The notes beneath the pieces are model-generated. The model did no database searches, was not told the DNA's origin, and was given only the letters and a program-made list of their open reading frames with translations. A stretch of 64,000 bases of DNA from a virus. Shown here one piece after another: positions 1-64,000 of the stretch; position 1 is the first letter of the stretch, and the number at the start of each line of letters is the position of its first letter. The DNA lies in the IMG/VR virus record IMGVR_UViG_3300045972_000071, positions 1 to 64,000 of that record; one strand, 5' to 3'. The position numbers and the translations under genes are program-made.

Positions 1-496
1 CGCCGAGAACGATCTGTTGTTTCGGCCAGTTAAAGAATTTCCATAGTTGTATCAGACAAGCGACAAGTGACTTACCTTCTCCACGCATCCATGACAAGAT
101 AATTAGCTTGTATACGAATCGCCCGTTAACCATTCGCAATGCTTGACGCATGACGGTCTTTTGCTCTTGCCAGATATTATCGTAAGACTTGCCGGACTTC
201 GGATGTATGTCCGTTGACAAGTCTTTGATACGTGTCCAGATTGTAATATCTGAACCCTCTGGATATACGGGAATTGAAACCTTATCCTCGCACCATTTTA
301 TGAATCCCTCTGGACCATCTCTATAGTCTATCGGTTCATAAATCTCATAAGGTGCAAGTTTGTACGGGTCATATAATTCAGGATCATATACCTCTGCGGC
401 AGTGATAGTTGCAAGAGCATCATCGGGTGATTGTTCCTCTAAATCTTCTTCCTCTACAATGTCGGCTACTTTACGCCTTGCAATAATTGTTGCCAT
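1..496 (-). CDS. terL: Terminase large subunit, N-terminal part (cut by window edge)
   Basis: ATPase motor that packages DNA into the prohead and cuts it. Only the first 165 codons are inside the window. I translated it by hand from an ATG at 494-496, preceded by AAAGGAAAAG. The N-terminal 100 residues are acidic linker. Near residue 135 comes LSWMRGEGKSLVA, a terminase Walker A variant, followed by a W-FFNWPKQQIVLG segment typical of the large-terminase ATPase domain. The catalytic Walker B and nuclease domain lie outside the window. It follows the probable TerS gene on the same strand after a 160-nt gap holding a structured element. Confidence 0.85.
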   Translation of the reverse strand, partial: MATIIARRKVADIVEEEDLEEQSPDDALATITAAEVYDPELYDPYKLAPYEIYEPIDYRDGPEGFIKWCEDKVSIPVYPEGSDITIWTRIKDLSTDIHPKSGKSYDNIWQEQKTVMRQALRMVNGRFVYKLIILSWMRGEGKSLVACLIQLWKFFNWPKQQIVLG

Positions 497-537
497 AGTT
501 TTCTTTTCCTTTACATCCGAGGATGCGTAGCACGTAA

Positions 538-642
538 GATAGTAAAGAGCCTCTCCTTTACTATCTATTGTTTGCTTTTATCTTCTTATCTTTTACGTGA
601 CAGGTTTCAGTCGGTCTAGTGTGACTGGAATCAGTGCTACTG
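538..642 (-). other. Structured element copy A (candidate origin or packaging-site element)
   Basis: The minus strand of this terS-terL gap matches the plus strand at 19616-19723. The first 56 nt have only two mismatches (642-587 against 19616-19671). The similarity then decays but ends in a hairpin at 538-565: stem GATAGTAAAG/CTTTACTATC, 8-nt loop. In the other copy the stem is GATGATAAAG/CTTTATCATC, so two base pairs have changed on both sides and pairing is kept. Arms CACGTAAAAGAT and ATCTTACGTG flank the hairpin here. What it does is inference: replication origin, packaging recognition site or recombination scar. Confidence 0.6.
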
Positions 643-656
643 ATATCCGCTAAGAG

Positions 657-1232
657 TTATCGCACCACGTTGCGTTTCGTCTCAGAACCTTTACTGATTT
701 CCGTATAGTGAGACGGGTCACCGTAACCACCATGCTTGTGAATACTACTATCTCCACCGGGTAGATTCGGTACGGGCACACCGGTCATTCCAATCTCTTT
801 CCATATCACGGTAATGGTTTTCAGCGTCTCACGGATTTCCTTAAAGATAGGATGGATCAAAGTCCTCCCCTTATCATCTTCATAGGCCATCGAAGCAACG
901 GATTTTGCAATGATCTTCATCTGGCAAAGCTGACCATATAAAGGTACAAGATGCATACCAATCCTAAACATGTCAGCTTCATCCAAATACCGATAGGTGC
1001 GGAATATCGTCTCCACAAAGGACTGTAGATACTGCGATTGCAGATCACACTTACCAGTCACGCGGGAAGCATTCTTGTAAACGCAGTCGTGCCCGATAGG
1101 GCACGCCGCGGGTGAGCAGTCCTGTATGCAATCCCAGGCAACAAGCTGTTTCCCCTCTCGGACTTCCCCTTTCTGCAAGGTGTTCGCTTGTATATTTAAG
1201 GTCGGTACAAAATCTACTTCATCGTCACGCAT
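657..1232 (-). CDS. Probable terminase small subunit
   Basis: A 191-aa protein encoded directly upstream of terL on the same strand, the usual place for the DNA-recognition subunit. The N-terminal third has a cysteine cluster (CIQDC, ACPIGHDC, then a further Cys at about residue 62) that may bind zinc. The middle is helical. The segment HPIFKEIRETLKTITVIWK followed by IGMTGVP resembles the C-terminal helix region of P27-family small terminases. The start has a good GGAGGT site. The assignment rests on position and weak resemblance; another packaging or transcription protein is possible. Confidence 0.5.
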   Translation of the reverse strand: MRDDEVDFVPTLNIQANTLQKGEVREGKQLVAWDCIQDCSPAACPIGHDCVYKNASRVTGKCDLQSQYLQSFVETIFRTYRYLDEADMFRIGMHLVPLYGQLCQMKIIAKSVASMAYEDDKGRTLIHPIFKEIRETLKTITVIWKEIGMTGVPVPNLPGGDSSIHKHGGYGDPSHYTEISKGSETKRNVVR

Positions 1233-1264
1233 AGTATACCTCCGGGAGTTATATTGTCTAGTAC

Positions 1265-1292
1265 ACTATCGCTTGTTGGGTTACGATGTCAA
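1265..1292 (-). promoter_or_regulatory. Promoter for the terminase genes
   Basis: Read on the minus strand: TTGACA, 16-nt spacer, GATAGT, about 30 nt upstream of the probable terS start. GATAGT is the same -10 variant found at several plus-strand promoters of this phage. Confidence 0.55.
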
Positions 1293-1910
1293 TATATTTG
1301 AGTGGTGACGGAATTTTCGGACGATATACGCCTACGGGGTGAGGGGGGAACGCCAGGTGTAATCGGGAAATGTCAGCCATGTATGATATACACTGTTGGT
1401 AGTCATAATTCATCGAGGTCATTGACCAACTTCCAGTTTTCTGGGAAAAATTGAGAACAGGACCTGTCAGATCGCATAAAAATTTTGCAGTTGAGATAAA
1501 AGTCGGGGGGCTAAGTGCTTGAAATCACTACGTTTTTTCTAAGTCAATACATAAAAATGATTAAAAATTATTAAAATGAATGATTCTTTTGAGCATATCA
1601 GCATTATTAATGAACATTAACATGCATTTGAGCGTCAATTTTACATAAAAATCACGTCAAAAAAGCGTGATTGCAATGCATAGAAACATGCTCTAAAACG
1701 CTCAAATATCGCTTGCAAACGATTTTTAGCATATAACGCTTATCACTGTATAGAGTGAGATATTGACACGCTGAAAACGCTTTAAAATTGATGATAATAA
1801 AACGCTTGCAATATGCATTTAGTTCACGTATAAAGTAATTACATTTAACTGCTCTTTTAAAACTTAATAGCTTTTTTTGATTGCACTCGAAACGCAATAT
1901 TAAAAAAGCA
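1293..1910. other. Divergent intergenic region, no convincing gene
   Basis: From 1293 to about 1500 the composition is mixed, with a G-rich patch at 1339-1349. From about 1500 it becomes very AT-rich and is studded with AACGCTT, ACGCTC or GAGCGT motifs, which also recur inside the next gene. An 88-codon open frame on the minus strand (1652-1918) has no ribosome binding site, and I do not call it. The AT-rich part appears to belong to the inverted-repeat cassette that follows. Confidence 0.5.
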
Positions 1911-1941
1911 TCACTCAAAAGATTAATAAACGCTTTCTTTC
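1911..1941 (+). repeat. 31-bp inverted repeat, left arm
   Basis: Begins tcactcaaaagattaataaa. It is a perfect reverse complement of 2547-2577. The two arms bracket one AT-rich gene. A weaker inverted match (ATTTAACTGCT) lies further out, at about 1843-1853 and 2598-2608. Confidence 0.85.
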
Positions 1942-1981
1942 TTGCAATTAAAAAAATTCAAGTAAAGCGAGCGTGACTACT

Positions 1982-2506
1982 ATGAAAACTACAACATTAA
2001 AGTCAATGAATTTGAGCAAAGAAGCATTCGAAGTATTGTTTTATTATGCTACTCTTTCGAATGTTTTCTATAGTTATGCTGCTGAATTGACACAAGAAGA
2101 AGTAGAAAAATGTCATTTCTCTGCTAACACGATTAATTCAAAGTTAGCTTACAGAAAGCAGTTAAACAATAAAGAAAGAAATGTTTTGATTAGAATTGAG
2201 ACTCAAGACATTTCAAACGTAGTACAAAGAAGCAGAGACATCACTAAATCAGATAAACTTAATAGAGCGTTAGCAGAATTTAGAACGCTCAATCAGCATG
2301 TTAAGTATATAAACGCTTTAAATGCAGAGTATTACGACAAAAGAACAAAAGAATATACTTTGATTAATGTAGATAACGCTTATGTGTTAAGACATTGTAA
2401 ACATAATGATTCGAAATTGCGTCACTTGTTTACAAAAGAAGTTACAGAAAAAAATGAGTTCAGATATGTAGAAAAAAACGAAGTCTCAATGTTTAAAGCA
2501 GAATAG
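1982..2506 (+). CDS. Unknown AT-rich gene inside inverted repeats
   Basis: A 174-residue protein rich in Lys, Asn, Glu and Arg, with no motif I recognise; it is probably mostly helical. Base use (AGA for Arg, TTA for Leu, very AT-rich) differs from the genes downstream and suggests separate origin. It stands alone between 31-bp inverted repeats. ATG at 1982 is taken as the start. GTG at 1973 is an in-frame alternative, and the ribosome site (AAAGCGAG) is weak for either. No transposase or nuclease signature was seen. Confidence 0.6.
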   Translation: MKTTTLKSMNLSKEAFEVLFYYATLSNVFYSYAAELTQEEVEKCHFSANTINSKLAYRKQLNNKERNVLIRIETQDISNVVQRSRDITKSDKLNRALAEFRTLNQHVKYINALNAEYYDKRTKEYTLINVDNAYVLRHCKHNDSKLRHLFTKEVTEKNEFRYVEKNEVSMFKAE

Positions 2507-2546
2507 TTTCAAGTTCTGAACATGTCAGAACTATAACTGAACATGT

Positions 2547-2577
2547 GAAAGAAAGCGTTTATTAATCTTTTGAGTGA
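2547..2577 (-). repeat. 31-bp inverted repeat, right arm
   Basis: Perfect reverse complement of 1911-1941, lying 41 nt after the stop of the bracketed gene. Confidence 0.85.
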
Positions 2578-2631
2578 ATGCAGAAAGAAGTAAAAGAAAG
2601 CAGTTAAATTTATTCAAGAAAAGGATATGCT

Positions 2632-2700
2632 ATGAATACCGAAACGGGCAGAACCGAAGAAACTACACGTCAAGCTAATAACATGCGGAGGACTGTATAA
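2632..2700 (+). CDS. 22-residue peptide, possible leader of the next gene
   Basis: ATG preceded by AAAAGGATATGCT. It encodes a short polar peptide (MNTETGRTEETTRQ...) whose TAA overlaps the ATG of the next gene (TAATG), so it may couple translation. No function is recognised. Confidence 0.4.
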   Translation: MNTETGRTEETTRQANNMRRTV

Positions 2701-2825
2701 TGTACAATCACCGACACTTCCATCCCCGTAAGAATCGTTTTAACCGTAAAGAGTCTATGCTAAAAACGCTAATTATGGCGGCATACACAACCTTTGTTAT
2801 ATTGCTTATCTACTGCACCCAGTAA
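2700..2825 (+). CDS. Small single-pass membrane protein
   Basis: 41 residues. A basic, His/Arg-rich N-terminus (MYNHRHFHPRKNRFNR) is followed by one hydrophobic helix (LIMAAYTTFVILLIY). The site CGGAGG lies 8 nt before the start, which overlaps the preceding stop. The topology suggests a cytoplasmic basic head and a membrane anchor. Role unknown. Confidence 0.6.
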   Translation: MYNHRHFHPRKNRFNRKESMLKTLIMAAYTTFVILLIYCTQ

Positions 2826-2830
2826 GAATC

Positions 2831-2863
2831 AGCGCATCTGCTACGGTGGATGCGCTTTCCTTT
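2831..2863 (+). terminator. Likely intrinsic terminator
   Basis: Stem AGCGCATC/GATGCGCT (2831-2838, 2849-2856) with a 10-nt loop, then TTCCTTT. It closes the short operon with the membrane peptide. From here to the next promoter at 3117 I see no gene. Confidence 0.55.
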
Positions 2864-3116
2864 GCCATTAAATCCGTGTCTGGTTGTGCCACTGACCCAC
2901 CCACTATCTTCATGCTGGCACCGCTCTGCTGGACGTGTACATGACCCATCATATTCCCAAGACTACTACAACGTGGCATACGTACGGACAGAGAGCGGCT
3001 GGACCGTGGATATGTACACGTAAAGCCCCACGAACGGCCCATTGCTAACGACTACAAGAACCATCCACTAACCCACCCATCCCGTACTCAATGGCTAACT
3101 ATTTTGAACCACGATG

Positions 3117-3144
3117 TTACAAATCGAATAAACCATGATATAGT
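3117..3144 (+). promoter_or_regulatory. Sigma70-like promoter with GTAGTTAAAT leader
   Basis: TTACAA, 16 nt, TATAGT. The leader motif GTAGTTAAAT lies just before the Shine-Dalgarno sequence (TTGGAGG). First of a family of similar promoters in this region. Confidence 0.55.
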
Positions 3145-3178
3145 CTATCTGTAGTTAAATACAAATTGGAGGTGCAAT

Positions 3179-3514
3179 ATGAGTGTGAACTTTTCGGTGG
3201 TCGTGGTTTTGAACCAGAAGTATGAAGAACAAGATGGTACGGAGACCGAGAACTTTGAGGTCTTGTCCAGCAAACTCGATCTTGGCAACTTCCGTGCTAA
3301 CCGTTTCATCTGTCCAATCAACTCACATGGCAACATCGACGACTTCGGTGAGCGCACCCTCACAACTGACGAGGACATCAACTTCTACATGAATGGTCTT
3401 ATGAAGATTGACACCCTGCAGACCGAGATTGCTTACCGTTACATCACTGCTATTCAGATGCGAATCCTTGGATGCACTGGTTCATCACTTGAGTTACACG
3501 TCTGCTGGAGCTAA
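3179..3514 (+). CDS. Hypothetical protein, first gene of small-gene block
   Basis: 111 residues, no recognised domain. The start at 3179 has TTGGAGG upstream and follows a promoter of the recurring type. The sequence is mixed hydrophilic with a beta-rich N-terminus (FSVVVVLNQK) and Cys in the C-terminal third. Its position as first gene of a dense block of tiny genes suggests an early accessory role (inference). Confidence 0.65.
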   Translation: MSVNFSVVVVLNQKYEEQDGTETENFEVLSSKLDLGNFRANRFICPINSHGNIDDFGERTLTTDEDINFYMNGLMKIDTLQTEIAYRYITAIQMRILGCTGSSLELHVCWS

Positions 3515-3557
3515 CGAACAGAACAAGTGCCCGCAGACGCGGTAGGAGATATCAGCC

Positions 3558-3872
3558 ATGGTAGAGAAAACTCACAACCCATTCTTCCTCAAAATTTACA
3601 AAGCGATGTTTATCAATGGTAACGGTGGACTGTGCCGTTGGGGTTCATCAGCTTGGAACACAGCCTTTGGATATCGACACAAACTTCCACTGACTACCGA
3701 AGACTGTGGCACATCCTGGGCATCAATCTACAATGAAGATGGAACCCTCTGTATTGAGGTGCAACTGCTACCCATAGGACCGAAGGGAACAAGAAAGCAC
3801 CGAGTGACCACGTTCTGCAATAAATGTAAGACCTTCATTCCAGCGGGTAGAATCCATCAGCATAAGTGTTAA
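3558..3872 (+). CDS. Hypothetical protein with C-terminal CxxC/HxxHxC zinc motif
   Basis: 104 residues. The last 25 contain CNKC and then HQHKC, a plausible zinc-binding end; the rest is unrecognised. ATG is preceded by TAGGAGAT. It lies 43 nt after the previous gene, so it probably shares its transcript, and is followed by a terminator. Confidence 0.65.
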   Translation: MVEKTHNPFFLKIYKAMFINGNGGLCRWGSSAWNTAFGYRHKLPLTTEDCGTSWASIYNEDGTLCIEVQLLPIGPKGTRKHRVTTFCNKCKTFIPAGRIHQHKC

Positions 3873-3888
3873 TCACTGGGTAGATCAT

Positions 3889-3924
3889 GGGCTGTGGGTC
3901 TCGGGATTCACGGCCCTTTCTTTA
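3889..3924 (+). terminator. Intrinsic terminator
   Basis: GGGCTGTG (3889-3896) pairs with CACGGCCC (3909-3916) with one G-U pair, followed by TTTCTTT. Confidence 0.7.
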
Positions 3925-4699
3925 TGTATTCCTCTGCCACGCCCAGTTCATAGTTATTACCAATGACGGACCATCTTGTACTACTAAGCTAGACGCTTTC
4001 GTGGTCATATTCTAGTGGATGCTGACAATCCATTGATTAGCCACATTCTCTGCCACGCTTTGATACAAAGTGCTTGTTCTAATATGTCTAAATGATTGCC
4101 ACAGCTTACGAATGATGTGTCCAGCGGTAGTAATGGGTATATAACACCGATGAAACTGCTATTCTACTGAGATAAGCCCGTTTGAGTCCTGATGTGGCTG
4201 ACTGCTGGCTGTGGAATGAGTGCGAGACCGTCTGAATGTGGTGGACGTGAACTCCTGTCCTGTCCTGTCCTGTCCTGTCCTGTCCTGTCCTGTCTTGCCA
4301 TCCTACTCCTTTTGTGTCCTTTCTTGTCCACACTTCTATATCCATACGCTTCCTATACATTACTGCTCCTTTTACGTCCACTATTACTACATCCAACGGT
4401 ACTACTTACAAAGGGTTTACTGGTACTATTGCTAGTGGGTTTGTATCCTTTTCTTTGGTTGGCTCCTTTGTTCCGTTTTTGTCTGAATTATTATTCGGCT
4501 GGGTTCATTTGTTTGATTTGCTTGGAATTATTTCCGCACTCGGCATGGTTTTCTATTTGCATTTCCATTGCTGGGGTTTGTGCGTCCTGCTTGCTCTTGG
4601 TTAATTATATTTGTAGGTGTGTTGTTAGTTCTTGCTGAGCCTTATTGACCACTGTATTCTATATTTAGTAGTTCATCTTGCTGTTTGCGGAGGTTTCAG
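3925..4699. other. 775-nt stretch without a confident gene
   Basis: The 5' half shows no frame with a ribosome binding site. The 3' half is pyrimidine-rich on the plus strand, which makes overlapping hydrophobic open frames (for example 4314-4604, GTG start, no Shine-Dalgarno). One of these could be a real membrane protein reached through the CCTGT repeat at 4254. A weak promoter-like TTGACC lies near 4647, ahead of the next genes. Confidence 0.4.
4254..4294 (+). repeat. CCTGT pentanucleotide repeat, 8 copies
   Basis: Eight perfect tandem CCTGT units plus one extra base. Because the unit is not a multiple of three, gain or loss of one copy changes which upstream frame is joined to the hydrophobic frame at 4314-4604. 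Confidence 0.95.
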
Positions 4700-4828
4700 A
4701 TGCATGTTATGGATCAGTTGGCAATGTGTTCGTTGTTGGTAGAGTTTCATCCTAGGTTTGCTGGGTATGTTGTGCGGGTTGCTGAGTTTGCTTCTGCCGC
4801 TGTTATTCTTGATTCCGAGAACTTCTAA
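4700..4828 (+). CDS. Hypothetical 42-residue protein
   Basis: ATG with GCGGAGG upstream. Moderately hydrophobic (FAGYVVRVAEFASAAVIL) and possibly membrane-associated. Followed 11 nt later by another small gene. Function unknown. Confidence 0.5.
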   Translation: MHVMDQLAMCSLLVEFHPRFAGYVVRVAEFASAAVILDSENF

Positions 4829-4839
4829 AGGAGATTACC

Positions 4840-4995
4840 ATGTCCATGTCTGATTTGTTTAAAGAGTGTTTTGATGATTGCGGGTATTCTGAGGCTGTTG
4901 GCATCTTTGCTGACGATATAACCGAGGACTTTTCATCCCCTTTGTCCATCGGTATTAACTTCGTTGATGGATCTACATTTCGTTACTATATTTGA
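4840..4995 (+). CDS. Hypothetical 51-residue acidic protein
   Basis: ATG with AAAGGAG upstream. Acidic (DLFKECFDDCGY, ADDITEDF), one Cys pair, no recognised domain. Its TGA overlaps the ribosome binding site of the next gene, which suggests translational coupling. Confidence 0.55.
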   Translation: MSMSDLFKECFDDCGYSEAVGIFADDITEDFSSPLSIGINFVDGSTFRYYI

Positions 4996-5006
4996 GGAGG
5001 ATGGCT

Positions 5007-5210
5007 ATGCTACCAAAGAGAATCGAGATTGTACCGTCTAAAACCTACGCTACTGAGGAGAATGCTGCCCGTGCTGTGATAAAGCTGATACCTGTGTGTC
5101 CTTGTCGCTACTTCATAATGAAGAATGAGAAAGGGCGGTACTTTCCAGTATTTATCGGTGTTGGGTGCCTTGACTACGGTATCCAGTTTCATTTCAACGT
5201 GATCGCATAA
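5007..5210 (+). CDS. Hypothetical 67-residue protein
   Basis: The start at 5007 was chosen because GAGGAGG sits 6 nt upstream; the ATG at 5001 is too close to it. N-terminus MLPKRIEIVPSKTYATEENA is followed by a central CPCRYF. This resembles small alpha/beta phage proteins of unknown role, but I cannot name a family. Confidence 0.6.
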   Translation: MLPKRIEIVPSKTYATEENAARAVIKLIPVCPCRYFIMKNEKGRYFPVFIGVGCLDYGIQFHFNVIA

Positions 5211-5223
5211 AAGGAGATTGGCC

Positions 5224-5427
5224 ATGACTATTGATACCGTGCCATTTACTTTGGCAAAGCACTACGAATCCGCTGGACGTATTGACCGTGCTATACTCAC
5301 TGCCAATATTTATACGCTGACACGCCACGGAGTTATATCTGAGGCATTCTGCACCGACTGGGATGCAATGACAGATTGTGCCTTGACAGTTGAGGAGGTT
5401 GCCGCTAATGGTTATGACCGCACTTGA
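5224..5427 (+). CDS. Hypothetical 67-residue protein
   Basis: ATG at 5224 with AAAGGAG 8 nt upstream. Looks helical; contains KHYESAGRIDRAILTANIY, which is tetratricopeptide-like in spacing but too short to call. Its C-terminus overlaps the start of the next gene by 20 nt. Confidence 0.6.
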   Translation: MTIDTVPFTLAKHYESAGRIDRAILTANIYTLTRHGVISEAFCTDWDAMTDCALTVEEVAANGYDRT

Positions 5428-5860
5428 TTGTATCTCACACGATGAACCATTGATGGACGGTACAGAAGAGTTCCCTATTCATGGTTCATTACTCACCTCT
5501 GCTGAGTCCATGTTGATACGGAAAAACATGAAGGGATTCCGCAGGCACTGGCATTGTCTTGAGAAAGCCCAGCGTGTTGTTTCTTTGCTCGGACGTGGAG
5601 TTGTTGTTATCGGGAGCCTGCATGTTATCAGCGGGGATGGCAAGAGTACCTACGGATATAATTTTAATCCACCGTATGAGTTTCATGCGTGGGTCCAGTT
5701 GAATGATGGAATCATTGATGTCGCTCTGCCAGGAGTTATTGATCGGGGATTGTCCGCTTGTGATGATTACGGTCCCTATCTAGTCCAGAGAACTCCGATT
5801 ATCCTAGCTGGCACACCGCTCTATTGGACTTACTATAAGCCCCATGAGATAATCTACTGA
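5408..5860 (+). CDS. Possible papain/transglutaminase-fold protein
   Basis: 150 residues. The start at 5408 was chosen for its GAGGAGG. A Cys in HWHCLEKAQRVV, a downstream HAWVQL and then IIDVALPG have the order Cys-His-Asp seen in transglutaminase-like and other papain-fold enzymes. This is pattern recognition only. If correct it could be a protease or cross-linking enzyme acting on host proteins. Fourth gene of a coupled run from 4840. Confidence 0.45.
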   Translation: MVMTALDCISHDEPLMDGTEEFPIHGSLLTSAESMLIRKNMKGFRRHWHCLEKAQRVVSLLGRGVVVIGSLHVISGDGKSTYGYNFNPPYEFHAWVQLNDGIIDVALPGVIDRGLSACDDYGPYLVQRTPIILAGTPLYWTYYKPHEIIY

Positions 5861-5894
5861 TGGCAAGATTTGTTTGATGGTGTGCTGATACTGC

Positions 5895-5923
5895 TTGTAT
5901 TCCACATGTGTCCACACTATGCT
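5895..5923 (+). promoter_or_regulatory. Promoter with GTAGTTAAAT leader
   Basis: TTGTAT, 17 nt, TATGCT. The GTAGTTAAAT motif starts 6 nt after the -10, ahead of TTGGAG. Confidence 0.6.
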
Positions 5924-5959
5924 GTATTTGTAGTTAAATACAGATAGTTGGAGTCCATC

Positions 5960-6316
5960 ATGTTAATTTGCAAAGAGTGTGGCGAACCGTTTGACCCAAA
6001 GCATCCGCATCATAGACGCGGACATTTCTCAGTGTGTGGCGATTGCGAGCCTAAGCATATAGTGGACGGCAATCGCTCCATTGCATTCTTTGACGTTACT
6101 GGCAAGAGTCAGTATCAGCTGGAGATAATTGTCAATCCAGCTGATGCAGAGAAAGCCATGGTAAAGCGAATGGGCCGTTGTGGTCCTAGTCACTGTCACA
6201 CTTCGCTGGGCCTTTGTAGCAACGGAGCAAACACACCCAAAGACAAAATTGATGCTGTTCATGCTTCATTATATGATGCGCCAGACTCAGATGTTGCGGC
6301 AAAGAAAGAGAGATAA
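5960..6316 (+). CDS. Hypothetical protein with N-terminal zinc ribbon
   Basis: 118 residues. CKEC near the start and CGDC near residue 27 form a four-cysteine zinc ribbon with a His-rich loop between. The rest has scattered Cys and no recognised domain. ATG is preceded by TTGGAG. Probably binds nucleic acid or protein partners (inference). Confidence 0.65.
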   Translation: MLICKECGEPFDPKHPHHRRGHFSVCGDCEPKHIVDGNRSIAFFDVTGKSQYQLEIIVNPADAEKAMVKRMGRCGPSHCHTSLGLCSNGANTPKDKIDAVHASLYDAPDSDVAAKKER

Positions 6317-6328
6317 GGTAAGATACAT

Positions 6329-6372
6329 GTCCAGCGTTCATGCTTATTGTAGTATCTGTTTGTGTGAACGCT
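6329..6372 (+). terminator. Hairpin at operon end
   Basis: Perfect 10-bp stem CCAGCGTTCA/TGAACGCTGG with a 24-nt loop, 13 nt after a stop. No U-run follows, so it may be a terminator aided by another factor, or a processing or stabilising 3' structure. Confidence 0.5.
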
Positions 6373-6427
6373 GGCAATCCTGATCTTGTTTGATGGACAG
6401 AAATCTTATGTGGCGTGCATATTTATG

Positions 6428-6456
6428 TTGTGATCCTTATGTGTCCACGCTATTGT
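6428..6456 (+). promoter_or_regulatory. Promoter with AGAAGTTAAATT leader
   Basis: TTGTGA, 17 nt, TATTGT, then AGAAGTTAAATT and TTGGAGGT. Confidence 0.6.
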
Positions 6457-6491
6457 ATATCAGAAGTTAAATTTAGTTGGAGGTGAGCATC

Positions 6492-6752
6492 ATGCCGAAG
6501 AAAGTGGTGAGACCAGCATCAATTCTGTTCAATGCGTGTACCGATCTTGAGAAGGACATACTCAATCAGGACACACGGGCTCAGGGTATTGAGAAAGCCA
6601 TCAAGATTCTCAAAGACAATGGATCAGCTTACGTTCCCATCCTTCTGTTGCAGAACGAATTGGACTTCACCAACGAGAATATTGAACTGCTTTCCCGTAG
6701 TCATACTGGAAATGTCCCACTGCTTATCAAGACTTACAGAGACTTGAAGTAG
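6492..6752 (+). CDS. Hypothetical 86-residue protein
   Basis: ATG at 6492 with TTGGAGGT upstream. Predicted helical, basic N-terminus, no recognised domain. Single-gene transcription unit between a promoter of the recurring type and a 12-bp hairpin. Confidence 0.65.
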   Translation: MPKKVVRPASILFNACTDLEKDILNQDTRAQGIEKAIKILKDNGSAYVPILLLQNELDFTNENIELLSRSHTGNVPLLIKTYRDLK

Positions 6753-6760
6753 GCAAGAAA

Positions 6761-6801
6761 ACTGCATTGGCTTGCATAATTATGTTGTGAGCCAGTGCAG
6801 T
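6761..6801 (+). terminator. Hairpin overlapping the next promoter
   Basis: ACTGCATTGGCT pairs with AGCCAGTGCAGT with one non-Watson-Crick pair. The next promoter's -35 (6785-6790) is in the loop and its spacer in the right arm. Confidence 0.5.
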
Positions 6802-6813
6802 CCATGCGATAGT
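6785..6813 (+). promoter_or_regulatory. Promoter with AGAAGTTAAAC leader
   Basis: TTGTGA, 17 nt, GATAGT, then AGAAGTTAAAC and AAGGAG. Confidence 0.6.
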
Positions 6814-6855
6814 ATACTTACATAGAAGTTAAACACAGTTTAGAAGGAGAATGTC

Positions 6856-7032
6856 ATGTCCGCAATAATTCAGATCACCGCATCAGGCAAGTATGTAGCC
6901 GTCACCGTAGACTCAAACGATCATCCCATTGATATCAGCCCGCAGTATCCTAATCTTAGTGGAGCAACCGACTTCTGCAACAGCAGTAACTTGCCGTGGG
7001 CATTGGGTTGGACTTTCGTGGAGGGATGCTAA
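6856..7032 (+). CDS. Hypothetical 58-residue protein
   Basis: ATG with GAAGGAGA upstream. N-terminus MSAIIQITASGKYVAVTVDS looks like a small beta-barrel strand pair; two Cys. Followed 20 nt later by the next gene of the same operon. Function unknown. Confidence 0.6.
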   Translation: MSAIIQITASGKYVAVTVDSNDHPIDISPQYPNLSGATDFCNSSNLPWALGWTFVEGC

Positions 7033-7052
7033 TAAACCAAAGGAGAAGGAAA

Positions 7053-7274
7053 ATGACCAAGCGTGAATTTGACAAGGTGTGTCGTGGATGTAGAGAAGAT
7101 TTTGAAGCCGATGCCAACACTGATGGAAGTGAAATGACTATTCAGGATGTTGCCTACGACATGGCAGATTCGATGATGTATGACAAAGAAATGATGGACT
7201 ACTTGAAGAAAGCATATCCAGGCGTTGACAAACAAACTCTAAAGGAGATCCTAGCAGATAATCTGTGCGGGTAA
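7053..7274 (+). CDS. Hypothetical 73-residue acidic helical protein
   Basis: Start at 7053 with CAAAGGAGAAGG upstream. Contains CRGC near residue 10, then an acidic helical body (DVAYDMADSMMYDKEMMDY). Highly acidic small proteins are common phage inhibitors of host DNA-binding proteins, but there is no specific evidence here. Confidence 0.6.
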   Translation: MTKREFDKVCRGCREDFEADANTDGSEMTIQDVAYDMADSMMYDKEMMDYLKKAYPGVDKQTLKEILADNLCG

Positions 7275-7283
7275 TTGATTCAT

Positions 7284-7544
7284 ATGGCAAAATACGATCC
7301 GAAGAACACCGTAATTCAACTAGGGGAGAGGTATGTCCAGGGATATAGCCTCAAAACAGATAAGGTATACTGCACGGCATATACGAGTGATGCTAAACGA
7401 TTCACAGCAGAGGCCGCACAGGTATTCCTTAGAGAACACTGTGGGAAAGATAGAGGCATTGAATATAAGCATATTATATTGCACTTGATTAAACCAGGAC
7501 AGCCGTTTAGACCGTACGATGATGATGGCAATCTTTCTTCATAG
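7284..7544 (+). CDS. Hypothetical 86-residue protein
   Basis: Either TTG 7275 or ATG 7284 may be used; ATG is preferred. Third gene of the operon from 6856. Mixed alpha/beta sequence with an acidic Asp tail (PYDDDGNL). No recognised domain. Confidence 0.6.
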   Translation: MAKYDPKNTVIQLGERYVQGYSLKTDKVYCTAYTSDAKRFTAEAAQVFLREHCGKDRGIEYKHIILHLIKPGQPFRPYDDDGNLSS

Positions 7545-7559
7545 GCGTGTACATTTAGC

Positions 7560-7588
7560 TTGATCGCCTTATATGACCATGAGATTAT
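7560..7588 (+). promoter_or_regulatory. Promoter with AGAAGTTAAATT leader
   Basis: TTGATC, 17 nt, GATTAT; then AGAAGTTAAATT and TTGGAG. Confidence 0.6.
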
Positions 7589-7630
7589 GTCTCATAGAAG
7601 TTAAATTCAAGACACAGATTGGAGTCCAAA

Positions 7631-7753
7631 ATGAGAAAGCCAGCCGACAAGCATGTATGTGAAAAATGTTATTGTAAGTTCAACTCGATGGTCTTCACAG
7701 TTCGCATCGTCAATGGCAAGTTCTACTGCGATAAGTGCGAGGTGGCAAAGTGA
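7631..7753 (+). CDS. 40-residue zinc-ribbon protein
   Basis: CEKC and CDKC pairs separated by 19 residues make a minimal zinc ribbon; the whole protein is little more than this finger. ATG with TTGGAG. Its TGA overlaps the GTG of the next gene, so the two are probably translated together. Confidence 0.65.
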   Translation: MRKPADKHVCEKCYCKFNSMVFTVRIVNGKFYCDKCEVAK

Positions 7754-7941
7754 AATCGTCACTCTTTGATGTATGGGGAACTACGAACAGGCAACCACGA
7801 TATCTTGTTGCATCGTACGGCGATAAAGAACTTGCCAAAGCACATGCAAATCGACTACGCAAAACACTCACGAAGGGCGAGCGTTGGTACTACAAACTCA
7901 GTTACATCACAAAGAGGGGGACATCAAATGGCAACAATTAA
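7750..7941 (+). CDS. Hypothetical 63-residue basic protein
   Basis: GTG start overlapping the preceding stop (GTGA), with GAGGTGG upstream. Basic, with WGTTNRQPRYLVASYGDKE resembling small phage proteins that contain a WxVxxxDxR-like beta hairpin. Overlaps the next gene by 14 nt. Confidence 0.55.
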   Translation: MKSSLFDVWGTTNRQPRYLVASYGDKELAKAHANRLRKTLTKGERWYYKLSYITKRGTSNGNN

Positions 7942-8203
7942 CAGAGAAGAACTGGCACAGTTTATCAAAGACACAGGTGGCAAGATATTCACTGCCACTT
8001 TTGTGAAGAAAGATAACTCTGTCCGCAACATGAATTGTCGCAAGGGAGTCCACGCATTCACACATGGTGGCACGAACAAAGCGGCAGAGTCTCACAAGAA
8101 CCTCAACATCGTATTTGACATGCAGGCACATGAATATCGCATGATAAACATGGAGACCGTAACCAAAATCAAATTTCAGAAAAAAGAATACGAGGTGGTG
8201 TAA
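7928..8203 (+). CDS. SH3-barrel-like phage protein
   Basis: 91 residues. Features GGKIFTATFVKKDNSVRNMN and the C-terminal run of aromatic and beta residues (YRMINMETVTKIKFQKKEY) resemble a widespread phage family annotated as SH3-like beta-barrel proteins of unknown function. ATG with GAGGGGG upstream. The TAATG junction couples it to the SprT-like gene. Confidence 0.6.
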   Translation: MATINREELAQFIKDTGGKIFTATFVKKDNSVRNMNCRKGVHAFTHGGTNKAAESHKNLNIVFDMQAHEYRMINMETVTKIKFQKKEYEVV

Positions 8204-8562
8204 TGGGTGACTTCCACGACATGCTACACAGAAACATGGCGAAAGCCGAAGCTATCTATCCATCACTTAGACGAAAGTACCAGTGGCAACATGTTAAACT
8301 GATCTTCACCGAAGAAGAGAACGGGAAAGCCGGGCAAAGCTGGCAGTCCAGTTCTACAATCGAAGTGAACTTTCACTATGCTGATTCATACAAGGTCATT
8401 GAGTGGGTCATTGTCCACGAATTGTGTCACATCATTACTCCACTGATATACCCCAACGATCATCTTGTATGCTCCGACCGTGATCTGGATGAGAACCACT
8501 CAATCAACTGGGTCATTGTGATGCAAAATATGGGGTACGATCCCTCTACACACATTGGTTAA
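8203..8562 (+). CDS. SprT-like zinc metalloprotease-fold protein
   Basis: 119 residues with HELCH near residue 72 and a downstream His in DENHSINW, the HExxH...H arrangement of SprT/Wss1-like metallopeptidases. In cells such proteins cleave DNA-protein crosslinks (SPRTN); in phages the role is unknown. It lacks the C-terminal zinc ribbon of full-length SprT. Last gene of its operon, followed by an 11-bp hairpin. Confidence 0.75.
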   Translation: MGDFHDMLHRNMAKAEAIYPSLRRKYQWQHVKLIFTEEENGKAGQSWQSSSTIEVNFHYADSYKVIEWVIVHELCHIITPLIYPNDHLVCSDRDLDENHSINWVIVMQNMGYDPSTHIG

Positions 8563-8573
8563 AAATCTTAATT

Positions 8574-8607
8574 GGACTGCATATTTCTCTTGTAGTATAT
8601 GCAGTCC
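8574..8607 (+). terminator. Perfect 11-bp hairpin overlapping the next promoter
   Basis: GGACTGCATAT/ATATGCAGTCC, 12-nt loop, 12 nt after the SprT stop. The loop contains the -35 of the following promoter. Confidence 0.55.
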
Positions 8608-8617
8608 ATGCTAGAGT
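8590..8617 (+). promoter_or_regulatory. Promoter with AGAAGTTAAATTT leader
   Basis: TTGTAG, 16 nt, TAGAGT, then AGAAGTTAAATTT and AAAGGAG. Confidence 0.55.
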
Positions 8618-8660
8618 ACATGTACATAGAAGTTAAATTTAGTATGTAAAGGAGTTCAAG

Positions 8661-9371
8661 ATGGATGATGAAAAATTGGCGGCGATGAACAAGATTATGA
8701 AACTGCTGGAACTGGGCAAAGATGCAAACGGTGCTTACGGGCCGGAGCAAGAAGCCGCAAACACGATGGCCGCAAAGCTGATGGCCAAATGGGCAGTTGA
8801 CTTCACTGATCTGCGTGGGATGGACGCTAAGTCCAACGTCTTTGAAAAGCACAAGATTGACCCGCTGGACTGCGTGTACTGTGATTGGGAAGCCACACTG
8901 GCAAACGCCATCGGCACTGCGTTCGATGTACGTGTCATTAATGCACGTCAGCCGGTATGGTACTTGAACTTTCTTGGCACAAAGACTGACCTTGAAATTG
9001 CTATATTCTTCTATCGTCATTTGAGAAGAACGGTATGCCGCAAGTCTGAGACCGAGTTCAAGCGCAAAGCGGATCAGGAAACGTATGCATTCGGTATGGT
9101 TCGAACGATTGCATCCAGACTTACTGATTTGTACAAGCGCCGACAAGAAGTGATGGAGTCTGATTGTCGTGCAATGGTCATTGTCAAGCAAGACGGTCTG
9201 CAGGATTTTGTCAAAGATCAATTTCCCGTAATACGTCAGGGACGCTCCACAAAGCTGAAAGGGTCTAGCGCCGCATACGCTCAGGGACAAGCTGACGGGC
9301 ACAAAGTCGGTCTGAATCGTCCGATTGCTGGAAATGCTGATCTGAAACCTAGACTTTCTCGGGGACACTGA
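8661..9371 (+). CDS. DUF2786 domain protein
   Basis: 236 residues. The first 45 (EKLAAMNKIMKLLELGKDAN..., then EQEAANTMAAKLMAKWAVD) match the helical DUF2786 pattern K-I-x-K-L-L...E-A-A-A-x-L-M. The middle, with WEATLANAIGTAF and FLGTKTDLEIAIFFYRHL, is the domain that usually follows it. Function unknown in phages and plasmids. Single gene between its own promoter and a perfect hairpin. A long antisense frame here is a composition artefact. Confidence 0.8.
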   Translation: MDDEKLAAMNKIMKLLELGKDANGAYGPEQEAANTMAAKLMAKWAVDFTDLRGMDAKSNVFEKHKIDPLDCVYCDWEATLANAIGTAFDVRVINARQPVWYLNFLGTKTDLEIAIFFYRHLRRTVCRKSETEFKRKADQETYAFGMVRTIASRLTDLYKRRQEVMESDCRAMVIVKQDGLQDFVKDQFPVIRQGRSTKLKGSSAAYAQGQADGHKVGLNRPIAGNADLKPRLSRGH

Positions 9372-9385
9372 TAGCTTTGTGCCAT

Positions 9386-9413
9386 GTGAGACTATGTAAA
9401 TGCATAGTCTCAC
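9386..9413 (+). terminator. Perfect 11-bp hairpin
   Basis: GTGAGACTATG/CATAGTCTCAC, 6-nt loop, shortly after the DUF2786 stop; no U-tract. Because it is palindromic, a protein-binding site is also possible. Confidence 0.5.
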
Positions 9414-9473
9414 TAGCATATCAGCTACAAATAGGCTCACATCGACGGACAGTTCGTTAAAAGGAAGGTATAA

Positions 9474-9806
9474 ATGATTCATCTTGAAGCAATGAAGACT
9501 GTAGCCAACAAACACAAAGTTGATCTGTATGAAATGACCAACGGTACTATGATCTTTGAATTGGAAACTATCAACGGCATTCGCCCAATAATTCTCACTG
9601 TCGATAACGGTGACGGTTGGTGTGTCGAAGCAATGGGAGCAGACGGACACATGTGGGGAGGGCATATATCAGTCCGCAGTAACACCCTAGAGAAAGAGAT
9701 ACGTGGAATGTTCTCTGATTTAGGATTAGGAAGACCAGACCAAATGCTTCAAATTGCCAAAGATTTACAGCATGAAATTGATGGCAAGAAAAATGCATCG
9801 GTGTGA
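9474..9806 (+). CDS. Hypothetical 110-residue protein
   Basis: ATG with AAAGGAAGG. The beta-rich centre (GTMIFELETINGIRPIILTVDN) and a helical C-terminus look like a small two-layer fold. No family recognised. Confidence 0.6.
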   Translation: MIHLEAMKTVANKHKVDLYEMTNGTMIFELETINGIRPIILTVDNGDGWCVEAMGADGHMWGGHISVRSNTLEKEIRGMFSDLGLGRPDQMLQIAKDLQHEIDGKKNASV

Positions 9807-9815
9807 AAAAAACAC

Positions 9816-9843
9816 TTGAAACGATGTTCAACCATGTTATAGT
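9816..9843 (+). promoter_or_regulatory. Promoter with AGAAGTTCAAATT leader
   Basis: TTGAAA, 16 nt, TATAGT, then AGAAGTTCAAATT and AAAGGAG. Confidence 0.65.
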
Positions 9844-9886
9844 CGTACTCATAGAAGTTCAAATTTAGTTACAAAGGAGATTCACA

Positions 9887-10417
9887 ATGGCAAAGCGCAC
9901 ACAAGCACCCGAGGCAGTAGTTGCAACACCCGCAGTTGACACAACATCCGCAGACGCATCAGTCGGCGCAGATTCCACTGACAATACAGTGAAAGAGCCC
10001 GAGATACCCGAAGCTCAGAAAGAGCCCGAAACTGATGTCATTCCCGCAGAGGCTTGCGAAGTCTGGGGTTCTTGCGATCAGAACAGCAAGGCTTGTCGGT
10101 CGTGTCCAGTTCTCGATCTGTGCAAAGCAAAGACTATAACCCTCAAGGGAAGCAAGAAAGCATCTGGCACTTCTACTCCCCGTGTCAAGCGTGAACTGCA
10201 GGAAGGTCTGTCGAAGTTCAACCTTGCACGAATCGGAACACGTTCTTCGGATCTTGATGCCGCTCTTGAAGAGTTCAAGACATACGCAGAACTGGCAGCG
10301 ATCTTCACACTGTCAACCGTCAAAGCACACATCAAATGGTTGGAAGCTAAACGCTCTGACCGCTGTCACTTGGTGACTGATGCAGAAGGTAAAATCCGCT
10401 TTGAACTTAACGCTTAA
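9887..10417 (+). CDS. Zinc-finger and winged-helix-like hypothetical protein
   Basis: 176 residues: a low-complexity acidic N-terminal tail (about 1-55), a cysteine motif C-x5-C-x6-C-x2-C-x5-C at about 58-81, and a C-terminal helical part (TYAELAAIFTLSTVKAHIKW) resembling a helix-turn-helix. This suggests a DNA- or RNA-binding regulator, but I know no named family. First gene of the operon with the DUF932 gene; ATG with AAAGGAG. Confidence 0.6.
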   Translation: MAKRTQAPEAVVATPAVDTTSADASVGADSTDNTVKEPEIPEAQKEPETDVIPAEACEVWGSCDQNSKACRSCPVLDLCKAKTITLKGSKKASGTSTPRVKRELQEGLSKFNLARIGTRSSDLDAALEEFKTYAELAAIFTLSTVKAHIKWLEAKRSDRCHLVTDAEGKIRFELNA

Positions 10418-10429
10418 TTCAATCACTCG

Positions 10430-10454
10430 GTGCGGGTATTATGAGTACCCGCAC
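10430..10454 (+). terminator. 9-bp GC-rich hairpin
   Basis: GTGCGGGTA/TACCCGCAC, 7-nt loop, between two genes with only 64 nt separation; the tail TCTACTTAATTATT is partly U-rich. May attenuate transcription into the DUF932 gene. Confidence 0.5.
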
Positions 10455-10481
10455 TCTACTTAATTATTAAGGAGATTCATA

Positions 10482-11345
10482 ATGCGAGAAAGAACCTTTG
10501 AAGAAATCCAAGAGATTCGTCAAGACGTGGCTTCACGTTATGCAGATGTCACGTTTCCAGATATAGTGCTTGAACCTGTGTGGTGGGGCAGACGCCCTGA
10601 GAATCGTGTCGATGAACACTATGCTATTGTTGACCAGAACACTAACAAAGTGTTCAACATCTGCACCGAGAAGTACAAACCCGTTTATCACGAACTTATC
10701 ATCCATAACGTGGAGCAAGCCGCTGTGGAAATGCCCCAGTTCGGTGTGCCCAAGATCAAAGTTGATATGATCGGTGATGGTGCAAAGATGCGAGTGAACG
10801 TCATGTTCCCCGAGGTTGACTACATGGTCAAATCCGGTGATATATTTCACCCAACTTCTGATATCAAAACATCATACGATCTGGGATGGAAGTATACTGT
10901 TGACTTCGGTGCGTATCGTCTGGTATGTTCTAACGGACTTAAAGTGGGTGAGGTATTTGAGTCATTCAAGAAACGTCACATGACAGGACTGGATCCAAAC
11001 ATTCTGTCGGAGACACTGAATGCTGGTATGCTTCGATTCGATGAACAGACCCAGCTTTGGCAGAAGTGGGCTGAGAAAGCAATTCCTCATGCAGACTATG
11101 AGACTATCTGGGAGGAACTCCCTTTCTCAAAACCTGAGCGTGAAAAGATTGAAGCAATCACCGGCGCTGGAAACAATCTGATTCTTGCCCAGGAGATCAA
11201 GAAAGATAACCAGATCACTCTGTGGGATATGTTTAATAACACCACACAATATGTTACACATAATATTAACAGTGTGCTGAGACGTGTGGAGATAGGTCCT
11301 GAGATAACCCGTGTATTTGAAAGAGCATTTCATTCCATAAAATAA
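10482..11345 (+). CDS. DUF932 family protein
   Basis: 287 residues, full length for the DUF932 family of phage and plasmid proteins: central VDFGAYRLVCSNGLKVGEVFE and the preceding VVDQNTNKVF-like region are typical. Biochemical role unknown, perhaps linked to DNA replication. ATG with AAGGAG. The 3' end appears to have been replaced by an HNH insertion: a second copy of the last codons (EIGPEITxVFER) follows the HNH gene at 11957-12007. Confidence 0.8.
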   Translation: MRERTFEEIQEIRQDVASRYADVTFPDIVLEPVWWGRRPENRVDEHYAIVDQNTNKVFNICTEKYKPVYHELIIHNVEQAAVEMPQFGVPKIKVDMIGDGAKMRVNVMFPEVDYMVKSGDIFHPTSDIKTSYDLGWKYTVDFGAYRLVCSNGLKVGEVFESFKKRHMTGLDPNILSETLNAGMLRFDEQTQLWQKWAEKAIPHADYETIWEELPFSKPEREKIEAITGAGNNLILAQEIKKDNQITLWDMFNNTTQYVTHNINSVLRRVEIGPEITRVFERAFHSIK

Positions 11346-11350
11346 TTATG

Positions 11351-11400
11351 TTGACGATTATCCTTATTATGATTATAGTAAGGATAATCTGACATAAGGA
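11351..11400 (+). promoter_or_regulatory. Promoter inside hairpin controlling the HNH unit
   Basis: TTGACG, 17 nt, TATAGT at 11351-11379. The spacer and -10 lie in a hairpin, GATTATCCTTA (11356-11366)/TAAGGATAATC (11379-11389). TCCTTAT in the left arm can instead pair with ATAAGGA of the ribosome site. Read-through RNA carries the left arm; RNA from this promoter does not. Confidence 0.6.
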
Positions 11401-11406
11401 GTTATT

Positions 11407-11523
11407 ATGGAACAATGTGAATGTTTGCGGTGCGGTCATAGTTGGTTACCCAGAGTAGAAAAACCCAAAGCGTGTCCTTGTTGTATGAGTTATAAATGGA
11501 ACGTACCAAGGAGGTCAAAATGA
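11407..11523 (+). CDS. 38-residue zinc-ribbon protein coupled to HNH nuclease
   Basis: CECLRC and CPCC pairs make a zinc ribbon in a protein of only 38 residues. ATG with AAGGAG. Its stop overlaps the start of the HNH gene (ATGA), and the AAGGAGG used by the HNH gene lies in its last codons. It may be a detached DNA-binding finger working with the nuclease (inference). Confidence 0.6.
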   Translation: MEQCECLRCGHSWLPRVEKPKACPCCMSYKWNVPRRSK

Positions 11524-11963
11524 GAACAGGAAGACCTAAAACTCATGGAATGACTGGTACCCCCATACATAATACATGGTTAGCAATGATTGATCGGTGT
11601 TTCGGAAAAGAGAAGTTTAACCCTTCTTATAAAAGAAGGGGCATAATTGTGTGTGAACGCTGGTTAAAATTTGAAAACTTCTTTGAAGATATGGGAGAAC
11701 GTCCATTTAAAAATGCACAAATAGAAAGAACCAATAATGATGGTAATTATGAACCAGGTAATTGTGAGTGGACCACCCAAAAACAAAATAGCCGAAATCG
11801 TATTAGTACAATAAGGGTTGAGTATAATGATAAAATAATGGCCCTATCTGAGGTCGCTGAAATTATAGGAATGAAACCCGGTACTCTATATGATAGACAC
11901 ATTAAACGTGGATGGTCATTACATGAGGCTATACATAAACCTCTACATAGGGTATTAGAATAG
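11520..11963 (+). CDS. Free-standing HNH homing endonuclease
   Basis: 147 residues. The start at 11520 was chosen for AAGGAGG. Motifs: THGMTGTPIHNTWLAMIDRC, then GIIVCERWLKFENFFEDMG, then IERTNNDGNYEPGNCEW, the typical HNH core of intronless phage endonucleases; the C-terminus has a NUMOD-like helix pair (SEVAEIIGMKPGTLYDR). Such nucleases cut cognate DNA lacking the gene and spread by repair. It is closely related to the one at 17389. Inserted at the 3' end of the DUF932 gene, whose end is duplicated after it. Confidence 0.85.
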   Translation: MRTGRPKTHGMTGTPIHNTWLAMIDRCFGKEKFNPSYKRRGIIVCERWLKFENFFEDMGERPFKNAQIERTNNDGNYEPGNCEWTTQKQNSRNRISTIRVEYNDKIMALSEVAEIIGMKPGTLYDRHIKRGWSLHEAIHKPLHRVLE

Positions 11964-12007
11964 AGATTGGACCGGAGATAACCAAAGTCTTTGAACGTCA
12001 CGACTAA
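11957..12007 (+). pseudogene. Displaced original 3' end of the DUF932 gene
   Basis: Encodes RIEIGPEITKVFERHD then stop, matching RVEIGPEITRVFER at the end of the DUF932 protein. The likely history is that the HNH cassette brought or created an alternative gene end and left the original behind. A strong terminator follows directly, as expected for the old operon end. Confidence 0.8.
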
Positions 12008-12016
12008 CTATCTGCC

Positions 12017-12068
12017 AGAGGGCATTATGAATGCATGAAACACTATGCAGACGTAATGCCCTCTTTTT
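12017..12068 (+). terminator. Strong intrinsic terminator
   Basis: AGAGGGCATTA pairs with TAATGCCCTCT, then TTTTT. Confidence 0.85.
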
Positions 12069-12130
12069 ATGCCAAGAATCTGATGTGGACGATCTGTGGC
12101 TAAAAATATTAGTAGGAGTGAAAATAATCG

Positions 12131-12159
12131 TTGCTGTCCTTATCTTACCATGAGATTCT
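12131..12159 (+). promoter_or_regulatory. Promoter with AGAAGTTCAATT leader
   Basis: TTGCTG, 17 nt, GATTCT (a better -10, TATAAT, overlaps at 12159-12164); then AGAAGTTCAATT and GAAGGAG. Confidence 0.5.
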
Positions 12160-12199
12160 ATAATTACTAGAAGTTCAATTAAAAAGAGAAGGAGTTCAC

Positions 12200-13651
12200 A
12201 TGCAGTGGTCAGATCAACAAAACGCTATCTTTGATTGGTTCAAGGGGGGTTCTGGAAATCTTGTAGTAAGAGCCAGAGCGGGAACAGGCAAGACAACCAC
12301 GATAGTTCAAGCGATATCGTATGCACCAGAAAATTCTATTCTGCTTGGTGCATTCAACAAACGTATTGCTTCCGAACTCCAAACAAAACTCACTAATCCC
12401 AAAGCAGTTGCAAAGACGTTTCATGCACTGGGATACGGAATGATCTTAGGGAACTGGAAGGGTGCAGTTCTCGATCAGTACCGCTCAGACAGCATGGCAC
12501 GTGAACTTTTCCCAGATGTCCCGGATCCGATTATCACATCTATCAAGAAGCTAGCTTCCCTCGCTAAAAACATCTGCCCTTTCTTCTCCATAGAGAAACT
12601 AATTGATATCTGTTATGTACACGATATTGACGCCGACGAGCAAATGATTGATCTGGGGTGGAACATCTCCAAGATTGCTACTCATGCCGCAAAGCTACTC
12701 GACAAAGCCGCAGAACGCAATGGTACGTTTGACTTTGACGATATGCTTTATATCCCAATCAAGAACTCTTGGATACGCAAGCGTTATGATCTTGTCGTAA
12801 TTGACGAAGCCCAAGACATGAATGCTTCACAGCTTATCATGGCAAAGAAGTTGGGCAAAGCCCGCATTGTCGTTGTTGGTGACGACAAACAAGCGATATA
12901 TGCATTCCGAGGTGCTGATAGCAATTCGATTGACAGATTGAAGGGCGAGTTATCCGCTAAAGAACTTGGACTGACGATCACATATCGTTGCCCTAAGAAT
13001 GTCGTTCAGCACATCAAGTGGATTGTTCCTGACTTCATCGCCGCAGATGAAGCCCCTGATGGAGTCGTTCGATCACTTGCATACTCCGCAATGATTGCCG
13101 AAGCAGAACCTGGCGACTTCATTCTCAGCAGAATCAATGCGCCCTTAACCCGTACTTGCTTCAAACTGCTTGCACTGGACAAACGTGCTTGTGTTGAGGG
13201 GCGTGAAATAGGGCAGACACTCAAGAAGATTGTTAAAGGGCTGAAAGCAACCACTATTGAAGAGATGGTAGACAAGCTACAGACTTGGCATACAAATCAG
13301 ATTGAGCGTATCACTAAAACAGCGAGTCGATGCGCGGAGACCAAGATTGAGCATGTCAACGATCAAGTGGCTATGCTCAATGTCTTTGCTGAAAATGCTA
13401 CTACTGTTGACGACCTCTTAATCAAACTGGAGACAATGTTTCAGCACACTGACGGGGGAAAGCTGGATGTGATTGTCTGCTCTTCCGTACACAAAGCGAA
13501 GGGGTTGGAGCGCAACAGAGTTTACGGACTTTGTGACACTCTATACCCAGGGGGCAGTAAGAACTCCTCATGTGTTGAGGAACGTAATATTGAGTACGTC
13601 ATGGTAACACGTGCCAAGAGTGAGTTCATCTGCGTAACAGGGATTCACTAG
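12200..13651 (+). CDS. UvrD/Rep-like superfamily 1 DNA helicase
   Basis: 483 residues, shorter than UvrD and similar in size to phage Dda-type helicases. Motif I ARAGTGKTT near residue 30; motif Ia with KTFHALGYG; motif II VVIDEAQDM near 200; motif III VGDDKQAIYAFRGAD; motif IV/V HKAKGLER; motif VI YVMVTRAKSEF near the C-terminus. Expected to unwind DNA 3'-5' during replication, repair or recombination. Monocistronic: its own promoter before, a 16-bp hairpin after. Confidence 0.92.
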   Translation: MQWSDQQNAIFDWFKGGSGNLVVRARAGTGKTTTIVQAISYAPENSILLGAFNKRIASELQTKLTNPKAVAKTFHALGYGMILGNWKGAVLDQYRSDSMARELFPDVPDPIITSIKKLASLAKNICPFFSIEKLIDICYVHDIDADEQMIDLGWNISKIATHAAKLLDKAAERNGTFDFDDMLYIPIKNSWIRKRYDLVVIDEAQDMNASQLIMAKKLGKARIVVVGDDKQAIYAFRGADSNSIDRLKGELSAKELGLTITYRCPKNVVQHIKWIVPDFIAADEAPDGVVRSLAYSAMIAEAEPGDFILSRINAPLTRTCFKLLALDKRACVEGREIGQTLKKIVKGLKATTIEEMVDKLQTWHTNQIERITKTASRCAETKIEHVNDQVAMLNVFAENATTVDDLLIKLETMFQHTDGGKLDVIVCSSVHKAKGLERNRVYGLCDTLYPGGSKNSSCVEERNIEYVMVTRAKSEFICVTGIH

Positions 13652-13663
13652 GCGGGAATAAAT

Positions 13664-13702
13664 CTGCTGAGGGTGTCAATTAATGCTTGATGCCCTTAGC
13701 AG
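13664..13702 (+). terminator. 16-bp hairpin overlapping the next promoter
   Basis: CTGCTGAGGGTGTCAA pairs with TTGATGCCCTTAGCAG (some G-U). The right arm contains the next -35, TTGATG. Confidence 0.55.
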
Positions 13703-13715
13703 TCCATGCGATATT
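13687..13715 (+). promoter_or_regulatory. Promoter with GAAGTTCAAT leader
   Basis: TTGATG, 17 nt, GATATT, then GAAGTTCAAT and AAAGGAG. Confidence 0.6.
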
Positions 13716-13755
13716 ATAAACATGAAGTTCAATCTATTTACAAAGGAGATTCACA

Positions 13756-13842
13756 ATGTCACAGAAAATGGAACAGTTGTTTAAGGTCATGGAGAGTATC
13801 GCACTGAGTCAGGTCATAATGCTTGACGAGAGTGTAAGATAG
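13756..13842 (+). CDS. 28-residue peptide
   Basis: ATG with AAAGGAG; short amphipathic helix (MEQLFKVMESIALSQVIML). First frame after a good promoter, 6 nt before the next gene; may be a leader peptide. Confidence 0.4.
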   Translation: MSQKMEQLFKVMESIALSQVIMLDESVR

Positions 13843-13848
13843 GAACAG

Positions 13849-14175
13849 ATGTACAAAATTGCAAGCACCAGAAAGCAGTTCTCGGAAGAATGTTGCCGCA
13901 GACTCACAGGAAGTGAAGCGGGCGAGTACATGGAGCGATTCGTCAACGTCATGTCACATGCAACGGAGGACAAAGACTTTGTTGAGTACATCGTACACCG
14001 CACCCATCGTACACTGAATCAGTCATTCATTGGGCTGATGCTCAAGGTTCTAGTCGAAGAAGCATCCTTGCACACTACGGGACGATTTGACGGCAGAAAC
14101 GAAGCGTCGGTCAAGACTTGCAAATCCATCGTTGAGAGAATGGATGGGGCAGATATGTATCTGCCATTCATATAA
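13849..14175 (+). CDS. Hypothetical 108-residue helical protein
   Basis: ATG preceded by ATAGGAA. Helical with a CC pair near residue 15 and a basic centre (YIVHRTHRTLNQSF). No family recognised. Part of the run of five small genes 13756-14724. Confidence 0.6.
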   Translation: MYKIASTRKQFSEECCRRLTGSEAGEYMERFVNVMSHATEDKDFVEYIVHRTHRTLNQSFIGLMLKVLVEEASLHTTGRFDGRNEASVKTCKSIVERMDGADMYLPFI

Positions 14176-14187
14176 AAGGAGACTACC

Positions 14188-14487
14188 GTGAAAGCGATCA
14201 AAACATATATACTACCTGCTACTGCTACATTGCCAAAAAGAATCAAAGCTGTTGGAAGTAAACGCTTAGGTCCAGTAATTATCTCATACGATCATCCCCA
14301 CTTCACTGATTTGTCCGATGATGAAATTCACGCATTCGCTGCAAGAGAGTTTGCCACATTACATAAATGGAACTGGCATTTCGTCAGCGGCTATCTGAAA
14401 ATGGATAAGTGTAGAGTGCATGTGTTCTTGCCGAATCGTATCACTACGCTACTTGAAATGGCAGGGGGGAAAACATGGGCACTATAA
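14188..14487 (+). CDS. Hypothetical 99-residue protein
   Basis: GTG start with AAAGGAG at the right distance. The N-terminal half (TYILPATATLPKRIKAVGSK) is like small phage proteins whose conserved start is a Y-x-L-P-x-T-x-x-x-P-x-R-I/V pattern. Function unknown. Overlaps the next gene by 13 nt. Confidence 0.6.
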   Translation: MKAIKTYILPATATLPKRIKAVGSKRLGPVIISYDHPHFTDLSDDEIHAFAAREFATLHKWNWHFVSGYLKMDKCRVHVFLPNRITTLLEMAGGKTWAL

Positions 14488-14657
14488 TCGACTCTAAAAA
14501 GATGGCAAAGCGTGTATCAGCACGAAAATGGCAGGGGGACGATCAATATTCGTGGGCAGTCTTTATTGACGGTGCTCCATACATCTCAGGGCTTTCAAGA
14601 AGAGAAGTCCCCTTCTATAAACAGCAGGCGTTGAACCGCTTGATGAAGGGGGCATGA
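14475..14657 (+). CDS. Hypothetical 60-residue basic protein
   Basis: ATG with AGGGGGG. A beta hairpin is suggested by YSWAVFIDGAPYISGLSRRE; basic C-terminus. No recognised family. Confidence 0.55.
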   Translation: MGTIIDSKKMAKRVSARKWQGDDQYSWAVFIDGAPYISGLSRREVPFYKQQALNRLMKGA

Positions 14658-14658
14658 T

Positions 14659-14724
14659 ATGGACGGGGATACTTTCTGGGCAGTAATAATCATAATAATC
14701 ATCGTGTCCGTTATTTTTAACTAA
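14659..14724 (+). CDS. 21-residue membrane peptide
   Basis: MDGDTFWAVIIIIIIVSVIFN: almost entirely one transmembrane helix with an acidic N-terminus. ATG follows GGGGG and lies 2 nt after the preceding stop. May be a tiny membrane toxin or anchor; unproven. Confidence 0.5.
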   Translation: MDGDTFWAVIIIIIIVSVIFN

Positions 14725-14730
14725 AAGTGC

Positions 14731-14759
14731 TTGCACTGTGATTGATCCCAGCGTATATT
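14731..14759 (+). promoter_or_regulatory. Promoter with AGAAGTTCAATC leader
   Basis: TTGCAC, 17 nt, TATATT, then AGAAGTTCAATC and AGAGGAG. Heads the operon to the SF2 helicase. Confidence 0.65.
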
Positions 14760-14799
14760 AGTATACAGAAGTTCAATCACAGTACAGAGGAGAACAAGC

Positions 14800-15042
14800 A
14801 TGACAACTGAAATTAAGAAGCCAAGACATATCCCATGTGGGATGCCCAAAACAGATGAAGATTTGCCCTCTTGGTCAAAAGCACCGGTGTATGTCAGAAT
14901 GGATCCTCAACTTAAAATGAGACTTGTTGCCCAGTGTCGCAGACTGAATCTGTCACAAGCGGGGTTAGTGAAGATGGCAATGGTACGTTTTCTTGAGGAA
15001 GAAGAACAGGTTGAAGCCAACAGAGCATACAGGAGAACCTGA
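14800..15042 (+). CDS. Ribbon-helix-helix DNA-binding protein
   Basis: 80 residues. APVYVRMDPQLKMRLVAQC then NLSQAGLVKMAMVRFLEEE has the strand-helix-helix pattern of Arc/CopG/MetJ-type dimeric repressors. The N-terminal 25 residues are a flexible tail. First gene of the operon that runs to the SF2 helicase, so it may autoregulate it; an operator was not identified. Confidence 0.7.
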   Translation: MTTEIKKPRHIPCGMPKTDEDLPSWSKAPVYVRMDPQLKMRLVAQCRRLNLSQAGLVKMAMVRFLEEEEQVEANRAYRRT

Positions 15043-15044
15043 TA

Positions 15045-15440
15045 ATGTATTGTCGCTACTGCTCGGAGTTTGTTAATTCAGCACGTCGGTTAGAACCTAA
15101 GCTAGACGCTAACGGTGATAAACCGAAACGTGTACCTAATCGCAGATTGTGTGAAGCTAAAAAGATATGGGTTGAAGAAGATCACGAAATGTGCGAGGAG
15201 TTTGTAACCAATAACTCTTTCTGGTGTGATAGACTCAATCAGTGTCAGGACATTGATGCTTGCCGCAATCGTGTAGCAAAGAAGATGTCAAAGCATTGCA
15301 GAGCTAAATGTCCACAGTACAGAGACTTAACCGACGCTCTCCGCATGAGGGCAAGATCACGCAAGAAAGTAGAAGCTGAAACGATTGTTATCACTCCAGT
15401 TGCTACACCAACTATCATAAAAAGGAGGACTACCAAATGA
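15045..15440 (+). CDS. Cys-rich hypothetical protein
   Basis: 131 residues with about 11 Cys (CRYC, then CDRLNQC, CRNR, HCRAKC) that probably hold two zinc ions; basic C-terminus. Overlaps the next gene by 4 nt. Possibly nucleic-acid binding. Confidence 0.6.
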   Translation: MYCRYCSEFVNSARRLEPKLDANGDKPKRVPNRRLCEAKKIWVEEDHEMCEEFVTNNSFWCDRLNQCQDIDACRNRVAKKMSKHCRAKCPQYRDLTDALRMRARSRKKVEAETIVITPVATPTIIKRRTTK

Positions 15441-15751
15441 GAAGTGGACTACTGCAAGCATACGATGTATTACATGGTTCTTATGTTGACATTGCCGATA
15501 CCCCAATTCAAGCGGCAGATAACCCTGAAAATACTTTCATGTTCAAGGAACTGATCGAAAAGCTGTCCGATGAAGCAAAGCTGATGATGTCCGCTATTAT
15601 GAATCTGCCAGATGAAATGTACATGTCTACAGGTCAGATTCTACAGCAGGAAATCAACAGTTGGATGAAGCGCAGATATCATTGGAATGCCCGTAAGATC
15701 GACAGAACAAAACAGGAACTTCGTAAGACTCTGGGGGTGGTAATTCTATGA
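15437..15751 (+). CDS. Hypothetical 104-residue helical protein
   Basis: ATG with AAAAGGAGG, overlapping the preceding stop (ATGA). The central ELIEKLSDEAKLMMSAIM and the basic C-terminal helix (RKIDRTKQELRKTLG) suggest a helix-turn-helix regulator like sigma-region-4 fragments, but I cannot assign it. Confidence 0.55.
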   Translation: MRSGLLQAYDVLHGSYVDIADTPIQAADNPENTFMFKELIEKLSDEAKLMMSAIMNLPDEMYMSTGQILQQEINSWMKRRYHWNARKIDRTKQELRKTLGVVIL

Positions 15752-15951
15752 GTATATCCATGAAGATGATAAAAGAAGTTTCTATGCGTCTGGAGCAGGA
15801 ACGCATTGCGAAAGATGTACTCCTGAAAGGATGGGAGAAGTATAATAAAAATGGTGGTAGTGATTCTTACGAACGCTGGAAAGAGAATCTTCTTGTCCAC
15901 TATATCATTGGATCTATGGAACGTGATAACTTCAAAGGATCAGGGATATGA
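15748..15951 (+). CDS. Hypothetical 67-residue helical protein
   Basis: ATGA overlaps on both sides with its neighbours. Charged amphipathic helices; no known family. Confidence 0.6.
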   Translation: MSISMKMIKEVSMRLEQERIAKDVLLKGWEKYNKNGGSDSYERWKENLLVHYIIGSMERDNFKGSGI

Positions 15952-17321
15952 AACCTGTTTATACAATAACAATACATAACCCAGTGGAAGCGTCTTGCAC
16001 TGCGGTTCTTGCGGGGCTGATAAAGCCCTGCATATCATTCCCTACATCATTCTGGGTGCAAGGACCATTCAAGAAGGTTCGCAAAGAGTCCACAAAGTCA
16101 ATGCTCACTAAAGGTAAAGGAAGCATGTATTACTTCTGGGCTGGACTGCTTGACAGAGTTCTGGAGCATTGTGCCGAGAATGGTATTGAGGTAGAAGTTG
16201 TTGATAAAGCGTATGAAGAGTTTAATATCTATGAACCCGAACTACCAGGAATTACCTTCCGTCCAGATCAGGCGTCACTTATCAACTCATTTCTTGATAA
16301 ACCTAGGGGCATTCTCGAATCGTTCACAGGCAGTGGTAAGACTGTGCTTGGTTTTGGCTGTCTGTCTGCATTTCCGGACTATAGAGCGTTATGGTTGTGC
16401 CACACTAAAGGACTAATGCAACAAGCCTATGACGAAGCATGTAAGTTCGGATTCAAAAGTGTGGGGCGTGTCGGGGATGGGCATTCAGAATATACCAAGG
16501 ATATCACTATTGCCACGCGGCAGAGTTTTAAACGACTTGCCGATGAGTTTGGTCATGAGTATGACATAGTTGTGGTGGATGAAGTACACCATGTTGCTGA
16601 TTTAAAGTCAGAATATGCCTATGTACTTGCCCGAGTACCTGCCCCCATTCGATTAGGACTGTCTGCTACTCTTCACAAAGAGGGCACAGAAGCATGGTAC
16701 ACGTCAGTAGGACTACTAGGTCCGATACTCCAATCATTGTCGATCAATGACGGTGCTGAACTTGGCATCTTAGCCACACCGACTATCAGAATTTTACGTT
16801 GTCCTAAAGATCACGAAGTATCAGCCATGAAGATGTATTCCCATGTATATTCTGCTGGGGTTGTAAATAACCTTTACATGAATAACCTGATAGCCGTAAC
16901 TGCTAAGAAACACTCCGATGCCAATGAAACCGTACTGATAATGATTAATCAGATTGAGCATGGGGAGAACATACAAAGATTGCTTGACGCTTTGCATGTA
17001 AAGAACATCTTTATACGAGGAGCCACGAAATCAGAAGTACGGGATGATACAAAACATGCTCTGAATCGTCACGAAATCAATGTTGTTATATGTTCCTCAG
17101 TATGGACAGAGGGAATAAACATTCCTACTCTCCAAGTTGTTATCAACGCAGCTGGTGGCAAAGATGAAAAGGCTGTATTGCAGAAAGTAGGGCGTGGTCT
17201 GAGAAAGACCGCAGAGAAAGACTCCGTAATTATTTATGACACGTTCAATGTATCACATAGGTATCTGATTGAACACTTCGGGGAGCGTCTATGTATTTAC
17301 CTAGATAATAATTGGCTATAA
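15948..17321 (+). CDS. Superfamily 2 DNA helicase (UvsW-like)
   Basis: 457 residues. An N-terminal accessory region (1-110), then FRPDQASLI, motif I SFTGSGKT near 130, motif II VVVDEVHH near 210, motif III LGLSATL near 242, motif V/VI VWTEGINIP and QKVGRGLRKT. The layout matches phage UvsW and RecG-like branch-processing helicases, expected to remodel forks or recombination intermediates. Start overlaps the previous stop (ATGA). An HNH cassette separates it from the primase. Confidence 0.9.
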   Translation: MKPVYTITIHNPVEASCTAVLAGLIKPCISFPTSFWVQGPFKKVRKESTKSMLTKGKGSMYYFWAGLLDRVLEHCAENGIEVEVVDKAYEEFNIYEPELPGITFRPDQASLINSFLDKPRGILESFTGSGKTVLGFGCLSAFPDYRALWLCHTKGLMQQAYDEACKFGFKSVGRVGDGHSEYTKDITIATRQSFKRLADEFGHEYDIVVVDEVHHVADLKSEYAYVLARVPAPIRLGLSATLHKEGTEAWYTSVGLLGPILQSLSINDGAELGILATPTIRILRCPKDHEVSAMKMYSHVYSAGVVNNLYMNNLIAVTAKKHSDANETVLIMINQIEHGENIQRLLDALHVKNIFIRGATKSEVRDDTKHALNRHEINVVICSSVWTEGINIPTLQVVINAAGGKDEKAVLQKVGRGLRKTAEKDSVIIYDTFNVSHRYLIEHFGERLCIYLDNNWL

Positions 17322-17330
17322 ATCTAACTA

Positions 17331-17381
17331 TTGACTTCTTATAATTTTATGATAATATACACATTAGATTAAATCATAAGG
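17331..17381 (+). promoter_or_regulatory. Promoter within RBS-sequestering hairpin of HNH gene
   Basis: TTGACT, 16 nt, TAATAT (17331-17358). TTTTATGAT (17345-17353) in the spacer can pair with ATCATAAGG (17373-17381), which includes the Shine-Dalgarno AAGGAG. A transcript starting here lacks the left arm. Confidence 0.55.
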
Positions 17382-17388
17382 AGTGATT

Positions 17389-18012
17389 ATGAAAATTAAA
17401 AGGCGAATGATTGGTAAACGATTTGGCAGATGGATAATAGATTCATTACATAATCTAGCCCCAGGTAAAAAGTGGAACTGTATATGTGATTGTGGTACAG
17501 AGAAATCCGTTTACGAATATTCTCTTAAAAATGGTAGTTCCCAATCTTGTGGGTGTCTAACAAGGGATAGATCCATTGAAACTCATTCAACACATAATGG
17601 AACTTATAAACCAGAATACAGGGTGTGGGCGGCAATGAAGTCAAGATGTAGTAATCCAAAAGATTTATCCTTTCATAATTATGGAGGTAGAGGGATCAAA
17701 GTGTGTGAGTCATGGTTATCTTTTGAAAATTTCTATACAGATATGGGTCCATGTCCTAAAGGGCTTGAACTTGACAGGATTAATAATGACGGCAATTATG
17801 AACCTGGTAATTGTGAGTGGGTTACTAAATCAGCTAACGACAGGAACCGCAGAAATACACTTATGCTAACCTTAAATGGGGTAACTAAAGCGATGAAAAC
17901 TTGGTCTGAGGAATATGGTATTCCCCATCACACTGTTAGGTACAGAATAAAACGAGGATGGGAACCAAATCTAGCACTCACCATAAAAGTAGGTGAAAAG
18001 TATGAAGCATAA
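17389..18012 (+). CDS. HNH homing endonuclease with N-terminal zinc ribbon
   Basis: 207 residues from ATG 17389 (AAGGAG). N-terminal CICDCG ... SCGCL zinc ribbon at about 31-57, then YRVWAAMKSRC, GIKVCESWLSFENFYTDMG and LDRINNDGNYEPGNCEW, the same core as the nuclease at 11520, then a NUMOD-type C-terminus. Its last codons overlap the primase start. Unlike the other insertions, I found no duplicated gene end here. Confidence 0.85.
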   Translation: MKIKRRMIGKRFGRWIIDSLHNLAPGKKWNCICDCGTEKSVYEYSLKNGSSQSCGCLTRDRSIETHSTHNGTYKPEYRVWAAMKSRCSNPKDLSFHNYGGRGIKVCESWLSFENFYTDMGPCPKGLELDRINNDGNYEPGNCEWVTKSANDRNRRNTLMLTLNGVTKAMKTWSEEYGIPHHTVRYRIKRGWEPNLALTIKVGEKYEA

Positions 18013-18934
18013 AACCTCAGATATAGATTTGGATATGATTTCAGCGGTAGATTTCTTAGAGGATCGTGGTGTGGACTACATGACTGCCGGCAATAAGAAC
18101 ATCTCTGCAGGATGGATTGGTTTAAGTTGCCCCTGGTGTGGAGATCACAGTACACATTTAGGAATATCCTTAGAAACTAATTTAGTTAGTTGCTTTCGTT
18201 GTGGTAAGAAAGGTTCTGTAATCCACTTAATCCAACAAATAGATTCGTGTTCGATGTCAAAAGCCGAGTCCACTGCTCTTAAATTTGTATCAACGGACTT
18301 CTCCCATCTGATAAAGAAGGAAAGAAAACATGCAGAAACGACACTATACCCCACTGGTACTGGTGATACTTTTTTACCTATACATGATAATTTCCTTGCT
18401 AGGCGTAGATATGACCGAAAGTTTATACAGCAAAGGTATGATATTTTGGCTGTGGGGCCTACTTGTGATGACTGGAAGTTTCGTATTATTATACCGATCT
18501 TCCTCGACGGTGAATTAGTTTCTTATGTAGGTAGAGACTGTACCGACAAAGCTGATATCAAGTACAAGAATGTGCCAGCGGAACGATGCACACGCCAAGT
18601 CAAAGACTGTGTTTATGGTATTGACACTCTGAAACAAGGTGGGGTTGGTATCATCGTAGAAGGTGTATTTGATGCGTGGAGATTAGGGAAATATGCCTTG
18701 CCTACATTCGGAACCCAGTACACTACAAATCAGCTGGCCCTCGTTGCAAGAAAGAAGCTGTCAAAACTATACGTTTGTTTCGACCAAGACGCTCACACGA
18801 AAGGTGACGAGCTTGCACATACGGTTTCAAGTGTATGTAATGACGTAGAATTGATATTACTTGACGAGGGAGACCCCGACGACTTGACGGAAGACGAGGT
18901 TTGGGAACTACGTAGGGAGTTAAACCTAAAATGA
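18002..18934 (+). CDS. DnaG-like DNA primase
   Basis: 310 residues. N-terminal zinc-binding domain with CPWCGDH and CFRCGKKG (about 39-62). The TOPRIM domain carries GVGIIVEGVFDAWRLG (acidic Glu) and VCFDQDAH (D-x-D). It lacks the C-terminal helicase-interacting domain of bacterial DnaG, as is usual in phages with a separate helicase. ATG 18002 with AGGTG is the likely start, overlapping the HNH gene. Makes RNA primers with the DnaB-like helicase encoded at 21386. Confidence 0.9.
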   Translation: MKHKTSDIDLDMISAVDFLEDRGVDYMTAGNKNISAGWIGLSCPWCGDHSTHLGISLETNLVSCFRCGKKGSVIHLIQQIDSCSMSKAESTALKFVSTDFSHLIKKERKHAETTLYPTGTGDTFLPIHDNFLARRRYDRKFIQQRYDILAVGPTCDDWKFRIIIPIFLDGELVSYVGRDCTDKADIKYKNVPAERCTRQVKDCVYGIDTLKQGGVGIIVEGVFDAWRLGKYALPTFGTQYTTNQLALVARKKLSKLYVCFDQDAHTKGDELAHTVSSVCNDVELILLDEGDPDDLTEDEVWELRRELNLK

Positions 18935-19068
18935 TATATCAAACTAAGAAGAAAGTGTGGGCTCCCTGGATAGGGCGCATGTTAATTAATGAGTATAGGT
19001 GCAGTATTTGTGGGAACGTAATGGGTAAAAGGCCAGGAAATAACAAGTGTACCAGCTGTAAAAAATAA
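18931..19068 (+). CDS. 45-residue zinc-ribbon protein
   Basis: CSICG and CTSC pairs, basic N-terminus with WAPWIGRM. The start overlaps the primase stop (ATGA), so it is co-translated with it; it might supply a detached zinc finger to the replisome (inference). Confidence 0.6.
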   Translation: MIYQTKKKVWAPWIGRMLINEYRCSICGNVMGKRPGNNKCTSCKK

Positions 19069-19071
19069 TTA

Positions 19072-19100
19072 TTGACATCAATTTTATTAGCTGTTATCTT
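19072..19100 (+). promoter_or_regulatory. Strong sigma70-like promoter
   Basis: TTGACA, 17 nt, TATCTT. The best match to consensus in the window; expected start near 19107. Confidence 0.75.
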
Positions 19101-19106
19101 ATCACT

Positions 19107-19247
19107 AGAATTTACACCACATACAGAGTGGTTACATAAACAGAGTGTCTTGACGGAACACAATGTTATACAAGGATTCGGTGAGTGTGTCTGTGTCACC
19201 TCACGAAACGACCCCTTTAGACCGTCAATCTAAAGGGGTTTCTTTTT
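19107..19247 (+). ncRNA. Candidate small RNA or attenuator leader
   Basis: The interval between the strong promoter and a perfect terminator would give an RNA of about 140 nt. It contains CCAC...GTGG and GTGAG...CTCAC arms and no frame with a ribosome site before the terminator. It could act in trans or attenuate the initiator gene that begins 18 nt later. Confidence 0.45.
19211..19247 (+). terminator. Strong intrinsic terminator
   Basis: ACCCCTTTAGA/TCTAAAGGGGT, 7-nt loop, TTCTTTTT. Confidence 0.9.
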
Positions 19248-19265
19248 GGTTAAAAGGAGTGAGTG

Positions 19266-20597
19266 ATGGACGATGCAATTCTATACAGATTATTTCTTCA
19301 AGAGGGGTGGTGGCAAACATCCCGATCGGTAGCCGAATTATATGATGATTTTGAAACTGCCGGGGTATTTGCAGAATTGGTCAGTACACGCCACTTATCT
19401 GAGAAGAAAGGCATTCTTGTAGATGATTGGTTTACAACCACATATACAGAGATGGCTAAAAGTACATTCATATCCGAAAATAAAATAGGACAATGTATAC
19501 GTGCTTTTATGAAAGATGAACTACTGGAAACAAAGCGTGTGGGTATTCCTTCTAAGTGTTTTTATCGCCTAAATATGCAAAATTTGATACGGGCATTAGA
19601 ATCAACAGCAAAACGCAGTAGCACTGATTCCAGTCGTACTAGACCGACTGAAACCTGTCACGTAAAAGATAAAGAAGAGAAAAGCAAAGAAGAAGATGAT
19701 AAAGGAAAAGACTCTTTATCATCTAAGGAACCCACTGACGTGGATTCCCCTAAGGTAGTAATAAAGAGAAGAACGGTACAACCTAGCTTGTTCCCTAATG
19801 ACAATGTGAAGAGGTTGTTCTTACATTGGAATAATCTAGGTTCCCACATTGCAAAGCATCTGCTAGACCCATCAACCAAAATATTTCATAGATCCGTTCT
19901 TGCAATCGAAAAAGCATTGCGACACAATACTCCAGATAATATAGCATCTGCTATGGATAATTACAGCAACCTTCTTGCAGATCAAAACACTACGATGTTC
20001 TGGCCTACTCAAAGTGGACGTCCAGGTCTCATTGTGAGTCTTGAGGAATTCTTCAAGTTTTCGGACTACACCGAAGAACGTATGCTGAAAGCAAAAGAGG
20101 TAAATATTCCTGACTCATGGTATAAGTGTTGCTTGCAGGATTATGACATCATTGCTACAGAGTACGGTAAGTATGACAGGGATGATAATCCAAAGATTAC
20201 CGAAGCTATAAAGAAGGCATATACATCAGCAGTTCCCGCGGCTAAAATAACAGTGACCGACACAAACTTTTTTATAAGGTCTGCAAAATTTGTGTTACAG
20301 TATCACATGACGAATAAAAACAAGATCAATTGGAATAGTTGTCTACTGGAAAAGAACAATCCTGCATTGTTTGCACATCGACTGATAGCCGCTATATTAG
20401 AAGATTGCCAAGACAGAACGATGATTACATCAAGTTGGTTGTTCTCCGATAGAACAAAAACTATTCGTCTACCTAAGTACATGAAAAAACACGGACTACT
20501 GACATCTGATGAAATCACGTATAAAGCACCCATCAGACCGTTACAAACTAAAAAGAAAGGATATGATCCAGGCTACAAAGACGGAGAAATCGAATAA
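19266..20597 (+). CDS. Candidate replication initiator or helicase-loader protein
   Basis: 443 residues from ATG 19266 (AAAAGGAG). The N-terminal 115 residues look like a winged helix of phage replication proteins (FTTTYTEMAKSTFISENKIG, then FMKDELLETKRVG). A low-complexity linker (about 118-165, rich in Ser, Thr, Lys, Glu) follows, then a helical C-terminal domain with HWNNLG and HLLDPSTKIFHRSVLAIEKAL. Like lambda O, the linker DNA carries a repeated structured element that may be an origin. It lies between primase and helicase genes, which supports the role; the exact family is not recognised. Confidence 0.6.
   Translation: MDDAILYRLFLQEGWWQTSRSVAELYDDFETAGVFAELVSTRHLSEKKGILVDDWFTTTYTEMAKSTFISENKIGQCIRAFMKDELLETKRVGIPSKCFYRLNMQNLIRALESTAKRSSTDSSRTRPTETCHVKDKEEKSKEEDDKGKDSLSSKEPTDVDSPKVVIKRRTVQPSLFPNDNVKRLFLHWNNLGSHIAKHLLDPSTKIFHRSVLAIEKALRHNTPDNIASAMDNYSNLLADQNTTMFWPTQSGRPGLIVSLEEFFKFSDYTEERMLKAKEVNIPDSWYKCCLQDYDIIATEYGKYDRDDNPKITEAIKKAYTSAVPAAKITVTDTNFFIRSAKFVLQYHMTNKNKINWNSCLLEKNNPALFAHRLIAAILEDCQDRTMITSSWLFSDRTKTIRLPKYMKKHGLLTSDEITYKAPIRPLQTKKKGYDPGYKDGEIE
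19616..19723 (+). other. Structured element copy B inside the initiator gene
   Basis: Matches the terS-terL gap in inverted orientation (642-538). Holds an internal CAGTCG/CGACTG hairpin and a terminal 10-bp hairpin GATGATAAAG (19695-19704)/CTTTATCATC (19714-19723). The codons here encode a disordered linker, leaving the DNA free to serve as a site. Confidence 0.6.
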
Positions 20598-20615
20598 AAC
20601 AAACAAGGAGAGTAC

Positions 20616-21173
20616 ATGAAAAACATCGACACTTATAAAGACCGCTATCTCACAAAAGGGAAAAGACAAAATCGGTTGTGTATGACAGCAATCGCATTTG
20701 CCGTAACGATCTGCATAGGCGCAGTTAATTCGGTACATAACCAAGAAATTCAAGGAATACCAGATCATTCTCAACTACAAATGGAACAAAAACGATGCAC
20801 GGAGTGCCATGATAAGGAAATGGAGATGGCACAGTTTTTCAGTAAACACGGAAGTCCAGAACCTAAACGAATGGCACAAGCTGTGTTCGCTACCAAAAGA
20901 CCAAAGATCATGGCTAAAATTGCTGTGACAGAAACGAACGGCAATCCTCATAAAAGAGCATACGGGTTTAATAAAGCACACGATGGAGCGTTCGGCGTAA
21001 ACAGAAAAGACTGGGGCAAGGTGAGTAAGAATCCAACTGAGCAAGCACTGCAAGCGGAGTTGGCTCTTGATACCTTCTTGAAAGAAAAGAAGAACATGAA
21101 AACAGCCCTGAATGCATACGGTGGTGATGTATCGTTTCAAACGTATGCAGATAAAATCTTAGGTAAGGACTAA
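20616..21173 (+). CDS. Membrane-anchored lytic transglycosylase
   Basis: 185 residues. A basic N-terminus, then a hydrophobic helix (MTAIAFAVTICIGAVNSV, about 23-40): signal anchor or peptide. The C-terminal half carries AVTETNGNPHKRAYG with a candidate catalytic Glu, GAFGV and ALNAYGGD, the SLT-type muramidase signature. A CTECH motif (residues about 61-65) lies between. It would cut peptidoglycan in the periplasm, for superinfection, lysis or entry. Its place among replication genes is odd. Confidence 0.7.
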   Translation: MKNIDTYKDRYLTKGKRQNRLCMTAIAFAVTICIGAVNSVHNQEIQGIPDHSQLQMEQKRCTECHDKEMEMAQFFSKHGSPEPKRMAQAVFATKRPKIMAKIAVTETNGNPHKRAYGFNKAHDGAFGVNRKDWGKVSKNPTEQALQAELALDTFLKEKKNMKTALNAYGGDVSFQTYADKILGKD

Positions 21174-21177
21174 TCCC

Positions 21178-21417
21178 ATGATAGAACTGTTTGTATGGCT
21201 CATTGTTGGATTCATAATAGGTTTGGCTTCTTCTGCTGTAGTTTGGTTCAACATATACACAAAATGGAAAGCATCGGAAAGAGCCATTTATTATATTACC
21301 AAACGATACAATACAAGATCCATACAAGTAGCTGTTTTAAGAAATCAGTTGGAAAATAAAAAATTGCCCACTTCAAAGGATTCTTATGGCAAAGTTTGTT
21401 CGGAAGGATGTAAGTAA
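21178..21417 (+). CDS. Small single-pass membrane protein
   Basis: 79 residues; helix FVWLIVGFIIGLASSAVVWF at the N-terminus, charged cytoplasmic or periplasmic tail. Lies 4 nt after the transglycosylase stop and overlaps the helicase start by 32 nt. May be a partner of the transglycosylase, spanin-like in topology but without clear features. Confidence 0.55.
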   Translation: MIELFVWLIVGFIIGLASSAVVWFNIYTKWKASERAIYYITKRYNTRSIQVAVLRNQLENKKLPTSKDSYGKVCSEGCK

Positions 21418-22903
21418 CACCATTGAGAACAACATCATTACAGCGGCAATCATTTCGACAAACTTTATTGAGGAAATCTATCCTCTCTATACAAAACAGT
21501 ATATCAAGAATAAGTTCGGTCAGACACTACTAGGGTGGTGTATAGATTATTTTGATAAGTTCGGTGAAGCCCCCAGAAAGAATATCCAGACAATTTTTGA
21601 ATTAGAAAAAGAAACTCTGGATGAAGCCGATGCTGAAATCATCACAATCTTTCTCAAAACGCTCTCTAAAAACTATGTGGACGATCAAGGAATCAACGAG
21701 GAGTACGTTTTAGATCAAGCAATGCAATACTTTCGTAAGAGAGAAGTTGAAATGAGGGTAGAGAACGCCCAGAAACTTCTTGATGTGGGAAAGATTGAAG
21801 CCGCAGAAGATGAAATCTTCAAAATGAAGAAGGTAGTCCGTCTGACATCTAATTGGAGCAATCCAATGGATGACCATAAGATACATGAGGTGTTTGATGA
21901 TAGTAAGAAAGGCATACTACGTTTCCCGGGGGCTTTGGGCAGTCTACTCGGTGACCTCGAACGGGGATGGTTTATCGCATTTCTTGCTCCGTTTAAACGA
22001 GGAAAGACGTGGCTTCTACAAGAAGCAGTTGTTATTGCCGCCTTATCTAATCTCAAGGCAGTTTTCATTTCGCTGGAGATGCAAGACAAGAACATCAACG
22101 AACGATTGTACAAGAGGATTACCGCTTATGGAGATGAAGGTAAGACCGATCACGCAGTACCAGTCTTTGATTGTGTCCGAAATCAAACAGGAGTGTGCGA
22201 AAAGCCGATCAGGAAGAATAAGTTCATTCTATACGACGGTGAGGGTGATCTACCTGAGTTTGAAGCTGATATGGAATATCGTCCGTGTTGCGTATGCAAA
22301 GACATAAAGAAAGAACAAGAGGACTACGAACTTTCTACTTGGTTTGAACTGATGATTAAACCAGAGTTTACTGCTAGGAACGTAAACAAGAAACTTAAAT
22401 CCTTTAAACGCTTTTATGGTGACAACATACGGACAAAATGTTATCCTAGATTTTCTGCTACCGTAGCAGACATCAGGCGTGATCTGGATATACTTGAGCA
22501 GACAGAGGGATTCATTCCTGATGTTATCTCAATCGACTTTGCAGGCATTGTTAAACCCGATACACGTGGTGGGGATATTCGTAACGGCATTGATGATATC
22601 TGGAAATCATTAGCAGCACTTGCAATGGAACGTCACGCTGTTCTATTCTCAGCGTCCCAAGGAAACAGGGGTTCACTTTACAAAGACAACATGGATCAAG
22701 CCGATATTGCAGAATGGATTGGCATACTTGGTCATGTTGACGGGTTCGTATCTGTCAATCAGAGCGCAACAGAGAAGAAACGTGGTGTCATGCGTCTAGG
22801 TCTACTTGCCCATAGACACAAAGAGTTTCACGAGAAAGATCATACCATGATTTTACAAAACTTGTCACTCGGTCAAGTACATCTGGATTCACACCGTATG
22901 TGA
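21386..22903 (+). CDS. DnaB-like replicative helicase
   Basis: 505 residues. N-terminal helical domain (1-150), then a RecA-type core: GWFIAFLAPFKRGKT (Walker A variant, about 195-208), VFISLEM, DVISIDFAGIVK (Walker B region, about 375-390), and the C-terminal ASQGNRGSL and LAHRHKEFH motifs of DnaB/gp41-type helicases. Unusual is an insertion at about 262-310 with two cysteine pairs (CVRNQTGVC, CCVC) that could bind zinc. Expected 5'-3' hexameric helicase working with the primase. Confidence 0.8.
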   Translation: MAKFVRKDVSNTIENNIITAAIISTNFIEEIYPLYTKQYIKNKFGQTLLGWCIDYFDKFGEAPRKNIQTIFELEKETLDEADAEIITIFLKTLSKNYVDDQGINEEYVLDQAMQYFRKREVEMRVENAQKLLDVGKIEAAEDEIFKMKKVVRLTSNWSNPMDDHKIHEVFDDSKKGILRFPGALGSLLGDLERGWFIAFLAPFKRGKTWLLQEAVVIAALSNLKAVFISLEMQDKNINERLYKRITAYGDEGKTDHAVPVFDCVRNQTGVCEKPIRKNKFILYDGEGDLPEFEADMEYRPCCVCKDIKKEQEDYELSTWFELMIKPEFTARNVNKKLKSFKRFYGDNIRTKCYPRFSATVADIRRDLDILEQTEGFIPDVISIDFAGIVKPDTRGGDIRNGIDDIWKSLAALAMERHAVLFSASQGNRGSLYKDNMDQADIAEWIGILGHVDGFVSVNQSATEKKRGVMRLGLLAHRHKEFHEKDHTMILQNLSLGQVHLDSHRM

Positions 22904-22904
22904 C

Positions 22905-23072
22905 TTGTCAAGTTCTTTCTTGACAGTCATAATTATAGGAAGTGCGGGATTTCCTACTCTGAATGATGCTATTGAATATCTTCAAATCGGAAAGAACCTT
23001 AAATTTATAAATGACAAAGACCGTAAAGGTCTCATCCAAGCCCTACGTGGCGACTTTAATACAGGAGAATAA
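22905..23072 (+). CDS. Possible 55-residue protein (TTG start)
   Basis: The frame is open from TTG 22905 to TAA 23072 and reads like a real small protein (FPTLNDAIEYLQIGKNLKF). The start codon is unusual and has no clear ribosome site; coupling to the helicase stop is possible, or it is the tail of a lost gene. Confidence 0.4.
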   Translation: MSSSFLTVIIIGSAGFPTLNDAIEYLQIGKNLKFINDKDRKGLIQALRGDFNTGE

Positions 23073-23074
23073 CA

Positions 23075-23467
23075 ATGAGACTAAATGTATGTAAGGAATT
23101 CACCTTTGCTGCCGCACACTCACTACCTGGTTATGATGGACCGTGTGCTAATCTACACGGACATGAATGGAAACTGGAAGTTGAAGTTTCCGGCGTAGTC
23201 AATGAAGATACCGGCATGGTGCTCGATTTTGTGAAACTGAAAAAGATAGTCAACCAAGAACTTGTAGATAAACTGGATCATAAACACTTGAATGATATCT
23301 TCGTTGTAATACCCACTGCTGAAATGATGGTGGGTAACTTTGCCGATATCATCAATCATGTATTTAACAATGAGAAAAAAGGGTTAGGTGTAAAGTTAGA
23401 GCGCCTTCGTCTATATGAAACACCAACGTCATTCTGTGAGTGGAAACGATCCAGTTGTTCATGCTAA
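23075..23467 (+). CDS. queD: 6-carboxy-5,6,7,8-tetrahydropterin synthase (QueD)
   Basis: 130 residues, normal length. FTFAAAHSL and NLHGHEW give the three zinc-binding His of the PTPS/QueD fold; DFVKLK and DHKHLND are further family motifs, and the C-terminal LYETPTSF contains the substrate Glu. Converts dihydroneopterin triphosphate to carboxy-tetrahydropterin, the second step to preQ0. ATG with AGGAG. The queE start is 17 nt downstream; folE and queC lie in the same cluster. Confidence 0.92.
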   Translation: MRLNVCKEFTFAAAHSLPGYDGPCANLHGHEWKLEVEVSGVVNEDTGMVLDFVKLKKIVNQELVDKLDHKHLNDIFVVIPTAEMMVGNFADIINHVFNNEKKGLGVKLERLRLYETPTSFCEWKRSSCSC

Positions 23468-23483
23468 TATAAGGAGAGGTATA

Positions 23484-24137
23484 ATGCCTAGAATTTATTC
23501 AATTTTTCAGAGTGTAGAAGGGGAAGTAAACGCACGTGGTATCGGTGCAATGACTGTGTTCATTCGATTTGCGGGTTGTCACGCCACATGTACATTCTGT
23601 GATACAACGTATGCAAAGGATCCTGCAAGCGGGCGTGTAATGTCAGTAAGTGAAGTTATGGAAGAGGTATCTAAGTATAACTGTCCGAACGTCACTATCA
23701 CTGGCGGTGAACCTATGGAGCAGTATGACGAACTTTGTAACCTGCTTCATGCTCTGGATGCAAATCAGTATAATGTGTCCGTAGAAACTAACGGACTGCA
23801 TTCTTTCTGGCGCAGAAATGCACCGATGATACATGCAACCTTTGTTGTGGATATCAAGAATGAAGGATTTATGGCATTATCCCGTATTGTAAACATGGGG
23901 CTTACATCTTCTGACATACTCAAAATGGTAGTGGGCAGTGAAGCTGACTTTGCTGTGGCGTGTACACGAAAGAGAGAATTGCAAGAACGTGGTGTTAAAG
24001 CCAGATTCGCATTTTCTCCAGAGTTCGGGAAAGTAGATCCAGACAGGATTCTTTCTTGGATGAAGAAATACGATCAAAATGATGCTATCCTTAATTTTCA
24101 GGCCCACAAAGTGCTTAATTTGACAGAGAATAATTAA
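23484..24137 (+). CDS. queE: 7-carboxy-7-deazaguanine synthase (QueE)
   Basis: 217 residues. Radical-SAM cluster motif CHATCTFCD (C-x3-C-x2-C) near residue 31, preceded by SIFQSVEGE (substrate and SAM region), then VTITGGEP and VETNG. Converts carboxy-tetrahydropterin to CDG, third step to preQ0. The start at 23484 has AAGGAG. Its last codons (HKVLNLTE) recur at the end of the HNH gene that follows, a mark of the insertion. Confidence 0.93.
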   Translation: MPRIYSIFQSVEGEVNARGIGAMTVFIRFAGCHATCTFCDTTYAKDPASGRVMSVSEVMEEVSKYNCPNVTITGGEPMEQYDELCNLLHALDANQYNVSVETNGLHSFWRRNAPMIHATFVVDIKNEGFMALSRIVNMGLTSSDILKMVVGSEADFAVACTRKRELQERGVKARFAFSPEFGKVDPDRILSWMKKYDQNDAILNFQAHKVLNLTENN

Positions 24138-24140
24138 ATC

Positions 24141-24190
24141 TTGCATAAACTTCCTAAGTTATAATACTGTAATAATTATAACTTAGGAGG
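24141..24190 (+). promoter_or_regulatory. RBS-sequestering hairpin with internal promoter (HNH gene)
   Basis: CCTAAGTTATAAT (24153-24165) and ATTATAACTTAGG (24175-24187) form a perfect 13-bp stem, extendable to 16 bp so that AGGAGG is paired. TTGCAT at 24141 with TATAAT or AATACT downstream is a plausible promoter whose RNA would lack the left arm. Confidence 0.65.
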
Positions 24191-24196
24191 TTACTT

Positions 24197-24817
24197 ATGG
24201 GATGCAGTGTATTGGGTTGTACAAACCATGAATTTAGTACAGGGCATGGGGACAGAAAGAAAAGAACAGGTAAATGTAGAAAACATCACTATAATTTACC
24301 TAGTAGACACTTGACCAGTGATCCAAATATATATGTGATAGATGGTCCTATATGCAGGATAACGTGCCATAAAAAAGATAACTCTATCGCAGGTTATGCC
24401 ATAATAGATACAGAAGATATGGAAAAATGTATTCCTTATAAATGGGGAATAACTTCGGATGGGTATGTAGTAAACGGTAAAAATCAAATTCGCCTGCATC
24501 ATCTAATTATGAATCATATTCCAGATAAAAATCACCCTATAGATCATAAAAATAGAATAAAATTGGATTGCAGAAAAGAGAATATGGAATTATCCACATA
24601 TTCTAAAAATAATGTGAATAGGGATTTAAAAAACAATACTTCCGGTCATAAATGTGTTTATTGGAATAAACACGCTAAATCTTGGGATGTAAGAATAACT
24701 AGGAATAAGATATGCACTCAATTAGGGTACTACAAAACTCTTGAGAAAGCCATAGAAGTTAGGGATACTTTTTATATCCAGCTTCATAAGGTATTGAACT
24801 TAACTGAGACTAACTAG
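24197..24817 (+). CDS. HNH homing endonuclease with AP2-like DNA-binding end
   Basis: 206 residues. N-terminal Cys/His finger (CTNHEF ... CRKHH); conserved VIDGPICRITC and YAIIDTEDMEKC; HNH core LHHLIMN, IDHKNRIKLDCRKENME, NVNR; AP2-like end GHKCVYWNKHAKSWDVRI. Inserted after queE. The final codons duplicate the queE end. Same family as the genes at 29621 and 43761. Confidence 0.85.
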   Translation: MGCSVLGCTNHEFSTGHGDRKKRTGKCRKHHYNLPSRHLTSDPNIYVIDGPICRITCHKKDNSIAGYAIIDTEDMEKCIPYKWGITSDGYVVNGKNQIRLHHLIMNHIPDKNHPIDHKNRIKLDCRKENMELSTYSKNNVNRDLKNNTSGHKCVYWNKHAKSWDVRITRNKICTQLGYYKTLEKAIEVRDTFYIQLHKVLNLTETN

Positions 24818-24864
24818 CTGAAATTGCAGGTCCATTTATTTATTTCACTACCGAAGAAAATAAG

Positions 24865-24894
24865 TTGAACAGGGAATTAAATATGTGCTATATT
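24865..24894 (+). promoter_or_regulatory. Promoter for the HU operon
   Basis: TTGAAC, 18 nt, TATATT. The leader has CGAAGCACAAAA rather than the usual motif. Confidence 0.55.
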
Positions 24895-24955
24895 TTAAAC
24901 ATCGAAGCACAAAACACGAACCCTACAGATTCATATCTTATGAAAGGAGAATCCA

Positions 24956-25231
24956 ATGACAAGAAGAGAACTGATTAGCGCCGTAGCTGAACAGACCAAA
25001 CTGACTAAATCTGATGTGGAGCGAGTATTGTACTCAACATTCGACAAGGTCATTTCGGGACAGCTTGCGGAAGGTAACACAGTGGCTATCAATGACTTCG
25101 GTAAGTTTGAGCCGAAATTGAAAGCCGCTCGCACTGGTCGCAATCCCGCAACGGGAGACACACTTGAAATTTCAGAAAAAATGGCACTGAGCTTTAAACC
25201 AGCATCAGCACTCAAAAACCTGATGAACTAG
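24956..25231 (+). CDS. HU/IHF-family DNA-binding protein
   Basis: 91 residues, normal HU length. TRRELISAVAEQTKLTKSDVE helices, NDFGKFEPKLKAARTGRNP arm with the conserved R-x-G-R-N-P tip and SFKPASALK end. Dimeric DNA-bending protein that may organise phage DNA or assist replication and packaging. ATG with AAAGGAG. The next gene encodes a second nucleoid-like protein. Confidence 0.9.
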   Translation: MTRRELISAVAEQTKLTKSDVERVLYSTFDKVISGQLAEGNTVAINDFGKFEPKLKAARTGRNPATGDTLEISEKMALSFKPASALKNLMN

Positions 25232-25268
25232 GTTCATCACAACCCAATTTCCTAAGGGGGAAATAACA

Positions 25269-25844
25269 ATGATCGCATCCGCAAAGATTGACCTCACTGA
25301 ACTGAAAGCCGCTGTCAAAGACCTGAACTCTTCTGGTCTGATTGAAGCAACCATCAAAACTGTCGGCGTAAGCAAAGAAACCCTGGCTCAGGCATTTGTT
25401 GAAGCCTGCGACTCTCTGACCGATGATAACTTCAATACCGTAACTGTTGTTGACGATGTACCTACTGCTATCGGTGCAATGTACCAGACTCTCACAGCAG
25501 AAGAAGTTGCCGAGGAAGAAACTGTGAAAGAAGCCGCAAAAGCAAAAGCCGGTAAAGAGCCCAAAGCACCGAAAGAGCCCAAAGCACCGAAAGAGCCCAA
25601 AGCACCGAAAGAGCCGAAAGAGCCCAAAGAAAAGAAAGAAATCCCGAAAGATGCATTCGGCTCCGTACTCGGATCGAAATCTGCCGCAATGAACGCTCTG
25701 ATCGCCGCTGGTACTACAATCGAAGATATCATGGCAAAAGCCGGGGTCACCCGTACTTCTGCTCTGAATCACATCAAGTTCATCGAAAAAGAACGTGGTG
25801 TCGTTATTACCCGTGATGGTGATAACGTGTCCGGCAAGAAGTAA
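25269..25844 (+). CDS. H1-like protein with KEPKAP repeats
   Basis: 191 residues: an N-terminal helical domain (1-85), a Lys/Pro/Glu/Ala repeat linker (KEPKAP units, about 95-120) and a C-terminal domain (FGSVLGSKSAAMNALIAAG, AKAGVTRTSALNHIKFIEK) that looks like a winged helix. The architecture recalls histone-H1-like linkers. Probably binds DNA with the adjacent HU protein. Strong AAGGGGG site suggests high expression. Confidence 0.65.
   Translation: MIASAKIDLTELKAAVKDLNSSGLIEATIKTVGVSKETLAQAFVEACDSLTDDNFNTVTVVDDVPTAIGAMYQTLTAEEVAEEETVKEAAKAKAGKEPKAPKEPKAPKEPKAPKEPKEPKEKKEIPKDAFGSVLGSKSAAMNALIAAGTTIEDIMAKAGVTRTSALNHIKFIEKERGVVITRDGDNVSGKK
25552..25623 (+). repeat. 18-nt in-frame tandem repeat
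   Basis: Three perfect units aaagagcccaaagcaccg (25552-25605), then two 9-nt half units. Copy changes would lengthen or shorten the protein linker without frameshift. Confidence 0.9.
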
Positions 25845-25867
25845 TCTGTTCACATATTAATCTAAAC

Positions 25868-25894
25868 GGAGTCGGCATGTAATGTGCCGACTCC
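25868..25894 (+). terminator. Perfect 10-bp GC-rich hairpin
   Basis: GGAGTCGGCA/TGCCGACTCC, 7-nt loop, between the repeat protein gene and folE. No U-run; may be a weak terminator or processing site. Confidence 0.5.
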
Positions 25895-25909
25895 ATTCGT
25901 GGAGACTCT

Positions 25910-26488
25910 ATGAACCTGAAACTAGCTGAAAAACATCTGAGAAACTTGCTGATCGAAGGTTTAGGTCTTGACCTTACTGATCCTAACTTAATGGATACAC
26001 CCTCCCGCATCGCTAAAATGTACACCAAAGAACTGTTTCACAATGTCGGGGAAGAATACCCGGCAGAAGAACTGCGTAGTTTTCCCAATGATAATAATTA
26101 TAATCAGATCGTAATGGTCGATAATATACACTTTGATTCCATGTGTTCACATCACTTTATGCCGTTCTCCGGTAAAGCATGGTTCTTATACATTCCCGAC
26201 AAAACTCTTGCAGGGGTGTCTAAATTACCACGTCTTGTTGAGCATTATTCTGCTCGTCCTCAGCTTCAAGAAAACTTGTGTCACGAAATACTCAACAGAT
26301 TTATTGATGTTGTTCAGCCGAAAGGTGCCATGCTTGTTATGCGGGCAATACACGGGTGCATGTCTTGTCGGGGTGTTCGTCAATACAATAACACTGGAAT
26401 GATATCATCTGCTTTGTATGGTTCTTTTGAACAACAATCTACCCGAGAAGAAGCAATGGGACTCATTGCACTATCCTCACATCAATAG
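25910..26488 (+). CDS. folE: GTP cyclohydrolase I (FolE)
   Basis: 192 residues, normal for type I. TPSRIAKMYTKELF, the zinc site MCSHHFMPFSGKAW, LPRLVEHYSARPQLQEN and HGCMSCRGV are the hallmark motifs. Makes dihydroneopterin triphosphate from GTP, the first step toward preQ0 (and folate). Preceded by CGTGGAG. Its presence beside queD, queE and queC points to DNA modification rather than folate supply. Confidence 0.95.
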   Translation: MNLKLAEKHLRNLLIEGLGLDLTDPNLMDTPSRIAKMYTKELFHNVGEEYPAEELRSFPNDNNYNQIVMVDNIHFDSMCSHHFMPFSGKAWFLYIPDKTLAGVSKLPRLVEHYSARPQLQENLCHEILNRFIDVVQPKGAMLVMRAIHGCMSCRGVRQYNNTGMISSALYGSFEQQSTREEAMGLIALSSHQ

Positions 26489-26496
26489 GAGATACA

Positions 26497-27108
26497 ATGG
26501 ATTCCCCTTACATTCTCAAACCTGCTGAGAATCGCACCGAAGCCGAAGTAAAGTATGGTAATCACTTTGAAAGAAATGTATACTTGAAGGGTGAGAAACT
26601 TGATGCCCGTGCCGCACTGCGTTATGCCATAGCTTCTGCTTACATAGAAGAAGGTATGAATGTTCTTGATATAGGATGTTCTAACGGATATGGTTCTGCT
26701 CTGTTGACCTCTAAAATAAATTATACAGGTATTGATTATGATGCTAATATAATTACATTAGCGAATGAACTGTTTGCCGATGATAATCATTCCTTTGTAT
26801 GTTGCAAAGCACAAGAGTTTCCAATGACAAAACGGTATGATGTAATCATAGCTTATGAGTTTTTGGAACATATTACAGATGGTGTTGCATTTGCCCAGGA
26901 GTTAAAGAAACACTGTAATCATTTATTTTGCTCTGTACCGTATAATGAGAAACCTGGGTTCTGGGGGGAGCATCACGTAATACACCGACTGATTGAAAAA
27001 GATTTCCCTGGATTCAGTTACAATTACATTTCATTTGAAGGTACATTGCTAGACGCACCGGAATATATTGATGGTTCAAATCTCATGTTATTACATTGGA
27101 GTAGATGA
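26497..27108 (+). CDS. Class I SAM-dependent methyltransferase
   Basis: 203 residues. VLDIGCSNGYGSALL (motif I), YTGIDYD (motif II), YDVIIAYEFLEHI (motif IV region) and FCSVPYNEKPG; this is the fold of small-molecule or base methyltransferases of the Ubi/BioC type, not a sequence-specific DNA methylase. Its substrate is unknown. The place between folE and the inositol phosphate synthase suggests a role in the modified base or a sugar attached to it (inference). Confidence 0.8.
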   Translation: MDSPYILKPAENRTEAEVKYGNHFERNVYLKGEKLDARAALRYAIASAYIEEGMNVLDIGCSNGYGSALLTSKINYTGIDYDANIITLANELFADDNHSFVCCKAQEFPMTKRYDVIIAYEFLEHITDGVAFAQELKKHCNHLFCSVPYNEKPGFWGEHHVIHRLIEKDFPGFSYNYISFEGTLLDAPEYIDGSNLMLLHWSR

Positions 27109-27188
27109 TGATTTATACCAATGTAAAGCGGCAAGAGAATTACATGGTGAATATGCTGTCCTAAACAAAATTCAGTTATTGAGGAGAA
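27109..27188 (+). pseudogene. Remnant of an HNH endonuclease C-terminus
   Basis: Encodes AARELHGEYAVLNKIQLLRR without a start, close to MAKELHGEFAVLNKIPLIRR at the end of the HNH gene at 43761. Upstream codons match MIY in another frame, so it has also frame-shifted. A homing gene once lay between the methyltransferase and the inositol phosphate synthase and was deleted. Confidence 0.8.
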
Positions 27189-27192
27189 GTAC

Positions 27193-28326
27193 ATGCAAAA
27201 AATAAAAGTCGCATTGGTGGGGGTCGGCAACTGTGCATCCTCTCTTGTTCAAGGAGTCAGCTACTACTCAATGAAACAAGAATCCAATATACCTGGTATT
27301 ATGTTCCCTGATATTGGCGGATACAAACCTTGGGACATTGAGTTTGTTGCCGCATGGGACGTTGACTGTAGAAAAGTAGGAGAACAACTAAGGGACGCCA
27401 TCTTTGCTAGTCCTAACTGCTGTCGCTTCTTTCATTGGGAAATTGATGATAACTGCATTGTCAGAAAAGGTCCTGTTCTTGACGGCGTTGCACCTCACAT
27501 GCTTGACTACCATGAAAACATTCACTTTGAACTAGATGATAGTCCTAATGATGATCTGGAAGAAGTTAAATGCATTCTGCGGGAACGTGAAGTGGACGTT
27601 GTTCTCAACTACTTGCCAGTAGGAAGTAAACTCGCTACTGACTTCTGGGTAAGAGCCTGTGTGCAGGCGAGAGTACCGCTTGTGAACTGTATACCAGAGT
27701 TTATTGCTTCTGATCCAGTCTATGAGCGTATGTTCGTTGAAGCTGGTATTCCTATCATTGGGGATGATATGCGTTCACAAGTTGGTGCAAGCGTTCTATC
27801 CCAAGTATTGCAGGAACTTGCATTTGATCGCGGGTGTCATGTAAAGTTTCATCAGCAGATAAATGTTGGGGGTAATACCGACTTTGCAAATATGATGGAT
27901 AATAAGCGTATCCGATCAAAGAAGATATCCAAAGAGAATGTTATACGTTCTCAGAACGATATCAGGGGAATTGAAGCACCGAAAGATTCTATCTATGCCG
28001 GCCCTTCTTCATTCATTCCCTACTTGAAAGATAATAAAGTTGCATACATTCGCATGGAACTGGAGGGATTCGGTGGAGCACCTATTGAAATCGACTGTAA
28101 ATTATCTGTACAGGATTCTGAAAACTCTGCTGGTATTGTTATTGACGCCATTCGTTATCTTAAAGTGGCACATGAAATGGGAATATCCGGAGCGTTACGG
28201 GGACCTTCAGCATGGACACAAAAGACACCACCACAGCAGATGCAATATCGGGATGCTATGGAAGAATGCAAAGCCCTTGCGGAAAGGAGATATACCGAGT
28301 GTACGATAAATCAGGTAAAAAAGTAA
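27193..28326 (+). CDS. ino1: Myo-inositol-1-phosphate synthase
   Basis: 377 residues, full length for the actinobacterial/archaeal type. NAD site VALVGVGNCASSLVQGV; GDDMRSQVGAS; NVGGNTDFANM; KKISKENV; GPSSFIPYL; IDCKLSVQDSENSAG. Converts glucose 6-phosphate to inositol 1-phosphate using NAD. Rare in phages. Here it is followed, with overlap, by a HAD-type phosphatase and then queC, so an inositol or inositol-derived group may be destined for DNA (inference). ATG with GAGGAG. Confidence 0.92.
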   Translation: MQKIKVALVGVGNCASSLVQGVSYYSMKQESNIPGIMFPDIGGYKPWDIEFVAAWDVDCRKVGEQLRDAIFASPNCCRFFHWEIDDNCIVRKGPVLDGVAPHMLDYHENIHFELDDSPNDDLEEVKCILREREVDVVLNYLPVGSKLATDFWVRACVQARVPLVNCIPEFIASDPVYERMFVEAGIPIIGDDMRSQVGASVLSQVLQELAFDRGCHVKFHQQINVGGNTDFANMMDNKRIRSKKISKENVIRSQNDIRGIEAPKDSIYAGPSSFIPYLKDNKVAYIRMELEGFGGAPIEIDCKLSVQDSENSAGIVIDAIRYLKVAHEMGISGALRGPSAWTQKTPPQQMQYRDAMEECKALAERRYTECTINQVKK

Positions 28327-28721
28327 TTCAGTCCTTTGATCTTGACGGTGTGATCTTCATCAATGGAAATATACCCGGACTAAGACCTACTGTACATGAT
28401 ATTATTATCACTGGAAGATCCTTCGAAGAAGCAGAAGGAACTTACTGGGCATTAAAAAATGTAGGTATAGATAATCGGGTATATTTCAATCGTCTGCTGT
28501 TCGATGAAAAGACTAGAATCACATCGGGACAGCATAAGGGACGCACTCTCCGCACTCTCATAAGCGAAGGACATAACATCGTCTGTCACTATGATGATGA
28601 TGAAATTCAGATAGCGGAGATCAGCAAATATGTGTCAATACCAATCATTCACATTAAACATGAACTCACTGAGAAGGAGAACATTCGTCATGACCAAGAA
28701 AAAGATAGCAATCCTGTATAG
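28299..28721 (+). CDS. HAD-superfamily phosphatase-like protein
   Basis: 140 residues from GTG 28299 (AAAGGAG), overlapping the synthase by 28 nt. Motif I FDLDGVIF, motif II IIITGRS, a Lys in KTRITSG and a C-terminal HYDDDE. Short HAD proteins of this type act as phosphatases. It may dephosphorylate inositol phosphate or an intermediate of base synthesis; substrate unproven. Overlaps queC by 32 nt. Confidence 0.7.
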   Translation: MYDKSGKKVIQSFDLDGVIFINGNIPGLRPTVHDIIITGRSFEEAEGTYWALKNVGIDNRVYFNRLLFDEKTRITSGQHKGRTLRTLISEGHNIVCHYDDDEIQIAEISKYVSIPIIHIKHELTEKENIRHDQEKDSNPV

Positions 28722-29526
28722 CGGGGGATTAGACAGCTTCATCATGTACAATATGGCAAAGTTTTATCATCCGGGCGATGAAATTATTGCTGTATACTTC
28801 GATCACGGCGCTTCCTACTGTAAGCGGGAGATAGAAAAACTCCCCGACTTTGTGCAAGTACGCAAGCTCGACTGGCTCGATGAAACCCACACTACTGTTA
28901 CACAACCAGGTAGACGTGAAGGTGCAATTATGATACCGGGACGTAATCTGGTGTTTGCTACCGCACTCGTTTGTCAAGAACTACCTGACGAACTTTGGAT
29001 TGGTGCTCTACACGGTGAGACACATGAGAAGGGTACGGACAAGAACTACACGTTCCTTGCTAAGATGAATGAAACCCTTAATTATGTTGTCGGTCCTTTC
29101 CGAAACAAGGTTCCTATGTACTGTAAGTTCCCCCTTGCTGATTTGAAGTTGGATAAACTCGATTCAGTTAAGTGGGCACTCACTCATGGAATTAGTCGTG
29201 AACAACTGATGCGTACTCGCTCCTGTCATGATGGTAGTACAGATAAGTGTGGTGCTTGTATTCAGTGTGTTAAACGATGGGCTGTGTTCGGGGCATGTGG
29301 ATTCACCGAACTGTATGATACACATCCACTTGATTCGGAATTCGGTAAGAAATTCGTATCTGACCTGGTCAAGTGTGAACTTGGGGAAGATGATTACTAC
29401 GGAGAAGAGACAAGAGCGGAGATAATGCCACATCTACATTTCATGGCTAACACATTCCCTTCTCTCTTCGAGGAAGAAACACTTGCTGATATCCGTAGAC
29501 TACAAAATCTGAGTAGGGATTACTAA
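28690..29526 (+). CDS. queC: 7-cyano-7-deazaguanine synthase (QueC)
   Basis: 278 residues from ATG 28690 (GAAGGAG). PP-loop AILYSGGLDSF at residues 6-16; PGRNLVF; zinc site in CHDGSTDKCGACIQC. Converts CDG to preQ0 with ATP and ammonia. It is about 50 residues longer than typical QueC, with an extra acidic C-terminal tail; no amidotransferase domain as in Gat-QueC is fused. Completes the preQ0 pathway with folE, queD and queE. Confidence 0.92.
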   Translation: MTKKKIAILYSGGLDSFIMYNMAKFYHPGDEIIAVYFDHGASYCKREIEKLPDFVQVRKLDWLDETHTTVTQPGRREGAIMIPGRNLVFATALVCQELPDELWIGALHGETHEKGTDKNYTFLAKMNETLNYVVGPFRNKVPMYCKFPLADLKLDKLDSVKWALTHGISREQLMRTRSCHDGSTDKCGACIQCVKRWAVFGACGFTELYDTHPLDSEFGKKFVSDLVKCELGEDDYYGEETRAEIMPHLHFMANTFPSLFEEETLADIRRLQNLSRDY

Positions 29527-29551
29527 TGGATAGTTCAATCTTTCTCGACTC
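29526..29551 (+). pseudogene. Abandoned 5' end of the dpdA-like gene
   Basis: ATGGATAGTTCAATCTTTCT continues CGACTC and stops matching. The same codons (DSSIFLDS) begin the dpdA-like gene 870 nt downstream at 30396. The ATG overlaps the queC stop (TAATG), the presumed original arrangement before the HNH insertion. Confidence 0.8.
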
Positions 29552-29561
29552 TTTATTATTC

Positions 29562-29623
29562 TTGACTTTATAGAATGCATGATATAATATCCTTCTAACA
29601 TAAATAATTAGGAGGATATTATG
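29562..29623 (+). promoter_or_regulatory. Promoter and hairpin hiding RBS and AUG of HNH gene
   Basis: TTGACT, 17 nt, TAATAT (29562-29590). AATATCCTTCTAA (29586-29598) pairs with TTAGGAGGATATT (29608-29620) through 13 bp with one G-U, and the stem can extend across the ATG. The left arm overlaps the -10, so only read-through RNA would carry it. Confidence 0.65.
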
Positions 29624-30403
29624 TCAGAATGTATTTGGGAAGGTTGCACAGAGGATGGTAATAATAAAGGATACTGTAAAAAACATTATGATAAATGGTA
29701 TTACAAATTGTGTAGAGAGAAAGCCGGACTAGCCCAATATACAAATCAAAATCCCATAAGAAAACGGACAAAAATAACCGGTACATGCAATGTGGAGGGA
29801 TGTGACTCACAAATTCACTGTAAGGGTGTTTGCTACAGGCATTATCTACATCTACGAAATCATGGAGAAATTAGGGAGAGAACTAGAATAACTCCTAATG
29901 ATTTTATCATTGACGGCGACACCTGTAAAATAGGTTGTTATAACATCTACTGTGATCTAGTAGGTTATGCTTTAATTGATGCCGAAGATGTAGATAGATG
30001 CAAACCACATAAATGGTATTTTGAAGTAGATGGTTATGTGAGTAGTACAACAGCAGGAAGTTTGCACCATTTTATATTAGGCACTAAACCTAGAAGTGGT
30101 GTATTTCCAGATCATAAAAACAGAGTATGCCATGATAATAGGAAAGATAATTTAAGAATTGCAACCACATCACAAAATGCCTGTAATTCTAAAATAAACT
30201 CCCGTAATAAAACAGGATATAAGGGTGTTTACTTTAACGGAAAAGAGTTTGTAGTTTATATATGTTCAAACGGTAAAAACAATCTTGTGGGTAAGTACAA
30301 TACGAAGGAGGAAGCGGCTATGATTTACAACCAGAAAGCCAAAGAGCTTCACGGAGAGTTTGCATTTCAAAATACTCTCAAAGAGAGTGTGGTCATTGGA
30401 TAG
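29621..30403 (+). CDS. HNH homing endonuclease with AP2-like end
   Basis: 260 residues. Two N-terminal Cys/His fingers (CIWEGC...CKKHY and CNVEGC...CYRHY), then IIDGDTCKIGC, YALIDAEDVDRC, LHHFILG, PDHKNRVCHDNRKDNLR (HNH), and AP2-like GYKGVYFNGKEFVVYI with AKELHGEFAF end. Inserted into the 5' end of the dpdA-like gene, which it overlaps by 8 nt. Confidence 0.85.
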   Translation: MSECIWEGCTEDGNNKGYCKKHYDKWYYKLCREKAGLAQYTNQNPIRKRTKITGTCNVEGCDSQIHCKGVCYRHYLHLRNHGEIRERTRITPNDFIIDGDTCKIGCYNIYCDLVGYALIDAEDVDRCKPHKWYFEVDGYVSSTTAGSLHHFILGTKPRSGVFPDHKNRVCHDNRKDNLRIATTSQNACNSKINSRNKTGYKGVYFNGKEFVVYICSNGKNNLVGKYNTKEEAAMIYNQKAKELHGEFAFQNTLKESVVIG

Positions 30404-31262
30404 TTCAATATTCCTCGATAGTGGTGCTTTCTCCGCAATGACATCTGGACAGACCCTAGATGTGTATGCCTACATTGATTATGTCAATGAGCATAAGGAG
30501 TTCTTTGATCTGTATGCTAACCTTGACGTAATAGGTTCTGCTGAAGGTACATGGAAGAATCAAAGGATAATGGAGAAAGCGGGACTTAATCCATTACCTG
30601 TCTATCACATCAATGAAGATCCTAAGTTTCTTGCGATGGCAATGGAGTATGATTACTTTGCTGTTGGGGGAATGGCAAGATCGAGTTCCGCTTCATTGCA
30701 GTTCCAAGTAGATGAAATATTCTCTATCATCTGCCCGAAGAGCAACGACTATTTTCCTACTCATAAAATACATGGGTTCGGAACTACTAAACCAAGTATC
30801 ATGGTCAGCTACCCCTGGTACTCTGTTGACTCTTCTTCATGGGTTAAATATGGTCTGTACGGTATTGTGCTGATACCCCGATTCTTTCACGGTAAGCCTA
30901 CATACAATAAGCCACCTATGACTGTTGTTATGTCGAACAGATCAAAAGCAATCGGAGATCAACTCCACTTTGCAAACATTTCAGCAATGGAAAAGGAAGC
31001 TATCCTTAACTACTTTGCTGAGAAAGGTATCTCTATAGGAGAATCTTACATCGTCAATGTTGAAGCAGGGCACGAACTGCTGGACAATGAAGTCTGGATA
31101 AACAAAGAGAAGACGAAAGTGGAACAGATTTGTGAGTACGGTCTGATAAATAATCATGTAGCCCGTGACCATGCAAACTTGCTTTACTTTCTTGACCTTG
31201 AGAAGTTTCAGCAGAAGTGGCCATGGCAGTGGAAAAAGAAATCAGGGAGATTAGATATATGA
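30396..31262 (+). CDS. dpdA: DpdA-like tRNA-guanine transglycosylase homologue
   Basis: 288 residues from TTG 30396 (GAGAG upstream). FLDSGAFSAMTSGQ (candidate catalytic Asp), YANLDVIG, NPLPVYHINED, YFAVGGMA, KIHGFGTT and YSVDSSSW match phage TGT-fold proteins that insert 7-deazaguanines into DNA. With folE-queDEC it should exchange G for preQ0 or a derivative in phage DNA to resist restriction. The usual ATG seems to have been replaced by TTG when the HNH gene split off the original start. Confidence 0.85.
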   Translation: MDSSIFLDSGAFSAMTSGQTLDVYAYIDYVNEHKEFFDLYANLDVIGSAEGTWKNQRIMEKAGLNPLPVYHINEDPKFLAMAMEYDYFAVGGMARSSSASLQFQVDEIFSIICPKSNDYFPTHKIHGFGTTKPSIMVSYPWYSVDSSSWVKYGLYGIVLIPRFFHGKPTYNKPPMTVVMSNRSKAIGDQLHFANISAMEKEAILNYFAEKGISIGESYIVNVEAGHELLDNEVWINKEKTKVEQICEYGLINNHVARDHANLLYFLDLEKFQQKWPWQWKKKSGRLDI

Positions 31263-31438
31263 GAATTTACTTAGCAGGGAACTTCCCGCAGTTATCGAAA
31301 AAAGAATCTGAAATGGTCATGGTGGAGAACATAAAGAAAGCGGACTCTGCTTATAACCGACTCATTACTTATTTCTTTCCTAAGTATTGCACCACTGTTA
31401 TCTCAATCAAAAAGGATATGATTGAGGGTAAAATTTAA
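31259..31438 (+). CDS. Small protein next to dpdA
   Basis: 59 residues from ATG 31259 (GGGAGA), overlapping dpdA by 4 nt. MRIYLAGNFP and RLITYFFPKYC resemble the N-terminal strand and helix seen at the beginning of some TGT- or nucleoside-transferase-like phage proteins. It could be a detached domain that works with DpdA; not established. Confidence 0.5.
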   Translation: MRIYLAGNFPQLSKKESEMVMVENIKKADSAYNRLITYFFPKYCTTVISIKKDMIEGKI

Positions 31439-31467
31439 TTAACAGGTACATGAATTTGTGATATAAT
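31439..31467 (+). promoter_or_regulatory. Strong promoter for the clamp/polymerase operon
   Basis: TTAACA, 17 nt, TATAAT. Confidence 0.7.
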
Positions 31468-31496
31468 CATTATGAATAAAATTAAAAGGAGATGTT

Positions 31497-32525
31497 ATGA
31501 AGATACAAAAGGATGTTCTGCTGTCTGCTCTTATGAAAGTTAAACCAGGTCTTGCAAAGAAGGAAATCATTGAGCAAGCCCAGCACTTCATCTTCTCTAA
31601 CGGAGAAGTAACTACATTCAATGACCAGGTATGTGTCATGCATCCTATCGAATGTGACTTTGACTTCTCTGTAAAAGGTGAAGAGTTTTACAAGATCATA
31701 AGCGGTATATCTGAAAAAGAAATTGACCTCACTATGAAAGAATCTACTCTCCATATCAAAGCGAAGGGCACAAACTGCAAGCTGTCCACACTGCTAGGAG
31801 ATGCTGGATTTGTTGCTCCGCTTGTGCAAGTGTTGCGTGACGCAATATCATCTGACGGGTTCTGGAAGAAACTTCCTACAGAATTTCTTGATGGACTTTA
31901 TCTGTGTGCGTTGTCTGCAAGTAAGGACTTGTCTACTGGTGTAAAGTCATGTGTTGCTATCAAAGGTGAGAACATTTACTCAACTGATGGATTACGTGCA
32001 TCCTTGTATGTTATGGATTCAAGTATCGAAGAGATAATGATTCCTGCCCGTGACGCTCTTGAACTTATCAAGTACAATGTCACGGAGTACGGTGCTTCTG
32101 AAAACTGGATGCACTTCCGCACTACTGATGGTACAGTGTTCAACTGCAAGTCAATGCGTGGTGATTATCCTTACGCTAAAGTTGACCGTCTGTTTGAAGA
32201 TGCTGAACCTACTATCATGTTTCCTGATACGATGAAAGAGTCAGTTTCTTCGGTTCTGATACTCGCTGAGGGAGATGTTGACATCAACAAGACTATAACC
32301 GTATCTGTGAAGAGCGGTAGCATCACGTGCCATGCGGAAAAAGAACGGGGCAGTATAGACAAAACTGTTGAATGTGATTACAGCGGAGACGCATTCTCCT
32401 TCGACATCAATCCGATATTCTTTGCTCAGATATTGTCACATGCCCCTGGTCTTGCTCTCTTTGACAATCGTGCCATGTTCTTGTCAGATAATTTCTGGCA
32501 CGTAATTGCATTACCGGCACAATAA
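31497..32525 (+). CDS. DNA polymerase sliding clamp (beta-clamp-like)
   Basis: 342 residues, close to three DnaN-type domains. The N-terminal MKIQKDVLLSALMKVKPGL, central FLDGLYLCALSASKD and C-terminal FDINPIFFAQILSHAPG with a hydrophobic last strand follow the DnaN layout. It should encircle DNA and tether the PolA-type polymerase encoded two genes downstream; a clamp loader is encoded at 35847. ATG with AAAGGAG. Sequence is divergent from bacterial DnaN. Confidence 0.75.
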   Translation: MKIQKDVLLSALMKVKPGLAKKEIIEQAQHFIFSNGEVTTFNDQVCVMHPIECDFDFSVKGEEFYKIISGISEKEIDLTMKESTLHIKAKGTNCKLSTLLGDAGFVAPLVQVLRDAISSDGFWKKLPTEFLDGLYLCALSASKDLSTGVKSCVAIKGENIYSTDGLRASLYVMDSSIEEIMIPARDALELIKYNVTEYGASENWMHFRTTDGTVFNCKSMRGDYPYAKVDRLFEDAEPTIMFPDTMKESVSSVLILAEGDVDINKTITVSVKSGSITCHAEKERGSIDKTVECDYSGDAFSFDINPIFFAQILSHAPGLALFDNRAMFLSDNFWHVIALPAQ

Positions 32526-32710
32526 TGCTTGATTCTAATCCAAGATTGAAACTGATGCTCACAAAATTAAAAGAACAGGTCGACCGTAACTTCATCGACA
32601 ATGACTGGGCTTGTACTTTTGTGAATGATTGTCATTCCCGTGCTAGTAAAGGCGGGACTTTCACCGTTAAACAGATTGACAAACTTGAAGAATTATTTGA
32701 GAGGTACTAA
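32525..32710 (+). CDS. Hypothetical 61-residue protein
   Basis: TAATG coupling with the clamp gene. Looks like a small helical protein (FVNDCHSRASKGGTFTVKQ), the pattern of phage proteins with an xxHxR...G..T..Q motif of unknown use. Next gene follows without a gap. Confidence 0.6.
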   Translation: MLDSNPRLKLMLTKLKEQVDRNFIDNDWACTFVNDCHSRASKGGTFTVKQIDKLEELFERY

Positions 32711-32914
32711 ATGGAGCAGCCAGAGAACACCATGATAGAGCGTCCGCAACTGTTTGTTCCCGATGGAATGAAGTTCATTCATGTCCTTCGTAAAGCAATG
32801 CAAGAAGCACGTAAGCATGGTATTGATGAAGTAGCAATGGTAAGAGATATACAGAGTCATAATGACATCAAGGATAGAATGAATAAACTTCACATCTACT
32901 TTGAGGTGGTATAA
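32711..32914 (+). CDS. Hypothetical 67-residue protein
   Basis: ATG directly after the preceding stop, GAGAGG upstream. Helical, charged. Its TAATG joins it to the polymerase gene, so its amounts are probably matched to the polymerase. Confidence 0.6.
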   Translation: MEQPENTMIERPQLFVPDGMKFIHVLRKAMQEARKHGIDEVAMVRDIQSHNDIKDRMNKLHIYFEVV

Positions 32915-35547
32915 TGGCAAAGGTGAGAGCATTCTTCGATGATGATGAACTTGACTCCGTAGGTATAAACGGGGCTGGAAGCGGTGCATGTGAGAAGTGT
33001 GGTTTAGTTTCAGGATGCAAGACACCTATGATGGGCTATACAGGTGAGGGGAAGAAGAGAATCCTCATCGTTGCAGAAGCCCCAAGCGAAGCAGAAGATA
33101 GAAGCGGTAAGCCGTTCACAGGTGACACAGGTAAATGGTTTGCTGAAAAGTTACGCAATAAAGGTATTGACATTGATACTGATTGCTGGAAAACTAACTC
33201 TGTCGGCTGTCACCCCACTAATCAGAAGGATTGCAAACCCACAAAAGCACAAGTCAAGCATTGTCGTCCACGTGTTATGCGTACTATCGCAGAACTTAAA
33301 CCTAAGTATATATGGTTAATGGGTTCCGATGCCATCTATTCTTACTTCCATGAAAGAGAAAATAATACAAATGTTGATAGATGGAGAGGGCTGTGCATTC
33401 CTGATGTTGAAAAGAAAGCATGGATCATTCCATTGTATCATCCTGCTTATGCTTTAAAGTTAGAAAAAGACGACCATTTTCAATCTACATACGACAGGGA
33501 TTTATCTCATGCCATCCGATGCTCTAAATTTGCAGACCTCCCAGAAGAAATGTCCCTCAAAGGGGCAAAGATCCTCAAGACTTATGAAGAGACCGTTGCC
33601 GCACTCGAAAGAGTATTGGATGAACGTCCGGATAGGTTCGCTTTCGATTATGAGACCACGGGTCTCAAACCCTATCGCTCAGGCCACAGAATAGCTACGG
33701 CATCCTTCTGCTCTGATTATGATACCGCTTATGCATTCCCGTATCAGTATCGTAAGCATTGGGATAATAATCAGCTTACACGAATCGGTGATCTATGGTG
33801 TGATATCATGGAGCATCAAAAAATCAAGAAGATAATGCACAACCAGAAGTTTGAAGATATGTGGACACGTGAAATTATGGGTGTTGACATTGCAAACAAA
33901 TGGTGGTGCTCAATGAACACCGCACATATTCTTGATGGTAGAACAGAGTTCTCAGGTCTTAAATTCCAATCTTTAATTCGTTGGGGAATACCTGACTATG
34001 ATTCTGAGATTGAAAAGTATCTGAAATCCCCTGATAAAAGCACACCATACAACAGGGTCATGGAAGCACCGCTGAATGACTTATTGCTGTATAATGCCAT
34101 TGATAGTCTGCTTACATTCAGATTACAAGAGGAGCAAGAAGATGAACTGGTAAAACTACCTAGTCAAGACAAAGCACGAAACTTCTTTCAGGGAGGGTTG
34201 AACACCTTATGTAACTTGCAAGAGAACGGTATCCCTCTCAATCGTCAATACTACTTGGATCAAGATATTGAGATAGGTAGCAGAATATTGAAGGCAAAAG
34301 AGTCTTTGCACAACTTTGATGAAGCAAAGCGTTTTCTCCGTGATAAAGGACGTGTCATAAACTTCGGCTCCTCTGATGATCTTGTCGAACTGTTCTTCAA
34401 CGTCATGCAACTTCCGAAAGGGAAACTTACCCCGGGGGGTAAACCGTGTGTTGATGCAGGAGTGCTTGCTACGCTTAATACGCCCATTGCAAAAGAGATT
34501 ACCAAGATTTCAAAATTAGAGAAGATCAAGGGAACGTACCTGGGTCAGTTTAATCGGGAGATAGAAGATGATGGAAAACTTCATCCGTTTTTTGATTTGC
34601 ACACAACAAATACTTACCGTGGTTCTTCTTCTTCACCCAACTTTCAGAACATACCAGTGCGAGATTTTGAGGCGATGTCGATCACTCGGGGTGGGATTAT
34701 TCCTTCTTTGGGTAATCAATTGGTTGATTGGGATTACGGTTCTATGGAAGTTAGAATCATTGCCTGTGTTACGCAAGATCCTGTTTTAATGAGGTATATT
34801 GAAGATTCTACTTCTGATATGCATAGAGACCAAGCAAAAGATTGGTTCTCTTTCACTGATGCAGAATGGGCGACTATCGACAAGAAACTGGCAAAAGCTG
34901 TCCGATTTGAATCAAAGAATGGATTCGTCTTTGCTGAGTTTTACGGATCATACTACGGCTCTATTGCCCGAACTATGTTCCCTAAGCTGAAAGAACTTTC
35001 TATCGGTGAAACTAATCTGTTTGAACATCTACGCAGTAAGGGTGTAATTCGATCACTCAGCACTGCCGCTGATGATTTTGAGAATCACACCAAGAGAGTT
35101 GAGCAAAGATTCTGGAATAAGTTTAAAGCGGTAAAAAAGTGGCAAGAGAAAGCATTTGCATCCTATCTTGAAAAAGGATACATCGAACAGATGTTTGGAT
35201 TCCGATGCGGGGGTTGGTTATCTAAGAATGATATATGCAACTACCCCATTCAGGGAACAGCATTCCACTGTCTAGTATGGTCACTAGGACAACTTGACAA
35301 GCGAATGAAAGACGAACGTATGGACTCTTTGCTAATAGGGCAGATCCACGATTGCTGTCTTGGAGATATCACCGTAGATGAACACGATCATTGGTGCCAC
35401 ATGTCTCACAAGATAGCGACACAAGAGATTCGGGAAGCATTCAAGTGGATAATCGTACCTTTAGATATCGAATTTGAAGAGTCTGGAATCAATGAACCGT
35501 GGAGCGTGAAAAAAGAATTTATGCCAAAGTTTTTAAATCATAGGTAG
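32914..35547 (+). CDS. Family A DNA polymerase fused to UDG-like domain
   Basis: 877 residues. About 20-200: uracil-DNA-glycosylase superfamily domain with CEKCGLVSGCKTP, ILIVAEAPSEAEDRSGKPF, NSVGCHP and LYHPAYALK. About 230-430: 3'-5' exonuclease with FAFDYETTGLKP. About 560-860: polymerase with motif A DWDYGSMEVRIIA, motif B KNGFVFAEFYGS and motif C GQIHDCC. A UDG-like N-terminus is also known in the SPO1 polymerase; whether it excises uracil or only binds is unknown. Main replicative polymerase. Confidence 0.92.
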   Translation: MAKVRAFFDDDELDSVGINGAGSGACEKCGLVSGCKTPMMGYTGEGKKRILIVAEAPSEAEDRSGKPFTGDTGKWFAEKLRNKGIDIDTDCWKTNSVGCHPTNQKDCKPTKAQVKHCRPRVMRTIAELKPKYIWLMGSDAIYSYFHERENNTNVDRWRGLCIPDVEKKAWIIPLYHPAYALKLEKDDHFQSTYDRDLSHAIRCSKFADLPEEMSLKGAKILKTYEETVAALERVLDERPDRFAFDYETTGLKPYRSGHRIATASFCSDYDTAYAFPYQYRKHWDNNQLTRIGDLWCDIMEHQKIKKIMHNQKFEDMWTREIMGVDIANKWWCSMNTAHILDGRTEFSGLKFQSLIRWGIPDYDSEIEKYLKSPDKSTPYNRVMEAPLNDLLLYNAIDSLLTFRLQEEQEDELVKLPSQDKARNFFQGGLNTLCNLQENGIPLNRQYYLDQDIEIGSRILKAKESLHNFDEAKRFLRDKGRVINFGSSDDLVELFFNVMQLPKGKLTPGGKPCVDAGVLATLNTPIAKEITKISKLEKIKGTYLGQFNREIEDDGKLHPFFDLHTTNTYRGSSSSPNFQNIPVRDFEAMSITRGGIIPSLGNQLVDWDYGSMEVRIIACVTQDPVLMRYIEDSTSDMHRDQAKDWFSFTDAEWATIDKKLAKAVRFESKNGFVFAEFYGSYYGSIARTMFPKLKELSIGETNLFEHLRSKGVIRSLSTAADDFENHTKRVEQRFWNKFKAVKKWQEKAFASYLEKGYIEQMFGFRCGGWLSKNDICNYPIQGTAFHCLVWSLGQLDKRMKDERMDSLLIGQIHDCCLGDITVDEHDHWCHMSHKIATQEIREAFKWIIVPLDIEFEESGINEPWSVKKEFMPKFLNHR

Positions 35548-35605
35548 TCAAAACTGTGCTATTATCAAAGTAACAGAAGTGCAAATAAGAAAGTAAGGAG
35601 TTATT

Positions 35606-35863
35606 ATGACATCAAAGAAGGCACAAGCATTTCAAGCTGATCTTGAAGAACTGGTCAAGAAACATGACGTTTTCTTGAACGGTACATTTCAGATGAAGGG
35701 CGAAGATGAGGACGACATTGCCGTAGTGTCCATCGGACAAGCGTCTATTGGGGATGTTAAATCCAGTATGCATCATCTTCTGGAACAATCCTACAGTATC
35801 ATTGCAGAAATTCTGATCGAAAACATAACTTCGGGAGGGGACGCCAGTGCCACTACACATTGA
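35606..35863 (+). CDS. Hypothetical 85-residue protein
   Basis: ATG with GTAAGGAG after a TATTAT -10 (35560) and AGAAGTGCAAAT leader. Helical, acidic centre (KGEDEDDIAVVS). Overlaps the clamp-loader gene by 17 nt. No known family. Confidence 0.6.
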   Translation: MTSKKAQAFQADLEELVKKHDVFLNGTFQMKGEDEDDIAVVSIGQASIGDVKSSMHHLLEQSYSIIAEILIENITSGGDASATTH

Positions 35864-36794
35864 CTGTCGCCCCTCGTCACTTGAAACAGTGATGGGGAAT
35901 GAGGGAGTTAAAGATGCCCTCAGAAATAAATTCACGAAAAACCCCGGCACTGTGTTTGATCCACCCCATTCAGTTCTGTTCGTAGGACCATCAGGGTGCG
36001 GTAAAACTACTCTCGCACGTATTACAGCTACAATGCTCGGATGTGCTCCAGAAGATGTTCAGGAATATAATTCCTCGAATAACAGGGGAATCGACACTAT
36101 CCGGGAGATTGCACAAAACTGTCTTTACTCTCCGACATTCGGCTCAGTGAAAGTTTACATTCTGGACGAAGTGCACCGCATGACAAAAGATGCCCAAAAC
36201 GCTCTGTTGAAACTGCTGGAAGATACACCGAAGCATGTTTTCTTTCTGCTTGCAACAACTGACCCGGAAATGCTGATTAAAGCAATACTCACCCGGTGCA
36301 TGAAATTTGAAGTGAAGTCATTGCCTAATCCACAAGTGATGAAACTTCTCTGTAATACCGTTCAAGATGCTGGCATTGCACTGACCGACTTCTCTGAAAA
36401 AGTGCTCCAACTCATTGTAAAGACAGCAGAAGGATGCCCTCGTCAAGCTCTCATTCTTCTTGACTCAGTAATTGATATAGAAGATGAAGAGAAAGCACTG
36501 GCAGCCGTATCAGAATCAACGGCAAGCAGTACGGAAAGTCTTGATCTTTGTCGCTTACTGCTTGAAACGAGAAAGAACAGATGGGATGATGCCCGATTCT
36601 TGTTGAAGGGATTGATGGATGATCCTGAGAAGATGCGTTATGGGATTCTCGGATACATGAATGCTGTTCTTATGTCGGACAACTGCAAAGACCCAGATCA
36701 TGTATCCGGTGTGATTGACATGTTCACAGAATCTTTCATGTACTCTGGCAAAGCAGGATTGTCCAATGCAGTATTTCAGGCTTGCAAACTGTGA
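35847..36794 (+). CDS. Clamp loader ATPase (DnaX/RFC-like)
   Basis: 315 residues from GTG 35847 (GGGAGGGG). FVGPSGCGKTTLARI (Walker A), VYILDEVHRMTKDAQNALLK (Walker B and following), LLATTDP (sensor 1), ILTRCMKFEVK (SRC-like motif) and GCPRQALILLD. A single-subunit type loader; no second loader gene is recognised nearby. Loads the clamp encoded at 31497. Its last codons form one arm of a 10-bp inverted repeat closing the first helix of a downstream structured RNA. Confidence 0.9.
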   Translation: MPLHIDCRPSSLETVMGNEGVKDALRNKFTKNPGTVFDPPHSVLFVGPSGCGKTTLARITATMLGCAPEDVQEYNSSNNRGIDTIREIAQNCLYSPTFGSVKVYILDEVHRMTKDAQNALLKLLEDTPKHVFFLLATTDPEMLIKAILTRCMKFEVKSLPNPQVMKLLCNTVQDAGIALTDFSEKVLQLIVKTAEGCPRQALILLDSVIDIEDEEKALAAVSESTASSTESLDLCRLLLETRKNRWDDARFLLKGLMDDPEKMRYGILGYMNAVLMSDNCKDPDHVSGVIDMFTESFMYSGKAGLSNAVFQACKL

Positions 36795-37140
36795 TTGAGG
36801 GACTCTCAAGTACCGGTGGATTGGCGAATCTATCGACTGAGGACCTCCGTTGGTGAAGGAGTAGCGACCTCAGCAGTTTGCAATGATATAATACCCGGTG
36901 TCGGTAGAAGTCCGACTATCTGCATCAAGCTGATGCGGAGAATACCCTTAACAGGTGAAAGATTGACGCTATGCCGGGACACAAGGACTTGGGAGTAGAA
37001 CCCGCATCGGTAGCATGGCACCGACTCCCATATGATACCGTACTCTACATGCTGATTAGGCACGTGAATTTCGTGTCAGCTAAACAGAGTTCCTTAAACG
37101 GGTAAGGGGATATTGGTGACTCCCCACTAAATATTATAGG
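36782..37140 (+). ncRNA. Candidate structured RNA (R1)
   Basis: Non-coding, rich in short helices: closing stem TTGCAAACTG (36782-36791)/CAGTTTGCAA (36874-36883) around hairpins GATT-GGC-GAATC and CTGAGG...CCTCAG; then GTCGG/CCGAC, GCATC/GATGC, GGGAGT (36991-36996)/ACTCCC (37024-37029), GCTGA..CACG/CGTG..TCAGC (37051-37080), and GGGGA/TCCCC just before the next ribosome site. I could not match it to tRNA, a group I or II intron or a known riboswitch. Confidence 0.5.
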
Positions 37141-37147
37141 AGATAAC

Positions 37148-37177
37148 ATGGGTGAATTAATTAAAACAGAAGTGTGA
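37148..37177 (+). other. Nine-codon frame that would fuse with the next gene
   Basis: ATG with TAGGAGA upstream encodes MGELIKTEV and stops at TGA. Removing two bases in GTGTGATT would join it in frame to the following protein (KTEV-IIRNRKN). Confidence 0.6.
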
Positions 37178-37434
37178 TTATCCGAAATCGTAAAAACCTA
37201 AGCGAACAGATCCAGATCATTATTGACTATGAAACACGCAAGATCGGTGTAGTTCATAATAGAGGAATGGAGATGATCGTGATTAGATCCGTTCTGTCTA
37301 ATGATGTTGCTGTGTCCTATATTGAAACGGAAACTGAAAAGGGCCCTATTCCAACTAAAGACCCTTTTGATCCTGCTAGAATTAAAGTCGGCAATGGAAT
37401 TCAAGATTGCACGTTCACAACTGATAAGCCATGA
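37174..37434 (+). CDS. Hypothetical 86-residue protein, possible frameshifted start
   Basis: GTG 37174 overlaps the TGA of the nine-codon frame, so translation may reinitiate; otherwise a GT duplication has cut off the true N-terminus. Beta-rich centre (IIDYETRKIGVVHNRGMEM). Overlaps the next gene by 4 nt. No known family. Confidence 0.5.
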   Translation: MIIRNRKNLSEQIQIIIDYETRKIGVVHNRGMEMIVIRSVLSNDVAVSYIETETEKGPIPTKDPFDPARIKVGNGIQDCTFTTDKP

Positions 37435-37676
37435 TACAACTACGTGTAAATACAGAGGTATTGGCTCCTTCCCTTGAAGAAGCTGAGTGGTTACGGGACT
37501 TGCTACAAAATCCTGTGTACGAAGACGAAACCCGCTCTGAAAAGAGAATGCGGGAAATATGGCACCCTGCTCTGGATGTGTACATAAAAACGCTGAAAGC
37601 ACCTATGCACCCACAATGTGGTACTTGTTTCAGAGATAAACCAGATCATGATTATGATGACGACATCCCCTTTTAA
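37431..37676 (+). CDS. Hypothetical 81-residue protein
   Basis: ATGA overlap with the previous gene. C-terminal CGTC pair and acidic tail. Helical N-terminus (LEEAEWLRDLLQNPVY). Function unknown. Confidence 0.6.
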   Translation: MIQLRVNTEVLAPSLEEAEWLRDLLQNPVYEDETRSEKRMREIWHPALDVYIKTLKAPMHPQCGTCFRDKPDHDYDDDIPF

Positions 37677-37685
37677 GGAGAAGGT

Positions 37686-38387
37686 ATGAGTGAAAACAAA
37701 GATGAAGTTTTAAAGATGCTTGGAATGATTAAACGCCCCGGGATGGATAAACTGATTGATTGGTTGTCAAATGAAACTGATTACTTCACGTCTCCGTCCT
37801 CTACGAAGTATCACGGCAACTACGAAGAGGGGTTAATTGACCACTGTCTGAACGTCTATGACTCACTCGCACTGCTCAATGCTGAATTTGGTGATAATGA
37901 GTATAGCGAGGAATCATTGATGGTCGTAGCCTTGCTCCATGACATGTGCAAATGCAATACATACATTCCGAATGATGATCCTGCTTCCGATGCTCAGATC
38001 AAATATGCCCAGAGTTTGTTAGATCAGAATGGGAGAGAACCTCTTCCGAAAGTCAAACTCACAAAATGGTATGTCAGTAAGGTCATAGATCATCTGAAAA
38101 GCGGTGAAGGTGAGTTCCCTGAATTTGCAGCCGCATATAAAGTGAAAGATAAGTTTCCAATGGGACACGGAGAGAAGTCTCTATACCTCATTCAGAAGTT
38201 TATCCGTCTTTCTGATGAAGAAGCACTGGCAATACGTTGGCATCTCGGTGCGTTCGATCCTGGCTTTCACTTCGGATACCCCACAGGTTTCGCCACTCAG
38301 CAAGCAGTACGGGAATGTCCTCTTGTTACAATGACGATTTCAGCAGACTTTCTGGCCACTTGGATGGTCGATATTACAGTAAAATAG
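37686..38387 (+). CDS. HD-domain phosphohydrolase
   Basis: 233 residues. HD-type metal ligands: YHGNYEEGLIDHCLNV (His), ALLHDMCK (HD pair), GHGEKSL (His) and RWHLGAFD (His/Asp). Members hydrolyse nucleotides or cyclic nucleotides; in phages they may act as dNTPases or degrade host signalling nucleotides. Substrate not deducible. ATG with AAGGAGAAGG. Lies between the two candidate structured RNAs. Confidence 0.8.
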   Translation: MSENKDEVLKMLGMIKRPGMDKLIDWLSNETDYFTSPSSTKYHGNYEEGLIDHCLNVYDSLALLNAEFGDNEYSEESLMVVALLHDMCKCNTYIPNDDPASDAQIKYAQSLLDQNGREPLPKVKLTKWYVSKVIDHLKSGEGEFPEFAAAYKVKDKFPMGHGEKSLYLIQKFIRLSDEEALAIRWHLGAFDPGFHFGYPTGFATQQAVRECPLVTMTISADFLATWMVDITVK

Positions 38388-38395
38388 GAGAACAC

Positions 38396-38581
38396 ATGTT
38401 TGAGCCGAAACTGAATGCACTGGTAGTTATCAAGAAGGGTAAATGTGATTGTGATGGATTATCTGCAGGGACTGTTGGATTTATAAAGTTCATTGAGCAT
38501 CCAGATGCGTTCATGGTACAAAAGCGTGATAGTGACAAGATACTGTGGCACTGTCGGGAATGTGTAACAGCATTCAAATAA
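38396..38581 (+). CDS. Hypothetical 61-residue protein with Cys pairs
   Basis: ATG with TAGGAGAA. CDC and HCREC could bind zinc. An SH3-like beta pattern (LNALVVIKKG, GTVGFIKFIEH) is suggested. Last gene before structured RNA R2. Confidence 0.6.
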   Translation: MFEPKLNALVVIKKGKCDCDGLSAGTVGFIKFIEHPDAFMVQKRDSDKILWHCRECVTAFK

Positions 38582-38589
38582 TATTAGCA

Positions 38590-38830
38590 GGGTTGGACAA
38601 TGCTGAATGATTTCTCCACTCATAAGCCCTGAAGGACACAACCGTTCATCGCTCCTGTTAGCTTCGCCGCTATAACGACAAGGTGACAAGTGTGTTGGTA
38701 TAAGGAGAAATTGAGAAATGTATGATACGTCATTCAGTCCCGGTGGGCGGGAAAACGTCAGGTGGGAGAGAAACCCATTGTAATGGTAGCCAATCCATTA
38801 CTTAGTGGCAATGAGACACTGCCACATGAA
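38590..38830 (+). ncRNA. Candidate structured RNA (R2)
   Basis: Non-coding between 38581 and 38939. Long-range stem: CTGAATGA (38603-38610) pairs with TCATTCAG (38730-38737) and ATTTCTCC (38610-38617) with GGAGAAAT (38704-38711). Inside is GTTAGC/GCTATAAC; downstream, tandem hairpins TAATGG/CCATTA (38781-38800) and GTGGCA/TGCCAC (38805-38825). A TATTAT -10 for the next gene follows near 38900. No known RNA family recognised. Confidence 0.5.
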
Positions 38831-38938
38831 GAACAATACTCTATAAGAAAATGCGAGCCCACTAGCTAATTTTATTAAAAGGTAGAATAAAGATGTGCTA
38901 TTATCATTATGTAAGAGATTGAATTGAAAGGAGAAATT

Positions 38939-39478
38939 ATGCCAGATGTAAGTTTTAAAGTTGAATTAGCCATTGATAAGAACAACCTCGATGTTTGTGC
39001 AATGCATCAACCTGAATTGTATGCTCAGTGGGCTTGTAATTGGGCTGATGCTGTCAATGATCGGGACAGAAGCAAAGACAGATTATCTTTGGTAAGGAGT
39101 GAATGTGACACAGAAATCAGATCAACTCCTAGTGAGTTCGGATGGACAAAAGTCGATAAGCCCCCTACGGAAGCATTTATTGCATCTGCTATTTGTGGAC
39201 ATCCAAACTTCGTTGAAGCAAATGAGGACTTCTTATCAGCCTGCCATGAGGTCAACATTCTGTCTGTCGCAAAGGAATCCTTCGAACAACGAAGAAAAAT
39301 GATTGAAGTTTTGGTTCAACTGTATGTATCCTCATACTATTCAGGCAATAAGGATTTTGATCGTGCTTATGAACCTGCGGTAACAAAGTTGGCTGCCGAA
39401 GCACATTCAGAGCATCTGGAACAGAATCCACGTCTTGCCCGTAGAAAGTTGAAAACCGATGATTCTTCTAACAGTTAA
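38939..39478 (+). CDS. Probable recombination mediator (UvsY-like by context)
   Basis: 179 residues, helical, with WACNWADAVNDRDRSKDRLS and SECDTEIRSTPSEFGWTK, a pattern common to phage proteins encoded next to SSB and RecA genes. ATG 38939 with AAAGGAG. The order mediator-SSB-UvsX supports the role; direct UvsY identity is not visible. Basic C-terminus may bind ssDNA. Confidence 0.5.
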   Translation: MPDVSFKVELAIDKNNLDVCAMHQPELYAQWACNWADAVNDRDRSKDRLSLVRSECDTEIRSTPSEFGWTKVDKPPTEAFIASAICGHPNFVEANEDFLSACHEVNILSVAKESFEQRRKMIEVLVQLYVSSYYSGNKDFDRAYEPAVTKLAAEAHSEHLEQNPRLARRKLKTDDSSNS

Positions 39479-39626
39479 GGTATTACTTGCTATTTTCTTG
39501 GCGCTCATTCTGGCATACTGCATAGGGCGTATGTTTGGCATGGGCTTTGGTAAGTCAATCACAACGATGTCGGCTAGCCTAAGAGGCACTACGACAAAAG
39601 GAGAGAAGAAACATGAAGCCCAGTGA
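39459..39626 (+). CDS. 55-residue membrane protein
   Basis: MILLTVKVLLAIFLALILAY is one transmembrane helix, followed by a basic tail. It overlaps both neighbours (20 and 14 nt). No clear ribosome site; translation would be by coupling. Confidence 0.45.
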   Translation: MILLTVKVLLAIFLALILAYCIGRMFGMGFGKSITTMSASLRGTTTKGEKKHEAQ

Positions 39627-40725
39627 ACGCAGGAAACAGATGAAGAATGACATGGCGGACCGTCTGCAAGAATCGTACAACAGCAAAGATTCTTCCGGTA
39701 AGTTCAAAAGTATATTCCTGAAAGACAAGATCGGTAACGTCCAGAAATGGAAAGCGTCCGAAGATGAACACTTCCTGAACATCATCCCATTCATTGCCGG
39801 TAACAACATGCCTATCGTTGACGGTAAGAAACTCGCCGCTGGTAAAGTTGCTCACTGTCTTGATGTGTGGGTACACGGTAAAGTCGGCATCAACGAGGAC
39901 AGCTACATCTGTCTTGCTCGCTCTTACGGTGGTAAGTGTCCTATCTGCGAGGAGCAAGCCGAACTCCGCAAACAGGATGATTATGATGATAAGTATGTCA
40001 AGTCATTGAATCCTTCTCGCCGTGTTGTCTACAACATCGAGTGCCTTGATTCTGACAAAGAAGCAAAGAAAGGTTTGCAGTATTTTGAAGTATCACACTA
40101 CCTCTTTGAAAAAGAACTGACTGAAATCGCTAAGAAACCCCGCGGTGGTGGATTCATTACTTATCAGGATCCAGATGATGGCAAGATCGTTTTCTTCCGC
40201 AAGAGTGGCAGTGGGCCAACAAACACAAAATACTCAGCGTTCAAGTTCGAGGACAGAACTGAAATTGTCTCCGATGATATTCTTGATGCCGCTCTTGTTC
40301 TTGACGAATGCATTCACATTCCTTCTTATGAAGAAGTGAAAAACGCATTCTACGGTACAGAATCAGAAGTTGACCCTGAGGCTCTGGAAGAGCGCAAGAC
40401 CGAATCTGAAAGTACACGTAGACAATCAGCACCGCCTAAGTTCAAATGCCCTGGCGATCGTCCTACTGACTTCGGTGATCTGGAAGCATGTGATGATTGT
40501 CCAGATGTTGACGCTTGTGAGAAAGAATTGGAAGCTAAGGAAGAAGCCGACCTGGCTGCTAAAACTGCTCAAGAAGAGAAAGCAGAAGTGAAAGAAACCC
40601 CCTCGGCTACACGGCGTGTACGTTCTTCTGCATCTGAGGAAGCGTCTGTTGAGAAAGAGACCGTAGCTGAATCGACTACCGATCAGACTGAAGGTCGCAG
40701 ACTTCGCCGTAGACCAGGCGCTTAG
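39613..40725 (+). CDS. gp32-like single-stranded DNA-binding protein
   Basis: 370 residues. The N-terminal KMKPSERR-type basic arm, the core with KWKASEDEHFLNIIPF and a CPICEEQAELRK zinc site, then YNIECLDSDKE, resemble T4-gp32-type SSBs of large phages. After about residue 265 comes a second Cys motif (CPGDRP...CDDCPDVDACEKE) and an acidic, then Arg-rich disordered tail. Protects ssDNA and works with UvsX. ATG with AAAGGAG. Confidence 0.8.
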   Translation: MKPSERRKQMKNDMADRLQESYNSKDSSGKFKSIFLKDKIGNVQKWKASEDEHFLNIIPFIAGNNMPIVDGKKLAAGKVAHCLDVWVHGKVGINEDSYICLARSYGGKCPICEEQAELRKQDDYDDKYVKSLNPSRRVVYNIECLDSDKEAKKGLQYFEVSHYLFEKELTEIAKKPRGGGFITYQDPDDGKIVFFRKSGSGPTNTKYSAFKFEDRTEIVSDDILDAALVLDECIHIPSYEEVKNAFYGTESEVDPEALEERKTESESTRRQSAPPKFKCPGDRPTDFGDLEACDDCPDVDACEKELEAKEEADLAAKTAQEEKAEVKETPSATRRVRSSASEEASVEKETVAESTTDQTEGRRLRRRPGA

Positions 40726-40727
40726 TC

Positions 40728-41795
40728 ATGGCGGGCATAGTTCGCAGAAGTGTAGGCAACTCCGTAGCATCGGATATCAAAGAAAATAAATCCGATGAAT
40801 CAACAACACCCAGTGGGGCTAACGTCCCGACAAACTTTGCAACAACTGTATCCACTGGTTCTACACTTCTCGATCTTGCTATATCAGGAGGCCGTCTCGA
40901 AAGGGGCGGCATTCCTGGTGGCATTATCGTAGAGATATTTGGACCATCCGGTGCAGGAAAATCAGCATTACTCTCAGAACTATCAGCATCTACTCAGTCC
41001 CGTGGTGGCAAAGTCAAATTCTTGGATCCAGAGGCACGTCTTGACAAAGCGTACACTGAAATTTATGGTGTAAATATCAAAGAGGACTTTGAATATGCAC
41101 GTCCCGATACTGTATCCGGTATGTTTGTTGACGAAATATGGAACTGGGATACACCGAATAAAGATGTAATTAACATGATTGCCGCTGACTCACTCGCCGC
41201 ATTATCTACAAATATGGAGATGGACAATGACGACGGAGATAAAATGGGAATGCGGAGAGCGAAAGAGTTTTCTGAAGGACTGCGTAAAACTTGCCGTCTT
41301 ATCGCTCAAAACAACTGGCTTATTGCCATGTCTAACCAAATCAGAATGGGAGAAGGTGGGAAAGTCACGACACCCGGAGGACATGGCGTTCCATTTTATG
41401 CATCGTTGCGAATGCAGATTAAGCCCGGATACCCTACATCAAAGATTGTCAAGAAGAAGAAGATGGGCAAAACGGAGGTTTCTAAGGTACTGGGAATCTT
41501 ATCTGAGGTTACTATCGTTAAATCATCAGTCGATGATCCTTGGAGAACAGCACCTCTATCTATCATCTTTGGATATGGCATCGACACCATCCGTGACGAG
41601 TTGCAGTATTATAAGGATCTCACAGGGGAGACCACTTATAATTGCTTTGATAAAACGTATGCCGCAATGGACCCAGCTATCGCTTTCATCGAAGATAATG
41701 GATTCAAACGGAAACTCCAAGATCGAACAATCGGTCTTTGGAACGAAGTGCAAGACAAATTCAAAACTAACCGCAGAGTAAAGGACAGGAGATAA
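40728..41795 (+). CDS. RecA/UvsX-like recombinase
   Basis: 355 residues. GGIIVEIFGPSGAGKSALLS (Walker A), VKFLDPEARLD, VINMIAADSLAAL (Walker B), IAMSNQIRMGE and a GGHGVPFYASLRM segment follow RecA/UvsX order. Catalyses strand exchange in recombination-dependent replication. Starts 2 nt after the SSB stop. Confidence 0.92.
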   Translation: MAGIVRRSVGNSVASDIKENKSDESTTPSGANVPTNFATTVSTGSTLLDLAISGGRLERGGIPGGIIVEIFGPSGAGKSALLSELSASTQSRGGKVKFLDPEARLDKAYTEIYGVNIKEDFEYARPDTVSGMFVDEIWNWDTPNKDVINMIAADSLAALSTNMEMDNDDGDKMGMRRAKEFSEGLRKTCRLIAQNNWLIAMSNQIRMGEGGKVTTPGGHGVPFYASLRMQIKPGYPTSKIVKKKKMGKTEVSKVLGILSEVTIVKSSVDDPWRTAPLSIIFGYGIDTIRDELQYYKDLTGETTYNCFDKTYAAMDPAIAFIEDNGFKRKLQDRTIGLWNEVQDKFKTNRRVKDRR

Positions 41796-41796
41796 C

Positions 41797-42084
41797 ATGC
41801 AAGTTACGCTTATCAAAGTAGAAGGTATTTTGTTCGTTGGACAGACCGAAGAGGGTAGACCCTCACTCATTAAAAACCCCAGAATGGTATTTGCAAATCA
41901 TGAAACCGGAGAAGTCAGTGTGGCGAAGTGTATTGCTAATCCCAAAGAAATGATGGTACCTACTGCACCGACTTTCGTTTATACCAGCAATGATGCAGAA
42001 TTTGATAAGTTCTACCTTGATGCTATAGTAGAAGAAGGTGTAATTATAACCCCTCCTGTGAAGAACATCAAAATAGTTAAGTAA
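41797..42084 (+). CDS. Hypothetical 95-residue protein
   Basis: ATG with AGGAGAT. Beta-rich (LIKVEGILFVGQ...), probably an OB- or SH3-like fold. Last gene of the SSB-UvsX operon; a strong terminator follows. Confidence 0.6.
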   Translation: MQVTLIKVEGILFVGQTEEGRPSLIKNPRMVFANHETGEVSVAKCIANPKEMMVPTAPTFVYTSNDAEFDKFYLDAIVEEGVIITPPVKNIKIVK

Positions 42085-42105
42085 AACATATGCATCATTG
42101 ACATT

Positions 42106-42136
42106 AAAGCACGGAGAACTCACTCTCCGTGCTTTT
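42106..42136 (+). terminator. Strong intrinsic terminator
   Basis: AAAGCACGGAGA/TCTCCGTGCTTT, 6-nt loop, further T. Works in both directions by sequence. Confidence 0.9.
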
Positions 42137-42152
42137 AAAGTGAGGTTTTATA

Positions 42153-43037
42153 ATGCTGAATGACGCAACAATCAACAAAGTGATTATCCTTGATTCAAAT
42201 GCCGTATGTCACAAAGCGAAACACTCAATGGAGAGTTTATCCTATGAGGAAAAGAAAGTAGGTATTATCTTCGGGTACTTTGTTCAGATGTTGAAGTTGG
42301 CAAAGGATCACAAATCGAATCAGTTTGCACATACTTGGGACAGTAAAAGTTCCAATCGACTAAAATTGTTTCCTGCTTATAAAGAGAAGCGCAGGATGGG
42401 AGTAGATAAGACCGAAGAAGAAATAGAGTACGATGGATTAGCCTATGAGCAGTTTGATATGATACGTGATGAAATCATTCCAGCCATGGGATTTAAAAAT
42501 AACTTTCACTATCCTGGTTTTGAGGGTGATGATCTGATTGCAAGCATCATCGACAACAGCGGGGAAGAGCAAGAACTTGTTATGGTGACCGGTGATGAAG
42601 ATATGTTTCAGTGTCTTTGTGATGGTGTTGTAATGCAAAGGAAGAAGGGTGTTTATACTCATAAAGACTTTATGAAAGAGTATGGAATACCTGCTTACAA
42701 GTGGGCAGAAGTCAAAGCAATAGCTGGTTGTTCTACTGATGAAGTGCCAGGTATTCGTGGTGTCGGTGAAAAGACAGCCATTAAGTACTTGCTGAACATG
42801 TTGAAACCTACTACCAAAGCGTTTACTGATATAACTTCACAAGCAGGAAAAGAAATCATTGCCCGTAATCGCAAGTTGGTCACTTTGCCATTTAAAAACA
42901 CGCCTGATTTAATCTTGCAGAAAGACACCAAACTATCACTGGATGCTTTCTGTGATGTCTGCAACAAATACTCATTCCAGCACCTTCTTAAAAAGGAGAA
43001 TCTTTCACAATGGAAACGATACCTAAACTTAAAGTAG
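42153..43037 (+). CDS. 5'-3' exonuclease / flap endonuclease
   Basis: 294 residues, like T5 D15 and T4 RNase H class FEN. VIILDSNAVCHKAKHSM, WDSKSSNRLKLFPAYKEKRR, FEGDDLIAS, VMVTGDEDMFQCL and the helix-hairpin-helix DEVPGIRGVGEKTAIKYL carry the metal-binding Asp/Glu set. Removes RNA primers and flaps, complementing a PolA without its own 5' nuclease domain. Confidence 0.92.
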   Translation: MLNDATINKVIILDSNAVCHKAKHSMESLSYEEKKVGIIFGYFVQMLKLAKDHKSNQFAHTWDSKSSNRLKLFPAYKEKRRMGVDKTEEEIEYDGLAYEQFDMIRDEIIPAMGFKNNFHYPGFEGDDLIASIIDNSGEEQELVMVTGDEDMFQCLCDGVVMQRKKGVYTHKDFMKEYGIPAYKWAEVKAIAGCSTDEVPGIRGVGEKTAIKYLLNMLKPTTKAFTDITSQAGKEIIARNRKLVTLPFKNTPDLILQKDTKLSLDAFCDVCNKYSFQHLLKKENLSQWKRYLNLK

Positions 43038-43462
43038 CCGCAGTGCCTAGTTTTAGAGATATATGTGGATGCGGACATCCTTCATCAGATCACATGACGA
43101 AAACATCCTCTGATTATGTGAACACAGGTAAATGCACTACTGGCACATGCGATTGTGATGGATTTCACCGTCTTGTAGAACAGCCCGCAGTTGTGTCCAC
43201 GATCACTGTTAATCCTAAATCCGCAAAGATTATTAAATTGATGTTTGATGAACTGGAGAAGGCTGACAAGAAGTATCCTCACGATAAAATGTCACGTAAG
43301 GAACTGAAATGCTCCCTCGCCACCGTTAAATGTGAATTTGAAGAATTGAAGCGGGAAACAAAGCGCAAAAAGAGGGATATGAATCTTATGCAGAAAGAGG
43401 CTATCCAACTACTTGCAATGGCATTCAAATTCAATCGTGATGTTATCTTTGAGAGGGACTAA
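43010..43462 (+). CDS. Cys-rich N-terminus, helical C-terminus, unknown
   Basis: 150 residues. CGCGHPSSDHM and CTTGTCDCDGFHR suggest a zinc fold; the second half is a charged helix (ELKRETKRKKRDMN). ATG with AAAAGGAG inside the FEN gene (28-nt overlap). May be a regulator. Confidence 0.6.
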   Translation: METIPKLKVAAVPSFRDICGCGHPSSDHMTKTSSDYVNTGKCTTGTCDCDGFHRLVEQPAVVSTITVNPKSAKIIKLMFDELEKADKKYPHDKMSRKELKCSLATVKCEFEELKRETKRKKRDMNLMQKEAIQLLAMAFKFNRDVIFERD

Positions 43463-43677
43463 TGGCGTTTCCACTGGGAAATAAAATGGGTGGCGGTGGT
43501 TATCATGCATACATCACCATACCTTTACTGAAAGAAAGAATGCAGGCCTTGAGAATATCCAGAGAAACAATGGAAGCTAGATCAGGTGTGTGCATGACTA
43601 CTATCCGCAGAGCAAGAGCAGGGTTTCGTATCAGAAAGCATTTAGCCGATTGTATTGTGGAGGTTCTCCGTGGATGA
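43462..43677 (+). CDS. Small helix-turn-helix protein
   Basis: 71 residues; PLLKERMQALRISRETMEA then SGVCMTTIRRARAG has Xre/Cro-like helix-turn-helix spacing. TAATG junction with the previous gene. A possible repressor of this region; no operator seen. Confidence 0.6.
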   Translation: MAFPLGNKMGGGGYHAYITIPLLKERMQALRISRETMEARSGVCMTTIRRARAGFRIRKHLADCIVEVLRG

Positions 43678-43708
43678 AACACTGGTATACACAATGATGT
43701 CTGCTTGA
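43670..43708 (+). pseudogene. Abandoned 5' end of the gene at 44389
   Basis: GTG-GAT-GAA-ACA... encodes VDETLVYTMMSA then stop, resembling MVDTYMLMTPED at the start of the gene after the HNH insertion. It overlaps the HTH gene stop, probably the original junction. Confidence 0.55.
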
Positions 43709-43763
43709 CAGTGTATGATTTATGATCTATCATGTACTTACTAAATAACTAGGAGGTACTATG
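43705..43763 (+). promoter_or_regulatory. Promoter and hairpin controlling HNH gene
   Basis: TTGACA, 17 nt, TATCAT (43705-43733). GTACTTACTA (43734-43743) pairs with TAGGAGGTAC (43750-43759) with one mismatch, covering the Shine-Dalgarno. Confidence 0.6.
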
Positions 43764-44396
43764 AGAGGTAAGAAAGTATGTAAAATTGAAGGATGTGGTG
43801 CTTACTGTTTTGGTAATGGTCTGTGTGGCAAGCATTATAGACAAATGCGGGATTACGGTAAAATATTTGCACGAACTATAAAAGACCCAAATGATTTTAT
43901 AATAGATGGTTCTATATGCAGAATAGGATGTTATGATTTGAAACATAATTTAAAAGGATATATAATAATAGATGCAGAGGACAGTGAAAAATGTAAACCG
44001 TTCAAATGGAATATGGGAACCGGTGGTCCTGTAGCTAAAGGAATAGTTTTGACTAATTTGATAATGAATAATGACCCAACTACAAAATTGGTAGTGGATC
44101 ACAAAGATAGGAATACTTGGGATAATAGGAAAGACAACCTCAGAATATGTACAGTTAAGGAAAACGCCAGAAATAGGGTTCATCCTAAAAATAAATCAGG
44201 TTACCGTGGAGTATCTTGGAGTAATAAAGAAAATAAATGGATTGCCACGATTCAACACGATAGTAAGCAAATGAGATTAGGATGTTTTACCGATATAATC
44301 GAAGCGGCAAAAATGTATAATATGATGGCAAAGGAGCTACACGGTGAGTTTGCGGTTCTGAATAAAATTCCACTTATTAGGAGAAGAAATGGTTGA
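43761..44396 (+). CDS. HNH homing endonuclease with AP2-like end
   Basis: 211 residues. N-terminal CKIEGCGAYC...CGKHYRQM finger, IIDGSICRIGC, YIIIDAEDSEKC, LTNLIMN, VDHKDRNTWDNRKDNLR (HNH), GYRGVSWSNKENKWIATI (AP2-like), and MAKELHGEFAVLNKI end. The first HNH His position has Thr-Asn (TNLIMN) instead of the HH of its relatives, so catalysis may be altered. Overlaps the next gene by 8 nt. Confidence 0.85.
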   Translation: MRGKKVCKIEGCGAYCFGNGLCGKHYRQMRDYGKIFARTIKDPNDFIIDGSICRIGCYDLKHNLKGYIIIDAEDSEKCKPFKWNMGTGGPVAKGIVLTNLIMNNDPTTKLVVDHKDRNTWDNRKDNLRICTVKENARNRVHPKNKSGYRGVSWSNKENKWIATIQHDSKQMRLGCFTDIIEAAKMYNMMAKELHGEFAVLNKIPLIRRRNG

Positions 44397-44658
44397 CACC
44401 TATATGTTAATGACGCCGGAAGATACTTATGATATTACCCTTATATCCACTATAGAAGTCCTCTTGCAAAAGCTACGTGCAAGACAGAAAGACAAGAAAC
44501 GTCTGTACCGTCTTGAGCAGGTAAACAGCGCACTTGTGACATTTGAAAATATGTATGAGGGGTGCATTCCAGAAGAATATTCTCATAAGGCACAAGCATT
44601 CGATGATATAGTAAATTCAGCATTGAGAGACTTGCAAATCATTCGAGGTGATAAGTGA
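44389..44658 (+). CDS. Hypothetical 89-residue helical protein
   Basis: ATG with TAGGAGAA at the end of the HNH gene. Basic helix (LLQKLRARQKDKKRLYRLE). Its original start seems to lie 720 nt upstream, before the HNH insertion. GTG of the resolvase overlaps its stop. Confidence 0.6.
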   Translation: MVDTYMLMTPEDTYDITLISTIEVLLQKLRARQKDKKRLYRLEQVNSALVTFENMYEGCIPEEYSHKAQAFDDIVNSALRDLQIIRGDK

Positions 44659-45314
44659 TAGTCATAGGAATTGACCAATCAAAACGATCTACTGCGGTGA
44701 CAGCCCTGGATGAATATGGTGATCTGTTTGGATTCTGTTTGATAAACCCCCCTCTGTACTATGACGGGGAAAAGCTGATAAATTATCAGTGGGAAAAACT
44801 GAGTTCATTCTTAGATAGTATGCCCAATGATGAAATAGTCATAGCCCTAGAGGGTGCGGCATTTGCCGCTGGTGGTGCTTCAAGTGATCTTCTGTGGGGT
44901 ATTCAGTGGTACATCAGAACACGCATACATGTTGAGTTTCCAGGGGTACCGATAGGTATTATAACTCCAGCTACTTGGCGTTCAAAGATTCTCCCTGCAT
45001 CTGAACAAAGAGAATGGAAAGCGAAGTGCGGGGGCAAGATTGGGCTGAAACACGGAGTAGTTGCAGTTACTCCGGAGTATATCAGATTACGATTTGAAGC
45101 ATATCTGGAAGGTATCAAAGCAATCATCCTGGTGGCAAAAGGGAAAGAACCCGACAGCAGAAGTAAAGTGTATAAGGAATGCCTGTTCGATCTTTGTGAT
45201 TCCTGGGGCATTGCTCAACACCGATTGTCACTTACGAAAAAGACAGCAAAGTTTGTTCCTGCACCGGCACCTAAAATGAGTAATATCAAAAGGAGATTCC
45301 CTAATGCTCAATGA
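44655..45314 (+). CDS. RuvC-like Holliday junction resolvase
   Basis: 219 residues from GTG 44655. RNase-H fold motifs: VIGIDQSKRSTAVTA (first Asp), VIALEGAAFAAG (Glu), GIITPATWRSKIL and LFDLCDSWGIAQH (C-terminal acidic residues). Cleaves branched DNA before packaging and in repair. Overlaps the SbcC N-half gene by 11 nt. Confidence 0.85.
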   Translation: MIVIGIDQSKRSTAVTALDEYGDLFGFCLINPPLYYDGEKLINYQWEKLSSFLDSMPNDEIVIALEGAAFAAGGASSDLLWGIQWYIRTRIHVEFPGVPIGIITPATWRSKILPASEQREWKAKCGGKIGLKHGVVAVTPEYIRLRFEAYLEGIKAIILVAKGKEPDSRSKVYKECLFDLCDSWGIAQHRLSLTKKTAKFVPAPAPKMSNIKRRFPNAQ

Positions 45315-46398
45315 ATTAGAGATAAGGAATTACCAATCTCATAAGCATACTTCTCTTTCATTTCATCCTGGAATGAATGTCATTACCGGAACATCTGATT
45401 CCGGTAAATCTGCCATTATGCGCTCCATGCTTTGGGCATTGAAGAACAGACCTGCAGGAGAATCTTTCAAGAACTGGGGTGCGAGCGCAACAGATGTCGT
45501 TGATGTGTCCATGGAATTTGATAATGACTATTTTACTAAGTCTCGTATAAAAGGGAAAAATAGTTATGAAACAGAAACGGACACTTATGAAGCACTACGG
45601 TCTGATGTACCTGACGCCATAAATGCCATTGCAAACATAACCGACTATAACATTCAGACACAATTTCAACCTTACTTCATGTTGCAAGATTCTGCCGGTG
45701 ATCGTGCTAAACAGTTAAACACACTTGTTGGTCTGGACATCATTGATTCTCTTTTTAAGAAACTGAATGGTAAGATTCAAGTCACAAAGACTTCGGTCAA
45801 AAGTTGTGAGGGATCCATTGTTAAAATCCAGGAACAGATTGACAGTGTTCAAGACCTGACTTCTATCGTGCAAACGACTGACAGAATGACTCTGACTATA
45901 GACAGCTATGAGAAAATGAAGGAGAGTGTGCGCTCCTTAAGCGAGAGCATCGGTAAATTAGTTGAGATTGACAGACAAATCACTGAAAAGTCCGAAATCC
46001 TAAAATCTGAACGCCCTCACCATCTGTTACAGAACAAAGTAGAATCACACCAGATTGATAAACTTCTTTGTGAAACATTAGCCGGGGATATTAAGAATCT
46101 GGTTAATACCAATGATAATTTAGATGATGATGTTGAGTGGTTGCAGATTGAGAAACCATATACCTCTCTTATAAATAAATGTAAAGAACGATCAGATTGG
46201 CAGTTTGACCTTAAGGACTTAAATGCAGATGTAAATGTTTTGTTGGATTTAACTAACAAAATTAGAAATGTAGGTACTGATTTAAGTGATATTATAAAGC
46301 TGTATACTGACAAACTTGCAGAAGAGAAGGTATGCCCTACATGCATGAGTAAGATAGGTTCTTTAACCTTAGAAAACATAAAAAGGAGTTTGGCATGA
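45304..46398 (+). CDS. SbcC/Rad50-like ATPase, N-terminal half
   Basis: 364 residues. LEIRNYQSHKHTSLSFHPG then GTSDSGKSAIMRSM (Walker A) and a Q-loop (FQPYFMLQDS), a coiled-coil arm, and CPTC near the end, the zinc hook. It stops right after the hook: signature motif and Walker B are absent and are encoded at 49408. The two chains probably join at the hook or head to form one Rad50-type unit. Confidence 0.85.
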   Translation: MLNELEIRNYQSHKHTSLSFHPGMNVITGTSDSGKSAIMRSMLWALKNRPAGESFKNWGASATDVVDVSMEFDNDYFTKSRIKGKNSYETETDTYEALRSDVPDAINAIANITDYNIQTQFQPYFMLQDSAGDRAKQLNTLVGLDIIDSLFKKLNGKIQVTKTSVKSCEGSIVKIQEQIDSVQDLTSIVQTTDRMTLTIDSYEKMKESVRSLSESIGKLVEIDRQITEKSEILKSERPHHLLQNKVESHQIDKLLCETLAGDIKNLVNTNDNLDDDVEWLQIEKPYTSLINKCKERSDWQFDLKDLNADVNVLLDLTNKIRNVGTDLSDIIKLYTDKLAEEKVCPTCMSKIGSLTLENIKRSLA

Positions 46399-46604
46399 CA
46401 AAGGTAAAAGTAATCAGGAATTTAGATTTACCAACTAAAGCCCCACTATCATTGACTATATCTATTTGGTTGCTTCTGGATAGATTACAAGTAAGTCCTG
46501 TATGGATGGGTGTGTACTACACAATATTTACCGTTATATGGATTAGTATAATCACCTCCTTTGTTATGCAGGAATCTGTACCCGTCAAATTTGAGGAGAA
46601 ATAA
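46395..46604 (+). CDS. 69-residue membrane protein
   Basis: Two hydrophobic segments (LSLTISIWLLLDRL and VYYTIFTVIWISIITSFVM). ATGA overlap with the SbcC half upstream and TAATG with the kinase downstream. Role unknown. Confidence 0.55.
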   Translation: MTKVKVIRNLDLPTKAPLSLTISIWLLLDRLQVSPVWMGVYYTIFTVIWISIITSFVMQESVPVKFEEK

Positions 46605-47119
46605 TGAGCCGACATCTTATCATAGTTAATGGTTATCCTAAGTCCGGCAAAGATGCCTTCGTTGACTACTGTTGCAGTGCGTTGGAAGATACACCGTACT
46701 GGACACGCAATGTATCAAGCGTTGATAACGTGAAGAAAGCGGCCTTGTTGTTAGGTTGGGACGGGGCTAAGGATGAATCTGGACGTAACTTCCTTTCAGA
46801 ACTGAAAGATTTAAGTACCCACACGTATGACGGTCCCATGCAATACATGCGGAGCGTGATTGAGTCTGTTCCAGAAACACACAATTTTGCTCTGTTCTTT
46901 CACATCCGAGAACCAGAAGAAATAGCAAAGTTTGTCACTTTGTATCCAAATACTATCACGGTGTGTGTTCACCGAATAGAATCAGAGAAAACATACATGA
47001 ACACTGGTGACCGGAATGTACTTGCTTATCCATATGATAAGCACATTGAAAACTATACCACTTTACGTGATCTGAAAGAGAAGGCTAACAAATTTGTGGA
47101 GGAATTAATATGCGAGTAG
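46604..47119 (+). CDS. Deoxynucleoside monophosphate kinase-like protein
   Basis: 171 residues. IIVNGYPKSGKDAFVDYC (P-loop) followed by a helical lid region; similar in size and start to phage dNMP kinases. Would phosphorylate dNMPs, including modified ones, for replication. Next to thyX, which supplies dTMP. Overlaps thyX by 10 nt. Confidence 0.7.
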   Translation: MSRHLIIVNGYPKSGKDAFVDYCCSALEDTPYWTRNVSSVDNVKKAALLLGWDGAKDESGRNFLSELKDLSTHTYDGPMQYMRSVIESVPETHNFALFFHIREPEEIAKFVTLYPNTITVCVHRIESEKTYMNTGDRNVLAYPYDKHIENYTTLRDLKEKANKFVEELICE

Positions 47120-47796
47120 TATTGATGGAACACACCCCTAATCCTGAGAAAGTAGTGGCACGTGCTGCCAAACAATGTTACTCTGCAGGATTCGTTGGTG
47201 ATGATTTTGTTGAAAATGCCGTTCATGATTGTACCGGTGCTGATATTAAACGCATTCGTGACGTATTTGCCAACGGTCACCTGTCCTGCTTTGAACACGC
47301 ATCATTCACTTTTGCTATTGAAGGTATTTCCAGAGCATGTTCCCACCAGCTTGTTCGTTTCCGTGTCGCTTCATTCAGTCAACAATCACAGCGGTACTGT
47401 CAGCTAGGTGAGAACTTTGCTTATGTTATCCCGCCATCCATTCAGAATAACCCAGAAGCGAAAAAACTGTTTGTTCGCACCATGCTTGAATTGAGCAAGA
47501 CCTATGAAATTCTTATCGCTAATGGAATACCTGCTGAGGATGCAAGGTTTGTCGCACCCAATGCCACAGAAACGAATATCGTAATGACCATGAATGCTAG
47601 GGAGTTACTCCACGCATTCAGTCTGCGGTGCTGTACACACGCTCAATGGGAAATTCGTGATATGTTCAATACGATGCTCCCAATGTGTAAAGAAGCGGCA
47701 CCACTTCTGTTTGAGAATGCGGGTGCGCCTTGTGATGTAAAGGGAACATGTCCTGAAGGTACTCGTTCATGTGGTAAAATTAACAATGCAGTTTAG
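47110..47796 (+). CDS. thyX: Flavin-dependent thymidylate synthase (ThyX)
   Basis: 228 residues. HLSCFEHASFTFAIEGISR and QLVRFRVASFSQQSQRY carry the ThyX signature; the usual RHRx7S appears as RFR-VASFSQQ-S, with Phe for His. The C-terminal NARELLHAFSLRCC and HAQWEIR are conserved. Makes dTMP from dUMP using FAD and methylene-tetrahydrofolate. ATG with TGGAGGA. Confidence 0.92.
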   Translation: MRVVLMEHTPNPEKVVARAAKQCYSAGFVGDDFVENAVHDCTGADIKRIRDVFANGHLSCFEHASFTFAIEGISRACSHQLVRFRVASFSQQSQRYCQLGENFAYVIPPSIQNNPEAKKLFVRTMLELSKTYEILIANGIPAEDARFVAPNATETNIVMTMNARELLHAFSLRCCTHAQWEIRDMFNTMLPMCKEAAPLLFENAGAPCDVKGTCPEGTRSCGKINNAV

Positions 47797-47986
47797 TATA
47801 AGGCATAAGTATCACAAAACTGGATCTGTATTTTCGGAAGAAGATGCCCCTGACTGGTTGACTGGAGTTAATACAGTCAGGGGTTCAACTATGGATTGCA
47901 GGTGGTTCTGGACAGACCATGTACTTACTCTTGAAGTAGGAAAGAGTGTTGACACTGATTTTCATACAATAACCAGACTAGTATAA
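47786..47986 (+). CDS. Hypothetical 66-residue protein
   Basis: ATG 47786 overlaps the thyX end; GTG 47771 is an alternative. Beta-rich (FSIRHKYHKTGSVF, VLTLEVGKSV), small beta-sheet protein. Unknown. Confidence 0.5.
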   Translation: MQFSIRHKYHKTGSVFSEEDAPDWLTGVNTVRGSTMDCRWFWTDHVLTLEVGKSVDTDFHTITRLV

Positions 47987-47996
47987 GAGGTGCAAC

Positions 47997-48212
47997 ATGG
48001 CAGATGATAAAGTGGTCCAATTACCTGGTACACAACAGAAGATTCCATTTGTTCAGTTAGTTAAACAGATGGTTGAAGAACTTCCGGCACAAATTGAGTA
48101 TTACCGTTGTGTTGCTAAGATCAAGAAGTCATATCAGAAAGACTTGATTGCTGAGGGGTTTACCAAAGATGAAGCATTCACTCTAGTCAGAGATATTTTC
48201 ACAGGTAAATGA
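47997..48212 (+). CDS. Hypothetical 71-residue protein
   Basis: ATG with AGAGGTG. Helical with SYQKDLIAEGFTKDEAF, the motif of small phage proteins in which Y-x-L-x-x-G-F-x-x-x-E/Q-A-L recurs. Function unknown. Promoter-like TATTAT for the SbcD gene follows. Confidence 0.6.
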   Translation: MADDKVVQLPGTQQKIPFVQLVKQMVEELPAQIEYYRCVAKIKKSYQKDLIAEGFTKDEAFTLVRDIFTGK

Positions 48213-48258
48213 AATACATGTTATTATCATAATAGATATTGAATTTAGTGAGGGTGTT

Positions 48259-49173
48259 ATGAAAATATTATGTGCGGGTGATCAGCACTGGACAACAACT
48301 AAACCCAAGAACAGAACTGATGATTACTACAAAACTGTTCTGGATAAACTCCAGCAAGAATGTGAGATTGCTGAGGAGTATTTCTGCAAAGCAATCATCT
48401 TCCCTGGTGATCTATTTGATTCGTTCAAAGAGAACCACGCAATAACACAGGACATTATCAATCTGTTCAAAGATGCCCATATACAGATATTCTGCGTTGC
48501 AGGCCAACACGACCAGAAGTTTCATAACAATGATCTTCGTGGTACTGCGTTAGGAACACTTATTGCCGCAGGGGTTGTCACACTTCTCAGTAGAAGTCCT
48601 TACTTTATAGACAGTGTGGCATTGTACGGTGCTTCTTGGAAAGAAGAGATACCTGAAATTACTGTACCTAATCAAGTAAACATCCTCGTTACCCACAGAA
48701 TGATTGTAGATGAAAAACTGTGGGCCCAACAAGAAGGACATGCTTGGGCAAACCATTTGCTTATCAAGAATAAGTTTGACCTGATTGTATCTGGTGATAA
48801 TCACAAAAGATTCTCTGCATCCAAAGGATCACAGCACTTGATTAACTGTGGTGCTATGCTCCGATCATCCATTGCCCAAGTAGAACACAAACCCGCTGTT
48901 GCTGTTTATGATACATGTAAAAACTCGTTTGAATGGGTTGAGTTGGTTATCAAACCCATAGATGAAGTAATGTGTATCGAAAAGGCAGAGAAGGAGAAGG
49001 AGAAGAATAAACAGCTTGAATCGTTTGTATTGTCTCTGAAAGATGCCGAGTTCGGACCGCACGGAGAAGTGCGTATAAAGCTGGATTTTGTTGATGCTCT
49101 GACAAAGTATATCGAAGCAAACGAAGTACCCGATGATGTGGCAGATATAATCTACGAATTACTGGAGAAATAA
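48259..49173 (+). CDS. SbcD/Mre11-like nuclease
   Basis: 304 residues. Calcineurin-like motifs: CAGDQHW, IFPGDLFDS, VAGQHDQK, VTHRMIVD and VSGDNHKRF. Two usual positions differ (GQHDQK for GNHD). Partner of the split SbcC; processes DNA ends for recombination and origin-independent replication. ATG with GTGAGGG. Confidence 0.85.
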   Translation: MKILCAGDQHWTTTKPKNRTDDYYKTVLDKLQQECEIAEEYFCKAIIFPGDLFDSFKENHAITQDIINLFKDAHIQIFCVAGQHDQKFHNNDLRGTALGTLIAAGVVTLLSRSPYFIDSVALYGASWKEEIPEITVPNQVNILVTHRMIVDEKLWAQQEGHAWANHLLIKNKFDLIVSGDNHKRFSASKGSQHLINCGAMLRSSIAQVEHKPAVAVYDTCKNSFEWVELVIKPIDEVMCIEKAEKEKEKNKQLESFVLSLKDAEFGPHGEVRIKLDFVDALTKYIEANEVPDDVADIIYELLEK

Positions 49174-49174
49174 G

Positions 49175-49414
49175 ATGGCAACTATCCAAGAAGAATTGAA
49201 TAAACTTGGCAAGGAAATTGAAGCTGCCAAGCGTAGTGTCGCTCAACTTGAGGGACGTAAGTCCGAGATTATGGACGGACTCAAAAAGAACTTCAATGTA
49301 GATACCATAAGCGGAGCGGAGTCTCTTCTCAAGACAATGCAGGATAAAGTAACAGCTATGGATGAAGAAATTATGAATGAATTTGAAGCCCTGAAAAGAG
49401 ACTTCTCATGGTAA
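49175..49414 (+). CDS. 79-residue coiled-coil protein
   Basis: ATG 1 nt after the SbcD stop. Continuous heptads (LNKLGKEIEAAKRSVAQLEG). Between SbcD and SbcC C-half, so it may be a detached piece of the coiled-coil arm. Confidence 0.6.
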   Translation: MATIQEELNKLGKEIEAAKRSVAQLEGRKSEIMDGLKKNFNVDTISGAESLLKTMQDKVTAMDEEIMNEFEALKRDFSW

Positions 49415-50031
49415 CTGGAAACTACGGATATGAACTGAATAAGGTCAAGACCAAGATTGACGAACTCCAACTGTATAAGAAGATGAAAACAGAGCAGTTG
49501 GAAGAAACAAAACTGGAACTATCCCAGCTAAATAAGACGCTCCTCTCTGCTGAAAAAGCCAGAGCAGTTGTGCAGGCGGTGGCTAATGACGTACAAAAGA
49601 GCCTTGAATACCGTATTACCAACATTGTTACTATGGCTCTTGCTTCTGTTTTTCCTGACCCATACGAGTTTAAAGTGGAGTTTGTCACCCGACGGAACCA
49701 AACTGAATGTGATATGTACTTTGTCCGTGATGGGAATGAGTGCGACCCAATGGACTCAACTGGGGGCGGGGCCATCGACATTGCATCTTTAGCATTACGT
49801 ATGGCTATCTGGTCAATAAAGAAAACCAGGGCAATTCAACTTCTTGATGAACCTGCAAAGTTTTTATCAAGAGACTTGCAAGAAAAGTGTTCGGAGATGC
49901 TCAAGGAACTGTCGGAGAAGCTCGGCATTCAGATGATAATAATATCTCATATCCCCGAAATGATAAGTGCGGCAGATCGTGTTTTTAACATAGAATTAAT
50001 CAATGGAGAATCCCATGTTAGAGTCATTTAG
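49408..50031 (+). CDS. SbcC/Rad50-like ATPase, C-terminal half
   Basis: 207 residues. Coiled coil (1-70), then the ABC signature region STGGGAIDIASLALRM, Walker B-D-loop AIQLLDEPAKFL, and H-loop MIIISHIPEMI. Complements the Walker A half at 45304; together they make one SbcC-type head. Overlaps the coiled-coil gene by 7 nt. Confidence 0.85.
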   Translation: MVTGNYGYELNKVKTKIDELQLYKKMKTEQLEETKLELSQLNKTLLSAEKARAVVQAVANDVQKSLEYRITNIVTMALASVFPDPYEFKVEFVTRRNQTECDMYFVRDGNECDPMDSTGGGAIDIASLALRMAIWSIKKTRAIQLLDEPAKFLSRDLQEKCSEMLKELSEKLGIQMIIISHIPEMISAADRVFNIELINGESHVRVI

Positions 50032-50233
50032 CGAGTTGCGACAGAAGAAAGTTGAACTGGAAATGGAACTATCCAATGTTATAACTCGGTCACTGAGGGA
50101 GTTCCATAGGGAAACGGGATTTATTCCTACTATCAGTGTGAGCGTAAGAGTGGATGTGTTGCACAACTTTTGCAGTGAACAGTCGGAATACCATCTACGG
50201 TGTGTAGAAGTAGAAGCTGACATACGATTATGA
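50015..50233 (+). CDS. Hypothetical 72-residue protein
   Basis: Start 50015 has ATGGAGAA upstream and overlaps the SbcC half. Helix then beta (FIPTISVSVRVDVLH). No known family. ATGA overlap with the next gene. Confidence 0.55.
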   Translation: MLESFSELRQKKVELEMELSNVITRSLREFHRETGFIPTISVSVRVDVLHNFCSEQSEYHLRCVEVEADIRL

Positions 50234-50490
50234 GTTGGTACATAGTGACGGCAAATCTGGATAAACCTCACTATACAGCATATAAGGATATAAACTGTAA
50301 ACACCTATTACGTCTTGGGGATAATAGGTGCAAACTACCCAGACATATAACATTCCGTAAGGAATTAGGAGTTCATTCTCCGTGTTCGTATTGTGCCACA
50401 GAAGAGAAACTAGAGTGGTGGAAGAAAGATTCTGTATACTTCACAAATAACCCACATAAACTGTCTGGTTATCATAAGGTGAACAAATGA
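50230..50490 (+). CDS. Hypothetical 86-residue Cys-containing protein
   Basis: CKHL, CKLP and CSYC resemble a small zinc-binding fold. Overlaps neighbours by 4 nt on both sides. Unknown. Confidence 0.55.
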   Translation: MSWYIVTANLDKPHYTAYKDINCKHLLRLGDNRCKLPRHITFRKELGVHSPCSYCATEEKLEWWKKDSVYFTNNPHKLSGYHKVNK

Positions 50491-50807
50491 AATTAATACA
50501 GAAAATAGACTTAGTTAGAGGGCAGATGATTCCTGATGCGTTCATTTCTTTCGGTAACCATCATATAGGTGGAAAGTATCTCTGCATTAATTTTCCTCTG
50601 TACGTGCTTGATTGGATGTATGACGGTTCAAGTGACTCTTACATATTTGGATGGTACACACCATCTATACGTATTGTTACTGGGCTTCATCAATTTGTTG
50701 TTTCCTGGTATTACATGTTCCGAAGTAATTTTATGGGGGAAGAAAAGATTAGGAGAAATTCCCTATACGGGCTGCCCATTTATTGTAAACCTAGGAAAGA
50801 AAAATAA
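50487..50807 (+). CDS. Hypothetical 106-residue protein
   Basis: Aromatic-rich (FPLYVLDWMYDG, FVVSWYYMF), possibly membrane-associated but without a clean helix. Ends in a basic tail. ATGA overlap upstream. Unknown. Confidence 0.5.
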   Translation: MKLIQKIDLVRGQMIPDAFISFGNHHIGGKYLCINFPLYVLDWMYDGSSDSYIFGWYTPSIRIVTGLHQFVVSWYYMFRSNFMGEEKIRRNSLYGLPIYCKPRKEK

Positions 50808-51233
50808 ATGTTAGACTTCACTCCGGTAATGGATCGTGTATATACGATTCTAAAAGAATTTCCTGACGCCAGAAATGATGATAAGGTACTCAACTGCGAG
50901 TTCCTTTTATATTGGCATGGAATACACACATTCAGAGAATGTATCGGAAATCATGCTGTACCACAATGCAAGACCATTGAGCGTTGTCGCAGGGAAGTGC
51001 AAAGATACTGTAAGGATGTAGCGGCTGATCCTAAGATAACAGCGTTCCGCAGAAAGAACGAGCGTGACTTTTTTAAGGAATTAAAACGTCAAGGAATCGC
51101 TTGGGCCGTGAAAAGAAATCTACAGGTGTTCAAAAAATCTGATAAGATCATATCTAGAAAAGAAAGAACGCTAATTGAAAAAGATTGGAGGAGAGAATAT
51201 TATGGTCAAGCGCCCAATGAAGTTCCCAAGTGA
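50808..51233 (+). CDS. Hypothetical 141-residue basic helical protein
   Basis: Arg/Lys-rich helices with HGIHTFRECIGNHAVPQCKT; the pattern W-x-I and then RxxR resembles DNA-binding helical bundles of phage, unnamed. Overlaps the ligase start by 32 nt. Confidence 0.55.
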   Translation: MLDFTPVMDRVYTILKEFPDARNDDKVLNCEFLLYWHGIHTFRECIGNHAVPQCKTIERCRREVQRYCKDVAADPKITAFRRKNERDFFKELKRQGIAWAVKRNLQVFKKSDKIISRKERTLIEKDWRREYYGQAPNEVPK

Positions 51234-52143
51234 AAGTATCCCTGATGCAAGACTGGAAGAGATAGAATACCCAGTTGTTGTGTCACCCAAACTGGATGGG
51301 TATCGTTGTCTATGTGACGGTGATACTGCATTCTCTTCCTCCCTTAAACCAATCACTAACAGATACATCCAGAAGTGTCTGACAGGTGAGGATTACGAAG
51401 GACTTGACGGAGAGCTTATTGTTGGTTCTCCGTTTGCTTTGGATGAAGATGATGATGTTTTCAATCGCACTACTGGTCCTGTCCGCAGAGCAGACGGTGA
51501 GCCCGACTTCAAGTATTATGTTTTCGATGATTGGAGATTCCCTCTTGAAAACTATGGTAAGCGTTGGATTAAGCAAGTAGAGGAATGTGACGAAATCCAT
51601 ACTATTCCTTTTGTTGTAGTTATCGAACAACGCCTTTGCCGTAATGCAAAAGAGGTTCTTGCGGCGTTCAAAGAGTTTGAGGATATGGGATATGAAGGTG
51701 CAATCATCCGCAGACTTACTGCACCGTACAAAGAAGGACGCTGTACCTATCGTGAAGAGTTTGGTTTCAAGAAAGCGTCATGGGCTTATGATGAAGGTAT
51801 CATCACAGGATGCTATGAGCAGAATGAGAACCTCAACGAGAAAGTAACCAATGAACTTGGTCTATCTAAACGATCTTCTCACAAAGAGAACAAGAGTGGT
51901 AAAGGTACTCTTGGTGGATTTAACCTTAAATCAAAACTGTTTGAGGAAGATTTCTGCTGTGGTACGATCAAAGGTGCTACAATAGCTTGGCGTCAAGACA
52001 TCTGGGATAAGTGGATTGCAAATCCTGATTCTATTCGTGGATTACCATTTAAGTATAAATATAAAGTTGTAGGTACACTTGAGAAACCACGCCAACCTAT
52101 CGGTATTGGTTTCAGAGACCCAAATGATATGACAGATTACTGA
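51202..52143 (+). CDS. ATP-dependent DNA ligase
   Basis: 313 residues from ATG 51202 (TTGGAGGAGAG). VVSPKLDGYRC is the adenylation motif KxDG; EGLDGELIVG, YYVFDDW, GYEGAIIRR and the final KGTLGGFNLKS with the OB-domain follow. Small phage-type ligase that seals nicks after FEN and polymerase action. Confidence 0.9.
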   Translation: MVKRPMKFPSESIPDARLEEIEYPVVVSPKLDGYRCLCDGDTAFSSSLKPITNRYIQKCLTGEDYEGLDGELIVGSPFALDEDDDVFNRTTGPVRRADGEPDFKYYVFDDWRFPLENYGKRWIKQVEECDEIHTIPFVVVIEQRLCRNAKEVLAAFKEFEDMGYEGAIIRRLTAPYKEGRCTYREEFGFKKASWAYDEGIITGCYEQNENLNEKVTNELGLSKRSSHKENKSGKGTLGGFNLKSKLFEEDFCCGTIKGATIAWRQDIWDKWIANPDSIRGLPFKYKYKVVGTLEKPRQPIGIGFRDPNDMTDY

Positions 52144-52146
52144 CTC

Positions 52147-52181
52147 TTTGAGCGTTTGAAACCGTATCACAGACGCTCAAA
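52147..52181 (+). other. Hairpin after ligase gene
   Basis: TTTGAGCGT/ACGCTCAAA with a 17-nt loop. The half-site matches motifs common in the AT-rich cassette at 1.6-1.9 kb (ACGCTCAAA). No U-run. Confidence 0.4.
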
Positions 52182-52258
52182 TCCTGCTCTGTAAGCTGTT
52201 GCAATGTGTCAGTGCTTGTGCTTGTATGCTTTAAAATTTTAAACTTGGGGGAATCAAC

Positions 52259-52612
52259 GTGATAATTCAAAGGAGATCAGTGAGATATTGTAAAAACCCC
52301 AACTGTAACTGCTTACTTCGCCAACGTGAAGGTGAATCAATGGCTAAGTTCATCCTTCGTAAATATTGTACCCCTGAGTGTAGTAAAGGAATGAAAGGGG
52401 ATAATCGCAATGTTTGTTTCTGTGGTACACCCAGGGACTTGCAACACATACCGTTCTGTAGCTGGGATTGTCGATTGATAGCCATCAAGTGCAAGCGTTG
52501 GGGAATTGAACCAGATATGAAAGAGTATGCTAAGAAGGCGCAAGAGTTGTATAATAAGCAGAGGGAAATTGATATAAGGTGCAGACCAGATCAGAATGTT
52601 TATTTAGCGTAA
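52259..52612 (+). CDS. Cys-rich zinc-finger protein
   Basis: 117 residues from GTG 52259 (GGGGGAA). CKNPNCNC, CTPEC, CFCG and CSWDC suggest two MYM/FCS-like zinc fingers. Last plus-strand gene; promoter not clear. Might be a late-gene regulator or nuclease accessory; unknown. Confidence 0.6.
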   Translation: MIIQRRSVRYCKNPNCNCLLRQREGESMAKFILRKYCTPECSKGMKGDNRNVCFCGTPRDLQHIPFCSWDCRLIAIKCKRWGIEPDMKEYAKKAQELYNKQREIDIRCRPDQNVYLA

Positions 52613-52617
52613 AGGTA

Positions 52618-52648
52618 AAGCCCGATGATTAGATCGGGCTTTCTTTTG
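52618..52648. terminator. Bidirectional terminator between converging blocks
   Basis: AAGCCCGAT/ATCGGGCTT, 6-nt loop, TTCTTTT on the plus side and AAAGG/CTTT on the other. Confidence 0.85.
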
Positions 52649-52658
52649 GCTTTAATGT

Positions 52659-52733
52659 TTAGCAGGGTTTCTTTCCGCCTTTTCCGGGCATTGGCTTCCC
52701 TTTAGGGGCAGCTGGTTTCTTTGTTGATGCCAT
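52659..52733 (-). CDS. 24-residue Lys/Pro/Gly peptide
   Basis: MASTKKPAAPKGKPMPGKGG then KKPC. ATG has GAAAGGAG on the minus strand. Last gene of the lysis block. Similar very short basic peptides occur in many phages, function unknown. Confidence 0.6.
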   Translation of the reverse strand: MASTKKPAAPKGKPMPGKGGKKPC

Positions 52734-52737
52734 GTGA

Positions 52738-53025
52738 TTACTCCTTTCCGACTCCCGTAGAAGTCAAGTTGTTGTACTCAAAAATAGACTGGTTACATTT
52801 ATCTAAAGCACCTTGGTACAACTGTAAATTTATCAGCATGACCTTTGTGTTCTGTTCGTCCAGCCCGCCCTCTTCATTACTTGATACTTCATACATAGGT
52901 GGGTTAGCGACAAGGAACATTGTTGGCTTAACGCACGGTGGGCAAGGGCACCCCGCCACGAATAATGACAGTACGCTTAGGAATAGTAGAAGCCTTAATC
53001 GTGCTGATATTAGTGAAGGTCGCAT
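52738..53025 (-). CDS. Outer-membrane spanin lipoprotein (Rz1-like)
   Basis: 95 residues. Signal peptide RLRLLLFLSVLSLFVAGC ends in the lipobox FVAGC, then a Pro/Cys segment (PCPPC) and a coiled C-terminal part. Lipidated at Cys in the outer membrane; joins the inner spanin to fuse membranes at lysis. It starts within the inner-spanin gene in another frame, the classic Rz/Rz1 arrangement. AAAGGA precedes ATG. Confidence 0.8.
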   Translation of the reverse strand: MRPSLISARLRLLLFLSVLSLFVAGCPCPPCVKPTMFLVANPPMYEVSSNEEGGLDEQNTKVMLINLQLYQGALDKCNQSIFEYNNLTSTGVGKE

Positions 53026-53245
53026 TGTCTATCCTTTTGTTGTTTTTATTTATCTTATCTTGAAATGCTTGGAGTTCTTTGTATTGTGTAACCTGACGGG
53101 ACAATTCTGCTTTATCTTCCTCTAACCCGTCGATTACTTTAGGGTTATGAATGAAGAACCACCACAACAATAGTATTACAATTAAGATCAGAATGCAATC
53201 CCCAACCAGTTTCTTATTCGTCCACAGCAGATTTAACCACACCAT
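52928..53245 (-). CDS. Inner-membrane spanin (Rz-like)
   Basis: 105 residues from ATG 53245 (CAGGAGG). A TM helix (DCILILIVILLLWWFFI) then a coiled-coil periplasmic domain (LEEDKAELSRQVTQYKEL). Partner of the lipoprotein spanin whose gene overlaps its 3' third. The start codon is embedded in the upstream candidate holin gene. Confidence 0.75.
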   Translation of the reverse strand: MVWLNLLWTNKKLVGDCILILIVILLLWWFFIHNPKVIDGLEEDKAELSRQVTQYKELQAFQDKINKNNKRIDNATFTNISTIKASTIPKRTVIIRGGVPLPTVR

Positions 53246-53489
53246 TTTTAGCCTCCTGTACAGCTTGGGTTGTTGATGATATTTTGTTGATGCCATAAAA
53301 TGTAAGCATTGCTAGTAACCAATTTGGTTGCAAGTCTGGTTGTATTCCATTAGTTGAGTGCGCCATGGCATGACCTGAGCAAAATACATTCCAGAGAAAG
53401 CAGAGAAAGCAGAGTATCCGTCCTTCTGACCAATCTTTTGTAATATCATCTTTGAACATATTTAGGATTGATAGATTTAATTTCCTCAT
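53214..53489 (-). CDS. Candidate holin
   Basis: 91 residues with two hydrophobic helices (ILCFLCFLWNVFCSG and NWLLAMLTFYGINKI) and a charged C-terminus. Position beside spanins and endolysin and this topology suit a holin or holin-like pore protein. ATG with GAGGAG. Family not identified. Confidence 0.5.
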   Translation of the reverse strand: MRKLNLSILNMFKDDITKDWSEGRILCFLCFLWNVFCSGHAMAHSTNGIQPDLQPNWLLAMLTFYGINKISSTTQAVQEAKNGVVKSAVDE

Positions 53490-53504
53490 TTTTCATACTC
53501 CTCA

Positions 53505-53570
53505 TTATGTCAACACCATATACGTTCCAATACATGACATTATACCTATGGAGAATATAACGTATATCAT
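53505..53570 (-). CDS. 21-residue membrane peptide
   Basis: MIYVIFSIGIMSCIGTYMVL plus T; one helix, between endolysin and holin candidate. No good ribosome site. Could be a holin regulator or chance frame. Confidence 0.3.
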   Translation of the reverse strand: MIYVIFSIGIMSCIGTYMVLT

Positions 53571-53581
53571 CGCTATTAAGA

Positions 53582-54043
53582 TTAGGCGATTTCAAGCCTT
53601 CCAGCTTTATATTCGACACGTAAATCCCTCCAACGAGGATCCTCTATATGAGGTGCATCGTACAGTTTCTTGAAGTTACCACCCCAAGTCAATCCTCTCG
53701 ATTCAGCGATCTTACCATAAATCGCCCAAATTTCTTTAGGAGCAGTCCACCATATCTCACCATCTTCCAAGAGAGGGGCGCAATCGCATGCCAGTTTAAA
53801 GTTATGAGGAGAATCCCCACTATCAGCATTAGTGACATGTTCATCAGACTCGTCAATATAACCATCCCCATCGTTGTCCACACCGTCGGATTGCTGGATA
53901 AAGAGACCATGTTGCTCCTTCATTGTTCTAGTTGCGGACACTACTGCCCATTCATAACCTGTTGCTTGCATAGCCGCTAAACGTACATCATCTACAACAA
54001 CGTGGAACATCGGATCAAGTGTGTCAATCTTTTTCGTGGACAT
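53582..54043 (-). CDS. M15-family endolysin with EF-hand-like insert
   Basis: 153 residues. L-alanyl-D-glutamate peptidase like T5 endolysin: SATRTMKEQHGLF, SPHNFKLACDCAPL (zinc His and Asp), LTWGGNF and APHIED (zinc His). An insert DGVDNDGDGYIDESDE has the DxDxDG calcium loop. No signal peptide, so a holin must release it. ATG with AGGAGG. Confidence 0.88.
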   Translation of the reverse strand: MSTKKIDTLDPMFHVVVDDVRLAAMQATGYEWAVVSATRTMKEQHGLFIQQSDGVDNDGDGYIDESDEHVTNADSGDSPHNFKLACDCAPLLEDGEIWWTAPKEIWAIYGKIAESRGLTWGGNFKKLYDAPHIEDPRWRDLRVEYKAGRLEIA

Positions 54044-54051
54044 AGTACCTC

Positions 54052-54546
54052 CTATTTAATTTCAACACCATGATTAGTTAGGTGATGATCTTTAATGCGG
54101 ATTAGTGCTTCGTGATCTTTGAGGCGATCCTCATTGTCCTTCATTCTTTTAAGTTCAAATACATCCAATTCATCTTCGAGGATCTTAATCCATACACGCA
54201 ATGATTCGATGTCTTTCTGGATTGCTTCTTTAGTCGTTGCAACAAGAGCGTTGCGTTCAAAAACTAGATGCCCTAACTCTTTATTCACGTTCTCCGTGAT
54301 TTGTTTTATATCATGCTTCATCTCTCCTATGCTTTGTTTGTTCGATGCTATGTCAATGGCATTCTTGCTGAATGCCTCGGCTCCGTCGTCCAGCTGATCT
54401 TGTTGCCGCGAATCCGTCAACCGTAGCAGGGTGTATAGGGTCGTTATCATCGCAAGGATTATCCCAGCGGTATATTTTACAAGATTCGTCAGACCCGTTA
54501 TTATCTCTGGATGATAATCGTTTAGCGGCGGCGGTGGCACGGGCAT
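54052..54546 (-). CDS. Membrane-anchored coiled-coil protein
   Basis: 164 residues; one TM helix (AGIILAMITTLYTLLRL) then long coiled coil with NKELGHLVFERNALVATTK. In the lysis cluster; spanin-like or holin-associated. ATG with AAAGGAG. Confidence 0.55.
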   Translation of the reverse strand: MPVPPPPLNDYHPEIITGLTNLVKYTAGIILAMITTLYTLLRLTDSRQQDQLDDGAEAFSKNAIDIASNKQSIGEMKHDIKQITENVNKELGHLVFERNALVATTKEAIQKDIESLRVWIKILEDELDVFELKRMKDNEDRLKDHEALIRIKDHHLTNHGVEIK

Positions 54547-54709
54547 CTCGGAGCTCCTTTTTATACTTTGCTTTCTTCTTATCTTTTTCGCAATCCCAGT
54601 ATGCTTTTAAACATAGCATTGTTGCAATAATAAACATTAGAGCTACGATGGTTCTAATAGACCAGATCAATTCTACATAGTCTATAGGAAAATCCTGTGT
54701 GCTGTTCAT
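54353..54709 (-). CDS. Hypothetical membrane protein overlapping its neighbour
   Basis: 118 residues; TM helix IVALMFIIATMLCLKAYW, then a charged Lys/Arg-rich domain. The 3' 190 nt overlap the previous entry in another frame, an unusually long overlap; ATG with AAGGGG supports it. Confidence 0.5.
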   Translation of the reverse strand: MNSTQDFPIDYVELIWSIRTIVALMFIIATMLCLKAYWDCEKDKKKAKYKKELRDARATAAAKRLSSRDNNGSDESCKIYRWDNPCDDNDPIHPATVDGFAATRSAGRRSRGIQQECH

Positions 54710-54751
54710 ATCAGCCCCTTATGTGGTAATACATCCTAGGAATGGATTATG

Positions 54752-55033
54752 CTACTTCTCTAAATGGCTATCACAATGATTGGTCTCACCAGTTAAAATC
54801 TTGAATAAGAAGTTAATAGGTTTCTCTAACCAAGAGTTTCTTCGCCCAGCCCATGAGCTTACTGTTTCATTTCCCTGCCCCATAGCTACATTACCAAGAC
54901 GATCATAAGCCAGAACGATTGCTAGTGCCCTCTCAGTATTGAACAGAAGGGACACCACAAACCAGAAATGAACAGCAAGCTCAATTACCAGTATGAGCAT
55001 GTAGGCTATGAATAAAGCTACTCGGTATATCAT
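54752..55033 (-). CDS. Two-helix membrane protein of holin-cluster type
   Basis: 93 residues; h1 LFIAYMLILVIELAVHFWFVVSL is long enough to cross twice or form a hairpin. AYDRLGNVAMGQGNETVSSWAG resembles the conserved D-x-x-x-N...E-T-x-S-x-x-x-G motif of small phage proteins near endolysins. ATG overlaps the upstream gene stop (ATGA). Confidence 0.55.
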   Translation of the reverse strand: MIYRVALFIAYMLILVIELAVHFWFVVSLLFNTERALAIVLAYDRLGNVAMGQGNETVSSWAGRRNSWLEKPINFLFKILTGETNHCDSHLEK

Positions 55034-55365
55034 GGCACTATTGCATCAGCAATAATTTTAGCATCCCGCTGATCTGCAAAGTAGCGGTATGCAGAGTAAA
55101 TAGCCACATGAGCCTCAGCAATAATCATCGTTCCGATCACTGAACCATCAACAGGATTGAGTTTGGGTATCTCAAGCATGAAGTCATTAAGTTCAGCAAA
55201 GAGGGGAATAGGAAGTTCCTGTCTTATTTGAACTGAACCCGATTCATTCAGAACAACAATCTCTTCACCAAACTCAACGTAGGGTGTAAGAGTTGCGGGG
55301 TTGCCAATGTGAATATCGTATGCCCTTTGTTTCGTGATGAATTTGTCCTGCTTGTAGTCTGACAT
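55030..55365 (-). CDS. Hypothetical 111-residue protein
   Basis: Beta-rich (GEEIVVLNESGSVQI) then helical; no signal. First gene below the tail adhesin. ATG with AAGGAGAT. Perhaps a chaperone or adhesin-assembly factor; unknown. Confidence 0.5.
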   Translation of the reverse strand: MSDYKQDKFITKQRAYDIHIGNPATLTPYVEFGEEIVVLNESGSVQIRQELPIPLFAELNDFMLEIPKLNPVDGSVIGTMIIAEAHVAIYSAYRYFADQRDAKIIADAIVP

Positions 55366-55375
55366 TGTTATCTCC

Positions 55376-56353
55376 TTACCACCAAGTTATTATAATAGCA
55401 GATGGACCACCATCCCCACCAACAGACCTTCTCGTTGACCCCGTAAAAGCACCACCGCCACCGCCACCACCTGAACCAATCCCACCTTTTCCACCGTCTC
55501 CAGGAGTCCAAGCGCCTGTGAAAGTTGAAGTGGAACCTCCACCGCCTCCTCCTAAAGAACATAGCATTCCATTAGGTAAACTTATTCCATCCTCTCCATT
55601 AGTGCCACTACCTGCCCCCGCTGTACCACCCGCTGATGCAGTTGTAGCACTGGCATTAGACCCCACAACTGGACCTAACGCAGACACAGAACCTCCTGCA
55701 TTACCTGCTGTATTGGCTGCTACAGCACAACCGCCACCAGATGCACCTGCACAGCCAAAATTGTTAGTAGCCACTTGTGTTATGGATGCCGCACCCCCTG
55801 CGGCTGAACCAACAGCACCAACTTGACTCACAAAAACGGTAATAGCACCACCCCTATATGTATAAGGTACAGCGGCGTTACTTATTGCTGTTGCAATTAC
55901 TCCACCTGTGGCTGATGCACCATTACCTGCTCCCGTTGCACCCCCGCCACCGTTGTAACCGAATCCCAAGCATGAAGCCGCTGAAAGGGTAATAGCTCCA
56001 TATATAGCGGCACCAGTGGTGTTACCTAATCCAGGTAGTCCGTTAGCCGCTACACCCCCAGCACCACCACCATTCACGTAGAAAAATAACTGGTCTGGTA
56101 AAAATGCGGCTGGTATTAGCATCATAGTACCGCTACCAGAAGCTCCACCACCGCCACCACCAGAGTTTGTAACCAGACCAACAGAACTACCTGCACCCCC
56201 TCCGCCGCCACCACCTAGAGTTAGAATGTGAACCATGGTTGCATTTCTAGGTTTAGTCCATACTTGCAAAGCGGCGGCACCTGCAGAACCACTCCCTAGA
56301 GCAACGAACTGATCCCAAGGTTTTACAATGGCTGTATTTAACGCATGACGCAT
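55376..56353 (-). CDS. Glycine-rich tail-fibre tip adhesin
   Basis: 325 residues. A short N-terminal anchor (MRHALNTAIVKPWDQFV), then many runs of 5-8 Gly separated by variable segments with aromatics and Ser/Thr, ending GGDGGPSAIIITWW. Poly-glycine stacks of this kind build the receptor-binding adhesin (gp38-like) of T2/S16-type phages. The sequences between Gly runs probably select the receptor. TAATG junction with the upstream gene. Confidence 0.75.
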   Translation of the reverse strand: MRHALNTAIVKPWDQFVALGSGSAGAAALQVWTKPRNATMVHILTLGGGGGGGAGSSVGLVTNSGGGGGGASGSGTMMLIPAAFLPDQLFFYVNGGGAGGVAANGLPGLGNTTGAAIYGAITLSAASCLGFGYNGGGGATGAGNGASATGGVIATAISNAAVPYTYRGGAITVFVSQVGAVGSAAGGAASITQVATNNFGCAGASGGGCAVAANTAGNAGGSVSALGPVVGSNASATTASAGGTAGAGSGTNGEDGISLPNGMLCSLGGGGGGSTSTFTGAWTPGDGGKGGIGSGGGGGGGAFTGSTRRSVGGDGGPSAIIITWW

Positions 56354-57102
56354 TAGTATATACCTCCAATGGCGCATACGTTCCAACCTGCGGCGGCTAT
56401 AGCACCTAGCCCAACATATACTTCATATCCAGGAGGTAGTGCAATGTTCATCATGTAATCAATATCCGGTGTTGCCGCCGTTGCAATGATAGTTGTACCT
56501 GGTAACGTAACCTCACCATATAACTGCATATTTCCAATAGCAGGATCTTTGTACTTGCCTAATTGCCAGTTAGTCGTAAGCTGAAAAGATGTTGCGGGTG
56601 CATTGATTTCAAAGAATCGTAATTGAGCACCAGTAGCATCAGCAACATAAAGCTCATAGGATACAGCACCAACTACCGCTGTCCAGTTGAAGGTGACGGT
56701 GTTTGTTGCAAGACCGTTAGCAGGGACAACCTGTGAAACCTCTGTACTTATCAACGAACGGGAACCACCTGGACCAATGGCAACAAGTTTTGCATAGTAA
56801 GTTCCTGGGGTTAAAGCTCCGGTTGTCGTAGTAGTTGATGAAGCACCCATAGTAGGTGCAGATGCTCCGAACTGTGTATTGATTCCGCCAGAGTTAATGT
56901 AAATCCTTGCTACTGTTTGGGAATTAGTACCAATAGCCTTGAAGCGCAATCGCTCAATAAACGCACCATTAGTATCCCCACCCGCAAAGACTTCTTTGGT
57001 GTTGACTGTGGTGCCTGTGTAATCATTGGCAGCGGTTTTAAGCTGAACGCCCTCACCTATTAATCCGTAAGCTGTAAAAATTGGTGCTGTATTAGCTGGC
57101 AT
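56353..57102 (-). CDS. Tail or fibre protein with FN3-like domain
   Basis: 249 residues. The central segment LTPGTYYAKLVAIGPGGSRS ... TFNWTAVVGAVSYELYVAD is FN3-like; beta-rich throughout, no coiled coil. Between the tip adhesin and a large fibre gene, so probably a connector or accessory of the fibre. ATG with AAGGAG. Confidence 0.65.
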   Translation of the reverse strand: MPANTAPIFTAYGLIGEGVQLKTAANDYTGTTVNTKEVFAGGDTNGAFIERLRFKAIGTNSQTVARIYINSGGINTQFGASAPTMGASSTTTTTGALTPGTYYAKLVAIGPGGSRSLISTEVSQVVPANGLATNTVTFNWTAVVGAVSYELYVADATGAQLRFFEINAPATSFQLTTNWQLGKYKDPAIGNMQLYGEVTLPGTTIIATAATPDIDYMMNIALPPGYEVYVGLGAIAAAGWNVCAIGGIY

Positions 57103-57111
57103 GTTATCTCC

Positions 57112-59226
57112 TTAAAATCGTACTAATCCCATATTCATTGCAACAGATAATCCTAACGAACTGCCACCCCCTCCCCCTAAAGAAGCTAAGGCCCCATCAT
57201 ATTTGAATCCTACACTGCTCCCAGCAAAACATACGGGAGTAGATGTCTTAGGATCTGTTGAAAACTCTACCCAGCTATAGGCTTCACCATTCTGTCCTAG
57301 TGCGAATGCGTCAAATATAGTGTATGTATCAGGGGATGGTGTTTTCCACCCTGTCCCCTTATCTCCTATATTTGTACCATATATATAAAGTGTTCCCCCG
57401 ACTACCCCTTGTATTGCTTCTATACGCAAACGTCTGTTTATCATACTCCAGGGGGATACGTCAATGTATGCATCGGATTCCATATTAAATTTGATAACAT
57501 CATAATCATCACTATATGATACTCGGTACTGTTCAGGAACATATTCTTGGGATGGCCCAAGTAATGCACCGTTATTTGCAGATATTATTCCTTGTATATT
57601 CCCATTAGTTTCATCACTACCTATCATTATAATATAAAAACCATCTGGGGGCAATACAGTGGCTAAAGTAACAGCATCAGCGTGAGTAGCGGCATAATGG
57701 GTCACTTGTGCATTATAAACAATCGCTGGTATGGCTCTTGAGTATGCTCGGGAATCCAAAGTTATTTGCATACCTATTTTGTCAGTAGTTATACCTTTTA
57801 CTTTAAAGAAGTTTCCTAACTCAAAGGTCGTATTTGTCCCTACTGGAAGGACGGCAACATAATTACCTCTATAGTAACACGTACTATCCGAAGCTCCTAG
57901 AGGACCAGTGTTTATTCCTATAAAGGCTCTATCGTCTATCGTATCACGCAACTCATATTTAGAGTTAGGTTGTATCCTTTGTTTCTGCGGGGAACCTAAT
58001 CGTAGTCCTATACAATCTTCTGTTACTAATTCTCCGCCAGCATAAGTTCCTGGAACATAACCAAGTCCTATTTGTAAACCATTGACTGGCTGTGCCGTCA
58101 TAAATATGATACTTCCATCTAGTACCACATTCGTGCAATTATCAACAGTGTTCAGTGAGTAAAAAGTACCCCCAAGGTTTGAAGTAAAATTAGTAAAAGT
58201 TGTAAGTACCACAGTATTAGAACACTCACCTATAACTAACTGTTCCGTATTACCTAGAATAATCAAAGCATCACAAGCGGCACCTGTCCACACTTTCTGA
58301 ACAGTACCACCAAACACCAATGGGAGTGTATTATTATTTTGATTAGCAATGGTTATGTTCTTAATGGAGATTGTTCCTAATAGTTCATGCAAGAACATCG
58401 GAACCATTTTAGAATCTGTATATGTGCAAGAGTACCCTGGGGGCATATTTACATTAGGTGCCACCCAGTACATTTGGGTTGTCTCTTCTTTAAACACCCT
58501 TGTGTAATAGTTACGGAAATCATCATAGGCAATAATGTTAAACATAGGATCTTGCCTATATGTGATCTTACCTTTAGTGTATGCAGACACACCGTTATAT
58601 CGCTCAACTGATTCAATCCTATAATTTATCACATCATTTGGGTGAAGTTCAGACTCTGCCTCTTCTCCAATATAATCTGTAGTCATAGCAGTGACAATTA
58701 AAGGTTCATTTCTTCCTGTCCAGTTAATTGTGTGAGCACCACCTGCATCACCGACATAAGTAGTTGCAAAGTCTGTTATTCTATATCGTTGACCTATCTC
58801 AAGAGTTCCAGAAACAAAATTGCTTATTACACCTTGAGCGCCACTTGATACCCATCCACTCACACTTGAAAAGTGCAAACCTACGAAGCCTGTGAAGCCT
58901 GTTATGTTTTCACCAATGATGTCAGTGATAGTGAATGTACCATTATTGTTAGTGCCGGTGAAAGTAACAGAATCCCCAATATTATAAGGGTTCGGATTAT
59001 CAATGAAAACGCTGTCAAATATAGTACCATAACGCTTTGCAAATCCAAGTATGCTTCGTTTAGCTCCTGTGGAGTGCATGGCTTTGAGTTCGGAATAAGT
59101 CACATCCGTTATAGTTGTTGGTCCACTGCCCCCACCGCCGGCTACTGAATCTACATACTGCTTTGTAGCGGCATGTAGATTTGCAGTAGGATTTGACGGT
59201 AATATTATAGGAGTTAAACTCTTCAT
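57112..59226 (-). CDS. Large tail-fibre protein
   Basis: 704 residues. N-terminus LTPIILPSNPTANLHAATKQ plus YVDSVAGGGG is the common collar of fibre modules (the NPTAxLHAATKQYVD motif). The middle has GTLEIGQRYRITDF, a pattern of beta-solenoid fibre or depolymerase-like shafts, with many asparagine ladders; the end repeats Gly patches. Probably a receptor-binding or shaft protein. Confidence 0.75.
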   Translation of the reverse strand: MKSLTPIILPSNPTANLHAATKQYVDSVAGGGGSGPTTITDVTYSELKAMHSTGAKRSILGFAKRYGTIFDSVFIDNPNPYNIGDSVTFTGTNNNGTFTITDIIGENITGFTGFVGLHFSSVSGWVSSGAQGVISNFVSGTLEIGQRYRITDFATTYVGDAGGAHTINWTGRNEPLIVTAMTTDYIGEEAESELHPNDVINYRIESVERYNGVSAYTKGKITYRQDPMFNIIAYDDFRNYYTRVFKEETTQMYWVAPNVNMPPGYSCTYTDSKMVPMFLHELLGTISIKNITIANQNNNTLPLVFGGTVQKVWTGAACDALIILGNTEQLVIGECSNTVVLTTFTNFTSNLGGTFYSLNTVDNCTNVVLDGSIIFMTAQPVNGLQIGLGYVPGTYAGGELVTEDCIGLRLGSPQKQRIQPNSKYELRDTIDDRAFIGINTGPLGASDSTCYYRGNYVAVLPVGTNTTFELGNFFKVKGITTDKIGMQITLDSRAYSRAIPAIVYNAQVTHYAATHADAVTLATVLPPDGFYIIMIGSDETNGNIQGIISANNGALLGPSQEYVPEQYRVSYSDDYDVIKFNMESDAYIDVSPWSMINRRLRIEAIQGVVGGTLYIYGTNIGDKGTGWKTPSPDTYTIFDAFALGQNGEAYSWVEFSTDPKTSTPVCFAGSSVGFKYDGALASLGGGGGSSLGLSVAMNMGLVRF

Positions 59227-59235
59227 AATTTATCC

Positions 59236-60654
59236 TTATGCCATCACAACTACACGATACTGACCTGCTGTTGGGGCGACCGAGAAGTTCAGAGTTAATT
59301 GATTGACTGTATTAAGAACACAGTCAACGGCTACTTCTGCCCACGGAGTTGCGGTCTCATAAATCTTATATGTCAAATCTCTGGTATTCAAACTATGAGT
59401 TACCGGAATTGATGTAGTAGCACCATCTCCGATTGTAGCAGAGTATTTGACAACTGTACCAGTGTTTGTAGTTGCATTCGGGGTAATAGATAATGCTGTT
59501 TGCATCTCAGCAACGGTTAGTGCTTTTGCATCCGCTAACGCACCTGTATTATTACCTACAAATGTGTTCGCCGCTAACTGCTGAAATTTTGCAAAAGTTA
59601 CCGCATGTGATGCGATAGTTAATGCCGATGAACCTGTAACATCACCAGTATGGTTAGCGTTCTGATTCTGCAATGAGGCAATCGTCACACCACCATCTTT
59701 CAGCAGTTTACCTGTGGTACCGTTGTACACTGCAATGTAGTCCGTAGCACCAACAGAAGTCGGTCCAAGAACTACACCAGATAGATTACGCTCAATACTG
59801 TTCCATTGTGCGCCTACTGTGGCTTGATTACCAGATGCCGTACTATCCGTCTTACACATCAACATGTCGCCGGCGTCAACAGCTAGACCACCTGCACCAC
59901 CTATAAGACCAGCTACTGATACGACATACATATCACCAGCGCTGGCTGCGGGGTAGTTGGGGTTTGCAGAGCAGTCCAGTACCCCCTTATAAACCAATGC
60001 GTTGGCTGCGGCAATTAATGTATCTGCATACACCTTAACTGCGTTCTGTGTTGGGACAAGAACGTCACTTGTCCCTAATGCGGTGTTAGTTGAAAGATAG
60101 GAAGCTGGCATTGCTCCGATATCGGAAAGAACAGTAGCATGAGGTACACTGGTGATACCTGTTGATGTCCATTTTGCATATAGACCAGATGTTGCTGTTC
60201 CGTTGACTTGGACAGCATTCGTAGTGAGTATACCAAACGTCAAAGCAGACTGTTTCGTATCAGCATAAGTCTTAGTCGCTTTCGCAGATGGTACCGTATC
60301 GTCCGATGCACTGACCGATGTTAAATCATTATCAATCAGCAGTGTTGTGACATCTCCCGCAACACGACCGACAATGCTATTCACTGGGATCGTCAAGGCA
60401 TTAGGAACACCAGTAGTTGCCGCGGCAAACAAAATGGACTGGGGCGTGTACAAAGCCTTCATTACTGCGGTGGATAAATCAGGAGCACCGCCCGACCCAG
60501 CCCATAGTGTACCGTTCCAACAATAAAATGTTTTGTCAGAAGTGTTGAAATATATCTGGCCCTCACCAGGTGTGCCTGGTGCTGATGCACTTCCGTGAAC
60601 AACTGCATTCTTTAACTGATTTTTATTGAGGTCTATCTCTGTTAAAAATTTCAT
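59236..60654 (-). CDS. Tail-fibre protein with exchange-prone N-terminal module
   Basis: 472 residues. MKFLTEIDLNKNQLKNAVVH, PGEGQIYFNTSDKTFYCWNG (a widespread fibre module), then ANALVYKGVLDCSANPNYP AASAGDMYVVS (another module), ANHTGDVTGS, and a C-terminal beta module with HSLNTRDLTYKIY. Composed of repeats shared among fibre genes. ATG near 60654 with AAGGAG. Confidence 0.8.
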   Translation of the reverse strand: MKFLTEIDLNKNQLKNAVVHGSASAPGTPGEGQIYFNTSDKTFYCWNGTLWAGSGGAPDLSTAVMKALYTPQSILFAAATTGVPNALTIPVNSIVGRVAGDVTTLLIDNDLTSVSASDDTVPSAKATKTYADTKQSALTFGILTTNAVQVNGTATSGLYAKWTSTGITSVPHATVLSDIGAMPASYLSTNTALGTSDVLVPTQNAVKVYADTLIAAANALVYKGVLDCSANPNYPAASAGDMYVVSVAGLIGGAGGLAVDAGDMLMCKTDSTASGNQATVGAQWNSIERNLSGVVLGPTSVGATDYIAVYNGTTGKLLKDGGVTIASLQNQNANHTGDVTGSSALTIASHAVTFAKFQQLAANTFVGNNTGALADAKALTVAEMQTALSITPNATTNTGTVVKYSATIGDGATTSIPVTHSLNTRDLTYKIYETATPWAEVAVDCVLNTVNQLTLNFSVAPTAGQYRVVVMA

Positions 60655-60664
60655 TGGTTACTCC

Positions 60665-61099
60665 TTATGATAAATATGCCATACCTGTAATAGATGCAGA
60701 GAACACAATAGTTAATTGGTTAGCTGAATTATATGTGATGTCCCCTATTGTTTGTTGCTGAACTGAATCAATCACAATGACATTAGGATACTTGTTCATG
60801 TTATGGGTGATAACCCACGTATTTGTCAGCACCACTTGAGTGTGATCGTATCTATCTAAAGAAGTCCAATTTGTATCAAGGATACCGCCAACAAGCTGGT
60901 AGTTCTTAGCATCTGCATTGCAATACACAGTCATACCTTCTCTGCGTCTTGCCGCTGGTATAGCATTTCGTGCTGTAGTGTCTGCAACTTCCCTATGACC
61001 GCCTTTTCCATAAATAGAATCATGGGTAGCATAAGTATCAGCAGTATCAGTAGGAGCAACAAATCCTGTTATAGTAACGCTTCCTGGAATAGAAGCCAT
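60665..61099 (-). CDS. Small fibre or structural protein
   Basis: 144 residues. The N-terminal DTYATHDSIYGKGGHREV...ARRREGMTVYC and C-terminal WVITHNMNKYPNVIVIDS with VFSASITG are common in phage tail-fibre accessory genes (the same C-terminal module as in the preceding gene). Likely a trimeric collar. Confidence 0.7.
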   Translation of the reverse strand: MASIPGSVTITGFVAPTDTADTYATHDSIYGKGGHREVADTTARNAIPAARRREGMTVYCNADAKNYQLVGGILDTNWTSLDRYDHTQVVLTNTWVITHNMNKYPNVIVIDSVQQQTIGDITYNSANQLTIVFSASITGMAYLS

Positions 61100-61107
61100 A
61101 AAATCTC

Positions 61108-61962
61108 CTAGCTAGCCGTTATAGTAACAGCACCAGCTAAAGTGTTCGTTGTTCTATGAACATTATAGTTTGTGGTTACGCCGTTAACATTGGTAACACT
61201 CACAGTATACGGAGCTTCCATCGCAACATTTTGATTACCACCATCTTTGAAAGTAGTTGCTGTTCCAAGAGTAGATGGATAACAGATGTATTTATATCCA
61301 CCCCCGAGCATCGTATAAACAGCACCAAATCCGGTTTGTAAATTACCCACTCGCAATGCTTCTATATCTACTTCTGTCAGTGCTGTCAGTGCGGATTCAC
61401 CAGAGTATACTTTCCATCTCCATGTGACTGTTAAAGTGGAAGAGAAAGTCACGGCATTTGTATTGGTTCCTGTGACACTCCATTGATGCGTAGTTGCCGT
61501 ATTCTTTACAACAGATCCTATATTTTGAACGGATGAACCAGTGTTACCTAAACCTGTTGCAAGATTGACTGCATTAGTTACATCACGAATCTGTATTGTG
61601 TTTGCGGTTATATTTCCACTATTTGTAGTGCCCCACGTGAAAGTTTTACTACCTGATAGTGTAGTACCTACTTCAACGGTAGCAACATATCCTGTGTATG
61701 TGAAAGAGGAGAATGCTGGATTTTGATACGGATAAAGTAATGCATCGAACATCTGGGCAATGGTTTTAGCGACAAATGTAGAACCTGCGGCTATACCACC
61801 AAAGACACCTGCTGTTGGTGTGGCGTTTGAATATGTGGGAGCTGGGGTAACAATGGATGATACAGGTAACTGAACAGACACACCATTTTGAACGGCATAC
61901 ACTACCTCTGTACCTGTCAATGTACCAGCTAATGGTTTTTGAGATAGTTTTTGATCGCCCAT
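61108..61962 (-). CDS. Tail-fibre-like beta-rich protein
   Basis: 284 residues. MGDQKLSQKPLAGTLTGTE is a usual fibre N-terminus; the body is Thr/Ser-rich beta sheet (MFDALLYPYQNPAFSSFTY then Ig-like strands). ATG precedes the next gene by a few nt. Probably a fibre or baseplate decoration. Confidence 0.65.
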   Translation of the reverse strand: MGDQKLSQKPLAGTLTGTEVVYAVQNGVSVQLPVSSIVTPAPTYSNATPTAGVFGGIAAGSTFVAKTIAQMFDALLYPYQNPAFSSFTYTGYVATVEVGTTLSGSKTFTWGTTNSGNITANTIQIRDVTNAVNLATGLGNTGSSVQNIGSVVKNTATTHQWSVTGTNTNAVTFSSTLTVTWRWKVYSGESALTALTEVDIEALRVGNLQTGFGAVYTMLGGGYKYICYPSTLGTATTFKDGGNQNVAMEAPYTVSVTNVNGVTTNYNVHRTTNTLAGAVTITAS

Positions 61963-61965
61963 TTT

Positions 61966-62232
61966 CTACTCCAACACTAGGTATGTACCATCTTCACAAA
62001 GCAGAAACGAATTATCTTCACAAAGAAGGATGAACCAATTCCTTATATCACTGATGAACTGTGTTACTATTTCAGAGTAGACAGCCCCAAATTGCGCTAT
62101 CACAGAGTAAAGGGAACCCGCAAATGACGCTGTTGAAAGAGAAATGCTACTACTGATATGCTCAGAATTTTTTGAAGCAGGCACCGAGCTTTCTGCTTGC
62201 TCACTTATTCTGATCTGTCCTTCATTTATCAC
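61966..62232 (-). CDS. Hypothetical 88-residue structural-cluster protein
   Basis: Ser-rich N-terminal half; the C-terminus repeats FILLCEDNSFLLCEDGTYLV, a CEDxxx(L/Y) beta repeat. ATGA overlap with the gene before it. Unknown. Confidence 0.5.
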   Translation of the reverse strand: MINEGQIRISEQAESSVPASKNSEHISSSISLSTASFAGSLYSVIAQFGAVYSEIVTQFISDIRNWFILLCEDNSFLLCEDGTYLVLE

Positions 62233-62657
62233 CTTGTCACCTGCATAACCATTGTAACAGCACCGCTGAACGGCATAAATACGAATCCAGTAGTATCTTC
62301 AATCTCTACATCGTAGACATATGGACCTTTACCGATTGTATCGGTAGTTGCTGCCTCAAGAATAAGTAAAGCGTAGCACTTACCTACAGCATCAGTCTGC
62401 AATGCGGCTATTTGTGCTGTAGTTAAATGGCATCTTCCTGCCGTCATTGCGGCTAGAACACCAGTATTATTTAGAATGGAAACTGTGAATGATGTAATGA
62501 CATCAGCAGAGGATGTTTTCTTACGAATCTTGCCACGTACACCGGCTGTTCCACCAGTGTATGTAGTCATATTCAAAGGTAGTCCGTTGACATCCTTTAC
62601 TAGGATTAACCACTCAAACGTGGAACCTTGAATAATTTCTATATCTTGAATCGTCAC
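62229..62657 (-). CDS. Baseplate/BppU-like N-terminal domain protein
   Basis: 142 residues. IEIIQGSTFEWLILVKDVNG with later GKIRKKTSS and VEIEDTTGFVFMPFSGAVT resembles the immunoglobulin-like N-terminal domain of BppU-type upper baseplate proteins. Probably a fibre-to-baseplate adaptor. Confidence 0.6.
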   Translation of the reverse strand: MTIQDIEIIQGSTFEWLILVKDVNGLPLNMTTYTGGTAGVRGKIRKKTSSADVITSFTVSILNNTGVLAAMTAGRCHLTTAQIAALQTDAVGKCYALLILEAATTDTIGKGPYVYDVEIEDTTGFVFMPFSGAVTMVMQVTR

Positions 62658-62740
62658 GGCGTCCTCCCAGATGTGTCACATTACGATAATTTTCATTTTA
62701 GTGCAAGAGTGAATATTGGTTTACATAGTAGGCCATTCCA

Positions 62741-63091
62741 TTAGAATAACCCACCTACATGTTTTGGCGTACCTAGAATGAATGAGAATGTAGTGGGCGG
62801 CGCCGGAAGTAGATTTACATTTATCCACTCATACTGATCTGTTCTGACTGTGACCATACCATCGTCAGTGGGCTTTGAATTAAGAACTCCTAGAAAACCC
62901 TCAATGTTGGGGCTTGCTGGGTTAGTCTCTATAGGTCTAGGAAATGAAGTACCTGGACTTGCAAGAGTGTTCAGAGCAACTACTTCTTGGGCCGCCATCT
63001 GTAATGCGGGTTTCCAATCATAGTAGTCCACACCGTTAGTAGTTGTTTTTACTGCATTCGCTTTATTCAATTCTATTACAAGGGTGGCCAT
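62741..63091 (-). CDS. Hypothetical structural-cluster protein
   Basis: 116 residues. Starts MATLVIELNKANAVKTTTNG; contains an internal proline-rich stretch. An 83-nt gap precedes the next gene. Probable tail component by position only. Confidence 0.5.
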   Translation of the reverse strand: MATLVIELNKANAVKTTTNGVDYYDWKPALQMAAQEVVALNTLASPGTSFPRPIETNPASPNIEGFLGVLNSKPTDDGMVTVRTDQYEWINVNLLPAPPTTFSFILGTPKHVGGLF

Positions 63092-63099
63092 ACTGTCTC

Positions 63100-64000
63100 C
63101 TATTTGGTTTTAAGTTTGAGTTGGATGTCACTTAATCCTTCACCATATATTGATACATTTTTTAAGAACCCAGACATATTATCACTACTAGGTGCGTTAT
63201 ACCAAGTGCTACCAAATTGAAAGAACTGAGCTTGGGCGCCTATAGTGTAGGATCTATCAGTTGTTCCTAATGTACCTTTAGACACCATATTACAATTATT
63301 GGTGAAACATCTAATACCCACTTTGACTTTTTCTATAAATGTTGTTGATGGGGCGGTGGGGGTTATCTCTGTTAGGTTTTCCCCGTACTGAGAAGCAACC
63401 GTATAATAGGCACCATTCTTATTGTAAATATTTATGGAATATTCATCCGCAGTGTTATTCGTAGTTGAATCAGATATATTAACCGCTATTTGTTGTATGT
63501 AGTTTGACTTTATTTGGCTGACTTCCATAAGAATTGAAAACCTATCCGCAATAATCACGTTATTATCATACAGAGACAAGCGGGAAGCCCCCCTCGTCAT
63601 AGTAGTTGCCTTTGTGGGTATATAAGATGTGGCTATGGGGGATTCCTCAACTTGAATACCCCACACACTATATTCCCCGCCATAACTATATCCTGTAAAT
63701 ACAACCGTTGATGCAACTGGTTCACTTGTTCCTATTATACTTTGACTTGCCAAAAACACTCTGTACCAACCGTTACCTACAGGTAACATCTCTCCATAAT
63801 GTAGACCTACGCCCCCAGCACCCACTGCTGTTATTACGGTACCCGCTAATGGATTCATCTGGATGTACATGTAGTCAGAGAAATCACTATTCCATTTGAA
63901 ATATGCAGTTATATTTGTAGCCGACAATGATTTAATATAAAAGGATAATGCTACCGTAGAATTATGAGCGGTATTCATTGTCTGTGTAAGGTCTGACCCT
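63100..64000 (-). CDS. Tail-fibre protein, C-terminal part (cut by window edge)
   Basis: The frame continues past ATG 63978 to the edge, so the true start is outside. WYRVFLASQSIIGTSEP and WGIQVEESPIATSYIPTKATTMTRGAS are typical of carbohydrate-binding/fibre modules; a second lectin-like half follows (LSLYDNNVIIADRFSILMEV). Host recognition or glycan binding is likely. Confidence 0.75.
   Translation of the reverse strand, partial: GSDLTQTMNTAHNSTVALSFYIKSLSATNITAYFKWNSDFSDYMYIQMNPLAGTVITAVGAGGVGLHYGEMLPVGNGWYRVFLASQSIIGTSEPVASTVVFTGYSYGGEYSVWGIQVEESPIATSYIPTKATTMTRGASRLSLYDNNVIIADRFSILMEVSQIKSNYIQQIAVNISDSTTNNTADEYSINIYNKNGAYYTVASQYGENLTEITPTAPSTTFIEKVKVGIRCFTNNCNMVSKGTLGTTDRSYTIGAQAQFFQFGSTWYNAPSSDNMSGFLKNVSIYGEGLSDIQLKLKTK

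What the first reader, a model, noticed from the sequence alone, without database searches (positions are those of the whole stretch)
19616..19723. Two inverted copies of a structured element with compensatory hairpin changes, one in the initiator gene, one between terS and terL
The minus strand of 538-642 matches the plus strand of 19616-19723: 56 nt with two mismatches, weaker similarity, then a 10-bp hairpin in each. The stems differ at two adjacent pairs (GATAGTAAAG/CTTTACTATC against GATGATAAAG/CTTTATCATC) yet pair fully in both, so the structure seems selected. One copy lies in the disordered-linker codons of the probable initiator, as the lambda origin lies in gene O; the other is where packaging sites often lie. 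It may be an origin, a pac-linked signal or a second origin.
Basis: partly seen in the sequence, partly recalled or inferred. Interest (0 to 1): 0.75.

Follow-up and report, generated by a model that had tools for sequence, protein, structure and literature searches.

The report
Duplicated phage replication-origin element beside terminase genes
This phage carries an origin-like DNA element inside its replication-initiator gene and a second copy just before its DNA-packaging motor gene, and a related phage has a different pair in the same two places, so the second copy probably must match the initiator protein, as in the two origins of phage SPP1.

Summary
Window 19616-19724 (+), in the linker codons of an O-like initiator gene, and 537-642 (-), between the presumed terS and terL, share 73 nt at 94.5%. 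Each ends in a perfect 11-bp hairpin whose stems differ by two compensated pairs. Layout: two 12-bp imperfect palindromes 24 bp apart, an A/purine-rich tract, a hairpin. That is an in-gene (lambda-type) origin layout plus a hairpin. The strongest evidence comes from a related phage (~85 kb, from two overlapping contigs). It has an unrelated element (36/36 nt identical between its copies) in the same two places, its initiator linker and its terS-terL gap. Its initiator has an unrelated N-terminal domain. The motif (TCGAAAAATCGA) follows that domain, not terS. Two further close relatives have elements of the same layout in the gap. Linker hairpins with ever-changing stems recur in this family's initiator genes (14 of 28 beyond codon shuffles, against 2 of 24 and 2 of 28 in neighbouring genes). 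Nine more distant records holding both regions lack a second copy. Best reading: the gap copy is a second initiator-recognised, origin-like site, analogous to SPP1 oriL/oriR, firing late or blocking forks. A terminase recognition (pac) role is disfavoured. Function is inferred, not shown.

The parts
19616..19724 (+). Copy 1: origin-like element in the linker codons of the initiator gene
   Evidence: 94.5% identical over 73 nt to copy 2
19623..19634 (+). Iteron 1, ACTGATTCCAGT (palindrome ACTG-4-CAGT)
   Evidence: sequence; 24-bp lag repeat
19647..19658 (+). Iteron 2, ACTGAAACCTGT, 24 bp after iteron 1
   Evidence: sequence
19664..19693 (+). A/purine-rich tract, presumed unwinding region
   Evidence: sequence; same kind of tract in L122, L123, L127, L005, L006
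19694..19724 (+). Hairpin, 11-bp stem, loop GAAAAGACT
   Evidence: (codon-shuffle p 0.01)
537..642 (-). Copy 2: origin-like element between terS and terL
624..635 (-). Iteron 1 of copy 2, ACTGATTCCAGT
   Evidence: sequence
600..611 (-). Iteron 2 of copy 2, ACTGAAACCTGT
   Evidence: sequence
567..594 (-). A/purine-rich tract of copy 2
   Evidence: sequence
537..566 (-). Hairpin of copy 2, 11-bp stem with two compensated pairs relative to copy 1, loop GAGAGGCT
19263..20597 (+). Replication initiator, O/DnaD-like: N-terminal winged-helix domain, disordered linker, C-terminal domain shared with relatives
   Evidence: PHROG 428, 186, 9773 at about 1e-4; relatives up to 2.5e-16; winged-helix model, pLDDT 79
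657..1232 (-). Presumed small terminase gene terS (by position; no family match)
   Evidence: conserved next to terL in relatives; no family hit
1..496 (-). Large terminase gene terL, 5' part; continues at the end of the circular record
   Evidence: phrog_9
17993..18934 (+). DnaG-like primase, upstream of the initiator
   Evidence: phrog_47, 1.6e-39
21386..22903 (+). DnaB-like replicative helicase
   Evidence: phrog_19, 3.3e-34

Best explanation
Both copies are recognition and initiation sites for the phage's own O-like initiator. The copy in the initiator gene is the primary origin: the N-terminal winged-helix domain binds the 12-bp palindromic iterons spaced 24 bp, the adjacent A/purine-rich tract opens, the phage DnaB-like helicase is loaded, and the hairpin just downstream helps, perhaps as a single-strand structure for helicase or primase entry. 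The copy between terS and terL is a second, origin-like binding site for the same protein, about 19 kb away and in the opposite map orientation. Like SPP1 oriR, it most likely acts late, either as a second start or as an initiator-bound fork block that triggers the switch to concatemer synthesis beside the packaging genes. Shown: two copies, layout, recurrence in relatives, matched pairs, link with the N-terminal domain. Inferred: binding, unwinding, helicase loading, and what the second site does.
For: (1): the motif of phage B's terS-terL gap, sought in viral contigs, turned up in the initiator linker of contig 3300000228_000019, from the same metagenome as the gap contig 3300000228_000010. 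(2): those contigs overlap by 5,722 bp at 100% at one end and about 742 bp at 94% at the other, so they are one circular ~85-kb genome. The two places share 36/36 nt (E 1e-12), a sequence unrelated to the window's element. (3): L005 and L006 have repeats, purine tract and hairpin in the same gap. (4): TCGA-4-TCGA in its AAAA/TTTT form lies in the linkers of the two initiators found with the type-B N-terminal domain (L122, L123), in the gaps of L007 (same genome as L122) and L005, and only once elsewhere; the window's N-terminal domain is different. (5): hairpins exceed codon shuffles in 14 of 28 initiator genes, against 2 of 24 primase and 2 of 28 dnaB genes. (6): L005 and L006 have the most alike TerS (68.6%) but unrelated gap elements. 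(7): the protein is an O/DnaD-like initiator with a winged helix; the fold matches include replication initiators. (8) SPP1 has the same plan: repeats plus AT-rich DUE in gene 38 and again about 12-13 kb away, both bound by gp38 (PMC6316719, PMC3485210).
Against: Only two genomes can be tested for a matched pair. Nine more distant records that hold both initiator and TerL show no second copy, so it is not essential to the family; that search would miss bare 12-bp sites. In phage B only the iteron part is copied; the two hairpins there are not homologous. No binding, unwinding or marker-frequency data exist. GC skew is confounded by gene orientation.
Confidence: 0.7

Rival explanations
1. The gap copy is an operator: the initiator binds between terS and terL only to regulate transcription of the late operon, so packaging motor expression follows replication, with no replication function.
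For: It sits just upstream of terL; initiators often double as repressors (general knowledge). In phage B only the iteron part is strictly copied.
Against: Purine-rich tract and hairpin accompany the iterons in all four close-clade gaps, more than an operator needs; there is no promoter match inside the gap.
Confidence: 0.15
2. The element is a packaging (pac/cos-type) signal recognised by the terminase; the in-gene copy is secondary.
For: Position between terS and terL; pac sites often lie in or near terS.
Against: Gap elements do not follow TerS: L005 and L006 TerS are 68.6% alike with unrelated gaps, while L005 and L007 share the motif with 56.5% alike TerS. The motif follows the initiator's N-terminal domain. 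Nine more distant records hold both genes but no second copy.
Confidence: 0.06
3. A recent duplication or recombination relic without function, kept alike by gene conversion between inverted copies; the hairpin stays paired by palindrome self-correction during replication.
For: Within each genome the copies are near-identical while unrelated between genomes; distant relatives lack a second copy.
Against: The same two places hold a copy in another lineage with an unrelated sequence, and two more gaps have the same layout. A relic would not be expected back in the same gap each time the initiator domain is exchanged.
Confidence: 0.06
4. An RNA element acting in the terS-terL and initiator messengers (translation control or RNA processing), since both copies have the same sense relative to transcription.
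For: Sense orientation in both operons; stable hairpin.
Against: No Rfam match; the conserved repeats are short palindromic DNA-type motifs; TerL's start is about 40 nt beyond the hairpin and not paired in it; no T-run after the hairpin on the sense strand.
Confidence: 0.03

Closest known systems
Bacillus phage SPP1 oriL/oriR with initiator G38P
   Same: Origin of direct repeats plus AT-rich region inside the initiator gene, and a second similar site at a distance (12-13 kb in SPP1, 19 kb here) (PMC6316719, PMC3485210).
   Different: Not shown to be related to SPP1; the second site lies between terS and terL and in the opposite map orientation; each element ends in a hairpin; the phage brings its own primase; binding not shown here.
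Lambdoid in-gene origin (ori-lambda in gene O)
   Same: Initiator-binding iterons that are imperfect inverted repeats, followed by an A+T-rich tract, inside an O-like initiator gene (PMC7466680, PMC5043065).
   Different: Two 12-bp iterons 24 bp apart instead of four of about 19 bp; strong downstream hairpin; a second copy elsewhere in the genome; phage-encoded DnaB-like helicase.
SPP1-type pac site at terS
   Same: Location near terminase genes.
   Different: The element follows the initiator's DNA-binding domain and not TerS.

Membership tests
Lambda-type in-gene origin | Repeats in the coding sequence of the initiator | tested here: met
   Two 12-bp palindromes 24 bp apart in the linker; 24-bp repeats also in L123 and L127
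Lambda-type in-gene origin | A+T-rich tract next to the repeats | tested here: met
   Sequence 19664-19693; same in relatives
Lambda-type in-gene origin | Initiator is an O-like protein | tested here: met
   PHROG O-like/DnaD-like about 1e-4 for the window, up to 2.5e-16 for relatives; winged-helix fold
Lambda-type in-gene origin | Initiator binds the repeats and opens the tract | not testable with these tools
   No biochemical data; the motif follows the N-terminal domain type
SPP1-type two-origin system | Second site with the same repeats and layout as the in-gene origin | tested here: met
   Window pair and phage B pair
SPP1-type two-origin system | Initiator homologous to SPP1 G38P | not tested
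   No direct comparison with G38P was made
SPP1-type two-origin system | Theta replication from one site, block or late start at the other | not testable with these tools
   Needs marker-frequency sequencing or 2D gels
pac site | Element follows TerS specificity | tested here: not met
   TerS similarity and gap element similarity disagree
Intrinsic terminator | G+C-rich stem followed by T-run on the transcribed strand | tested here: not met
   Only a match on the opposite strand (3 G-C of 11 pairs), no more than expected in shuffles

The most novel reading that the evidence does not exclude
A phage lineage that keeps a second, initiator-matched origin beside its packaging genes, and rebuilds it with new sequence each time the initiator's DNA-binding domain and in-gene origin are exchanged, so that replication mode and packaging are physically coupled at one place.
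Probability: 0.35. Interest if true: 0.75.

Novelty: new variant of a known kind. Interest (0 to 1): 0.62.

Why it matters
How phages switch from circle-to-circle replication to concatemers, and why some carry two origins, is known largely from SPP1. Here an uncultured phage group not shown to be related to SPP1 has the same two-site plan. Two lineages with unrelated element sequences keep matched pairs at the same two loci, so the second site's sequence is tied to the initiator. The family also offers a natural series of swapped N-terminal domains with their matching 12-bp sites, from which initiator specificity could be read, and it raises a testable link between the second origin and packaging.

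Tried and rejected
Close relatives by the initiator protein or by exact element sequence: none in viral contigs. Phage GenBank records by initiator, TerS or TerL: none. A partner initiator contig for L006: none among 79 pattern matches. Genome collection by TerL: two distant MAG contigs only, no reliable host. A second copy in nine more distant records with both regions: none. Single-sequence fold of the N-terminal domain was poor; the three-sequence alignment gave a usable winged-helix model. Rfam: no match. GC skew: follows gene orientation, not decisive. L301-L303 carry a related type-B N-terminal domain (32-35%) but other palindromic linker repeats without TCGA-4-TCGA, so the link between domain and motif holds for close members, not for the whole domain class.

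Full report
Observation. The two copies exist as described. Copy 1 is 19616-19724 (+), inside the gene 19263-20597. Copy 2 is 537-642 (-), between the presumed terS (657-1232) and terL (496 down through position 1). They align over 73 nt at 94.5%, and a search of the whole 87,617-base record finds no third place. The record's ends overlap by 123/124 nt and terL continues across them, so the genome is circular or circularly permuted. Early genes run rightward and packaging genes leftward from a shared control region. The copies are inverted on the map but each lies on the coding strand of its operon.

Anatomy. Each copy has two 12-bp imperfect palindromes, ACTGATTCCAGT and ACTGAAACCTGT, exactly 24 bp apart; then an A/purine-rich tract; then a hairpin with an 11-bp perfect stem. 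The stems differ at two neighbouring pairs and are compensated in both. As single-stranded DNA both copies fold better than 200 of 200 shuffles. Within the gene, the hairpin exceeds codon-permuted versions that keep the protein and codon usage (p = 0.01).

Context. The gene holding copy 1 lies between a DnaG-like primase and a DnaB-like helicase. It resembles O-like/DnaD-like replication initiators weakly on its own (about 1e-4), and its relatives do so strongly (up to 2.5e-16). A model of its N-terminal 128 residues, made from three sequences, is a winged helix (pLDDT 79), with distant fold matches that include replication initiators (4pql, 4pt7, 5kbj; E 0.003 to 0.009). TerL is supported by phrog_9. 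terS is named by position only.

Relatives. TerL found 62 loci in viral contigs; a DnaB alignment found 54 loci with the replication module. The four closest gaps by TerL (window, L005, L006, L007; 74-79% TerL identity to the window) all hold an element with repeats, purine-rich tract and hairpin, but with different sequences. The L007 and L005 gaps share GTAGTCGA-4-TCGACA.

The key test. A scan for that motif found it in a second contig from the same metagenome as L007, inside the linker codons of that contig's own initiator gene. The two contigs overlap by 5,722 bp at 100% at one end and by about 742 bp at 94% at the other, so they are one circular genome of about 85 kb (phage B). The initiator linker and the terS-terL gap of phage B share 36 of 36 nt, TTCCGTAGTCGAAAAATCGACACTACAAACATATAA. 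The window's element is unrelated to this in sequence. What is conserved between the two phages is the pairing of the two places within a genome, not one inherited sequence.

What the element follows. The C-terminal parts of the window and phage B initiators are 45% identical, but their N-terminal domains are unrelated. Phage B's N-terminal domain resembles that of L123 (41%), and L123's linker holds two GGTCGTGATCGAAAAATCGAC repeats 24 bp apart, a purine tract and a hairpin. Among the loci fetched by then, TCGA-4-TCGA with AAAA or TTTT in the middle occurs in these two linkers, in the gaps of L005 and L007, and once elsewhere by apparent chance (L205). TerS does not explain the pattern: L005 and L006 TerS are the most alike (68.6%) with unrelated gap elements. 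More distant initiators with a related N-terminal domain (L301-L303) have other palindromic linker repeats.

Hairpins as a family trait. In 28 initiator genes the longest perfect stem averages 9.25 bp against 6.79 in codon shuffles, and 14 of 28 have p of 0.05 or less. Neighbouring primase (2 of 24) and dnaB (2 of 28) genes do not stand out in this way. Most of these hairpins lie in the linker region, with unrelated stems. Palindrome self-correction could keep a stem paired, but would not place one at this spot in so many lineages.

Limits. Nine more distant records that hold both TerL and an initiator (G004, G028, G034, G052, G054, G056, G057, G063, G064) show no second copy detectable by sequence. 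The second copy is thus a trait of the close clade as far as can be seen. In phage B only the repeat part is strictly shared; the gap has its own hairpin. Only two genomes could be tested for matched pairs.

Interpretation. The layout matches in-gene origins such as ori-lambda (iterons that are imperfect inverted repeats, then an A+T-rich tract; PMC7466680, PMC5043065). The duplication matches SPP1, where gp38 binds repeats in oriL, within gene 38, and in oriR about 12-13 kb away, and where G38P at oriR is believed to block forks and trigger concatemer synthesis (PMC6316719, PMC3485210). I therefore read copy 1 as the primary origin and copy 2 as a second initiator-bound, origin-like site. Whether copy 2 starts replication, stops forks or regulates late transcription cannot be decided from sequence. 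Retention of tract and hairpin favours a replication role over a bare operator.

Novelty. Two-origin phages are known, so this is a new variant of a known kind. New here are the place (between terS and terL), the matched exchange of both copies between close phages, and the conserved hairpin. A search of open literature for such an arrangement returned nothing closer than SPP1; subscription journals were largely not searchable.

Noticed in passing
window 19113-19262; L122 3920-4068; L145 4700-4848; L151 4420-4565: A structured leader lies between the primase and initiator genes, with a terminator-like hairpin about 20 nt before the initiator start (window 19210-19240) and a promoter-like site at 19072-19100; relatives have equally strong or stronger but different structures. 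It may be an attenuator of initiator expression.
   Followed up: partly
G028 64105-64229; G054 33116-33221; G052 16836-16920: Large imperfect palindromes (about 85 to 128 nt, 70-80% self-complementary) inside initiator genes of distant relatives, possibly enlarged versions of the linker hairpin.
   Followed up: no
L006 8735-9326; L008 upstream of terL: Extra reading frames lie between terS and terL in some relatives (a 196-aa frame in L006, several in L008/G004), so this gap is a site of gene gain.
   Followed up: no
window 19705-19713; L122 initiator linker; G004 initiator linker: Hairpin loop GAAAAGACT (AAAAAGACT in G004) is conserved in three initiator genes with unrelated stems; it encodes KDS but may be a DNA signal such as a priming site.
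   Followed up: no
window 17383-18012: HNH endonuclease gene between a helicase and the primase; small DNA matches to HNH genes of staphylococcal phages.
   Followed up: no
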